Shown piece by piece: positions 1-41,532 of a DNA stretch of 41,532 bases (positions are counted from its first letter, which is position 1; every line of letters begins with the position of its first letter). A model generated the notes under the pieces. The model did not search any database and was not told the DNA's origin. It saw only the letters and a list, made by a program, of their open reading frames with translations. Source of the stretch: [Candidatus Thermochlorobacteriaceae] bacterium GBChlB (GTDB taxonomy: Bacteria > Bacteroidota > Chlorobiia > Chlorobiales > Thermochlorobacteraceae). The position numbers and the translations under genes were made by a program. The DNA is taken from assembly GCA_000724175.1 (NCBI GenBank), contig JPGV01000011.1, positions 1 through 41,532 on the forward strand. Reading direction: 5' to 3'.

Positions 1-1
1 G

Positions 2-220
2 TGTGACCGGAACGAAGCCCAAAATGGGGATTTTGTTTTTCTGCCCTAAGGTGTGTCGAAAGTCAAAGGCAGAACGATTTGCGCCTTAGCAGACGGCGCG
101 ATGTGGCCTGTGCGGCACAGCATCACACGCTTCCGTGAAGAGTATGAAAAGCACTGCAAAGCCCCTGACTCGCTTCCGCACGAGTGGAAGTATGTGAACA
201 AAGCGGCAAGCGGCGTGTAA
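2..220 (+). pseudogene. nuoF: 3' end of NADH-quinone oxidoreductase subunit F, with in-frame stop
   Basis: From base 50 to the TAA at 218-220 the frame reads a typical NuoF C-terminus: VSKVKGRTICALADG, then WPVR, then an FREEYEKH-like tail. GRTICALxD-WPV is the segment that follows the last iron-sulphur ligand region in the 51-kDa subunit, which binds FMN and NADH in complex I. The same frame contains a TAA at 47-49, about 9 codons before GRTIC. The 15 codons before this stop align in length with the family but only loosely in residues. It is either a nonsense or indel mutation, or a sequence error. Most of the gene lies upstream of the window. nuoG (8392) and nuoH (16570) lie further along the same strand. 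The family call is fairly sure; intactness is not. Confidence 0.6.
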
Positions 221-232
221 ATTCAAAAAAGA

Positions 233-538
233 GTGCAAGAACCGCCAGTCCAAAAAAAACCGTCGCGTCGAGAGCGATTTTTCCATGTGTTCAAGACGAA
301 ATACCATACGCTCTATGCGCTGTATCGAATCACGGGCTATGTCTTCATCGTCAGTGCAATTTGGGAGGGCAGCGAATGGTATTTGTTTCCAAGCAGCGAT
401 GTGTGGAGCAAATTTCCAAGCCCTGAAGACTGGCGGTATCTCTTCAAGTTCGGTGTCGGCTTTTTGATGCTTTGGCTCGATGACTTTAAGCTCTATGAAA
501 TTCACAACCCGAACAGCGAACAAGAAACCAGCGACTAA
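233..538 (+). CDS. small hypothetical membrane-associated protein
   Basis: This 101-residue protein starts at a GTG 12 bases after the nuoF stop; no in-frame ATG exists near the 5' end. The N-terminus is basic (QKKPSRRERFF). Two moderately hydrophobic stretches follow, near residues 30-50 (LYRITGYVFIVSAIWEG) and 77-92 (FKFGVGFLMLWLDD), and the C-terminus is acidic. I do not recognise the family. Its position directly behind nuoF suggests co-transcription, but a complex I role is only a guess. It converges on the permease gene, which ends at 547. Confidence 0.6.
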   Translation: MQEPPVQKKPSRRERFFHVFKTKYHTLYALYRITGYVFIVSAIWEGSEWYLFPSSDVWSKFPSPEDWRYLFKFGVGFLMLWLDDFKLYEIHNPNSEQETSD

Positions 539-546
539 AGCGGTGT

Positions 547-1455
547 CTACGACGGGCGTTGCATCAAGAAAATTCCGCTAATCGCCAATGCTGTGCCGAG
601 AGCAAAATGTATCGTTAGGGATTCTCCAAAAAAAATCGCGGCGAAGAGTGCGGTGCAAACTGGCTGCGCGTTCATAAAAATTGACACCTGCGACGACTCC
701 AACTTGCTGAGCGCGAAATTAAGCAGCGCATACATGGCTACGGACATAAACACAACGATATAAAACAAGCCAAACCACCCTTGCACTGAAATCGCGCTGG
801 CGTCAAACTCTTTCAATTCATAAAATCCAAGCGGCGAGTAAATGAGCATGCCAAGCATGGTCAGAAGCGCCGTCGCTTGGAAACTGTCGTAGCCGACCAA
901 TACTACTCGGCTAAACGAGAGATAAATTGCCCAACACATCACTGCAATGACGGCGAGCGTGTTTCCCAACAGCATCGTGTTGCTTGATGGGCCGCCGCGC
1001 GCAAAAATCACAATCAATGCGCCCGACACCGCAAGCCCAACGCCAAGTAACCTGACGCCTCTCGGCTGCTCTGTCTTCGTGATGAACGTGGATATGCCCA
1101 ACACAGCGAGCGGCGTCATTGCATAAAACAAGGCTACATTAGCGGACGATGTGTATTTGAGGCTTGAGAGATACAGCGTTTGGTTGAGCGTTATGCCGAA
1201 GAACGCAAGCGCAGCAAGTTTAACCCACTCGAGTCGGGTGGGTTGCTTCGCGCCAAGTCCGCCGCGCGAGAAAAATATGACCGCGAAAATCGTCGAGGCG
1301 CCCAACATTCGAAGAAATGGCAAGACGAGTGGATGAAAATCGAGCGACGCTGTGCGCCCAAATATGTGCGCTAAACTTGCAATTAGCGTTTGAACCACCA
1401 TTGCCCAAAGCGCAGCGCGACGCTGGTCGACAGATGCTTCGGTTGGCACGCTCAT
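547..1455 (-). CDS. EamA/DMT-family permease
   Basis: A 302-residue integral membrane protein with about ten hydrophobic helices arranged as two EamA repeats, the usual layout and length of drug/metabolite-transporter superfamily exporters. Recognisable segments are [10 protein letters not shown] near the start, [20 protein letters not shown] before the mid-point, and [16 protein letters not shown] in the second repeat, where DMT proteins carry a conserved Glu. The start overlaps the rodA stop by four bases (ATGA), so translation is probably coupled to rodA. Substrate cannot be inferred; amino acid or metabolite efflux is usual in this family. Confidence 0.85.
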
Positions 1456-2693
1456 GAAAACGAGAGGTCTCGACGGTTGCGGTAAATGTTCATGGCGACG
1501 GCAATCGCCAAAAGGTTCGCCAGCAACGCTGAGCCGCCGTAAGAAAGAAATGGAAGCGGAATACCGATGACGGGCATTAACCCAATCGTCATACCGATAT
1601 TGACGACGATGTGTCCCAGAAAAATCGACACAATGCCTGCAATGACCAGCAAAGCGAATTTATTTTTCACCATAGCGCCGATGTTGATAAGTCGCAACAA
1701 AAGTATCAGGTATGTAAGCACCACGATGGCGCAACCGATGAATCCGAACTCTTCGCCGATAACACAAAAGATAAAGTCCGTCCATTGCGCTGGAATGAAC
1801 CTCAACTGCGTTTGTGTGCCTTGCAGAAATCCTTTGCCGAACAACCCGCCGCTTCCAATGGCGACTTTTGCTTGCAGTGCGTTGTAGCCTGCGCCCTGCG
1901 GGTCGGACATTGGGTCGATGAACGTTTTGATGCGTTTTAATTGATGTGGTTTCAAAACGCGCACCGCGTAGATATTCGTCATAATGCCGAAAAAGACGCC
2001 GCTTCCAAGTGCGACAATCGAGAGCCAAAGCGTGCGCTGCATGCCGATAAACACGAGCAGACTGGCAACTGCAATCGCTGCCAAGCCATACAAGTTGATG
2101 AATCCGACCAACGCGAATACAAGCGGCACGCTGATGATTAAAATGTAGTAAAATTCAAAGCCGGCAAGCACAATCATTGGCACAATGAATGTGAGATAGG
2201 TGAGCGCCGTGCCAGTGTCGGGCTGAAGCATAATGAGCGTAACGGGCAGCAGCACGATGCCGATAGCAATGCCAAAATCTTTGAGCGTGCGAATATCGGT
2301 CGAGCGGTCGGAGAGAAATCGGGCGAGGGCGATAATCGTGGTAAATTTGGTAAGTTCAGACGGCTGAAAGCTCGCGCCGGCGATGCTAATCCAACTGAGC
2401 GACCCGGCGACTTTTTTGCCGAGAATTAAAACAACAGCAAGCGCAAGCATGGAAACAAAGTAGACGGGATACGCCCAATCGTGAAACGCTCGGTAGGGCA
2501 AAAAATACACGATGAGCGCGGCAATGGAGCCAACGCCGAACCACAAGACTTGCTTGTAAAAATTCGACATATTGCCAGCGCCATGCGAGACGCTATAAAT
2601 CGCGGTCAGTCCGATGGAAACCAGCATCAGCGTGGCGCCAAGTAAAACAAAGTCAAGATGTTTCCACTGTGGATTGTCGTCGCTTATCATCAT
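1452..2693 (-). CDS. rodA: rod shape-determining protein RodA (SEDS peptidoglycan polymerase)
   Basis: This 413-residue protein has about ten transmembrane helices and the SEDS-family C-terminal signature [20 protein letters not shown]. RodA polymerises lipid II into glycan strands during side-wall elongation, together with a class B penicillin-binding protein. The segment QPSELTKF after helix 3-4 and the loop with [19 protein letters not shown] are also typical. Length fits RodA and FtsW, but the absence of division genes nearby and the sequence favour RodA. It is divergent from era (58-base gap) and overlaps the downstream permease by 4 bases. An ATG one codon downstream is an alternative start. 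Confidence 0.88.
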
Positions 2694-2751
2694 CGTGGTT
2701 GTTTATGCGGGAAGATACAACTTTCGTGGCAGCCATAACGCATCATAAACT

Positions 2752-3666
2752 ATGACTGAAAAAAAATTCAGCGCGGGACTTGTAACCATTGTCGGCGAAC
2801 CTAACGCGGGAAAATCGACGCTGCTCAACGCGCTCTTAGGCGAAAAACTCTCGATTGTAACGCGCAAGCCGCAAACCACGCGCAAGCAAATTTTGGGCAT
2901 TTACTCCAGCGACGAGTGCCAGATTGTCTTCATCGACACGCCCGGCATTATGCAGCCAAAATACAAACTGCACGACGCAATGATTAACGCTGCCGACAAA
3001 GCCCGCGACGACGCCGACGCCATCGTGCTCATTATTGATGCCGCGCATTACAACGCCAAACGGCGGTTGCTTGCCGACAACTTGGCTTTTCAGCGCGTTG
3101 CGTCGTCCAAACAGCCGTTGCTGCTTGCGGTCAACAAAATCGATACGCTCAAACAAAACGAGTTGATTCTCTTGCTCGATAGGCTCTCGAAGGAATTTGA
3201 CTTCAAGGAAATCGTGCCGCTCTCTGCGCTCAAAAACCGAAATGTGATGGAACTCGTCAACGCGCTCAAACCCTATTTGCCCAACGACGCGCCGCTGTAT
3301 CCGACCGACATTTTGAGCATCGCGCCTGAAAAATTTTTCGTCAGCGAACTCGTGCGGGAAAAAATCTTTACGCTTTACAGCGACGAAGTGCCGTATTCGA
3401 CCGAAGTCGAAGTCGAGGAGTTCAAAGAACAGTTCGAGACTGACGGGCGCAAAGACGTAATTCGATGTGCAGTCATTGTCGAACGCGAATCGCAAAAAGC
3501 AATTCTGATTGGCAAAGGTGGCGCGGCAATTAAGAAACTGGGCGAAGCGGCGCGCGCCGACATTGAGGACTTTCTGCAACGACCGGTCTACTTGGAGCTC
3601 TTCGTTAAAGTCCGCCAAGACTGGCGCGAAAACGACGGACAACTTAAAAACTTCGGTTACAAATGA
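2752..3666 (+). CDS. era: GTPase Era, 16S rRNA/30S assembly factor
   Basis: A 304-residue protein of standard Era length. The GTPase domain has G1 GEPNAGKST (residues 16-24), the G3 motif DTPGI (about 62-66), G4 NKID (about 128-131) and G5 SALKN. The C-terminal KH domain carries the RNA-binding loop GKGGAAIKKLGEAAR. Era binds the 3' end of 16S rRNA and acts in 30S maturation on the membrane or ribosome. The gene starts at an ATG 58 bases from the divergent rodA. A 7-bp hairpin at 3700-3718 follows but lacks a U-run. Confidence 0.95.
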   Translation: MTEKKFSAGLVTIVGEPNAGKSTLLNALLGEKLSIVTRKPQTTRKQILGIYSSDECQIVFIDTPGIMQPKYKLHDAMINAADKARDDADAIVLIIDAAHYNAKRRLLADNLAFQRVASSKQPLLLAVNKIDTLKQNELILLLDRLSKEFDFKEIVPLSALKNRNVMELVNALKPYLPNDAPLYPTDILSIAPEKFFVSELVREKIFTLYSDEVPYSTEVEVEEFKEQFETDGRKDVIRCAVIVERESQKAILIGKGGAAIKKLGEAARADIEDFLQRPVYLELFVKVRQDWRENDGQLKNFGYK

Positions 3667-3791
3667 GTTTCGCCGCAATCAAATTCGCCGTATTTTCAGA
3701 ACGGTCTTGGCGACCGTTTAGCACCAGCCAGACGAAATCGTTTATTCGTATCGTTTTCTTTTGATTCGAAATCAATTCAACCCATCGTGCG

Positions 3792-4010
3792 ATGCCACGA
3801 ACAAAAAACGCTGCGTTGGCAAAATCATCGACACCGAAAGCGCAAGCCTTGAAAGCCATTCGATTAATGAAAGACTCGGCGACGTTTGAGGACATTATGC
3901 GCGAAATTTATACGTTACAAAAATTGGAACGCGGTCTCAACGACGCCAAAGCAGGTCGAACAACGACACACGCGAGCGTGAAACAATTGTTCAGCCGCTG
4001 GCTTAAATGA
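3792..4010 (+). CDS. putative type II antitoxin
   Basis: This 72-residue protein has a Lys/Ala-rich N-terminus and then a helical segment, ATFEDIMREIYTLQKLERGL, which resembles the short antitoxins partnered with RelE/ParE toxins. The C-terminus (ASVKQLFSRWLK) would be the toxin-wrapping part. It stops 7 bases before the RelE/ParE-like gene at 4018. The pair is not connected with the surrounding housekeeping genes. Identification rests mainly on size, order and the toxin neighbour, because antitoxin sequences diverge widely. Confidence 0.7.
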   Translation: MPRTKNAALAKSSTPKAQALKAIRLMKDSATFEDIMREIYTLQKLERGLNDAKAGRTTTHASVKQLFSRWLK

Positions 4011-4017
4011 CGCACAA

Positions 4018-4290
4018 ATGATGGAGATTGTTTGGACGCTGCAAGCGCAGACCGATTTGCGCGACTTAGGCAAGCACCTTGACGGTGCGTCGAGCATCTA
4101 CGCCGAGTCGCTCGTGAACGCGATTTACGCCGCAGTGGGTCGCCTGTCGCTTTCGCCAACGTCAGGAAAAGTGTTGCGGCAAAACCGCTCGCTGCGCCAG
4201 ATTGCCGTTGGAAATTACCGCGCGATTTACGTAGTGCATAAGCGCGTTGTAACAATGCTTGCCATCGCGCCACGCAATTTTGACGAATAA
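4018..4290 (+). CDS. RelE/ParE-family toxin
   Basis: A 90-residue protein with the RelE/ParE layout: IVWTLQAQTDLRDL at the start (strand plus helix with the AxxDLxxL pattern), a central PTSGKVLRQ segment, and the late strands RQIAVGNYRAIYVVHKRVVTML. The R-x-(I/V)-x-x-x-x-Y-R-(I/A)-(I/V)-Y core is the family hallmark. Such toxins cleave ribosome-bound mRNA (RelE) or inhibit gyrase (ParE); the sequence does not settle which. The antitoxin candidate sits directly upstream with a 7-base gap. It may also start one codon later, at the second Met. Confidence 0.8.
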   Translation: MMEIVWTLQAQTDLRDLGKHLDGASSIYAESLVNAIYAAVGRLSLSPTSGKVLRQNRSLRQIAVGNYRAIYVVHKRVVTMLAIAPRNFDE

Positions 4291-4323
4291 CAATACGTTT
4301 TTTGCAACCAAACGCCTTTTTAT

Positions 4324-5199
4324 ATGTGCAGATTCGCCGTTTATCGCGGTCAGCCGATTACGCTCAAGAAGCTCATTTTTGAGCCGCCGCATAATCTCGT
4401 CGAGCAATCCAGACAACCGCGCGAGATGATTATCACGCCTATCAATGTCGACGGCTACGGGCTTGCATGGTATAATCTTGACATTCACCCAGAGCCAGCG
4501 GTGATGACATCCGAAAAACCCTTTTGGCACGACATCAACATCGCGCGTATCGCCGACAAGATTGTGTCGCCTAACATCTTCGCGCACGTCCGCGCTGCCT
4601 CGCCCGGACTCTTAGTGCATCAAGCAAACTCGCACCCGTTTCAATGGAAGAATCAAATTTTTATGCACAATGGCATCGTCAGCGATTTCAAAAAAGGAAT
4701 GATGCGAGCAATTCGCCAATACATCATCGACCCATTCTACTCGCACATTTTAGGCACGACCGATTCCGAACACATTTTTTATTTATATCTCACGATTCGC
4801 GAACAACATCCAACGCTGACGATGTCAGAAGCGTTGCTTGAAACCATTGCGCGTCTCAATACGCTGGCAGCAACGCATGGCTCCGACCTGATTTTGAACC
4901 TTGCACTCACCGACGGCAAGACCACTGTGGTTACACGCTACACAACCATTGACAAATCGGCGACGCTCTATTACACATCGTCGAGTTCAATGTTTCCAAA
5001 CGCGCTCGTGGTGGCGTCCGAGCCGCTCGATTACCGCGACACATCGTGGCAAAACTTTCCGCTCAACGAAATGATGACAATTAACGAGCATAACGAGTTT
5101 AGTTTTTCGCCGATTCCAAATCCATTTGTCAAAGATGGTGTCTTTCCGCAGGCGAAGCCTGTTACGCTGCGCATCAATTCGCCCGTAGATGTTGATTAA
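4324..5199 (+). CDS. class II glutamine amidotransferase (YafJ/EgtC-like)
   Basis: The 291-residue product begins MCRFAVYRG, so removal of Met exposes the nucleophilic Cys of N-terminal-nucleophile amidotransferases. Further motifs are DGYGLAWY, FAHVRAAS, NSHPF, FMHNG and GTTDSEH, all expected for the glutaminase pocket of the YafJ/EgtC branch. There is no fused synthetase or transferase domain, so the acceptor substrate is unknown. In actinobacteria EgtC acts in ergothioneine synthesis, but no egt genes are seen here, so that function should not be transferred. The four-helix-bundle gene follows after 8 bases. Confidence 0.85.
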   Translation: MCRFAVYRGQPITLKKLIFEPPHNLVEQSRQPREMIITPINVDGYGLAWYNLDIHPEPAVMTSEKPFWHDINIARIADKIVSPNIFAHVRAASPGLLVHQANSHPFQWKNQIFMHNGIVSDFKKGMMRAIRQYIIDPFYSHILGTTDSEHIFYLYLTIREQHPTLTMSEALLETIARLNTLAATHGSDLILNLALTDGKTTVVTRYTTIDKSATLYYTSSSSMFPNALVVASEPLDYRDTSWQNFPLNEMMTINEHNEFSFSPIPNPFVKDGVFPQAKPVTLRINSPVDVD

Positions 5200-5207
5200 G
5201 CCAAGCA

Positions 5208-5564
5208 ATGCAGGATTTCAAAAAGCTGACCGTTTGGGAAAAGGCACATGCGCTGACGCTGAAGATTTACGCCGCAACGGAATCGTTTCCAATGTCGGGC
5301 GACGATGTGAAACAACGTTTACGTCAAGCGTCAACTTTAATTGCGTCGCGCATTGCCGTCGGCAGCGCGAAATACAAACCGACAGAGTTCGTCGACCTGC
5401 TCAAAGCAGCCGAAAGCGCGGCGGTCGAGACAGAATATCTACTGATGCTGTCATGCGACTTGCAATACCTTTCCGCTGCGACGTACAAAACGCTCGACAA
5501 AGAACTGCACGGCGTGAAAAAAATGCTGGCGGCGCTTACCCAAAAGATTGAGGCGAACCTCTAA
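5208..5564 (+). CDS. four-helix-bundle protein (S23/IVP family)
   Basis: This 118-residue protein begins MQDFKKLTVWEKAHALTLKI, the signature start of the four-helix-bundle family first described from intervening sequences of 23S rRNA genes. The rest is strongly helical, with the conserved RQAS segment and a run of heptad-like leucines to the C-terminus. The usual S-I-x-x-N-I-A-E-G block is degenerate here (TLIASRIAVGSAKY). Function is unknown; the family forms homopentamers. It is not inside an rRNA gene here, and sits 8 bases behind the amidotransferase. Confidence 0.82.
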   Translation: MQDFKKLTVWEKAHALTLKIYAATESFPMSGDDVKQRLRQASTLIASRIAVGSAKYKPTEFVDLLKAAESAAVETEYLLMLSCDLQYLSAATYKTLDKELHGVKKMLAALTQKIEANL

Positions 5565-5588
5565 ATATTATCGTTTGTTTTTTTGAAA

Positions 5589-6338
5589 ATGTCTCAAATC
5601 GTCTATGGCAGAAACGCTGTGTTGGAACTCATGAAGTCGCGTCCCGACGATGTGGCGAAAGTCTATTTTCAGTTCAACACCGACGATAAAAAACTAACGG
5701 ACATTCTCATTACCGCTAAGCGCAATCGAGTCGCTATCGGCAAAGCCAGCAATCAGAAACTCGCCGAGATGGCCAACACGCCGAAACATCAAGGCGTTGT
5801 CGCGCTGACAAGCGACATCAAGTTTCGAGACCTCGACGAAATTCTCGGTGCGCCCGATAGCAAACCGTTTTTTTTCGTCGTCCTCGATTCGATTGAAGAC
5901 CCGCAAAATATGGGCGCGATTATTCGCACGGCGGAATGCGCGGGTGCAACAGCAGTTTTAATTCCCAAAGATGGCTCGGCGCCGATTAACTCGACCGTGC
6001 ATAAAACATCGGCGGGTGCGGTGTCTCATGCAACGCTCTGCCGCGTCGGCAATCTCGCCGAAACCCTGCGCCGATTGAAAGAGAACAACGTATGGGTCGT
6101 TGGCACGGATTCCGACGGACGAAAGAACTACACGGAATTTGATTACACGATGAACGTCGCGGTCGTGATTGGCTCAGAGGGCAAGGGAATGCGACGATTG
6201 GTCAAAGAAACATGCGATGAGGTCGTGCGGTTGCCAATGTTCGGAAAAACTGAATCGCTGAACGCAAGCGTCTCGGCAGGCGTGATGCTCTACGAAGTGG
6301 TTCGACAGCGACAACTTAACTTAAAAAGCAACTCGTGA
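5589..6338 (+). CDS. rlmB: TrmH/SpoU-family rRNA (guanosine-2'-O)-methyltransferase RlmB
   Basis: About 249 residues from the ATG at 5589; a TTG two codons earlier is less likely. The N-terminal substrate-binding domain starts QIVYGRNAVLELM. The SPOUT domain has motif 1 DSIEDPQNMGAIIRTAECAG, motif 2 VVIGSEGKGMRRLVKETCD and motif 3 LPMFGKTESLNASVSAGVMLYE, which form the knotted SAM pocket. The length and the NxxVxGR-like start fit RlmB (Gm2251 of 23S rRNA), although other TrmH-type specificities are possible. Its stop overlaps the GTG start of the next gene by 4 bases. Confidence 0.88.
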   Translation: MSQIVYGRNAVLELMKSRPDDVAKVYFQFNTDDKKLTDILITAKRNRVAIGKASNQKLAEMANTPKHQGVVALTSDIKFRDLDEILGAPDSKPFFFVVLDSIEDPQNMGAIIRTAECAGATAVLIPKDGSAPINSTVHKTSAGAVSHATLCRVGNLAETLRRLKENNVWVVGTDSDGRKNYTEFDYTMNVAVVIGSEGKGMRRLVKETCDEVVRLPMFGKTESLNASVSAGVMLYEVVRQRQLNLKSNS

Positions 6339-6751
6339 AAAAGCTAACTGTTTTTTTAATGTCGGGAGATGCAGCGACCATTCTCGCCGCCTTAGGCGCG
6401 TCGGAACAGCCGAGCGTGTTGCCGTTCTCCGAAAAAGACTTGACGACGCCGAAAGCAACGCTGAAGCGACTGCGCGACGTCAAAGGTGATATTGCCATTG
6501 GCACAAAAGTCCTACGACTCCAACGCTATCGGCTCGTTCTGAAAACGCTGCTCTTTTTATCGGGCAAATGGGCAGCGACTATGATTGATGAATCGGGCGA
6601 GACCGAACGTTATTCCGCCATTCAGTTTATCTTTGTTGATTGTTGGAAACTGCTTGCTGAAATCCTTGCAAGCCTGTTTATCGTTACCGAGACATATCTG
6701 GAATTGGAATCGCTTAAACGAAAAACAAACGCATTTACTTCATCTCAATGA
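6335..6751 (+). CDS. hypothetical protein coupled to methyltransferase gene
   Basis: This 138-residue protein starts at a GTG that overlaps the rlmB stop; an in-frame ATG at 6359 is an alternative. The first half looks like a small alpha/beta fold (KKLTVFLMSGDAATILAALG, then KGDIAIGTKVLRLQRY). The second half contains a hydrophobic segment around residues 90-118 (FIFVDCWKLLAEILASLFIV) that may anchor it to the membrane. I do not recognise the family. It overlaps the following SAM methyltransferase by 4 bases (ATGA), so the two are probably translationally coupled and may act together. Confidence 0.65.
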   Translation: MKKLTVFLMSGDAATILAALGASEQPSVLPFSEKDLTTPKATLKRLRDVKGDIAIGTKVLRLQRYRLVLKTLLFLSGKWAATMIDESGETERYSAIQFIFVDCWKLLAEILASLFIVTETYLELESLKRKTNAFTSSQ

Positions 6752-7548
6752 ACGACCTTACGACATCGCCGCCCGCCGACGCACTGAAATCGGGCGTGCG
6801 CGACTATTGGAACGCAAATCCATGCGGCACACAATTCACCGAGATGGAGCGCGGCAGCAAAGCCTTCTACGACGAAGTAGAGCGATTCCGTTACGAGAAC
6901 CAGCCGTTTATGCACGCGCTGTGTAAGTTCGATGCGTTCAAGGGAAAAACACTGTTGGAAGTCGGCTGCGGACTTGGCACAGATATACTGCAGTTTGCCC
7001 GCAACGGTGCAATCACGACGGGCGTCGATTTGACCGAAGAAAGCGTCGCGCTTGCCGAAAAACGATTTCAACTTTACGGCGTTCAAGGAAATTTTCGCAC
7101 GGCGGACGCGGAAAATTTGCCCTTCGACGACAACTCGTTTGATGTCGTGTATTCCTTCGGTGTATTGCACCACACGCCAAACACGCAAAAAGCCATTGAT
7201 GAAATTCACCGCGTTTTGAAGCCCAACGGTGAAATCGTAATTATGCTCTACCATAAGCACTCGCTCCATGTGTGGCTCGGCGTACCCGCGTATTTTTTGT
7301 ATGGCTTGACCAAAGGCAAACTCTGGGGCTACGACGAATGGGTGCGCATCTACGACGGCAAACACAATCCGCTCGGTAAAGCCTACTCACGCAGAGAGCT
7401 TCAAGAGATGTTTTCTAAGTTCAAGCATGTGCGATTTCAAACGTGCGATACCTTACGCCGACGCTTTCCGAAATGGCTCAATGACCTGAACCAAAAATGG
7501 TTCGCCACCTGGGCGGGCTTCTACATTATGATTTACGGAACGAAGTGA
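6748..7548 (+). CDS. class I SAM-dependent methyltransferase
   Basis: This 266-residue protein has the Methyltransf_11/25 pattern. Motif I is LLEVGCGLGTDILQFARNGA (about residues 69-88), an acidic residue follows in GVDLTEES, motif II-like segments are AENLPFDDNSFDVVYSFGVL and HHTP, and RVLKPNGEIVIMLYHKHSL is the post-core strand. The N-terminus has YWNANPCGT, common in methyltransferases acting on small lipids or sugars. The C-terminal third (EWVRIYDGKHNPLGKAYS) would define the substrate, which is unknown. It is coupled to the unknown gene upstream. Confidence 0.87.
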   Translation: MNDLTTSPPADALKSGVRDYWNANPCGTQFTEMERGSKAFYDEVERFRYENQPFMHALCKFDAFKGKTLLEVGCGLGTDILQFARNGAITTGVDLTEESVALAEKRFQLYGVQGNFRTADAENLPFDDNSFDVVYSFGVLHHTPNTQKAIDEIHRVLKPNGEIVIMLYHKHSLHVWLGVPAYFLYGLTKGKLWGYDEWVRIYDGKHNPLGKAYSRRELQEMFSKFKHVRFQTCDTLRRRFPKWLNDLNQKWFATWAGFYIMIYGTK

Positions 7549-7583
7549 GGGACGACCAAAGAACCATCGACTAAAGCCGAGAC

Positions 7584-7925
7584 GTGAAAGAAGTTCAGAT
7601 TTACACAAAAACCGCGCACGCTTGGAAACGCGCTCGATTCGAGGCGGAGACGAAATATCTTCCAAGTGTCTATGTTGCCCGCGTCTCTATTAACTTAAAA
7701 CGCAGCGTTGCGCAAGACGATAAAGAGCTCTTGCAGGAATCGCTCTTGCTCATTTTAGATGAAAAGTTGAAAGCCGATTTCAAACGACAACTGGAAGACA
7801 CGGAAGAAAAAAACGGCTTTTTGGAAACGAACAGTTTATCAAGATTATCCGACAAACTTTCGCGCTACGTTGCCCGCGCCGTTGCCGCTTATCCCGACTG
7901 TGAATGGAACTCGGCAATTGATTGA
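7584..7925 (+). CDS. hypothetical protein
   Basis: A 113-residue protein from a GTG start 35 bases after the methyltransferase. It begins with a beta-like segment (KEVQIYTKTAHAWKRARFEAE) and continues with charged helices rich in Glu, Lys and Leu (LLQESLLLILDEKLKADFKR). There is no signal peptide or membrane segment, and I do not recognise the family. It reads well as coding and continues the plus-strand run between the methyltransferase and the lipoprotein gene. Confidence 0.55.
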   Translation: MKEVQIYTKTAHAWKRARFEAETKYLPSVYVARVSINLKRSVAQDDKELLQESLLLILDEKLKADFKRQLEDTEEKNGFLETNSLSRLSDKLSRYVARAVAAYPDCEWNSAID

Positions 7926-7995
7926 GCGATGTGGATTGCGTAAATTCTAAGGCTTCAAAGAAAACAACAATAAAGCAAACAAGACCACACATGGA

Positions 7996-8328
7996 ATGAA
8001 ACGCATTGCGGTTTTCATCGTCATAGCAGCGGCACTGCAAAGTTGCAGTGTCGGCACATCGTTTCGAGAAACTGTTACGGATAATGGCATTGTGTTGCGC
8101 GTAACGGGCAGCACGGGCGTGTTCTTCGGCATTGTCAGCCAGAATACTGCGGTGCGCTACGAACCGTCCAATCTTGCGTCGGAATTCCAAGTGGACAGTT
8201 TGCAGGTTCGCTTTACGGGCGAAGCATCGGGAAACAGCGCGACCAATCAAAGCCCCTTAGGACCGCAAGGCTGGGGATTGCAAATTACACTGACCGACAT
8301 CCGAATCAGAACAGATGCCAATCGATAA
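7996..8328 (+). CDS. small putative lipoprotein
   Basis: This 110-residue protein has a classic lipoprotein signal: MKR, a hydrophobic core IAVFIVIAAA, and the lipobox LQSC with Cys at residue 17. The mature part has alternating hydrophobic residues that suggest beta strands (NGIVLRVTGSTGVFFGIVSQ, then WGLQITLTDIRIRTD). It would be anchored in the periplasm or outer membrane. No family is recognised. nuoG follows after a 63-base gap. Confidence 0.65.
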   Translation: MKRIAVFIVIAAALQSCSVGTSFRETVTDNGIVLRVTGSTGVFFGIVSQNTAVRYEPSNLASEFQVDSLQVRFTGEASGNSATNQSPLGPQGWGLQITLTDIRIRTDANR

Positions 8329-8391
8329 CTTGAATAGTAAATAATTGTCAATTTTAAGCGACTCTTTTAACCAAACGTAGCAGTAACCGAT

Positions 8392-10161
8392 ATGCCTAAA
8401 ATTTTCATTGATGGAAAAGAATACGATGCGAAACCAAAACAAACGATAATTCAAATTGCGGACGGCATCAACTGCGGCGGGGTAGAGCAGACCGACATTC
8501 CGCGGTTTTGTTATCACCCAGCGCTCTCGGTTGCGGGCAACTGCCGAATGTGCTTGGTAGAAGTGGGCACGCCGAAAATTGACCCTGCCACAAAGCAACC
8601 GGTGCTTGATGAACAACAGAACCCTGTCATCGCTTGGATGCCAAAGCCGATGACCGCGTGCTCAACCGAGATTTCAGACGGTATGCATGTCAGAACGCAC
8701 CACACGTCGCAGATGGTGAAAGAAGCGCAAAAAGGCGTGCTGGAATTTATTCTCATCAATCACCCGTTGGATTGCCCGACGTGCGACCAAGCCGGCGAAT
8801 GTCCGCTCCAACAAACCACCTACAAATACGGTCCCGAAGGCTCGCGCTACGAGTTTGAGAAAGTCCATAAACCGAAGCGCGAAGCGTGGGGCAAGAAAAT
8901 CACCTTCGATGCCGAGCGTTGTATCAACTGCACCCGTTGCGTGCGCTTCTACGATGAATACACCAAAACGCACGAATTGGAAATCGTGCAACGCGGTTGG
9001 AACAACTATCCCAATCCCGCCGAACCCGAACACCTTGATGAAAATCCCTACGCGATGAACGTCATTGATATTTGTCCCGTTGGCGCACTGACCTCGACCG
9101 ACCATCGATTCAAAGCCCGCGTGTGGGAAATGTCTGCGACCGACACGATTTCCGTCAACGATGCCCGCTGCTCTAATATCCAACTGTGGGTGCGTGATAA
9201 CAAAGTGATGCGCATAACCGCGCGATACAACCCGCTCGTCAACGGATACTTCATTGCTGATGACGACCGCCTGAACTTCCGTTGGATAAATGAGAACCGA
9301 GCCAGCGGCGCAAGCATCAAAGAATACGACAAACCGGAAAAGACCGATTGGAAAAGCGCGATTGCCTATGCTGCTAACCGCATCAAGCGTTACAAGCCTG
9401 AGGAAGTATTTGTGGTCGCGTCGGCGAAGTCTAGCCTTGAGGCTATTTACCTTACCAAGAAACTTGCGTTTGATGTGATTGGAGCGCCGAGCCTCGATTT
9501 CATTGAGCATTTCAAAGGTGAGGACGACAACTTGCTGATTCGCGCCGACAAAACCCCAAACCGTCTGGGCTGTCGTCTTTTAGGAATTGAACCAAAGGAC
9601 AACGGTGCAGGTGTTCAAGACCTTGCCGAAGGCATTTTAATCGGCGCTATCAAATGCGTGATTTGCATCGAGGACGACATCGAGAAAATTCTCTCGCTCG
9701 ACACCCTGCTGAAGTTAGATGCGCTCATTGTATTACCTTACCATAACAGTGATGCGACTGCAACGGCTGATGTGGTGTTGCCTGCTGCGACCTTCGCCGA
9801 ACTCATCGGCAGCTATGTCAATTTCGACGGTGTCGTCCAGCTTGCTCGCCCTGCAAAAGCCTTGAAGCATCAAAATCGGGAGTTAATGAAAGAAATGGCG
9901 TTGTCTCGATTGGATAAGCATGGCACGCAGTTTGATAAGTGGCATACCGACGAGAACAAAGTCGACGCCAAACCAAGTTGGGAAATTTTGGTCGACTTGG
10001 CAAGAGAACTTGGCGCAGATTGGACGTATCAATCATCGCGCGAAATTTTCAGTGAAATTGCCAAAACTGTTCCGGCATTTGCGGGACTCGATTACAAAAA
10101 ACTTGGTAAGCATGGCGCAAAGCTGGAGACGGTTCAGGGCGGAAACGCAGTAACGGCTTAA
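8392..10161 (+). CDS. nuoG: NADH-quinone oxidoreductase subunit G (NuoG-like)
   Basis: The 589-residue protein has three iron-sulphur regions in the NuoG order. The N-terminal [2Fe-2S] ferredoxin domain has Cys in FCYHPALSVAGNCRMCLVEV and a fourth Cys in TACSTE near residue 90. The His-Cys3 cluster is HPLDCPTCDQAGECPLQ near residues 123-139. A [4Fe-4S] cluster uses CINCTRC near 178 and CPVGAL near 228. A shortened molybdopterin-oxidoreductase-like domain follows (DALIVLPYHNSDATATADVVLPA) that carries electrons no further. At 589 residues it is shorter than E. coli NuoG (about 900). nuoF and nuoH are near but not adjacent. A strong terminator lies downstream at 10299. Confidence 0.9.
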   Translation: MPKIFIDGKEYDAKPKQTIIQIADGINCGGVEQTDIPRFCYHPALSVAGNCRMCLVEVGTPKIDPATKQPVLDEQQNPVIAWMPKPMTACSTEISDGMHVRTHHTSQMVKEAQKGVLEFILINHPLDCPTCDQAGECPLQQTTYKYGPEGSRYEFEKVHKPKREAWGKKITFDAERCINCTRCVRFYDEYTKTHELEIVQRGWNNYPNPAEPEHLDENPYAMNVIDICPVGALTSTDHRFKARVWEMSATDTISVNDARCSNIQLWVRDNKVMRITARYNPLVNGYFIADDDRLNFRWINENRASGASIKEYDKPEKTDWKSAIAYAANRIKRYKPEEVFVVASAKSSLEAIYLTKKLAFDVIGAPSLDFIEHFKGEDDNLLIRADKTPNRLGCRLLGIEPKDNGAGVQDLAEGILIGAIKCVICIEDDIEKILSLDTLLKLDALIVLPYHNSDATATADVVLPAATFAELIGSYVNFDGVVQLARPAKALKHQNRELMKEMALSRLDKHGTQFDKWHTDENKVDAKPSWEILVDLARELGADWTYQSSREIFSEIAKTVPAFAGLDYKKLGKHGAKLETVQGGNAVTA

Positions 10162-10298
10162 CGCAGACGCAGGAATCATAGAAGCGACGGAAACGTCCAT
10201 CGTCTTGGGTCGTATATGCGCCGTTCAGAACGGCAGTTCATTCCGTGGAGGATTTGGAGTGCCAAACAATGGCATCAAGTGCCACTCAGCAAACGCGA

Positions 10299-10330
10299 CG
10301 CGAACCCTCTTTTGGAGGGTTCGCGCTTTT
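10299..10330 (+). terminator. intrinsic terminator after nuoG
   Basis: A perfect 11-bp stem, left arm 10299-10309 (CGCGAACCCTC) and right arm 10315-10325, closes a 5-base TTTTG loop and is followed by CTTTTA. It lies 138 bases after nuoG and just beyond the end of the convergent PFOR gene. It works best in the plus direction; the minus-strand side has only a short AAA tract, so termination of the PFOR transcript there would be weaker. The gap 10162-10298 shows nothing else that I recognise. Confidence 0.8.
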
Positions 10331-10336
10331 ACGGCG

Positions 10337-13938
<3,602 letters not shown>

Positions 13939-14100
13939 TTACATCGTTACAAATTGGCAAAACTGCAAAATGACTTCAACACCAATGGGTTTTTATCAGC
14001 GTTTGTGATAGCAAGGTAAAAAAGGCGCGGTCGTTTCAAGAATGAATTTGGAAACCGAGAAAGTCGATTTGGTCGATTTTAACTCGAAGTAAAGTGGCTC

Positions 14101-14135
14101 AAAAAAGGAAAAGCCCGATGAACGCATCGGGCTTT
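14101..14135 (-). terminator. intrinsic terminator of the membrane-module operon
   Basis: Arms at 14110-14120 (AAAGCCCGATG) and 14125-14135 form an 11-bp stem with a 4-base loop. Read on the minus strand, the hairpin is followed by a T-rich run (complement of the A-rich 14101-14109). It lies just downstream of the 146-residue membrane gene that ends at 14168. The rest of the gap to PFOR (13927-14100) should hold the PFOR promoter, but I could not pick a convincing one. Confidence 0.8.
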
Positions 14136-14167
14136 CGGCATTGCCTGTTGCTTAACGCGCACGGGGA

Positions 14168-14608
14168 TTAGTTTGCGGCAGGAACGGCTTCGGCATTGCC
14201 TGACTGCGGCGCAGATGGGCGCAGGAACCACAAGAGCGCAATGATAATGCCTTGCGGCGTATGCACCATCGCAAAGTTCCCCCAACTGATGATTTGCTGA
14301 GCTGTCAAGACTTCCACGGTCGAGGTAATCGCGCCGACGATTTGCTCGACAACAACAACCCACAAGAGTTTTTCATATTTGACGACATCGGTGGCGATAA
14401 TCGCATAGGCGACTGCCAGCACATACAATACCATGCCGTATTGATGAAAGACGATGGTGGATTGCGCGTTGTTGATGTAGTTTTCCCAGCCATAGAGCGC
14501 CGCGCCCCAGTTCAAAAATATCGTTGAACCAAGCGCGTTTAAGAGCTCCCACGCGGCCAGAAGCCACATCAGCCCTGAGAGCAATTTGATTTTGGTGCTG
14601 CTATTCAT
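14168..14608 (-). CDS. four-helix membrane protein, single copy of the repeated module
   Basis: A 146-residue protein with four hydrophobic segments: around residues 8-30 (LLSGLMWLLAAWELLNALGS), 52-70 (QYGMVLYVLAVAYAI), 78-100 (KLLWVVVVEQIVGAI) and 112-130. The motif LGSTIFLNWG, the HQYG before helix 2 and EQIVGAITSTVEVL in helix 3 recur in the C-terminal half of the 331-residue protein encoded upstream at 15256, so the two are related. No catalytic residues are evident and I cannot name the family with certainty; it resembles DoxX/DUF4345-like four-helix membrane proteins. It is the last gene of the operon and has a terminator behind it. Confidence 0.7.
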   Translation of the reverse strand: MNSSTKIKLLSGLMWLLAAWELLNALGSTIFLNWGAALYGWENYINNAQSTIVFHQYGMVLYVLAVAYAIIATDVVKYEKLLWVVVVEQIVGAITSTVEVLTAQQIISWGNFAMVHTPQGIIIALLWFLRPSAPQSGNAEAVPAAN

Positions 14609-14665
14609 GAATTTACCTCCTAATAGTTTAAGTGAATGTTTGTAATGGAAAGAACAAAGAAAACT

Positions 14666-15259
14666 CTACCCTCGCGACACAGGCTGCTGATGAATAATCA
14701 ATGTTTTACCGAAGCGTTTATGCAACCGCATTGATTCAAACCAATTTTTCATGCGAGCGACTCTTGCCACCATCAGCAGCGGACAGAAATACACACACGC
14801 GCCGCGCTTGCCCAACACCGTGACTGACGCCCCAACTGCGATAAAAAACGCGGCTTGCAAAATATGTGCGTCAAGATGGGTGTAATCAAACCCAAACGGC
14901 GCAACGAGCGAGTGCATCGTGTCGGGACGGACGAGCCAAGAAAATGGCGCCCACAACACGGCAACGGCAAGCGTGAACCCGCGCCAGAAGTTTGGATTTA
15001 GTTTCACACGTCGGTTGGCAAGCGGTTCAGCCCAATCTTGCGCCGCGCCAAGCCAACACACCCAACTGCATACAATCGGGCCGTTGGTGATTGTGATAAT
15101 AATTACCGCCAGCCAAAACACCCCGCCGATAAATGCCCATGCGAAACTTGGCAACCGCGTATCCAGCAAGACTAAATTGATAAACACAAAACAGGCTTGA
15201 ACCACCTGCCTCCGTCGGCGCAATGCAACGGACTCTTCTTCCGACTCTGCTCGTCTCAT
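14666..15259 (-). CDS. Fer4_5/NapH-like polytopic membrane iron-sulphur protein
   Basis: The 197-residue protein has about four transmembrane helices and two cysteine motifs of the Fer4_5 (NapH/NosR/CcoG) type: CSWVCWLGAAQDW near residues 64-76 and GACVYFCPLLMVARV near 153-167. In NapH and relatives these paired CxxxC(P/W) loops bracket membrane electron transfer from quinol. Unlike NapH, the C-terminus lacks a ferredoxin CxxCxxCxxxCP domain. It overlaps the upstream 331-residue membrane gene by 4 bases, so they are probably made together. An electron-transfer role at the membrane is likely; the partner and acceptor are unknown. Confidence 0.7.
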   Translation of the reverse strand: MRRAESEEESVALRRRRQVVQACFVFINLVLLDTRLPSFAWAFIGGVFWLAVIIITITNGPIVCSWVCWLGAAQDWAEPLANRRVKLNPNFWRGFTLAVAVLWAPFSWLVRPDTMHSLVAPFGFDYTHLDAHILQAAFFIAVGASVTVLGKRGACVYFCPLLMVARVARMKNWFESMRLHKRFGKTLIIHQQPVSRG

Positions 15260-16251
15260 CGCTTCTCCTCTTCATTAAATTCCATCGCCCCGCTCACCGT
15301 ATGTGCTTTCGGATACAATACATAGACAATTAAATAGGCAACAACCTGCGCACTAAACACCGTCAGAAACTGCGGCAGAAAAATTGCCCCAAACATCAGT
15401 TCAACTACGGCACTGGTGGCGTTAATCACTTGCTGTGCCATCACAAACTCCAATAGCCGCACATGCGACATTGGAAAGTATGCGCCAAGTGCTGTCGCTG
15501 CGCCAATGCTAAAAAGCAACAGTCCCTGCTGATTCCTAACGATATGGTTTGCTTGCATCGCGTTCAGCAAATTCAGTTCTGCTGCTCTGTCGCTGCTGAT
15601 GTTCGCAACGCCAATCTCCCAGAACACCGTCGAGCCAAGTCCCCACAGCATCCAAAGTCCGCCCGCAATGATGCACAATGCTTGTAGCAAGCGTCGCTGA
15701 AGACTGGGCGTTAGCTTTATTGCAAGCGTGTATTTATCGGACACTCCGTTTAAGTCTTGAACAACCGTAAGAGGCAGTCGCTCAGTTGGACAATAGCGCA
15801 AGAGCAGCGCTGCAAGCCCAGCATTGCTCAGAAACGACGGCATCAGTTGAAACAGCGTTAGATTGCCTTGCGCAAAGGCATACAGTCCGAACCCTGCCAT
15901 TGCCAACCGCGCAAGCGCAAGAATACGAATAGCGTGTTGATAAAGCGGCGGATTGGTGGCAGCAAACAGAGCCAGCAGCGAGAGTTGAACCGTGAAAAAT
16001 CCATACTGTCGAGTAATCGAGTGGGCATAGAGGAAACTTTCTTTGCCATCGATGAGGGTAGCAATTGGAGCAACAAAAAACGGGGCTGAAACTTGCGCAA
16101 AGAAAAAACTACAGATAAAGAATTCCGTTAGGTGTAGCAACGCAGAGGCTCCGAGCAGCAACTTGATACTTCTGTGTGCACTCATGGAAAACGCACTGCG
16201 AAAGATAGAGAAAGCCACCTTAGGCAGAGCAAAAGATACTGTCGTCATCAT
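15256..16251 (-). CDS. eight-helix membrane protein with an internally duplicated four-helix module
   Basis: This 331-residue product is mostly hydrophobic. Two halves share a pattern: helix 1, a loop, then ITRQYG (residue ~97) or IVRNQQG (~233) before helix 2, and an arginine-starting helix 3 (RILALARLAMAG; RLLEFVMAQQVINATSAVVEL). The second half also matches the 146-residue protein encoded downstream (LGSTVFWEIG versus LGSTIFLNWG). An ATG at residue 23 (MSAHRSIKLLL) may be the real start, because the first residues look atypical. No known function; it is the first gene of a three-gene operon with the Fer4_5 protein. Confidence 0.65.
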   Translation of the reverse strand: MMTTVSFALPKVAFSIFRSAFSMSAHRSIKLLLGASALLHLTEFFICSFFFAQVSAPFFVAPIATLIDGKESFLYAHSITRQYGFFTVQLSLLALFAATNPPLYQHAIRILALARLAMAGFGLYAFAQGNLTLFQLMPSFLSNAGLAALLLRYCPTERLPLTVVQDLNGVSDKYTLAIKLTPSLQRRLLQALCIIAGGLWMLWGLGSTVFWEIGVANISSDRAAELNLLNAMQANHIVRNQQGLLLFSIGAATALGAYFPMSHVRLLEFVMAQQVINATSAVVELMFGAIFLPQFLTVFSAQVVAYLIVYVLYPKAHTVSGAMEFNEEEKR

Positions 16252-16297
16252 TCGGGAAATGTTTTACTTCTAAATGTGCTGTGCCAGAACTGTTAAT

Positions 16298-16339
16298 TAC
16301 CCTATGGACACTACCCTATGGACACTACCCTATGGACAC
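16298..16339. repeat. three tandem copies of a 14-bp repeat
   Basis: The unit TACCCTATGGACAC occurs three times without any mismatch at 16298-16311, 16312-16325 and 16326-16339, and a partial copy (TATGGA) follows. The repeats sit in the 318-base gap between the divergent membrane operon (start 16251) and nuoH (start 16570). They could be binding sites for a regulator of one or both transcripts, or a simple slipped-strand tandem repeat. The remainder of the gap (16340-16569) shows no gene or clear hairpin. Confidence 0.85.
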
Positions 16340-16569
16340 TATGGATTGGTCAGCATCAGCCGCTAGATGCCATAAGGCTACACAAAAAATTCCGAGAGAC
16401 TTGGTATTTTTACTCTTTGCGCAGCATATAACCGCGTTGCAACAATTGACCTAACATACGCATTGACGTGTTAAGTTCCAAGTCAGAATACGCTGCTCAC
16501 ACAAAAGGCATATTTTTTCCACTGCGCATGATTTGTGTATCTTCGTGGTAACTTATCATCTGGGTTGCT

Positions 16570-17583
16570 ATGCAGTATCTGGCTGTTTTCTTTCTCGCAA
16601 TGGAGCTCGCCCACCGTGTGGCGTTGGGTGTTGTGATGATTACCGTGATTATTTTGTCCGTCGTCTTGACGGTTTGGTCGGAGCGGCGCGTGGCAGCGTT
16701 CATTCAACATCGGGTCGGACCGAATCGGGTTGGACCGTTTGGACTGCTGCAACCCTTTGCCGATGTGATGAAACTCTTGTTCAAAGAAGACGTCGTGCCG
16801 TCGTCCGCCAATCGGTTTTACCATGTGCTTGCGCCGATGATTTCGCTCTTCGCAGCAATGACGACTGTCGCTGTTGTGCCGTTTGCAAACGGCATTGCAA
16901 TTGCCGATGTCAATGTCGGAATGCTGTATATCTTGGCGATTACCTCGCTCGGCGTCTATGGGCTAACGATTGCGGGCTGGGCGTCGAACAACAAATACTC
17001 GCTCTTGGGCGGGCTGCGCTCATCAGCACAGATGATTAGCTATGAATTGGCGATGGGTTTATCGGTCGTGAGCGTCATTGTGCTGGCCGATTCGCTGAAT
17101 ATGACGAACATCGTCGAGTCGCAAACGGCAAATCCGCTCTATTGGAATTGCTTTAGAAACTTTCTGGGCTTTGTGTGTTTTACGGTTGCAGCGTTTGCGG
17201 AGTGTAACCGTGCGCCGTTTGATTTGCCCGAAGCCGAACAAGAACTCGTCGGCGGCTACAACACCGAATTTGGCGCAATGAAATTCGCGATGTTCTTCCT
17301 CGCTGAATACGCCAATATGATTGTCGCTTCAATGGTCATTGTAACGCTGTTCTTGGGCGGCTATCAAGTGCCGTTCTGGTCTGAGGCGCCTTGGTTCGTT
17401 CAAGTTGGCGCGTTTGCTGCGAAAACGGTATTGATGATTTTCGTTTTTATTTGGGTGCGCTGGAGCGTGCCGCGCTTCAAATACAGCCAACTGATGAACT
17501 TGGGCTGGAAATCGCTTCTGCCGCTCGCCCTGCTGAATTTGCTGCTCGTGGCGGCGGGCGTTCTGCTCTTAGGTGGAAAATAA
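16570..17583 (+). CDS. nuoH: NADH-quinone oxidoreductase subunit H (NuoH)
   Basis: The 337-residue membrane protein carries the NuoH/ND1 hallmarks: SERRVAAFIQHRVGPNRVGP after helix 1, the quinone-channel loop FAECNRAPFDLPEAEQELVG, and GYNTEFGAMKFAMFFLAEY. It forms the quinone-binding chamber at the junction of the complex I membrane and peripheral arms. Length matches the family. Here it stands alone: no nuoI or nuoJ follows, and the next gene (tyrA) is convergent. nuoF and nuoG remnants or copies are upstream on the same strand but separated by unrelated genes. Confidence 0.95.
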   Translation: MQYLAVFFLAMELAHRVALGVVMITVIILSVVLTVWSERRVAAFIQHRVGPNRVGPFGLLQPFADVMKLLFKEDVVPSSANRFYHVLAPMISLFAAMTTVAVVPFANGIAIADVNVGMLYILAITSLGVYGLTIAGWASNNKYSLLGGLRSSAQMISYELAMGLSVVSVIVLADSLNMTNIVESQTANPLYWNCFRNFLGFVCFTVAAFAECNRAPFDLPEAEQELVGGYNTEFGAMKFAMFFLAEYANMIVASMVIVTLFLGGYQVPFWSEAPWFVQVGAFAAKTVLMIFVFIWVRWSVPRFKYSQLMNLGWKSLLPLALLNLLLVAAGVLLLGGK

Positions 17584-17630
17584 TTACATCGTGCCAGATG
17601 CTCGCGCGTCTCAAGCGCGTCAAAAGTTCC

Positions 17631-18389
17631 TTATTCCTCCCTGTTCTGAATGACGGTTTCCAAACGGTTTAATTCATGGCGCAACTGCTCGCGCACGTCG
17701 GCGGCAAACGGGTTGAACCGATGCAAGTCCAAAAGCAACTCCATTGAATCGTTGTAAGAAATCGTTTTCATTGCCAACAAGTGTCGGAAACTTTGCGCGT
17801 CAATCTCCGATGCGGCGATATTCATATTGCCCAACGCTCGACCCAAAAGCTGCGTCAAGCATAAACTCCGCGCCGTGATGCGGTCATGTGCTTCGGGCGT
17901 CAGTTCAACCACGCGGCAGCCTTTTCCCTTCGAGAAGTAATGTCGCCAAAACGCCACACGCTGTCGATACAGGTCGCTCTCGTCCGCGTTTGGACAAAGA
18001 ACCAAGGGCAAGTCGCGCCAGCCGTCTTTAGCCGAATCGGGTCCGAACATCGGGTGCAGCGGCAACGCATAGACGCCTTTCGGCAGGAGGCGCGCCAGTA
18101 CGCGCTCAGGGTGCAGCTTAACCGAGCAGACGTCCATGACCAGCGCACCGTCTTTGAAGTGCGGCACAGCGTTTTTGACGGCGGTTTCAAATGCGGCAAT
18201 CGGCACAGCGAAAAAGACCGCGTCGCGCGACGCAGCGTCAGCAAGTGAGGTTTGACCGTCAATCAACTCGATGTCGGCATATGCATCATACACGGCGACA
18301 TCGAACTCGCGGCGGAGTTCTTGAACAAGAAGTTTTCCGAAGCGACCGTAGCCAACAACGCCGACAGTCTTAAACAAGTCGTCTGTCAT
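17631..18389 (-). CDS. tyrA: prephenate/arogenate dehydrogenase
   Basis: A 252-residue protein starting with an NAD(P)-binding fold: VGVVGYGRFGKLLVQEL (GxGxxG). Further TyrA features are DVCSVK, the substrate-site segment LPLHPMFGPDSAKDGW with the conserved His, and a helical C-terminal dimerisation domain. It oxidatively decarboxylates prephenate (or arogenate) to the tyrosine precursor. Its start overlaps the stop of the trifunctional aromatic gene by 4 bases (ATGA), so both belong to the transcript governed by the leader at 20495-20614. There is no fused chorismate mutase or ACT domain; these are in the partner protein. Confidence 0.9.
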   Translation of the reverse strand: MTDDLFKTVGVVGYGRFGKLLVQELRREFDVAVYDAYADIELIDGQTSLADAASRDAVFFAVPIAAFETAVKNAVPHFKDGALVMDVCSVKLHPERVLARLLPKGVYALPLHPMFGPDSAKDGWRDLPLVLCPNADESDLYRQRVAFWRHYFSKGKGCRVVELTPEAHDRITARSLCLTQLLGRALGNMNIAASEIDAQSFRHLLAMKTISYNDSMELLLDLHRFNPFAADVREQLRHELNRLETVIQNREE

Positions 18390-20413
18390 TTCGCCGCTAC
18401 CATTTGACCGTCGAGCGTCTCCGACGAGACAATCGCCATTTGTGTTTTGAGCGATTCGCCGTGCAGTCGTTCAAACATTTCCGCAACGAATGCCGCATCG
18501 AGCCGCAGTTTTCCGCCAAGCGAAAGTCGGCGTTCCATGACTTCTTTCCAGCGCGCCGGCTGCAAGACATCGAGTTGATGGTGCCGTTTGTATTCGCCGA
18601 TGTCGCGCACAAGGTTGAGCCGCGCCGCCAAGAGTTCCAAAAATTCTTCATCGACTCGGTCTATCGCGCCGCGCAAGGCTTCCAAGCGATTGAGGTCGCT
18701 GTTCGAGAGTGCGTCGTCTTGTTGGGCTTGCCACGAGAGCGCGTTTAAGAGGTCGCCAAGTGCGCGCGGCGTGAGTTGCTGTTTGGCGTCCGTCCAAGCC
18801 TCATCGGGCGTTGGGTGAGATTCTATCATCAATCCGCCAGCGCCTAAATCGAGGCTCTTTTGAGCCACCGACGCGAGTTTGTCGCGCCGTCCGCAAATGT
18901 GGCTTGGGTCGCAGATGAGCGGCACGTGCGGCAAGCGTTCCCGAAATTGCATCGGGATTGACCACGTGGGCGCATTGCGCAGGTCGGATTTTTCGCCTGT
19001 GGCAAAACCGCGATGAATAGCGACAAGTTTTCGAACGCCCGCCAGCGCCAAGCGTTCAAAGGCGCCAATCCAAAGTTCTAAATCGGGGCTGATGGGATTT
19101 TTGACCATCACGCCAAGCGTTGTGCCTTTGACTGCGTCAGCGATTTCTTGCACGGAAAACGGATTGCCCGTTGTGCGTGCGCCAATCCAAACAATATCAA
19201 CGCCGTGCCGCAAACAGTCCTCGACATGTTGTGCATTGGCGACCTCCACTGCCGTCATCATGCCCGTTGCGGCTTTGGCGCGTTGAAGCCATTTGAGTCC
19301 CTCGACGCCTGCGCCTTCGAATCCGCCAGCGCGCGTGCGCGGCTTCCAAATGCCCGCCCGCAACACATTGACGCACCCTAACGATGAAATTTGCATCGCT
19401 GCGTCCCTTGTTTGCTTCTCGGTTTCTGCGCTGCATGGTCCGGCAATGATGATATAGTCTTTTGCAATTGGGCGCGGCGGCGCGGCAATCCACGCTTGCC
19501 ACGGCAGTGCATCGATGTGAATCGTCGTCGGTTGAAGGCGCGGTTTGGGTTTCGGCAATTCGCGGGCGCGCCCTAAGGCTTCCATATTTTTTTCGCCTGC
19601 TTGATATGTTCCGAACACGCGCAGTTCAAAGGTTCTCTCGGCAAGGTCTTTGATTGCGGCGTGGTAATCGGGCAGTTCTTCCCAAGTCATATCCAAGTGA
19701 ATCGTGTATTCGTAGGGCATGCCCAAAACAGGCAGCGATTGAATTTTCGTCAGATTGATGTGGTGCTGTTTGAGCGACAGCAGCGCATCTGCCAGACTGC
19801 CGCGCGCGTGTGAGACTCGAAACGAGACGGAGGCTTTGTTGCACAAGTCGTCAATCGGGTTCGGCGTGCGCGAGACAGCAAGAAAGCGCGTGAAGTTTTT
19901 CGGATTATTTTCCAAGCGCTCGGCGAGAATCTCCAAGTCATACAGTTCCGCCGCTGTGTATCCCGCAATCGCCGCCACGCCGCGCCGCTTTTCCGCGCTG
20001 ATTTTTTTTGCGATGCCGGCCGTATCGAAGGCTTCAACGACGCGGATGTGCGGATGCCTGTTCAAAAATTCCGAGCATTGAATAATTGCCATGGGGTGCG
20101 CCTCAACGGTCTGGATGTCGTCAATCGTTTGACCGCGCAGGGCAAGCAAGTTGTGCCGAATTTGCAAATAAGTTTCGCCGATAACAGAGAGATTATAGGT
20201 TTGAATGAGTGCATAGTTCGGCAGAATGCTGCCCGCGAGCGTGTTTTCAATCGCCATCATGCCCGCGTCGGCGCGCTTGGAATCGACCGCGTCGGCGAGC
20301 TGCTCAAAGGTCTCGCATTCCAAAAGTTGAAGCGGCGCATCGGCTGTTTCGAAGAACCGACGCGCGGCAATGTCGTGAAATGAACCTGCTACGCCTTGAA
20401 TTGCTACTTTCAT
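18386..20413 (-). CDS. trifunctional prephenate dehydratase / DAHP synthase / chorismate mutase
   Basis: The 675-residue protein joins three enzymes. Residues 1-185 are prephenate dehydratase: VAIQGVAGSFHDIAA at the start and the TRF motif in KNFTRFLAVSR. Residues about 195-270 are an ACT domain (HHINLTKIQSLPVLGMPYEY), the usual phenylalanine sensor. Residues about 310-575 are a type I-beta DAHP synthase: AGPCSAET, AGIWKPRTRAGGFEG, IGARTTGNPF, HRGF and CDPSHICGRRD. The last ~85 residues are an AroQ-type chorismate mutase (LEALRGAIDRVDEEFLELLA, KRHHQLDV, ERRL). It thus holds the first step of the shikimate route and both steps from chorismate to phenylpyruvate. Ribosome site AAGAGG lies 6 bases upstream. 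Confidence 0.92.
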   Translation of the reverse strand: MKVAIQGVAGSFHDIAARRFFETADAPLQLLECETFEQLADAVDSKRADAGMMAIENTLAGSILPNYALIQTYNLSVIGETYLQIRHNLLALRGQTIDDIQTVEAHPMAIIQCSEFLNRHPHIRVVEAFDTAGIAKKISAEKRRGVAAIAGYTAAELYDLEILAERLENNPKNFTRFLAVSRTPNPIDDLCNKASVSFRVSHARGSLADALLSLKQHHINLTKIQSLPVLGMPYEYTIHLDMTWEELPDYHAAIKDLAERTFELRVFGTYQAGEKNMEALGRARELPKPKPRLQPTTIHIDALPWQAWIAAPPRPIAKDYIIIAGPCSAETEKQTRDAAMQISSLGCVNVLRAGIWKPRTRAGGFEGAGVEGLKWLQRAKAATGMMTAVEVANAQHVEDCLRHGVDIVWIGARTTGNPFSVQEIADAVKGTTLGVMVKNPISPDLELWIGAFERLALAGVRKLVAIHRGFATGEKSDLRNAPTWSIPMQFRERLPHVPLICDPSHICGRRDKLASVAQKSLDLGAGGLMIESHPTPDEAWTDAKQQLTPRALGDLLNALSWQAQQDDALSNSDLNRLEALRGAIDRVDEEFLELLAARLNLVRDIGEYKRHHQLDVLQPARWKEVMERRLSLGGKLRLDAAFVAEMFERLHGESLKTQMAIVSSETLDGQMVAAK

Positions 20414-20436
20414 TTGTGCCTCTTGATAATGGTTGT

Positions 20437-20512
20437 AAAATAAAAATCCCGACGCGCGGTCGGGATTCGGTTGATAAATGTTTGAGAACCTTTTTCAACA
20501 CGTCCCGACCGC
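20437..20512 (-). terminator. attenuator: alternative antiterminator and terminator hairpins
   Basis: On the minus-strand RNA, segment 3-4 is a 9-bp hairpin (arms at 20459-20467 and 20445-20453, loop 5) followed by a U-rich tail (complement of 20437-20446), an intrinsic terminator 23 bases before the aromatic gene. An upstream segment at 20503-20512 (GCGGTCGGGA in the RNA) is an exact 10-base complement of 20456-20465, which includes the 5' arm of the terminator. The two pairings exclude each other. The upstream segment begins 10 bases after the last aromatic codon of the leader peptide, so a ribosome stalled on Phe or Tyr codons would favour the antiterminator. Confidence 0.85.
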
Positions 20513-20614
20513 TATCGGCGTAAAGTAAAAGTAGAAATAGCCAAAGAAGCCGAACCGCGTCGTTTGGTTCAGCGTAGCGAGGGGCGCAAAAGATGTCGGT
20601 GCATGCGTGTTCAT
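20495..20614 (-). CDS. aromatic-rich leader peptide controlling the Phe/Tyr operon
   Basis: A 39-codon reading frame begins with ATG at 20614 and ends with TGA at 20497-20495. Residues 21-31 read FGFFGYFYFYF: six Phe and three Tyr in eleven positions. It lies between moxR and the trifunctional aromatic gene, and its 3' end contributes to the antiterminator arm. This matches leader peptides of pheA-type attenuators, where ribosome stalling at low charged tRNA-Phe or tRNA-Tyr permits transcription. The ATG has no clear ribosome site. An in-frame GTG at 20641, 12 bases after AAGGAG, would add nine residues and is an alternative start. Confidence 0.85.
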   Translation of the reverse strand: MNTHAPTSFAPLATLNQTTRFGFFGYFYFYFTPIAVGTC

Positions 20615-20620
20615 AGTGCC

Positions 20621-20649
20621 AATGTAGGGTTTTCGCGACACAAAATCAA
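20621..20649 (-). promoter_or_regulatory. candidate promoter for the leader and aromatic operon
   Basis: On the minus strand, TTGATT (20649-20644) and TACATT (20626-20621) are separated by exactly 17 bases, resembling a sigma-70 -35/-10 pair. Transcription would begin near the leader ATG at 20614, making the message nearly leaderless. The FCB group often uses a different promoter consensus, so this is tentative; the transcript could equally come from moxR, whose stop is only 8 bases upstream of the -35 box. Confidence 0.4.
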
Positions 20650-20657
20650 GCATCTCC

Positions 20658-21671
20658 TTAGGCAAGTGGACTTTGCGGTTCGGGCAATTTGGCGATAAGT
20701 TCTCTGGTAACCGCGTCGGACGTGACTGCTTCAGCTTCGGCTTTGAAGTTCACAATGACTCGATGCCGAAGAACGGGAAATGCCATAGCGCGAATGTCGT
20801 CAAGCGTTACAGCGAATCGCCCATTGAGCAACGCGCGCGCTTTTGCGGTCAGAATCATCGCTTGTCCTGCCCTCGGTCCGGCGCCCCAGCCAACCCATTC
20901 TTTGACAAATGGCACGGTAGATGTTGCCGGACGAGTGGCGCGAACCAACTGCGCAGCGTATCGAACAAGCGGCTCGCTAATGGGTACATCCCTAACGATT
21001 TTTTGTAGACTCAAAATGTCTTCTGCCGCGATGACTGGCTCGACTCGAGTTTTCTTGCTGCCTGTTGTATTGGCGAGAACTTGAATCTCTTCGGCTTCGG
21101 TCGGATAGCCGATTTTGATGTAGAGCAGAAAGCGGTCGAGCTGTGCTTCGGGCAAGGGATAGGTGCCTGCTTGTTCAATCGGATTTTGTGTTGCCAAAAC
21201 GAAAAACGGTCGGTCGAGCTTATGCGTAACGCCGCCTTGGGTTACTTCAAATTCTTGCATCGCCTCGAGCAGGGCGGCTTGGGTTTTCGGCGGCGTGCGG
21301 TTGATTTCATCGGCAAGAACGATATTCGAGAAAATCGCACCTCTGTTGAATTTGAAAAAGCGCTTGCCCGTCGCGTGGTCTTCTTCCAGAATTTCCGTGC
21401 CGATGATGTCGGTCGGCATTAGGTCGGGCGTGAACTGAATGCGTCGGAACTGCAAGGTGACGGCATCGGCAAGGGTGCGAATCATCAACGTTTTGGCAAG
21501 TCCCGGCACGCCCTCCAAAAGACAGTGTCCGCCAGCAACGAACGTGGTAAGCAACTGCTCAATCGTGTCGTGCTGCCCGACGATGACCTTTTGGACTTCG
21601 CGTCGGAGTGCGGCAAGTTTTTCTAAGAGCCGCTCAATATCGGCTTCGGTGAGTTCTGCTGTATGTGTCAT
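20658..21671 (-). CDS. MoxR-family AAA+ ATPase
   Basis: The 337-residue protein has Walker A in LLEGVPGLAKTLMIRTLA (about residues 56-73), Walker B in NIVLADEINRTPPKTQAALL, and sensor and arginine-finger segments (LATQNPIEQAGTYPLPEAQLDRF). These are hallmarks of MoxR AAA+ chaperones, which help assemble metal-containing or VWA-domain complexes. It follows DUF4159 with a 29-base gap; MoxR and DUF4159 genes often sit together with DUF58 and VWA genes, which are missing here. Substrate unknown. Confidence 0.92.
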   Translation of the reverse strand: MTHTAELTEADIERLLEKLAALRREVQKVIVGQHDTIEQLLTTFVAGGHCLLEGVPGLAKTLMIRTLADAVTLQFRRIQFTPDLMPTDIIGTEILEEDHATGKRFFKFNRGAIFSNIVLADEINRTPPKTQAALLEAMQEFEVTQGGVTHKLDRPFFVLATQNPIEQAGTYPLPEAQLDRFLLYIKIGYPTEAEEIQVLANTTGSKKTRVEPVIAAEDILSLQKIVRDVPISEPLVRYAAQLVRATRPATSTVPFVKEWVGWGAGPRAGQAMILTAKARALLNGRFAVTLDDIRAMAFPVLRHRVIVNFKAEAEAVTSDAVTRELIAKLPEPQSPLA

Positions 21672-21700
21672 TGATTAAAAAATATCGCTGCGCGTCTGTT

Positions 21701-22417
21701 CTATGCCGTCATGGCATAAAGAATGATGTTGACACCAAACTTGGTATTGTCTTCGGCGAGCCAGCGCTTGTTGCGAAAATCGTAATCCCACTCGCAGCCG
21801 TAGTCTTTGTTGCTGTATAAAATTCCGATACGCCCCTTAATCTCGACGGCTTTGAGATAATCGTGAACAAGGTCGTCGCCCCAGCCGTTGAGTTCGAAGG
21901 CGGTTGTCGGCGGACCGTTCTCGAACTTGAAAAACGATTGGTAGAGCCGATGCGTGTTGGGAATTTTTTTGAGCGCGGTTTGCCCGAATATCGCCGCCAG
22001 TTGCGCTTCAAAAGATTTGGCGAAGAGACCGTCAATGTCGTGGTTACAATCGTCAACAAAAACGAACCCGCCATGGCGCACATACTTTTCAAAATTGTCG
22101 CGCTCTCTGGCGGTGAACTGCACGAGCTTGTGTCCGCTCAAATAACAAAACGGCGAGCCGAACAGCGCGGGACTATCAAGCGAGACGATTTTCTCACGCG
22201 TATCGACTTCAATAGTGGTGTACTCGATGAGCGAATTAAGCAGGTTGAACGGCATGCGTTGGTCGGTGTCCCAATTGCCCGATGCGTATTGCAGGCGCGT
22301 GAATGTAAAATCTTTTCGTCGATGCTCGAACGCCAAAGCCATCGCATTCGCCAAAGGCGAGAGCAAAGAAACAGCGCCGCTTGTCCATTTCAAAAAGTCT
22401 CGTCGAGTCATCTTCAT
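21701..22417 (-). CDS. DUF4159 protein with twin-arginine signal
   Basis: From the ATG at 22417 the product is about 238 residues: MKMTRRDFLKWTSG is a twin-arginine motif followed by a hydrophobic stretch (AVSLLSPLANAMALAF), so export is predicted. The mature part matches DUF4159: FTRLQYASGNWDTD, LLNSLIEYTTIEVD, GGFVFVDDCNHDIDG and a closing NIILYAMTA. This family has a flavodoxin-like fold of unknown function. An upstream in-frame ATG at 22462 would place 15 non-hydrophobic residues before the signal, so 22417 or 22411 is preferred. It lies between tldE and moxR. Confidence 0.85.
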   Translation of the reverse strand: MKMTRRDFLKWTSGAVSLLSPLANAMALAFEHRRKDFTFTRLQYASGNWDTDQRMPFNLLNSLIEYTTIEVDTREKIVSLDSPALFGSPFCYLSGHKLVQFTARERDNFEKYVRHGGFVFVDDCNHDIDGLFAKSFEAQLAAIFGQTALKKIPNTHRLYQSFFKFENGPPTTAFELNGWGDDLVHDYLKAVEIKGRIGILYSNKDYGCEWDYDFRNKRWLAEDNTKFGVNIILYAMTA

Positions 22418-22474
22418 CTCTGTGCCGAGTTGGCTGGTTGAACGGTCATCATATCTCCTCATTCCGAATGTAGA

Positions 22475-23803
22475 TTACACTGCGTCCGACAAACTTGTAA
22501 AGGTGAAGTCTCGGACTTTCATCGGCGGCACGAGGTTGCCAAGCATTCGCTGCGGTTTGCCCAGCGCCTCAATGTTGTTGAGCATAATCACCGGACTTTC
22601 GTTGAAGCGCAGATTTTTTACAGGGTGCTTAATTTTACCGTTCTCGATGAAGAATGTGCCGTCGCGCGTCAGTCCCGTGTAAAGCAAGGTTTGCGGGTCG
22701 ACTTCACGGATATACCATAGGCGCGAGACTAAAACACCGCGTTTGGTATCTTTAATCAGGTCTTCAATTGAGGCGTCGCCGCCTTGCATAATGAAGTTGG
22801 CGGGAGGCGGCACGGCTTTGACATTTTTTTTCTCTGCCCAATAGCGTGAGTAAAAGAGGTTCTTCACAACGCCGTTTTCAATCCACATGGTTTTTTCTTG
22901 CGGTCTGCCGTCGCTGCTCCATGTTTGAGCCGGCACATCGGGATGTTGCGGGTCGGAATAAATTGTAACGCGCTCATCGAACATCTTTTCGCCGAGTTTC
23001 GTCTTGCCGCCTTTTTTGGAGAGAAAACTTCTGCCTTCGTCGGCTTGGCGTGCGTCCATGCTGAAAATTAACTGGTTGAGTAGTCCCTCGTCGGAAACAA
23101 GCGCAGAGGGTTCGAGAATGACGGTGTATTTGCCCGGTTCAATTGCTTTTGGCTCACGCGATTGAAGCGCTTTGTCAATCGCGATTTGCGAGGCAAGCAC
23201 GGCGTCGAATTTCTCGGCGTCATTGACATCGCGATACACATAACCTGAACCTGTGCCATCGTTGCTGCGCACCGTCAGATTAAACTCAATATCGCTTGAG
23301 ACTTGATACGCTGCGGCGCCCGATGTATTCGCCATCGCTTGAAAGCGCTCGCTGCTCTGAAAAAATCCTGCTGCCGTCAAATTGCCGTTTTTCTTACACG
23401 GCTCAATGCCCGCTGCTGCCACTTTGGCGCGATACGCCGCTGTGATGTTCGCCGTCGATTCAAAGTACGTTGTTGACGTCAGATATGTTTGCTTGCCGAG
23501 ATTTTTGACAAACTCTGGATTTTCGGGGGCAAGCGTTGCCAACTCTTCGGCGCGGCGCACGGCTCTTTCAATCCCTGCATCCGTCAGCTCGTTGGTTGTA
23601 GCCGAGCCAACGCGCTTGCCGAATGACGATTGAATGACAAGTGAAACACTTTGCTGAGAGCCGCTGGTCGTAATCGTATTTCGTGCGTAGCGAATGTTGC
23701 CGCTTTTGATGCCGCTCAAATTAGCTTCGCACTCATCTGCTTTGGAAAACGACAGTGCTTTCTCCAAAATGCGTTTGGCTTCTGCTTCAGTTAAAATGGC
23801 CAT
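22475..23803 (-). CDS. pmbA: TldE/PmbA-family protein
   Basis: A 442-residue member of the TldD/PmbA family: an N-terminal alpha/beta domain (EAEAKRILEKALSFSKADEC, SVSLVIQSSFGKRVGSATTN) and a C-terminal beta-rich domain with FSMDARQADEGRSFLSKKGG. The HExxxH metal motif of TldD is absent, as expected for the TldE partner. TldD/TldE heterodimers degrade small unfolded or modified peptides. It starts 12 bases after the tldD stop. It has no signal peptide, whereas its TldD partner has a twin-arginine one. Confidence 0.85.
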   Translation of the reverse strand: MAILTEAEAKRILEKALSFSKADECEANLSGIKSGNIRYARNTITTSGSQQSVSLVIQSSFGKRVGSATTNELTDAGIERAVRRAEELATLAPENPEFVKNLGKQTYLTSTTYFESTANITAAYRAKVAAAGIEPCKKNGNLTAAGFFQSSERFQAMANTSGAAAYQVSSDIEFNLTVRSNDGTGSGYVYRDVNDAEKFDAVLASQIAIDKALQSREPKAIEPGKYTVILEPSALVSDEGLLNQLIFSMDARQADEGRSFLSKKGGKTKLGEKMFDERVTIYSDPQHPDVPAQTWSSDGRPQEKTMWIENGVVKNLFYSRYWAEKKNVKAVPPPANFIMQGGDASIEDLIKDTKRGVLVSRLWYIREVDPQTLLYTGLTRDGTFFIENGKIKHPVKNLRFNESPVIMLNNIEALGKPQRMLGNLVPPMKVRDFTFTSLSDAV

Positions 23804-23815
23804 TGGAATTGAGAA

Positions 23816-25441
23816 TTAGATTTTTCGGTCGGTATTGATGACCGTAACGCCGTTAAAGCGCGCCGTGGCGCTGCCGTGCGAGACCGCGCTGACTTGTCCG
23901 GGCTGACCTTTGCCATCGAAGAAACTGCCTCCCAATCGATAGTCGCGCTCATCACAAATCGCCACGCACGAGTTCCAAAATTCCTGTGTGTTGGATTGAT
24001 ACGCCACATCTTTGAGCATCCCGACGATTTTGCCGTTCTTGATTTCGTAGAACAACTGCCCACCGAATTGAAAATTGTAACGCTGTTGGTCAATGGAATA
24101 CGAACCGTCGCCGATGATGTAAATACCTTTCTCGACGTCTTTAATCATGTCCATCGGCGTCAGTGGCTTCGAGCCTGCGGCGAGCGAAACGTTCGGCATG
24201 CGTTGAAACTGCACATCAGCCCAACTTTGCGCGTAGCAACAGCCGTGCGACTCTTGTTGGTCGATGAGCTGCACTTGGTCGCGAATCGCTTGATAATTGA
24301 CCAGAATGCCGTCCTTGATTAAATCCCACCGTTTGGTCGGCACGCCCTCATCGTCGTAGCCGACCGCGCCAAGCGAGTGCGGCTGCAACTTATCGGCGAA
24401 GAGCGTTACAATCGGCGAGCCGTATTTGAACGATTTTGATTTCCACTTCTCGAGCGTGGCGAAACTCGTTCCCGCATAGTTGGCTTCGTAGCCCAAGACG
24501 CGGTCAAGCTCGGTCGGATGTCCGACCGATTCGTGAATCGTGAGCCAAAGGTGCGACGGATCGAGCACCAAGTCATACTTACCCGCCGCGACAGATTTTG
24601 CGGTGAGTTTTCGTTTGCCTTCTTTGCCTGCGTTGGCGGCGTCTTCAATCATATCGTAGCTGTTGCGATAGACGGTCGTTTCGCCTTTCATTTTTTCCGA
24701 CGCTTTGCCGTCGAGGTATTCATACCCCATACCCATTGGCGCAGAAAGCGATTGTCGGTTCTGAAACTTGCCACTTTTTGAATCGATGACAGTGGCTTGA
24801 AACGTCGGCCATATCCGATGAATATCTTGGTCGATGTAAGAGCCATCGCTCGACGCGAAATACTTTTGTTCGTTGACGAAAAAGAGAACAGAGTTGATAT
24901 AAGTCGCGCCGTTTTTCATTGCTGCCGCGTTTGCCGCCAAGAGCAAATCGGCTTTGTCTTTAATTGGAATGTTGAAAGCATTTTTTTCAATTGGCGTTTT
25001 CCAAGTTTGTTCGCCGACGCCCTGTTGCGGCGCAAGTTTGACGGGTTCGGTTTGATAGACGGCGTTGGCGTTGGCAATCGCAACAGCTTCTGCGGCGGCT
25101 TTAGCGACACTATCGGGCGAAAGGTCATCGGTTGAGGCAAAGCCCCAAGTGCCATTGGCAATGACGCGAATGCCGACGCCCATCGAGAGCGTATCGACGA
25201 CATTCTGCACTTTGTTTTCGCGTGCAAACACATACTGATTCAGGTATCGCCCGATGCGGACATCACAGTAGGTTGCGCCTTTGGCGTTTGCCGCATTGAG
25301 CGCAATGTCGGCAAGTTTCTTTTTGTCTGCCGTGTCCATCACTGCTGCATCAAGCGAGGCTGGATGAACGACGCCAACGGTCGGCAACATCATGGCGCCG
25401 AGTCCCAAACCAGTGAGTTTCAGAAAGTCACGTCGGTGCAT
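23816..25441 (-). CDS. tldD: TldD metalloprotease with twin-arginine signal
   Basis: From the ATG at 25441 (MHRRDFLKLTGLGLGAMML) the product is 541 residues. The RRDFLK motif and hydrophobic core predict Tat export. The catalytic HExxxH motif is HESVGHPTELDRVLG in the middle of the protein; the last third includes SHGCCYAQSWADVQFQRMPN and the closing ATARFNGVTV. An upstream in-frame ATG (25471) would bury the twin-arginine motif further in and is less likely. It forms a pair with tldE. The 119-base gap between it and yajC has no convincing gene. Confidence 0.9.
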   Translation of the reverse strand: MHRRDFLKLTGLGLGAMMLPTVGVVHPASLDAAVMDTADKKKLADIALNAANAKGATYCDVRIGRYLNQYVFARENKVQNVVDTLSMGVGIRVIANGTWGFASTDDLSPDSVAKAAAEAVAIANANAVYQTEPVKLAPQQGVGEQTWKTPIEKNAFNIPIKDKADLLLAANAAAMKNGATYINSVLFFVNEQKYFASSDGSYIDQDIHRIWPTFQATVIDSKSGKFQNRQSLSAPMGMGYEYLDGKASEKMKGETTVYRNSYDMIEDAANAGKEGKRKLTAKSVAAGKYDLVLDPSHLWLTIHESVGHPTELDRVLGYEANYAGTSFATLEKWKSKSFKYGSPIVTLFADKLQPHSLGAVGYDDEGVPTKRWDLIKDGILVNYQAIRDQVQLIDQQESHGCCYAQSWADVQFQRMPNVSLAAGSKPLTPMDMIKDVEKGIYIIGDGSYSIDQQRYNFQFGGQLFYEIKNGKIVGMLKDVAYQSNTQEFWNSCVAICDERDYRLGGSFFDGKGQPGQVSAVSHGSATARFNGVTVINTDRKI

Positions 25442-25560
25442 ACGCTTGTATTGAGAAGTTGAAAATACCAAAGCTGGTCGGCGTTTGTCGCCCTTGCGGT
25501 ATGGTCAGACAGTCGTGCCGTCCGAAAAGTCGATGACAAGAAACCGGCGGCGCACTGGCG

Positions 25561-25935
25561 TTAAGCGGTCGCTTCTAATTTCTCGGCAGTTTCGGATTTG
25601 CCTTCGCTCTTCTCGACGCTGGCAATCGCTGTGCGGTCAAATTTTAATTTCAAGCCGTTGGCGACTTCGACTTCGACGGTCTTTTTTTCATTATCAATGC
25701 CTGAAATGCGCCCGTGCAAGCCGCCAATCGTTACAATCTTATCGCCTTTCTTTAAAGCGTCGAGTGCCTTTTCGCGTTCTTTTTGTTTTTGCTGTTGCGG
25801 ACGAATCATAAAAAAGTAAAACACGACGATAATCAACACCATCGGCACAAGTTGCACCAGCGGGTTTGGCTGTTCGCCCGGCGCGCCGCTCGGCGGAGCC
25901 AGCAGAAACAGCGCGGAAAGAATAAAGTTGGACAT
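25561..25935 (-). CDS. yajC: preprotein translocase accessory subunit YajC
   Basis: A 124-residue protein with one transmembrane helix (LVPMVLIIVVFYFFMIRPQ, about residues 28-46) followed by the YajC signature FMIRPQQQKQKEREKALDAL and GDKIVTIGGLHGRISGIDNE. YajC associates with SecDF in the inner membrane. The C-terminal tail is Lys/Glu-rich. SecD and SecF are not in the window. It is divergent from the lysine aminotransferase gene. Confidence 0.95.
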   Translation of the reverse strand: MSNFILSALFLLAPPSGAPGEQPNPLVQLVPMVLIIVVFYFFMIRPQQQKQKEREKALDALKKGDKIVTIGGLHGRISGIDNEKKTVEVEVANGLKLKFDRTAIASVEKSEGKSETAEKLEATA

Positions 25936-26073
25936 AGTAAAAAGAAATCAAGTTGAAAAAAGCATCGAACTGAAAATAATCCATTCATCACACTCCTACA
26001 ATTTTATCGAATGGTTGCGCGGTTGCACAAGGCGGAGAAAGGGTGTATCTTCAAGAAATCAATACATCTGTTT

Positions 26074-26088
26074 CGTTTCAATGAAACG
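26074..26088. promoter_or_regulatory. palindrome ahead of the lysine aminotransferase gene
   Basis: CGTTTC-AAT-GAAACG is a perfect 6-bp inverted repeat with a 3-base spacer, ending 17 bases before the ATG at 26106 and just ahead of the ribosome site AGGAGG (26095-26100). It could be an operator or a small 5'-UTR hairpin that limits ribosome access. No regulator is identified. Confidence 0.35.
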
Positions 26089-26105
26089 TTCACGAGGAGG
26101 AAGTG

Positions 26106-27533
26106 ATGACCCAAGTGTTAACGTCGCGAGAATCCGTATCTCCCGAACTCGTCCACGAAACGCTCGCACAAACCATTTTGGTCGATGGGCTCGATATGGT
26201 GTTAGATTTGGAGCAGAGCCACGGCGCGCGACTCTACGACGCAAAGTCGCAGCGGTTTGTCTTAGACTTTTTTACTTTCGTTGCCTCCGCGCCCATCGGT
26301 GCAAATCACCCAAAGTTTTGGAGCGACAAAGCGTTCCTCAATAAACTACTCTACGCTGCGGTCGTCAATCCGTCTAATTCCGACATTTACTCTGTTGAAA
26401 TGGCGGAGTTCGTCGAGACCTTTCGACGAGTGGCGATGCCGAAAGAAATGCGCCATGCGTTTTTTATTTCGGGCGGCACGCTCGGCGTCGAGAACGCGCT
26501 CAAAGCCGCATTTGATTGGAAAGTGCGAAAAAATTTCAAGAAAGGCTACACCGTTGAACGCGGACACCACGTGGTTTACTTCCAAGAGGCATTTCACGGA
26601 CGAAGCGGCTATACGCTCTCGCTCACCAATACCGACCCGCGTAAAACGGACTACTTTCCAAAGTTCAATTGGACGCGACTGCCGAATCCGAAACTCACAT
26701 TTCCGCTTACCGAAGCGCGACTCGCCGATGTCCTGCGCGTCGAAGCCGAAGCGTTAGGCAAACTCAAACAAACATTTCTTGACCACAAAGACGATGTGGC
26801 GGCGGTCATCATTGAGCCAATCCAAGGCGAAGGCGGCGACAATCACTTCCGACCTGAATTTCTCAAAGCGCTGCGACTGCTCACGCTTGAAAACGACGCG
26901 ATGCTCATTTTCGATGAAGTGCAAACTGGCATTGGACTCACAGGAACACTTTGGGCAGCGGAACAACTGCTAAACACAGGCAAAGCATGCGAGGTGCAAG
27001 GCAGCAAGACATGCGCCGCTGACTCCTGTATCGCCAAAGATGGCGCGCTCTGTTTGCCCGATATGATTGCCTTTGGCAAGAAAACGCAAGTCTGCGGCTT
27101 TATGAGTTCAGAACGCATTGATGAAATTGAAGACAATGTGTTTCGCCTGCCAAGCCGCATCAATTCTACTTGGGGCGGTAGTTTGGTCGATATGCTGCGC
27201 GTAAAAAAAATTCTGGAAATCATTGAAGAAGACGCACTGGTCGAGAACGCTAAAACGGTTGGCGCAGATTTCCTTGCACATCTGCAAGACCTCGCGGAGG
27301 AATTTCCAGCATTGGTGTCCAACGTGCGCGGACGCGGCTTAATGTGCGCGTTTGACCTACCAAGCAAAGAGACGCGAAACGCATTCATCGAGAAAATCCA
27401 ACGCAACGGACTCATTATGCTTGGCTGCGGAGAGCGGTCGGTGCGTTTTCGTCCGCCGCTCACCCTCACGCCCAGCATAGCCGAAGAGGGCATTGAACTC
27501 ATTCGCAAAACGCTCAAAGAGATGCACAGTTAA
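26106..27533 (+). CDS. lat: L-lysine 6-aminotransferase
   Basis: From the ATG at 26106 (a GTG lies one codon earlier) the product is 475 residues, and an unusually strong AGGAGG precedes it by 5 bases. It is a class III PLP aminotransferase: FISGGTLGVENALKAAFDWK, VYFQEAFHGRSGYTLSLTNT, IIEPIQGEGGDNHF, MLIFDEVQTGIGLTGTLW, and the PLP lysine in FGKKTQVCGF. The long N-terminus and FHGRSGY pattern fit lysine epsilon-aminotransferases, which make aminoadipate semialdehyde. A cysteine-rich stretch (KACEVQGSKTCAADSCIAKD) is inserted just before the PLP-lysine segment. Related omega-aminotransferase activity cannot be excluded. Confidence 0.87.
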   Translation: MTQVLTSRESVSPELVHETLAQTILVDGLDMVLDLEQSHGARLYDAKSQRFVLDFFTFVASAPIGANHPKFWSDKAFLNKLLYAAVVNPSNSDIYSVEMAEFVETFRRVAMPKEMRHAFFISGGTLGVENALKAAFDWKVRKNFKKGYTVERGHHVVYFQEAFHGRSGYTLSLTNTDPRKTDYFPKFNWTRLPNPKLTFPLTEARLADVLRVEAEALGKLKQTFLDHKDDVAAVIIEPIQGEGGDNHFRPEFLKALRLLTLENDAMLIFDEVQTGIGLTGTLWAAEQLLNTGKACEVQGSKTCAADSCIAKDGALCLPDMIAFGKKTQVCGFMSSERIDEIEDNVFRLPSRINSTWGGSLVDMLRVKKILEIIEEDALVENAKTVGADFLAHLQDLAEEFPALVSNVRGRGLMCAFDLPSKETRNAFIEKIQRNGLIMLGCGERSVRFRPPLTLTPSIAEEGIELIRKTLKEMHS

Positions 27534-27583
27534 ACAGGGTTCAGCAAGCACATTTCTTTTTCAACATCAAACCAAGTAGAATT

Positions 27584-28003
27584 ATGTCGAAAGCTATTCT
27601 CGAGCAAGAAATCGAGCCGATTGCGGCACAGTTGCCTGAATTGCCACCATCGGTCAAAGAGGGATTCGTCAAATACGTCCCAATTGTAACGCTGGTGCTG
27701 CTCATTTTGACGTTGCCCGCACTATTGGCGTTGCTTGCGCTGGGTGGCGCGCTCTTTGCCTTTGCGGGACTGGCGGGCATTCAGTCGCTGCTTGCGCTCG
27801 TCATCGGCATCGCGTCGGTGGTGTTCACCATCATTGCATTGCCCGGACTGTTCAAGCGCACGCGCGCAGGCTGGGTAAACGAATACTACGCACAACTGCT
27901 CAGTATACTTGCATCGGTGATAAGCATACAAATTTTGAGCGTGGTTTTTAGTTTAGTATGGCTATATGTGCTGTTCAAAGTGCGCGATGCGTATCAGGCA
28001 TAG
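27584..28003 (+). CDS. hypothetical integral membrane protein
   Basis: The 139-residue protein has a soluble N-terminus of about 28 residues (ILEQEIEPIAAQLPELPP) and then three or four hydrophobic helices: 33-52 (VTLVLLILTLPALLALLALG), 56-75, 79-92 and 107-133 (LLSILASVISIQILSVVFSL). An RTRAGWVNEYYAQ loop lies before the last helix. It looks like the small chromate-resistance-unrelated membrane proteins common in cyanobacteria and Chlorobi, but I cannot name a family. A terminator follows at 28024, so it may be transcribed with the aminotransferase. Confidence 0.65.
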   Translation: MSKAILEQEIEPIAAQLPELPPSVKEGFVKYVPIVTLVLLILTLPALLALLALGGALFAFAGLAGIQSLLALVIGIASVVFTIIALPGLFKRTRAGWVNEYYAQLLSILASVISIQILSVVFSLVWLYVLFKVRDAYQA

Positions 28004-28023
28004 AGCATTCGTCAAGCGCGTTC

Positions 28024-28057
28024 AAGGCTGTCGGTGTCGGCAGCCTTTTTGTTTTTG
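28024..28057 (+). terminator. intrinsic terminator after the membrane protein gene
   Basis: AAGGCTGTCG (28024-28033) pairs with CGGCAGCCTT (28038-28047), ten pairs including one G-U, around a GTGT loop. TTTGTTTTT follows directly. It ends the plus-strand unit of the lysine aminotransferase and the 139-residue membrane protein, 20 bases after the stop. Confidence 0.85.
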
Positions 28058-28162
28058 CCCAATGAATTGGAGTAAATTTACCTGTTTAGCTTCCGCAAAA
28101 TTGAATCACGGTGTCAACTCCATAGAGGAGTTGAACGCGCTATGTTACGTCATTTTTAATCT

Positions 28163-29845
28163 ATGAAAAAGCAACTGATAATGAATCAATTCGGCGACGA
28201 AATTCAAGTCGCTATTGTCGAGGACGGTCGTTTAGCGGAGTTGCTCGTGGAGCGGCCCGACAGTTCGCGCTCCGTCGGCGATATTTATCTGGGTCGAGTT
28301 CAAAAAGTCGTCGAGGGCTTGCAAGCGGCTTTTGTCGACATCGGTCAGGCATCGGACGGATTTTTGCACTTCTCCGATGTAGGCACAACGGGCGAAGATT
28401 ATCGCTCAATGGTGAACGAAGACTTTGACGAAGAAGACGAGGACGATGTCGAGGACGACGAGGCGCCGACACAAGTCGACAATACACGTCTGCAAGCGCC
28501 GCGTGCGACGCCTATGCCGCCCGTCGCCAACGGACAAGCCGCAACGACAGCAGAGACCAAAGCCGATGCACGACGCGAAAAGCGGCAATCTTACACGCAA
28601 ATGATTGCAGGCAAGTTAAAACCAAACGACAGTCTGTTGGTGCAGGTCATCAAAGAACCGATTGGCACAAAAGGCTCGCGGCTCACCTCGGATATTACGA
28701 TTGCTGGACGGTTCATGGTGCTCTTGCCGTTTGGCGAAGGACATATCGCTGTATCAAAGCGCATTATGAACCGCCGTGAACGCAAACGTCTAAAAACCAT
28801 CGTGCGCTCGATGTTGCCGAAAACATTTGGCGCGATTGTGCGCACCGTCGCCGAAGAGCAAGATGAAGTGTCGCTGAAAACTGACCTTGAAATTCTGCTC
28901 AACAAGTGGAAGCAAATTGAAGAGGCGGTCAAGACGGCCAAGCCGCCCAAGCTCATTTTCAAAGAAGATACAATTACGGCGTCAGCGATGCGCGATTTTT
29001 TAACGGAAGATGTTACAGAGATTGTAACCAACTCGCCGCAAATTCACCGTGAAGCACTCGCCTATGTGCGCTGGGCGGCACCAGAGATGGAAAAGAAAAT
29101 CCAACTCTACAGAGGGCGATTGCCGCTCTTCGAAAGCTACGGCATTGCCAAAGACGTCGAATCGATTTTCTCGCGCAAAGTCTGGCTGAAATCGGGGGGC
29201 TATTTGATTATCGAGCATACTGAAGCCATGGTGGTCATTGATGTCAATAGCGGTCGATACGCTGCCAAGCGCGAGCAAGAAGAAAATTCACTGCGCACAA
29301 ACTTGGAAGCCGCGAAAGAAATTGCGCGGCAATTACGCATGCGCGACATCGGCGGCATCATCGTCGTCGATTTCATCGACTTGCTCGATGAACGCAATGC
29401 GCGAAAAGTATTGGAAACGATGAAGAGCGAACTGCGCCGAGACCGTGCCAAATCTAACGTCTTGCCAATGTCCGATTTTGGCATTATGCAAATTACGCGC
29501 GAGCGCATTCGCCCGAGCCTGATGCAACGCATGGGCGACGAGTGTCCAGCGTGCGGCGGCACAGGCGTGATTCAAACGCAGCGCACGACAATGCACCAAA
29601 TTGAGCGGTGGCTTCGAAAATACGCGATTCAAACCAAACGCCCGTTTAGCCGTCTCGAGCTGCGTCTCAGCCCAACTGTGCTTGAGCCGATGATGAAAGA
29701 AGAGATGAAACCGCAACTCAAATGGTTTTTGCAGCACTTGGTCTTTGTCAATATCAAAGCCGACGACACGCTGCGGAGCGACGATTTTCGATTTTTCCGC
29801 GCTCGCACAGGCGAAGACATCACGCAAGAATACAGCGCGCTCTAA
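28163..29845 (+). CDS. rng: ribonuclease G/E family endoribonuclease
   Basis: The 560-residue protein has the RNase E/G catalytic core: an S1 domain ([20 protein letters not shown]), the 5'-sensor region, and the DNase I-like subdomain with catalytic acidic residues in [11 protein letters not shown] and [11 protein letters not shown]. The zinc-link CPACGGTG follows. Within the S1 domain there is an insertion of about 70 residues, first strongly acidic ([15 protein letters not shown]) and then Pro/Ala/Thr-rich. It lacks the long C-terminal degradosome scaffold of RNase E, hence RNase G type. It acts in rRNA maturation and mRNA decay. Confidence 0.93.
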
Positions 29846-29913
29846 GACCGAACCCGAAAACATGCCTAGCACGTTGATTTAAGCACATTAAAAAAACCAC
29901 TGTCAATTTATCT

Positions 29914-30753
29914 ATGAATATGCTCTTACGCGAACACATAGAAGCGCTTTCAAAACTGTCGACGGAAGACCTGCAAGCGCACGAGATGGCTCGCAGTGTT
30001 TTCATCGAGTTCAAATACATGCTCAACTCTGGCACGATTCGCTCGGCGGAAAAACAAGGCGGCGTTTGGACAGTTAATCATTGGGTAAAGCAAGGCATCT
30101 TACTCGGCTTTCGATTAGGACAATTGAAAAAAATGTCAGCCGAGCCGTTTTCATTTGTCGATAAAGACACCTATCCCGCGCGCACGTTCTCGGAAGCGGA
30201 GAAAATTCGGATTGTGCCGGGCGGCACAACAGTTCGAGACGGTGCATATCTGGCTCCATCGGTCGTCGTGATGCCGCCGGCCTATATCAACGTTGGTGCG
30301 TATATCGATGCAGGAACAATGGTCGATTCGCACGCGCTCGTCGGCAGTTGCGCTCAAGTCGGAAAGAATGTTCACCTCTCCGCAGCATCGCAACTTGGCG
30401 GCGTGCTTGAACCGGTCGGCGCGCTGCCTGTCATTGTTGAGGACGGCGTGATGATTGGTGGCAACTGCGGCATCTACGAAGGCACAATCATTGAGGAAAA
30501 AGCGGTCATCGGCACGGGTGTGATTCTCAACGGCTCAACGCCCGTTTACGACGTCATCAATGAACGAATCTTGCGCAAGACCGCCGAACAGCCGCTCGTG
30601 ATTCCAAAAGGCGCAGTCGTGGTCGCTGGCGCAAGAGCCATCAAAAACACCTTTGCCGAAGCGCACGGACTTTCCATCTACACGCCTGTCATCATTAAAT
30701 ACCGCGACGAAAAAACCGATAAAGCAACCAGTTTAGAAGACTTACTTCGTTAG
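29914..30753 (+). CDS. dapD: 2,3,4,5-tetrahydropyridine-2,6-dicarboxylate N-succinyltransferase
   Basis: A 279-residue enzyme of DapD size. The N-terminal helices ([20 protein letters not shown]) precede a left-handed beta helix of hexapeptide repeats: [40 protein letters not shown] and [20 protein letters not shown]. It transfers succinyl from succinyl-CoA to tetrahydrodipicolinate in lysine and diaminopimelate synthesis. It starts 68 bases after RNase G. The presence of the succinylase branch in an FCB-like organism is usual. A lysine-consuming aminotransferase lies 2.4 kb upstream. Confidence 0.94.
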
Positions 30754-31163
30754 GAAAACTGGACGACATTTAATCGACAGCCCAGCACCCGCCGCTGAAA
30801 GGCTGAACCCGCTATGTCCAACAGCGCAATCTCTCGCGCCCGATGGATAGGAATATCTCCGCAAAAACCTTACTCTTTTTACAAAAAACGCATTTTCTCC
30901 TAAAAAAATAAGGCACGGTTTTTTATGCACTCGCGTCGTGTGCGCCGAGCAAGGGCAAGCCAAAATTTGCTTGATGTCGCCAAAATTATGCATAAAAATG
31001 CTGCTTTTTTGAATAAAATCGCCATTTTTTCGAAAAAATCGTCTCGATTGCGCAAAAAATACTTCGTTGGGTTGACGAGATAAAGGTAGGCGAATAACTT
31101 ATGGGCGTTATGTAAGACACATTCAAACTGCATAGTGCCTTAAAAATTAAACCTACAAACGCA
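30754..31163. other. A-tract-rich intergenic region, possibly curved DNA
   Basis: This 410-base gap has no gene I can support. Homopolymer A or T runs of 4 to 7 bases recur at roughly 8-12-base or about 20-base intervals, at 30866, 30876, 30883, 30893, 30902, 30919, then 30962, 30982, 30994, 31005, 31013, 31025, 31033 and 31054. The last group includes the palindrome ATTTTTTCGAAAAAAT (31024-31039). Helically phased A-tracts bend DNA, so this may be a promoter-upstream curved segment for the Coq4-like gene. No terminator was found behind dapD. Confidence 0.5.
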
Positions 31164-31799
31164 ATGGAGTGGACAGAGTGGAATCCGGGATTGGACAACG
31201 ATGCGGACACGCTGGGTCGCGTGTATGCCACCTTGCCGGGACTTGCGCAAGAGGAAATCAACTGGCTGGTTCAACTCTTAGAGAATCCGCGCAGCCCATT
31301 GGCGCTGACCGGTGCGATCGACTTATTCGCGCACGACTGCGTTCACATTTTGCTCGGTCGAGGCTTGCTCGCGCAAGATGAAGCCTTCGTCATTGGATTT
31401 ACGATGGGAACAAGCAAAACTATTGGTCGTTTTCAACGCGCGGTGTTCAAATTCGCTGCGCGGTGTTTGTATCCGAAAATTTATCGGTTCACGGCGCAAG
31501 AGTGTCGAGTGTTTGAACTGGGGATTGAAGCCGGCAAACTCTCAACCTGTTCGGAAATCTACAATGTCGATTTTCGTCGGTTGCTCTCCGAGCCGTTAGG
31601 TAAAATACGCCGTATGCTTGGCATCGATACAGCGTTTCTGCGATTTATGTATGAGAAAGAAGCGCGGCTCTTCCCGAACACCGTCGTCAGCCGACGCTTG
31701 CCGAAACAAGTCTTTGAGCCAGACCCCGAACCGTATGTGCCGCAGCCCTTTGTGCCGCCGCGTCGCGCCAATCTATCCGCCAAAACGATTGCCGCCTGA
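31164..31799 (+). CDS. Coq4-family protein with HDxxHx11E metal motif
   Basis: The 211-residue protein has the zinc-binding signature of Coq4: HDCVH followed by 11 residues and Glu (HDCVHILLGRGLLAQDE, about residues 53-69). The pre-motif NPRSPLALTGAIDLFA and the post-motif helix (AFVIGFTMGTSKTIGRFQRA) also fit. Coq4 acts in ubiquinone synthesis at ring position C1 and organises the complex in eukaryotes; bacterial homologues are poorly studied. The last ~35 residues are Pro/Arg-rich and unique. No quinone genes flank it, although a UbiA-family gene lies 9 kb away. It has its own A-tract-rich upstream region. Confidence 0.65.
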   Translation: MEWTEWNPGLDNDADTLGRVYATLPGLAQEEINWLVQLLENPRSPLALTGAIDLFAHDCVHILLGRGLLAQDEAFVIGFTMGTSKTIGRFQRAVFKFAARCLYPKIYRFTAQECRVFELGIEAGKLSTCSEIYNVDFRRLLSEPLGKIRRMLGIDTAFLRFMYEKEARLFPNTVVSRRLPKQVFEPDPEPYVPQPFVPPRRANLSAKTIAA

Positions 31800-31825
31800 T
31801 GCCCGCCGCTGAGCCTAACACTCGG

Positions 31826-31877
31826 GCGCTGCGCGAAAGTCGTCGAAAAGGATATGGTAAACTTCGCGCAGCGCTTT
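31826..31877 (+). terminator. long stem-loop after the Coq4-like gene
   Basis: GCGCTGCGCGAA (31826-31837) pairs perfectly with 31863-31874 over 12 bp, enclosing about 25 bases, and only TTT follows. It lies 27 bases after the stop and 57 bases before the regulator ATG. It may be a weak terminator, an mRNA 3'-end stabiliser or a 5'-UTR element of the regulator gene. Confidence 0.5.
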
Positions 31878-31930
31878 AACTTACGCCTCAGTTGATTGCC
31901 GCGTGTGCGGTTGCCTCATTATCACCAAGT

Positions 31931-33358
31931 ATGAAACCATTGGTTTTCGTGGTCGATGACGACCCGAGTTTTCGCCTGTTGCTCGATAAGGTCCTATCGA
32001 AAGACTACGACATCAAAACATTCAACGACGCCGCCGCATGTCTCTTGCAGTTAGAGCGGGAGCAGCCCGCGCTGGTGCTCACCGACTACGCAATGCCCGA
32101 CATCAACGGGCTGGAACTTCTGGCAACCATCAAGCAAGAGTATCCTGCGCTGCCAGTGATTGTTCTCACAGGCTATGGCAGCATTGAGGCGGCGGTCGAG
32201 GCGCTGAAAGGCGGCGCGTTTCACTACATGGAAAAAAATCTCAATGGCGCAACCGCATCGGCGAACTTTACCGTGTTGAAAACGCTGATGTCGCGTGCGA
32301 TTGAACGCGCAACGCTCAAAGAAGAAAGCCAGCGATACAAGTCGGAAGTCGAGCAGCTGAAAAAGAAAGTTCGTCAACAAGATACCATTGAGCTTATCGG
32401 CAACAGCGTCTCAATCCAATCGCTGCGCAGCATGATTCAGCAAATGGCAGCCATTGACTCGACGGTGCTGATTCGCGGTGAAACCGGCACGGGAAAAACC
32501 ATTGTGGCGCGGCTTATTCATCGGCTCTCGCCACGCGAGCAAAAAGGACAGTTTGTGGAAATCAACTGTGCGGCGCTGCCCGAAAATTTGCTCGAAGCTG
32601 AACTGTTTGGCTATGAACCGGGCGCATTCACAGACGCAAAATCCCAGAAAAAAGGACTGTTTGAAGTTGCTGACGGCGGCACGATTTTTCTCGATGAAAT
32701 TGATTCGACATCGATGCTCGTGCAATCGAAATTGCTCTCGGTGCTCGAGACGCGCACGTTTCGTCGGCTCGGCGGCAGCCAACCGATTTACTCTAATGTG
32801 CGGCTCATCTGCGCAACAAATGCCAGCTTGGAGCAAAAGGTCGCTGACCAAAAGTTTCGAGAAGATTTGTTTTTCAGAATCAATGTGGTCTCGCTCTTTA
32901 TGCCGCCGCTTCGGGAGCTTGGCGAAGACATTGTGCTGATTGCGGAGCGGTTTGTGCAGCAGTTTTCGCGCGAAATGAACAAGGGCGTTACTGGCATTTC
33001 GCCTGAAGCCAAGACGGCGCTGCTGCGCCACACATGGAAAGGCAATGTGCGCGAACTTCGAAACGTGATTGAGCGCGCCGTCATCTTTACGCCTGCTGGC
33101 AGCGACGTCCAGCCGCAACAATTGATGCTGACCTTGCCACACGCGCCCACAGCGCCCGTCGCCACCGCTGGCGCAGACTTCTCAATTCCTATGGGAAAAA
33201 CGCTTGAAGAGGTCAAACTCGCATACATTCAAGCGGTCTTGAAGCAAAGTTCCAACTATGCTGATGCCGCAAAAACACTTGGCATTTCAGCCAAGGCCTT
33301 ATGGGAAATTCGCAAACGCTATGGCATCGACACCGCCGACGCTCCCAAAACTTCCTAA
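31931..33358 (+). CDS. NtrC-type sigma-54-dependent response regulator
   Basis: From ATG at 31931 the product is 475 residues with three domains. The receiver has the acidic pocket VVDDDPS, phospho-acceptor Asp52 in LTDYAMPDINGLELL, Thr in TGYG and Lys in MEKN. The AAA+ domain has Walker A GETGTGKT, ELFGYEPGAFTDAKSQKKG and Walker B GGTIFLDEID. The C-terminal Fis-type helix-turn-helix is NYADAAKTLGISAKALWEI. The sigma-54 contact loop reads GAFTDA rather than GAFTGA. An ATG 13 codons earlier (31892) is less likely. No sensor kinase is adjacent, so signal and targets are unknown. Confidence 0.92.
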   Translation: MKPLVFVVDDDPSFRLLLDKVLSKDYDIKTFNDAAACLLQLEREQPALVLTDYAMPDINGLELLATIKQEYPALPVIVLTGYGSIEAAVEALKGGAFHYMEKNLNGATASANFTVLKTLMSRAIERATLKEESQRYKSEVEQLKKKVRQQDTIELIGNSVSIQSLRSMIQQMAAIDSTVLIRGETGTGKTIVARLIHRLSPREQKGQFVEINCAALPENLLEAELFGYEPGAFTDAKSQKKGLFEVADGGTIFLDEIDSTSMLVQSKLLSVLETRTFRRLGGSQPIYSNVRLICATNASLEQKVADQKFREDLFFRINVVSLFMPPLRELGEDIVLIAERFVQQFSREMNKGVTGISPEAKTALLRHTWKGNVRELRNVIERAVIFTPAGSDVQPQQLMLTLPHAPTAPVATAGADFSIPMGKTLEEVKLAYIQAVLKQSSNYADAAKTLGISAKALWEIRKRYGIDTADAPKTS

Positions 33359-33367
33359 CAGAATTAT

Positions 33368-34888
33368 TTACTTGACGCCGTGCATTTGCTTGTTCATAAA
33401 CGGCACGAGTAAAAACAGCACCACCGCTGCACCAATACATACAAGGGTAATTTTCTCGAACACGCCCGAATAAATGGCTAACGACTCAATAGGCTTTAAT
33501 GCGCCTGCGCCCGAGTCGTGCGGAATTGCCATCCATGTGCCAATGATGCCTGCGAGGTATTGTCCAAAGGCGGACGCCAAAAACCATGCGCCCATAACCA
33601 TTCCGGTCATTCGCGCTGGCGAGAGTTTCGTTACTGCCGAAAGTCCAATCGGCGAGAGGCACAACTCACCCGTCGAGATAAAGACATAGCCTAACGCCAA
33701 GAATGCTAAATTCACCATGCCGCTCTCGCCCGCGAGTTTGCCGCCGATGACGAACACATAAAAGCCCAAGCCCAACTGCAAAAATCCTAACGCGAACTTC
33801 ACAGGTGATGTTGGCTCAATGTTGCGAGACGCAAGCCACAGCCAAATCGAGGCGAAGGCAGCACTGAAGACAATGACGAAAAAGGGATTAAGTGCATTAT
33901 TGACGGCTGCCGACGAGAGTTCTGTGCCGAAGAAATTCATATCAACATTGCGGTTGGCGAAAAGATTGAGCGAGCCGCCGCCTTGCTCGAAAAACGCCCA
34001 AAAGAGCGCTGACGAGAAAATCAGAATCACGGCGACGAGCAAGCGCCCGCCCGCCTCGCCGCCTTCGCGGAACGCCACAAACAGCAAATACCCAAAGGCT
34101 GAAACACAGAGCGGCGTCATAATGTAGTTCATGACCTCGTAGCTGCTGATGAGATAGACGAAAATCGGAATGGAAAGAAACGCCCCCAGATAAATGGCGG
34201 TCTCCCAACGAAGTCCGATGGGCGAAGGCGACGAGAGAGTGTCAGGTTCAGGCGGCAAGCCGACATCGCCCAAGCGCGCTTGCCAAACTGTAAAGGTGAC
34301 AATGCCCAGCAACATAAACACGCCTGCAAGCCCGAAGCCCAAGTGCCAATCGACTTTTTGTCCCAAGAAGCCGCAGAGCAGACTGCCGAAGAACGCGCCG
34401 ATGTTGATGCCCATGTAGAAAAATGAAAATCCCGAATCCCGTCGCGGGTCGCCTTGCTCATAGAGTTTGCCGACCATCGTCGAGATGTTGGGCTTAAAGA
34501 ACCCATTGCCGCAGACAAGACACGCCAGCCCAACGAAAAACGTGGAGTTGGAAGGAATGGCTAAAACAAAATGTCCGAGCATCATCACAAGTCCGCCGAG
34601 CATGACAGCTTTGCGGTAGCCGAGCAATCGGTCGGCAAGAAAGCCGCCCAAGAGAGGCATCGCATACACGCACGCGGTATAGGCCCCATAGACAAGGTTC
34701 GCTTTGACATCATCGTATTTGAGTTGCGACGTCATATACAGCACAAGCAGCGCGCGCATGCCGTAATAACTAAACCGCTCCCACATTTCGGTAAAGAAGA
34801 GCAAGTAAAGCGCAGGAGGTTGTTTGGCAGAAACGCTTGGCGGCGCATTGGCAGAAAGTGTTGAGGAGAGCGCATCGTATTTTTGCAT
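33368..34888 (-). CDS. proton-dependent oligopeptide transporter (POT/PTR2 family)
   Basis: A 506-residue membrane protein with about 12-14 helices. It shows FTEMWERFSYYGMRALLVLY (helix 1 with the conserved ExxERFxYY), GGFLADRLLGYRKAVMLGGL and the PTR2 signature FFYMGINIGAFFGSLLCG, and ends with LSPARMTGMVMGAWFLA. Such carriers take up di- and tripeptides with protons. It is convergent with the response-regulator gene (9-base gap) and divergent from AMP nucleosidase. Confidence 0.92.
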   Translation of the reverse strand: MQKYDALSSTLSANAPPSVSAKQPPALYLLFFTEMWERFSYYGMRALLVLYMTSQLKYDDVKANLVYGAYTACVYAMPLLGGFLADRLLGYRKAVMLGGLVMMLGHFVLAIPSNSTFFVGLACLVCGNGFFKPNISTMVGKLYEQGDPRRDSGFSFFYMGINIGAFFGSLLCGFLGQKVDWHLGFGLAGVFMLLGIVTFTVWQARLGDVGLPPEPDTLSSPSPIGLRWETAIYLGAFLSIPIFVYLISSYEVMNYIMTPLCVSAFGYLLFVAFREGGEAGGRLLVAVILIFSSALFWAFFEQGGGSLNLFANRNVDMNFFGTELSSAAVNNALNPFFVIVFSAAFASIWLWLASRNIEPTSPVKFALGFLQLGLGFYVFVIGGKLAGESGMVNLAFLALGYVFISTGELCLSPIGLSAVTKLSPARMTGMVMGAWFLASAFGQYLAGIIGTWMAIPHDSGAGALKPIESLAIYSGVFEKITLVCIGAAVVLFLLVPFMNKQMHGVK

Positions 34889-34976
34889 CGAGAAAATTAG
34901 GCGTTAAGTTGCAGTGTTGATAAAGGTCAATGTTGGAAAGTAAGAAAATTCATTCACGACCACAATCAAAACAGTC

Positions 34977-35807
34977 ATGAGACCTGAAAAAAACGAACCA
35001 ATGGAGATTCCAATGCCGCCGCGTGCCATGAAAGAAAGCATTGGCTTAGATATGTTGGAGCGCTACACAGGCTGCTCTGCAAATGAAATTGGGAACTATA
35101 TCTTGCTGACGAACTTCACGCGCTACATCAAAGAATTTTCAGAAAGGTTCGCCGCGCCGATTATTGCTGGATCAGGGTTTCAAACCGTCAATGTGCCAGA
35201 CGAAGATATGTCGCTCATTGACTATAAAATCGGCAGTCCGACTGCCGCACTCGTGATGGATTTGCTCTCATATCGCAAGCCCAAACCCAAAGGCGTCATT
35301 ATGTTGGGGCTTTGCGGCGGCTTGAACAAACGCTCTAAAATTGGCGAGTTCATTTTGCCGATTGCGGCTATTCGCGATGATGGTGCGTCGAGCCACTATA
35401 TGCCTACCCGCGTTCCTGCGCTGCCGACATTCAACATCCAAAAAATCATTTCCCAAGTCTTAGTCGAAAATGGCTACACCTATCGCACGGGCGTCATTCA
35501 CACAACCGATTATCGATTTTGGGAATTTGACGAGGCATTTCGCCGCGAACTCATTGAAGAGCGCGCCATCTCGATTGATATGGAATGTGCGACGCTGTTC
35601 ATCACAGGCTTTGCGGTCAAGGTCGCCATCGGCGCGCTGATGCTGGTGAGCGATTTGCCGCTGACCAAAGAGGGCATCAAAACCAAATCGTCGGCGAATC
35701 ATGTCTTTGCCGAATACACGCGCAGCCATTTAGACCTTGGCATTAAGGCATGTCAAGAACTTCGGTCGCGTGGCAAAACGCTCGATGTGCGGCACTTTGA
35801 ATGGTAA
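34977..35807 (+). CDS. amn: AMP nucleosidase
   Basis: The 276-residue protein matches the short AMP nucleosidase of Bacteroidota. It has ERYTGCSANEIGNYILLTNF, GSPTAALVMDLLSYRKPKGV-like segments, the phosphorylase-fold GLCGGLNKRSKIGEFILP, and the active-site DMECATLF followed by LMLVSDLPL with the catalytic Asp. It hydrolyses AMP to adenine and ribose-5-phosphate. The longer E. coli type has an extra N-terminal domain that is absent here. The exact start is uncertain; ATGs at 35001 and 35013 are alternatives. Confidence 0.9.
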   Translation: MRPEKNEPMEIPMPPRAMKESIGLDMLERYTGCSANEIGNYILLTNFTRYIKEFSERFAAPIIAGSGFQTVNVPDEDMSLIDYKIGSPTAALVMDLLSYRKPKPKGVIMLGLCGGLNKRSKIGEFILPIAAIRDDGASSHYMPTRVPALPTFNIQKIISQVLVENGYTYRTGVIHTTDYRFWEFDEAFRRELIEERAISIDMECATLFITGFAVKVAIGALMLVSDLPLTKEGIKTKSSANHVFAEYTRSHLDLGIKACQELRSRGKTLDVRHFEW

Positions 35808-35868
35808 CAGCGCTTACCAAAAAGCCTTGCGTATCGCAACACGCTGCCATAAAACACATCGTTAGGAT

Positions 35869-38175
35869 TTAGAACTCGACTTTGACGCCGCCGACGGGCA
35901 AAAATCCAAATTGCAGCACACGGTCGACCTCCTGTTTGCGCTCATTCCAAATCAGTTGCTGGACATTTTGCCGTGCATACGCATTCTGAATATCAATGAA
36001 GGTTACAATGTTCCAGCCCGTAAAGAAAAAGCGTTTATCCAGCCGAATATCCAAACGATGATACTCAGGTAGGCGGTCGCCGTTGAAATTGTTGAAATCA
36101 ACAATCAACTGTCCTAACGCCCGCGATGCAGAGAGGTTAGTTGGCGATGTCGGCTGACTGCCCACAAACCGCCACTTGACCGAGAGTTCAAAATCGTCGG
36201 AGAACTTATAGCCGAGAATTGCCGTAATGATGTGCCGAAAATCAAACGTGCTTGGTCGCAAGACGCCGTCGCGCCCAGCAAATTCAATGCGCGAGAAAGA
36301 GTAGTTGGCAATCGCGTAGAAATTACTCGTGAGTTTTTTCTGTAAAAAAATCTCGACGCCGCGCGCATAGCCGAAACTGTCGGACACAAGTTCCTCAAGC
36401 CCAAATGCCACGTAGCCTGCGCCTGCGTTTCCATAAGACAGTTGCGGCAACGCAACACTGGCAGCATAGTTGCGATACTCTTTATCAAAAACTTCAAGCG
36501 TTAACTTCAAGTCCTCTGAGGGATACCACTCCAGCCCGCCGACGAGTTGGCGCGTGCGCAGAAATTGCAAGTCCCGATTTTGCGGAAACGACAGAAGCCA
36601 AACCATCGGCGGCGCCTGATGATACAGCCCGACGGCGGCGTTGAGTTTGAGATTCGGCAACACATCGAGGCTTGCCGAGAGGCGCGGCGAAAAAACGCCG
36701 CTGTTGTTCAGATAGCTGAAATAATCGAACCGAAGTCCCGCCGTTAGGCTCAATCGGTCGAAAAAGAGCTTGGTGTGTTGCAGATACGCACCGAGTTTGT
36801 AGGCTTGCGCGATTCGGCTGTAACTGACTTCGGGTCGCAAATTGCCCGCACCATTGAAGCTTTCTTTGATGAAAATGTCGTTGCCGTTGTCAATGAGCCG
36901 CGCGGTAACGCCGAGTTCGGAGACATCGGTCGGCGAAAAGCGATGCGAGAGGTCGGAGCGTAAGACATACTCGCCCTCGAACGAGCTATTGCGGAAGTTG
37001 CGAATGCCCGCCGAATCAACATCGGTAAAGTAACGATAGCGATTGTTCGATACCGTCGTCTGAATAAAGGTTTTCTCTCCGGCGAGCCACTTATGCGAGA
37101 TCCCAAGCGTGTACTGCCAGCCATTGTTCGTGATGTTGTCAAGGTCTGGAGCATCTGTGTTGGTGGCGCCTGTAAAGCGAATGTCGTCAATGCCGCCAAT
37201 GCCAATGAGCGAGAATCGATGTTCGGGCGTAGCTTCGAGCGTCGCCTTCAAATTAACATTGGAATAATTCGGAACGGCGGTCAAGCCCGTCGCGCCCAGA
37301 ATCAAATCGAGGTAGCTTTTTCGAGCCGACAGCATAAACGCGCTTTTTCCGGGTTGAATCGGCGCCTCGATAACGAAGCCCGCCCCAGCGAATCCCAAAT
37401 CAAATTTCCCTCTGAACCGATTTTTGTCGCCGTCGCGGTATTTGATGTCCATCACACTCGAGAGCCGATCGCCATACTTAACGCCGAAGCCCCCTGCGCT
37501 GAACGTAACATCTTGTAAAAAGTCGACATTCAAGACGCCGATAGGACCGCCTGTTGCGCCTTGGGCAGCAAAGTGATTGATGTTCGGCACTTCTACGCCA
37601 TCGACCATCGTGAAATTTTCTACTGGGCTGCCACCGCGCGCGACAATATCGTTACGCTGGTCGCTGCTCGTTGCCACGCCGGGCATGGCCAAGACCATGC
37701 GGCTGACATCCTCGACCGACCCAGGTGCACGCCGAATCTCTTCTTGCGAGAGTGTATTTGTGCTGAGTTTGAATTCGTCCGACTTAATGAAGAATGTCGT
37801 TGCGGAAACGGTGATTTCTGACGCTGACGCGCCGTCGATGAGCAATTCCAGCGTTAGTTTCACGCTTTGCGCCGTGCCAACGGCTACATCGGATTTGATG
37901 AGCGGTTTGTAGTCGGGCGCAGTGATTTTGAGTTGGTATGTTCGCGGCGCCAGCTTATCGAGCCGAAACCGTCCCGTCAGGTCGCTGACTGTGCCGATAG
38001 CTGTGCCGATAAGCTCGATCTTCGCGCCGATGATTTCTTGCTTTGTATTCTTGTCAAGAATTTCGCCTTCGATAACGCCCGTCAGCCCGTGCAGTGCCGT
38101 CGAGTCAACAGATTGCGCAAAGAGCGTCGTTGTAAGGCCTAAAAAAAATGCCGAAAGTGTAATGAGAAGTTTCAT
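35869..38175 (-). CDS. TonB-dependent outer membrane receptor
   Basis: From ATG at 38175, preceded by GGAGG, the product is 768 residues. Signal peptide MKLLITLSAFFLGLTTTLFA, then a carboxypeptidase-regulatory-like domain (GEILDKNTKQEIIGAKIELI, residues ~30-110), a plug domain (RRAPGSVEDVSRMVLAMPGV, ARGGSPVENFTMVDGVEVPN) and a beta barrel ending GGVKVEF with the C-terminal Phe used for outer-membrane insertion. It would import a ligand that cannot be named. No SusD partner is adjacent. An upstream in-frame ATG at 38196 is unlikely because it would disrupt the signal peptide. Confidence 0.93.
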   Translation of the reverse strand: MKLLITLSAFFLGLTTTLFAQSVDSTALHGLTGVIEGEILDKNTKQEIIGAKIELIGTAIGTVSDLTGRFRLDKLAPRTYQLKITAPDYKPLIKSDVAVGTAQSVKLTLELLIDGASASEITVSATTFFIKSDEFKLSTNTLSQEEIRRAPGSVEDVSRMVLAMPGVATSSDQRNDIVARGGSPVENFTMVDGVEVPNINHFAAQGATGGPIGVLNVDFLQDVTFSAGGFGVKYGDRLSSVMDIKYRDGDKNRFRGKFDLGFAGAGFVIEAPIQPGKSAFMLSARKSYLDLILGATGLTAVPNYSNVNLKATLEATPEHRFSLIGIGGIDDIRFTGATNTDAPDLDNITNNGWQYTLGISHKWLAGEKTFIQTTVSNNRYRYFTDVDSAGIRNFRNSSFEGEYVLRSDLSHRFSPTDVSELGVTARLIDNGNDIFIKESFNGAGNLRPEVSYSRIAQAYKLGAYLQHTKLFFDRLSLTAGLRFDYFSYLNNSGVFSPRLSASLDVLPNLKLNAAVGLYHQAPPMVWLLSFPQNRDLQFLRTRQLVGGLEWYPSEDLKLTLEVFDKEYRNYAASVALPQLSYGNAGAGYVAFGLEELVSDSFGYARGVEIFLQKKLTSNFYAIANYSFSRIEFAGRDGVLRPSTFDFRHIITAILGYKFSDDFELSVKWRFVGSQPTSPTNLSASRALGQLIVDFNNFNGDRLPEYHRLDIRLDKRFFFTGWNIVTFIDIQNAYARQNVQQLIWNERKQEVDRVLQFGFLPVGGVKVEF

Positions 38176-38221
38176 AATGCCTCCAATGACTTTCAAGTTT
38201 GAGTAAAACGACCAGATAAAG

Positions 38222-38451
38222 TTATCGTGAAATAAGCGGCTGCCTCATCAACGCTTGCGCAAAGACAAACAGCGTCGCTGCTGCGTAGAGTATCGCTGCC
38301 GAAATGACATAAATTTTCCTGTTAGGCGAAATTTTATCAACGACCAGCGCCAGAAGCGGCAAGAGTTGAAGTGCGTGCATGCCGATAAAATGCGCCACCC
38401 GCTTGCCAGCGCAAGCAAATTAGCGACGGAAAAAAGCAGTTCGGCAGTCAT
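38222..38451 (-). pseudogene. truncated, frameshifted membrane protein
   Basis: The minus-strand frame from 38451 reads MTAELLFSVANLLALASG, then around 38393 the coding signal moves to another frame reading RVAHFIGMHALQLLPLLALV and then a second hydrophobic helix (YVISAAILYAAATLFVFAQA) to TAA at 38222. GDWRVAHFIGxHALQxLPL-type sequences belong to a small bacterial membrane protein family of about 200 residues, so both the frame and the N-terminal half are damaged. The start is right after a TetR-type operator copy at 38473. I infer a remnant of the gene once controlled by the neighbouring TetR regulator. Confidence 0.6.
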
Positions 38452-38472
38452 TTTTGAAAGATGTTACAATTA

Positions 38473-38485
38473 TGAACAATGTTTA
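38473..38485. promoter_or_regulatory. TetR operator copy before the broken membrane gene
   Basis: TGAACAATGTTTA, part of a 17-base stretch (38469-38485) identical to 39133-39149 upstream of tetR. The two copies flank the tetR coding region. The site lies 21 bases upstream of the pseudogene start, where a repressor could act. Confidence 0.6.
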
Positions 38486-38503
38486 TCAAACAGGCAAAAA
38501 TCT

Positions 38504-39115
38504 TTAAAGATGTTGCATACCTGCAACGCCTAATTGCAGGATGTCAAACGCATAGTTTTCAAGATGTTCTTTCGGAATCATATCCCATCGGTGCGTGATG
38601 ATGAACGATGAAATGCCGTGAACCAGCGACCACAGCGCCATTGACGCAAGCATCACATCGACCGGCTTAAACTCGCCCGCCTCGATACAGGCTTGCACGT
38701 CGCTTTTGAGATAGTTAAAGGAACGCATGCCCCAACTTGAACCCTCGAACTGGCTGTCCCAAACCATTGGCATATTGCTGAGGAACATCAGGTCGTAGTA
38801 GTGTGGATTTTCAATAGCGAAGCGGATATAAGCCCTGCCATGTGCGTTGAGCCGCTCCATCGGGTCTTGAACCACACGCAGTGCTTCCTGTCGGCGGCAC
38901 AGTTCCTTGAATCCAGCTTCCTGTATTTCGCAGAATAACGCTTCTTTATCTTTGAAGTATAGGTAAATCGTTGCAGGGCTGTATTCGATTTTGTCGGCGA
39001 TTTGACGAATGGACACATTCTCGTAGCCTTCGGCGATGAAGAGGCTCATTGCCGCCTCTAAAATGCGCTGCCGCATTTCTTCTTTCTCTCGCGCCTTCCG
39101 CTCTGCAATGCCCAT
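38504..39115 (-). CDS. TetR/AcrR-family transcriptional regulator
   Basis: The 203-residue protein has the TetR N-terminal helix-turn-helix: RQRILEAAMSLFIAEGYENV, then IRQIADKIEYSPATIYLYFK with the YSPATIYLYF recognition helix. The C-terminal domain (AHGRAYIRFAIENPHYYDLM, MLASMALWSLVHGISSFI) resembles the TetR_C_33/WHG-type ligand domain. Its ligand is unknown. Two matching inverted repeats lie 22 and 54 bases upstream of its ATG, so autorepression is likely. It is followed by a damaged membrane gene. Confidence 0.92.
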   Translation of the reverse strand: MGIAERKAREKEEMRQRILEAAMSLFIAEGYENVSIRQIADKIEYSPATIYLYFKDKEALFCEIQEAGFKELCRRQEALRVVQDPMERLNAHGRAYIRFAIENPHYYDLMFLSNMPMVWDSQFEGSSWGMRSFNYLKSDVQACIEAGEFKPVDVMLASMALWSLVHGISSFIITHRWDMIPKEHLENYAFDILQLGVAGMQHL

Positions 39116-39136
39116 GTTAAGATGTTCTCGAGATTA

Positions 39137-39182
39137 TGAACAATGTTTAGTTTTCAATGCAAAATTACTAAACGCTGTTTAG
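39137..39182. promoter_or_regulatory. paired TetR-type operators upstream of tetR
   Basis: Two sites with the pattern T(A/G)AAC-nnn-GTTTA: TGAACAATGTTTA (39137-39149) and the perfect palindrome CTAAAC-GCT-GTTTAG (39168-39182). Centres are 32 bases apart, about three helical turns. They lie in the tetR promoter region; a third copy is at 38473. The remaining gap to the hydrolase gene (39183-39250) contains a weak A/T hairpin only. Confidence 0.65.
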
Positions 39183-39250
39183 AAAAGCAAATCAAAAAAA
39201 GATTTTTGACATGCCGGCAGTGGTGGGCAAGTTATCTGCACAAGTTCTAT

Positions 39251-40021
39251 CTATGACACAGGAGGCGGGAGGTATTTGTCCAAGAACGCTTTGACGCCTT
39301 CAACGTAGTTCGGGCTACGGCGCGCGCCGTCGTTGTGCCCATAACAAATCTGCAGAAATTCTTTTGGCGGCCTTGCGGCTTCAAAGATGTCTTTGCCATG
39401 CTGAAATGGAATCACCTCGTCATCAGGGCTATGAATGACCAAGACAGGAGACTTTGCCTGCAAAACATTGGCGAGCGTATCATAGCGTGAGCGCATGAGT
39501 TTGCGCAGAGGGAAATATGGATACACACATTTGGCAATTTGTTTCATCGTTGTAAAGGTCGACTGTAAAATCAGCGCACCCGCACATACCTCTTTGCCAA
39601 GCCACGCCGCCACGCTGCCGCCAAGCGAGTGTCCGAAAATAATGATATGTTCAGGCGCGATGTGTTTAGTCTCGACCAAGTAGCGCCAAGCGGCGTTGCC
39701 GTCACGGTAGAGCCCGTCTTCACAGGGTTTACCATCGCTCTGGCCGAAGCCGCGATAGTCGAAAGTCAAGACGCTCAGATTGAGTTTTCGGAAAAGTTCT
39801 ATTTGGTCAAATTGATAGGAGACGTTGCCTGCATTGCCGTGGCAGAGCAGCACAGTTGCGCGGGCGTTGTCTTTCGGCAAGAACCAGCCGTGTAGCCGAA
39901 TGCCGTCGCTGGTGTGGAGCTGGACGCTCTCGTAGTTAAAGCCATGTTCAGCAGGCGTAGTGATGAGCGGCTTGCGCGGCGCATAAATAAAATAGTCTTC
40001 TATGCTCGACATCAATCCCAT
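39251..40021 (-). CDS. alpha/beta hydrolase (Bem46/YfhR-like serine hydrolase)
   Basis: A 256-residue protein with the alpha/beta-hydrolase core: LHGWFLPKDNARATVLLCHG (oxyanion strand HGNAGN), TFDYRGFGQSDGKP, the nucleophile elbow GHSLGGSVAAWLG, the acid in VIHSPDDEVIPF, and His in CYGHNDGARRS. The order and size match the Bem46 family of membrane-associated hydrolases. The N-terminus (SSIEDYFIYAPRKPLI) lacks a clear anchor. Substrate unknown. It is upstream of and co-directional with tetR; ATG at residue 4 is an alternative start. Confidence 0.88.
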   Translation of the reverse strand: MGLMSSIEDYFIYAPRKPLITTPAEHGFNYESVQLHTSDGIRLHGWFLPKDNARATVLLCHGNAGNVSYQFDQIELFRKLNLSVLTFDYRGFGQSDGKPCEDGLYRDGNAAWRYLVETKHIAPEHIIIFGHSLGGSVAAWLGKEVCAGALILQSTFTTMKQIAKCVYPYFPLRKLMRSRYDTLANVLQAKSPVLVIHSPDDEVIPFQHGKDIFEAARPPKEFLQICYGHNDGARRSPNYVEGVKAFLDKYLPPPVS

Positions 40022-40056
40022 TCGTCGTCCTGTTGAAAAGAGTTACTGCAAAAATT

Positions 40057-40368
40057 TCAACTGGTTTGAATTTCGGTCTTTAAGTTGATTTCTTCAAGAA
40101 TCGAGCTGACGCGCAGACAGTCTTCCAAGTCGCCATCATAGACGATAGACTTGCCTTTGTTATGCACTTCCCATGTGTGCATTTCAGCTTTGTCGCGTCC
40201 GCATCGCGTGGCTTTCATAATTTGGTTGATAACTTCCTCGAACGTGTGGTAATTGTCGTTGAACAAGACGACTTTATACGGCTCATCGGTAATCGTGTCC
40301 GTATCGTCGGGGCGTTCCTGAGTTAGTATAGAGAGTATAAGTATTGGTCGTTTCGACATAGCGGTCAT
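40057..40368 (-). CDS. clpS: ATP-dependent Clp protease adaptor ClpS
   Basis: From ATG at 40368 the product is about 103 residues. ClpS motifs are [20 protein letters not shown] (N-degron pocket with NDNYHT), [20 protein letters not shown] and the closing [11 protein letters not shown]. It delivers N-end-rule substrates to ClpA or ClpC. The frame stays open upstream to 40539, but those 57 residues are basic and unlike ClpS and would overlap the divergent UbiA gene, so they are not used. ATG at 40359 is also possible. No clp ATPase gene is nearby. Confidence 0.9.
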
Positions 40369-40491
40369 GAAATCGTGTTGCGTCGTGATTTGGCAGAGAT
40401 GAATGCCGTAACATAGTAAAAAACTTGAATCTTCGGAGAAACGTTTTTGGCGTATTTTAATGCGCACTCGCCGCCGAAAAAACCGTAGGAT

Positions 40492-41376
40492 ATGCCAATG
40501 AAAGCACTGGTTCAGTATGCGTTTCGCAACAAACTTCATCTGTCTGTGCTATCGGCGTTGGGTGCTGGTGCATGGTCAATTTTTTTTGGCATTCCGATTC
40601 TATGGCAGACTGTTCTTGTCGTCTTTCTCGTAACGCTCTCGATTTATCAATACAACCGACTAACCGACGGCGTTGAAGACGCTTACAATCAGCCCGATAA
40701 TTTACGCCTTGCGCAAAAAAATTTCGTTGCGATTACCTACATTTTTTTCTACGCCCTGTCGCTCATCTGCCTTGTAATATCAATCGCCTACGGGCTGTCG
40801 GCATTTCTGCTCACGCTGTTTATCGAGCTGGTTGGGTTTTTATACAATCAGAAGTGTTTTCCCGAAGTGCTTTCTAAAATGCTTGGCGGCGCGCGGCGCC
40901 TGAAAGACATTTACATTGTCAAGAACCTTGTGCCGCCGACAGACTGGGCAACCGCAATGATTTTTTTGCCGCTTGTCTTTGCAGGCGAACCAATTGCGCT
41001 CAAGGCGTGGATTTGTTGGCTGTATATTTTCACCTGCGCCTTTTTTATCGAGGTGATGTGGGACATCAGAGACCGGCACGGCGATTTGCTCTCTGGCATC
41101 AAAACGATTGCCAACACCTTTACGCTCTATCGCACGAAAGTCTTTCTCATTGTGTCGAGTTCTGTATCGGCGATCGGACTTTTTTTAGCAACATATCTCG
41201 ATGTCTTGCCGCAAGCGACGTATTTTTTGCTCTCGAACAATGTGGCAGTGATGTTTATCGCAAGCTCGTATCATGATGGGCTCCCTGATGCGGGACGCTG
41301 GCTGAGCGATATGACAATTTTACTTGCGCTTTTGCTCTTCGCCTCCTTCGGCGCCATTGCTTATTTCGCACACTGA
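40492..41376 (+). CDS. UbiA-family prenyltransferase-like membrane protein
   Basis: The 294-residue protein has about eight transmembrane helices and two acidic motifs in the UbiA positions: [15 protein letters not shown] (about residues 56-70) after helix 2, matching NxxxDxxxD, and [15 protein letters not shown] (about 192-206), matching DxxxDxxxG. These bind the magnesium-diphosphate of the prenyl donor. The aromatic acceptor is unknown; menaquinone, tocopherol-like, chlorophyll and lipid substrates all occur in the superfamily. It is divergent from clpS, with 123 bases between the starts. ATG two codons later is an alternative start. Confidence 0.82.
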
Positions 41377-41425
41377 AAACTCTTCGTATTTTCCTTGCAC
41401 TTGAAATGATAGCCACACTGCTGCT

Positions 41426-41532
41426 ATGCCCCGATTACTTATTGTTGCTTGTTCAGCCCGCAAACGCCTTGAAGCCTGCGCGCTGCCAGCCATAGAGCGT
41501 TACGACGGCGTAAACTTTCGTGTTCTCAAAAA
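41426..41532 (+). CDS. DUF6884-like protein, 5' part only
   Basis: The reading frame runs from the ATG at 41426 to the window end without a stop: PRLLIVACSARKRLEACALP then AIERYDGVNFRVLK. The opening LLIVACSxxKR followed by LPAxERYDGxxFRVL is typical of DUF6884-type proteins of unknown function, related in pattern to YaaA. Only 35 residues are visible, so the call is provisional. It lies 49 bases after the UbiA-family gene on the same strand. Confidence 0.55.
   Translation, partial: MPRLLIVACSARKRLEACALPAIERYDGVNFRVLK

Follow-up and report, generated by a model that had tools for sequence, protein, structure and literature searches.

A probable phenylalanine/tyrosine leader-peptide attenuator ahead of a fused aromatic amino acid biosynthesis gene

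In the pheL–pheA system of Escherichia coli, a leader peptide that abounds in the amino acid made by the pathway is encoded ahead of a terminator that precedes the biosynthetic gene, and the leader analyzed here, which lies in a 41.5-kb stretch of DNA (the window), is arranged in the same way. In pheL, some 11 nt separate the last Phe codon from the start of the antiterminator strand, similar to the 12 nt in the window leader, but the aromatic codons of pheL all encode Phe and its 1:2 protector is strong, whereas in the window leader Phe and Tyr codons alternate, the antiterminator strand lies inside the open reading frame (ORF), and ribosome-free RNA is predicted to favor antitermination. The comparative study by Vitreschak and colleagues from 2004 reportedly listed some amino acid attenuators for Bacteroidetes/Chlorobi. 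According to a survey from 2010, leader peptides had been known from Proteobacteria and Actinobacteria only, and Firmicutes were then added (PMC2965389). The ilvBNC attenuator of Corynebacterium glutamicum resembles the window leader in sensing several products at once (PMC11857589), and in this system and in trpL of Sinorhizobium the leader is translated at or near the transcript start, as we propose here (PMC11857589; PMC7298713); both differ from the window leader in their amino acids and genes, and ilvBNC has been argued to use three hairpins. The uORFC-13-1 motif before aroF of Acholeplasma (PMC8632094) shares with the window leader an upstream ORF and a terminator ahead of an aromatic-pathway gene, but it comes from a different phylum, and the likeness considered here is one of arrangement.

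Closer in phylogenetic terms, a structured 5′ region without an Rfam match has been reported before pheA in Flavobacterium psychrophilum and other Flavobacteriaceae, together with clues of leader-peptide attenuation ahead of amino acid operons (PMC9723704). The main text of that study treats one family, gives no detail on codons, arms or mechanism and does not mention Chlorobia or Tyr sensing; the pheA element is very probably the same Bacteroidota element as the one described below. In our own searches, no leader family of Rfam 15, including the Phe leader and the T-box, gave a covariance-model match at gathering score in the window or in 19 loci, and a permissive Rfam search returned nothing credible. 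The kind of attenuator is textbook, and what differs is the dual Phe/Tyr run, the antiterminator strand within the ORF, and the lack of a strong protector.

The leader, its hairpins and the operon

The leader peptide ORF comprises 39 codons on the minus strand (20614-20495, with ATG 20614-20612 and stop TGA 20497-20495; MNTHAPTSFAPLATLNQTTRFGFFGYFYFYFTPIAVGTC), lies directly 5′ of the biosynthetic operon, and has Phe/Tyr leaders as counterparts at the same place in relatives. Its presumed control codons, FGFFGYFYFYF (20554-20522, minus strand), contain six Phe and three Tyr among 11 codons, an enrichment in codons for the end products that is typical of trp/phe-type attenuators, and are unique in the genome. 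Nine aromatic codons out of 11 occur once in the six frames of the window, and all window stretches with at least seven out of 11 are part of this run. Six consecutive Phe/Tyr codons are found exactly once in the 3,053,370-base genome, compared with 10 occurrences of the reversed control pattern. Since the run is unique in the window and the six-codon pattern is single in the genome, it cannot be attributed to chance. Seven-codon Phe/Tyr runs in two other members of the window genome's family were considered and rejected as leaders.

Between the ORF and the first gene, as expected for an attenuator of this type, lies an intrinsic terminator hairpin, GAATCCCGAC-CGCGC-GTCGGGATTT (20468-20444, minus strand), whose stem (20468-20459 / 20453-20444) has 10 pairs, one of them G-U, and which is followed by the U-rich tail TTATTTTA (20436..20443, minus strand), as read from the sequence. 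The 5′ strand of the antiterminator, GCGGTCGGGA (20512-20503, minus strand), is situated inside the ORF and is the exact reverse complement of the 3′ strand TCCCGACCGC (20465-20456, minus strand), which overlaps the terminator 5′ arm. The original prediction had named the 39-codon frame with nine aromatic residues in 11, the terminator with its U-rich tail, and the 10-base complementarity overlapping the terminator 5′ arm; the frame and the complementarity were recovered to the base and the terminator was borne out, with its stem now read as the 10 pairs given above. GCGGTCGGGA begins 12 nt downstream of the position where the last Phe codon starts, and its end lies 5 nt short of the stop codon. 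The pairing of the leader with the terminator arm has an energy of −22.8 kcal/mol, which two out of 1000 shuffled versions of the leader segment also reached and which ranks among the strongest of the leader set, and the RNA from 20437 to 20614 folds with z = −4.0 against 200 dinucleotide shuffles.

The regulated gene (18386..20413, minus strand) follows the terminator hairpin at a distance of 30 bases and encodes a fused prephenate dehydratase (PDT)–DAHP synthase–chorismate mutase of 675 aa (Pfam PF00800, PF00793, PF01817). It overlaps by 4 bases with the second operon gene, a tyrA-like prephenate dehydrogenase (17631..18389, minus strand; PF02153), and with this combination of enzymes the operon serves both Phe and Tyr. 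As no separate PDT gene was found in the window genome, the three-domain fusion may have taken the place of the native gene. No Trp or His leader or attenuator was seen 5′ of trpE and hisG of the window genome, which we counted against the attenuator reading. Upstream on the same strand, the region 20658-25471 encodes two TldD/PmbA proteases, a DUF4159 protein and a MoxR-type ATPase. The FMO bacteriochlorophyll protein family is present in the window genome, in 95 of the 98 genomes of its class and in none of 14 named controls, and by this marker the genome would belong to a green sulfur bacterium lineage (Chlorobia).

A putative promoter (20619..20649, minus strand) consists of TTGATT (20649-20644), 17 nt, and TACATT(GG) (20626-20619). 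Its −7 element TACATTGG matches the Bacteroidota element TAnnTTTG at five of six positions and ends 4 nt 5′ of the leader ATG; the promoter scores below the threshold of a sigma-70 scan, and exact TAnnTTTG elements are found 7-34 nt 5′ of the ATG in leaders of several relatives. Transcription would then begin at or next to the ATG, and the leader transcript would be leaderless or nearly so. The start had been left open between ATG 20614 and the in-frame GTG 20641; because ATG 20614 follows the Bacteroidota-like −7 element by 4 nt, it is likelier to be the start, and GTG 20641 is the less probable alternative. There is no clear ribosome-binding site at the ATG, which, like the uncertain leader start, counts against the attenuator reading. 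Several Chitinophaga (loci L102-L109) carry a further terminator-like hairpin, with a T-run, directly 5′ of the leader ATG, so that the promoter there must occupy a very short space or sit upstream of the hairpin.

Related leaders and their co-changing arms

The group to which we compare the window leader, Bacteroidota Phe/Tyr leaders before PDT operons, was assembled in the present analysis, and the window leader has its traits: a run with both Phe and Tyr, a spacing of 9-18 nt from its last aromatic codon to the antiterminator strand, and a terminator ahead of the gene. Leaders rich in Phe and Tyr precede separate PDT genes in 20 of 20 sampled Bacteroidota loci from several families, these loci being the best-scoring matches and not a random sample, and in nine of nine Chitinophaga; in Ca. 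Avirikenella, such a leader was looked for and none was seen. All 32 leaders contain both codons (173 Phe and 125 Tyr), in agreement with the expectation that these codons would be conserved, and 10 Trp codons are spread over 10 of the 32. A different PDT-fused protein (about 33% identical), found in eight Bacteroidota genomes, was rejected as it has no comparable leader. At one locus (L088, genome G222), two successive short ORFs rich in Phe and Tyr, with the motifs RFYFSYYFYY and FFYYGYYYFFF, lie 344-403 and 168-248 bases 5′ of PDT, before one operon, and are possibly a tandem attenuator.

The related leaders have a segment 3′ of their aromatic codons that pairs with the 5′ arm of their own terminator. 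After removal of near-duplicates, the pairings of own arms summed to −420.8 kcal/mol, compared with a mean of −286.6 (sd 13.8) for permuted arms, and none of 50,000 permutations was as good; for this pairing, the co-change of arms across relatives that had been proposed as a check is indeed found. Counted from the first base of the final aromatic codon, the distance to the antiterminator helix is 9-18 nt (mean 13.7, sd 2.5), whereas shuffles gave 27 ± 16. The spacing of roughly 14 nt from the last control codon to the antiterminator resembles a ruler of the ribosome's leading edge. Since a ribosome usually covers about 15 nt between its P-site and its leading edge, one that stalls on the last Phe codon of the window leader would just free 20512, and a stop-bound one would cover 20512-20503. 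Within the leader set, the stop codon precedes the antiterminator start by as much as 9 nt or follows it by up to 31 nt. In eight relatives it lies more than 20 nt past this start, where a stop-bound ribosome would not fully cover the strand, which counts against the attenuator reading; in some relatives with distant stop codons, blocking of the strand would need a moving, not a terminating, ribosome.

Predicted switching and the missing protector

The folding calculations are consistent with two mutually exclusive states. With a simulated stalled ribosome, equilibrium folding of the window leader gave a probability of 0.98 for the antiterminator, and the terminator formed when only the RNA beyond a stop-bound ribosome was exposed, i.e., the computed antiterminator is freed at the control codons and covered at the stop. 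As folding to the full-length MFE often kept the terminator under stalling even for E. coli pheL, the stalling test was applied to RNA that does not yet contain the terminator 3′ arm. Run through the same pipeline as a control, pheL showed its textbook behavior, with the antiterminator strand at +11.

From these features, we infer translation of the ORF, stalling, and termination in vivo, together with the start site and the default state. Shortage of Phe or Tyr would stall the ribosome in the run at 20554-20522 with its leading edge short of 20512, GCGGTCGGGA would pair with TCCCGACCGC once the latter is transcribed, no terminator would form, and the operon would be transcribed. When both amino acids are ample, the ribosome would reach the stop at 20497 and cover 20512-20503, the terminator at 20468-20444 would form, and transcription would end near 20436. 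Since there is no strong 1:2 protector, a ribosome stalled anywhere upstream, or absent, should likewise give read-through, and the leader would therefore act as an OR gate for Phe or Tyr shortage. We put the probability at about 90% that the element is a leader-peptide transcription attenuator that senses the charging of tRNA-Phe and tRNA-Tyr and controls the fused gene plus tyrA, a reading that draws on sequence and its conservation; with relatives across the Bacteroidota arranged alike, a ribosome-driven on/off switch that belongs to a known type and senses two amino acids at once is almost certain.

The default state is the point at which another reading has to be weighed, namely a classical pheA-type attenuator whose 1:2 protector is weak or was missed here and whose untranslated RNA would terminate by default. 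As long as the terminator 5′ arm has not been transcribed, the antiterminator strand does pair upstream (0.70 in the window leader, 0.3-1.0 in relatives), this upstream pairing is still favored in three relatives (L045, L078 and L081) once the arm exists, and the full-length MFE of most relatives combines it with the terminator. However, the full-length MFE of the window leader is the antiterminator, and ribosome-free window RNA reached an antiterminator probability of 0.98, compared with 0.00 when E. coli pheL was treated in the same way, an equilibrium prediction that kinetics could overturn; 18 of 22 relatives reached at least 0.79. We consider a classical protector rather unlikely on these grounds. 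The remark in the original prediction that no strong segment 1:2 pairing could be found holds: the window leader lacks the strong protector of the E. coli-type three-hairpin form, and according to our models most of the leader group seems to share this trait.

A possible history of the fused gene and its leader

Among the genomes searched, the three-domain fusion was found in the window genome, in G095 of the same family (59%), and in G310, G304 and G353, all three of which belong to another lineage, f48 (62%). In a DAHP synthase/chorismate mutase tree, the five fusions form one clade (support 100/100), within which the window genome (G000) and G095 are grouped (96/89) beside f48. A Phe/Tyr leader precedes the fused gene in two of the three f48 genomes: clearly in G310, whose leader ends in SSYGFFFYGFFVFYFYGKSAGLLMP and has its own antiterminator and terminator, and in G304, where leader and terminator lie ahead of an intervening gene. 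The degenerate aromatic run of G353 counts against the attenuator reading, as does the lack of such a leader in G095, the closest fused-gene relative. No Phe/Tyr leader was found 5′ of native Chlorobia PDT genes in 28 loci scanned, nor at the native PDT loci of the window genome's own family, and within Chlorobia the leader was seen in the window genome alone among the loci examined. In a further genome (G352, locus L096), a short ORF with SFYFYGFAF lies about 370-530 bases 5′ of a different PDT-fused gene (36% identical to that of the window) and is possibly an independent aromatic leader.

The original prediction had taken relatives that keep the operon without the leader as evidence against it; G095 is in part such a case, but more distant relatives retain the leader, and for this reason its loss from G095 seems likelier than a false call of the window leader. 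In the simplest history, the window's family would have received the fused gene and its leader from a Bacteroidota-like source, with later loss of the leader in G095. The patchy occurrence in the class, the lack of a leader at the sister gene in G095 and the degenerate run of G353 would also fit a decayed remnant, brought in by lateral transfer of the operon and now without function in this green sulfur bacterium; this is very improbable, as the 9/11 run, the 10-base exact match and the terminator are all intact in the window genome, with a pairing among the strongest of the set. Still less credible is a functional small hydrophobic peptide, or a terminator that merely ends the MoxR-gene transcript, with an incidental antiterminator match: the terminator lies less than 200 nt from the end of the same-strand MoxR-type gene and could also end the transcript of these upstream genes, but peptide tails vary among species while the RNA stays complementary to the local terminator, the leader accompanies PDT in distantly related genomes, and the distance from the last aromatic codon to the antiterminator is constrained.

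The Phe/Tyr attenuator originally proposed is supported by these comparisons, as leader, antiterminator and terminator precede orthologous genes in several Bacteroidota families and their arms co-change. A broader model, which we put forward tentatively and at somewhat under even odds, is that of a phylum-wide Bacteroidota family in which the ribosome alone blocks antitermination, an untranslated leader reads through, and stalling at Phe/Tyr codons (with Trp in about one third) activates the operon; the switch would have moved with the three-domain fusion into a green sulfur bacterium, where its translation would be leaderless.

Leader-peptide attenuation of aromatic amino acid synthesis appears to be a common design in Bacteroidota, beyond the Proteobacteria, and a mixed Phe/Tyr run is present in 32 of 32 leaders, yet there is no Rfam family by which they could be annotated. 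The missing protector predicts that the operon would be on when the leader is not translated, and the window locus would provide an example of a cis-switch that was retained together with a gene that appears foreign to its class.
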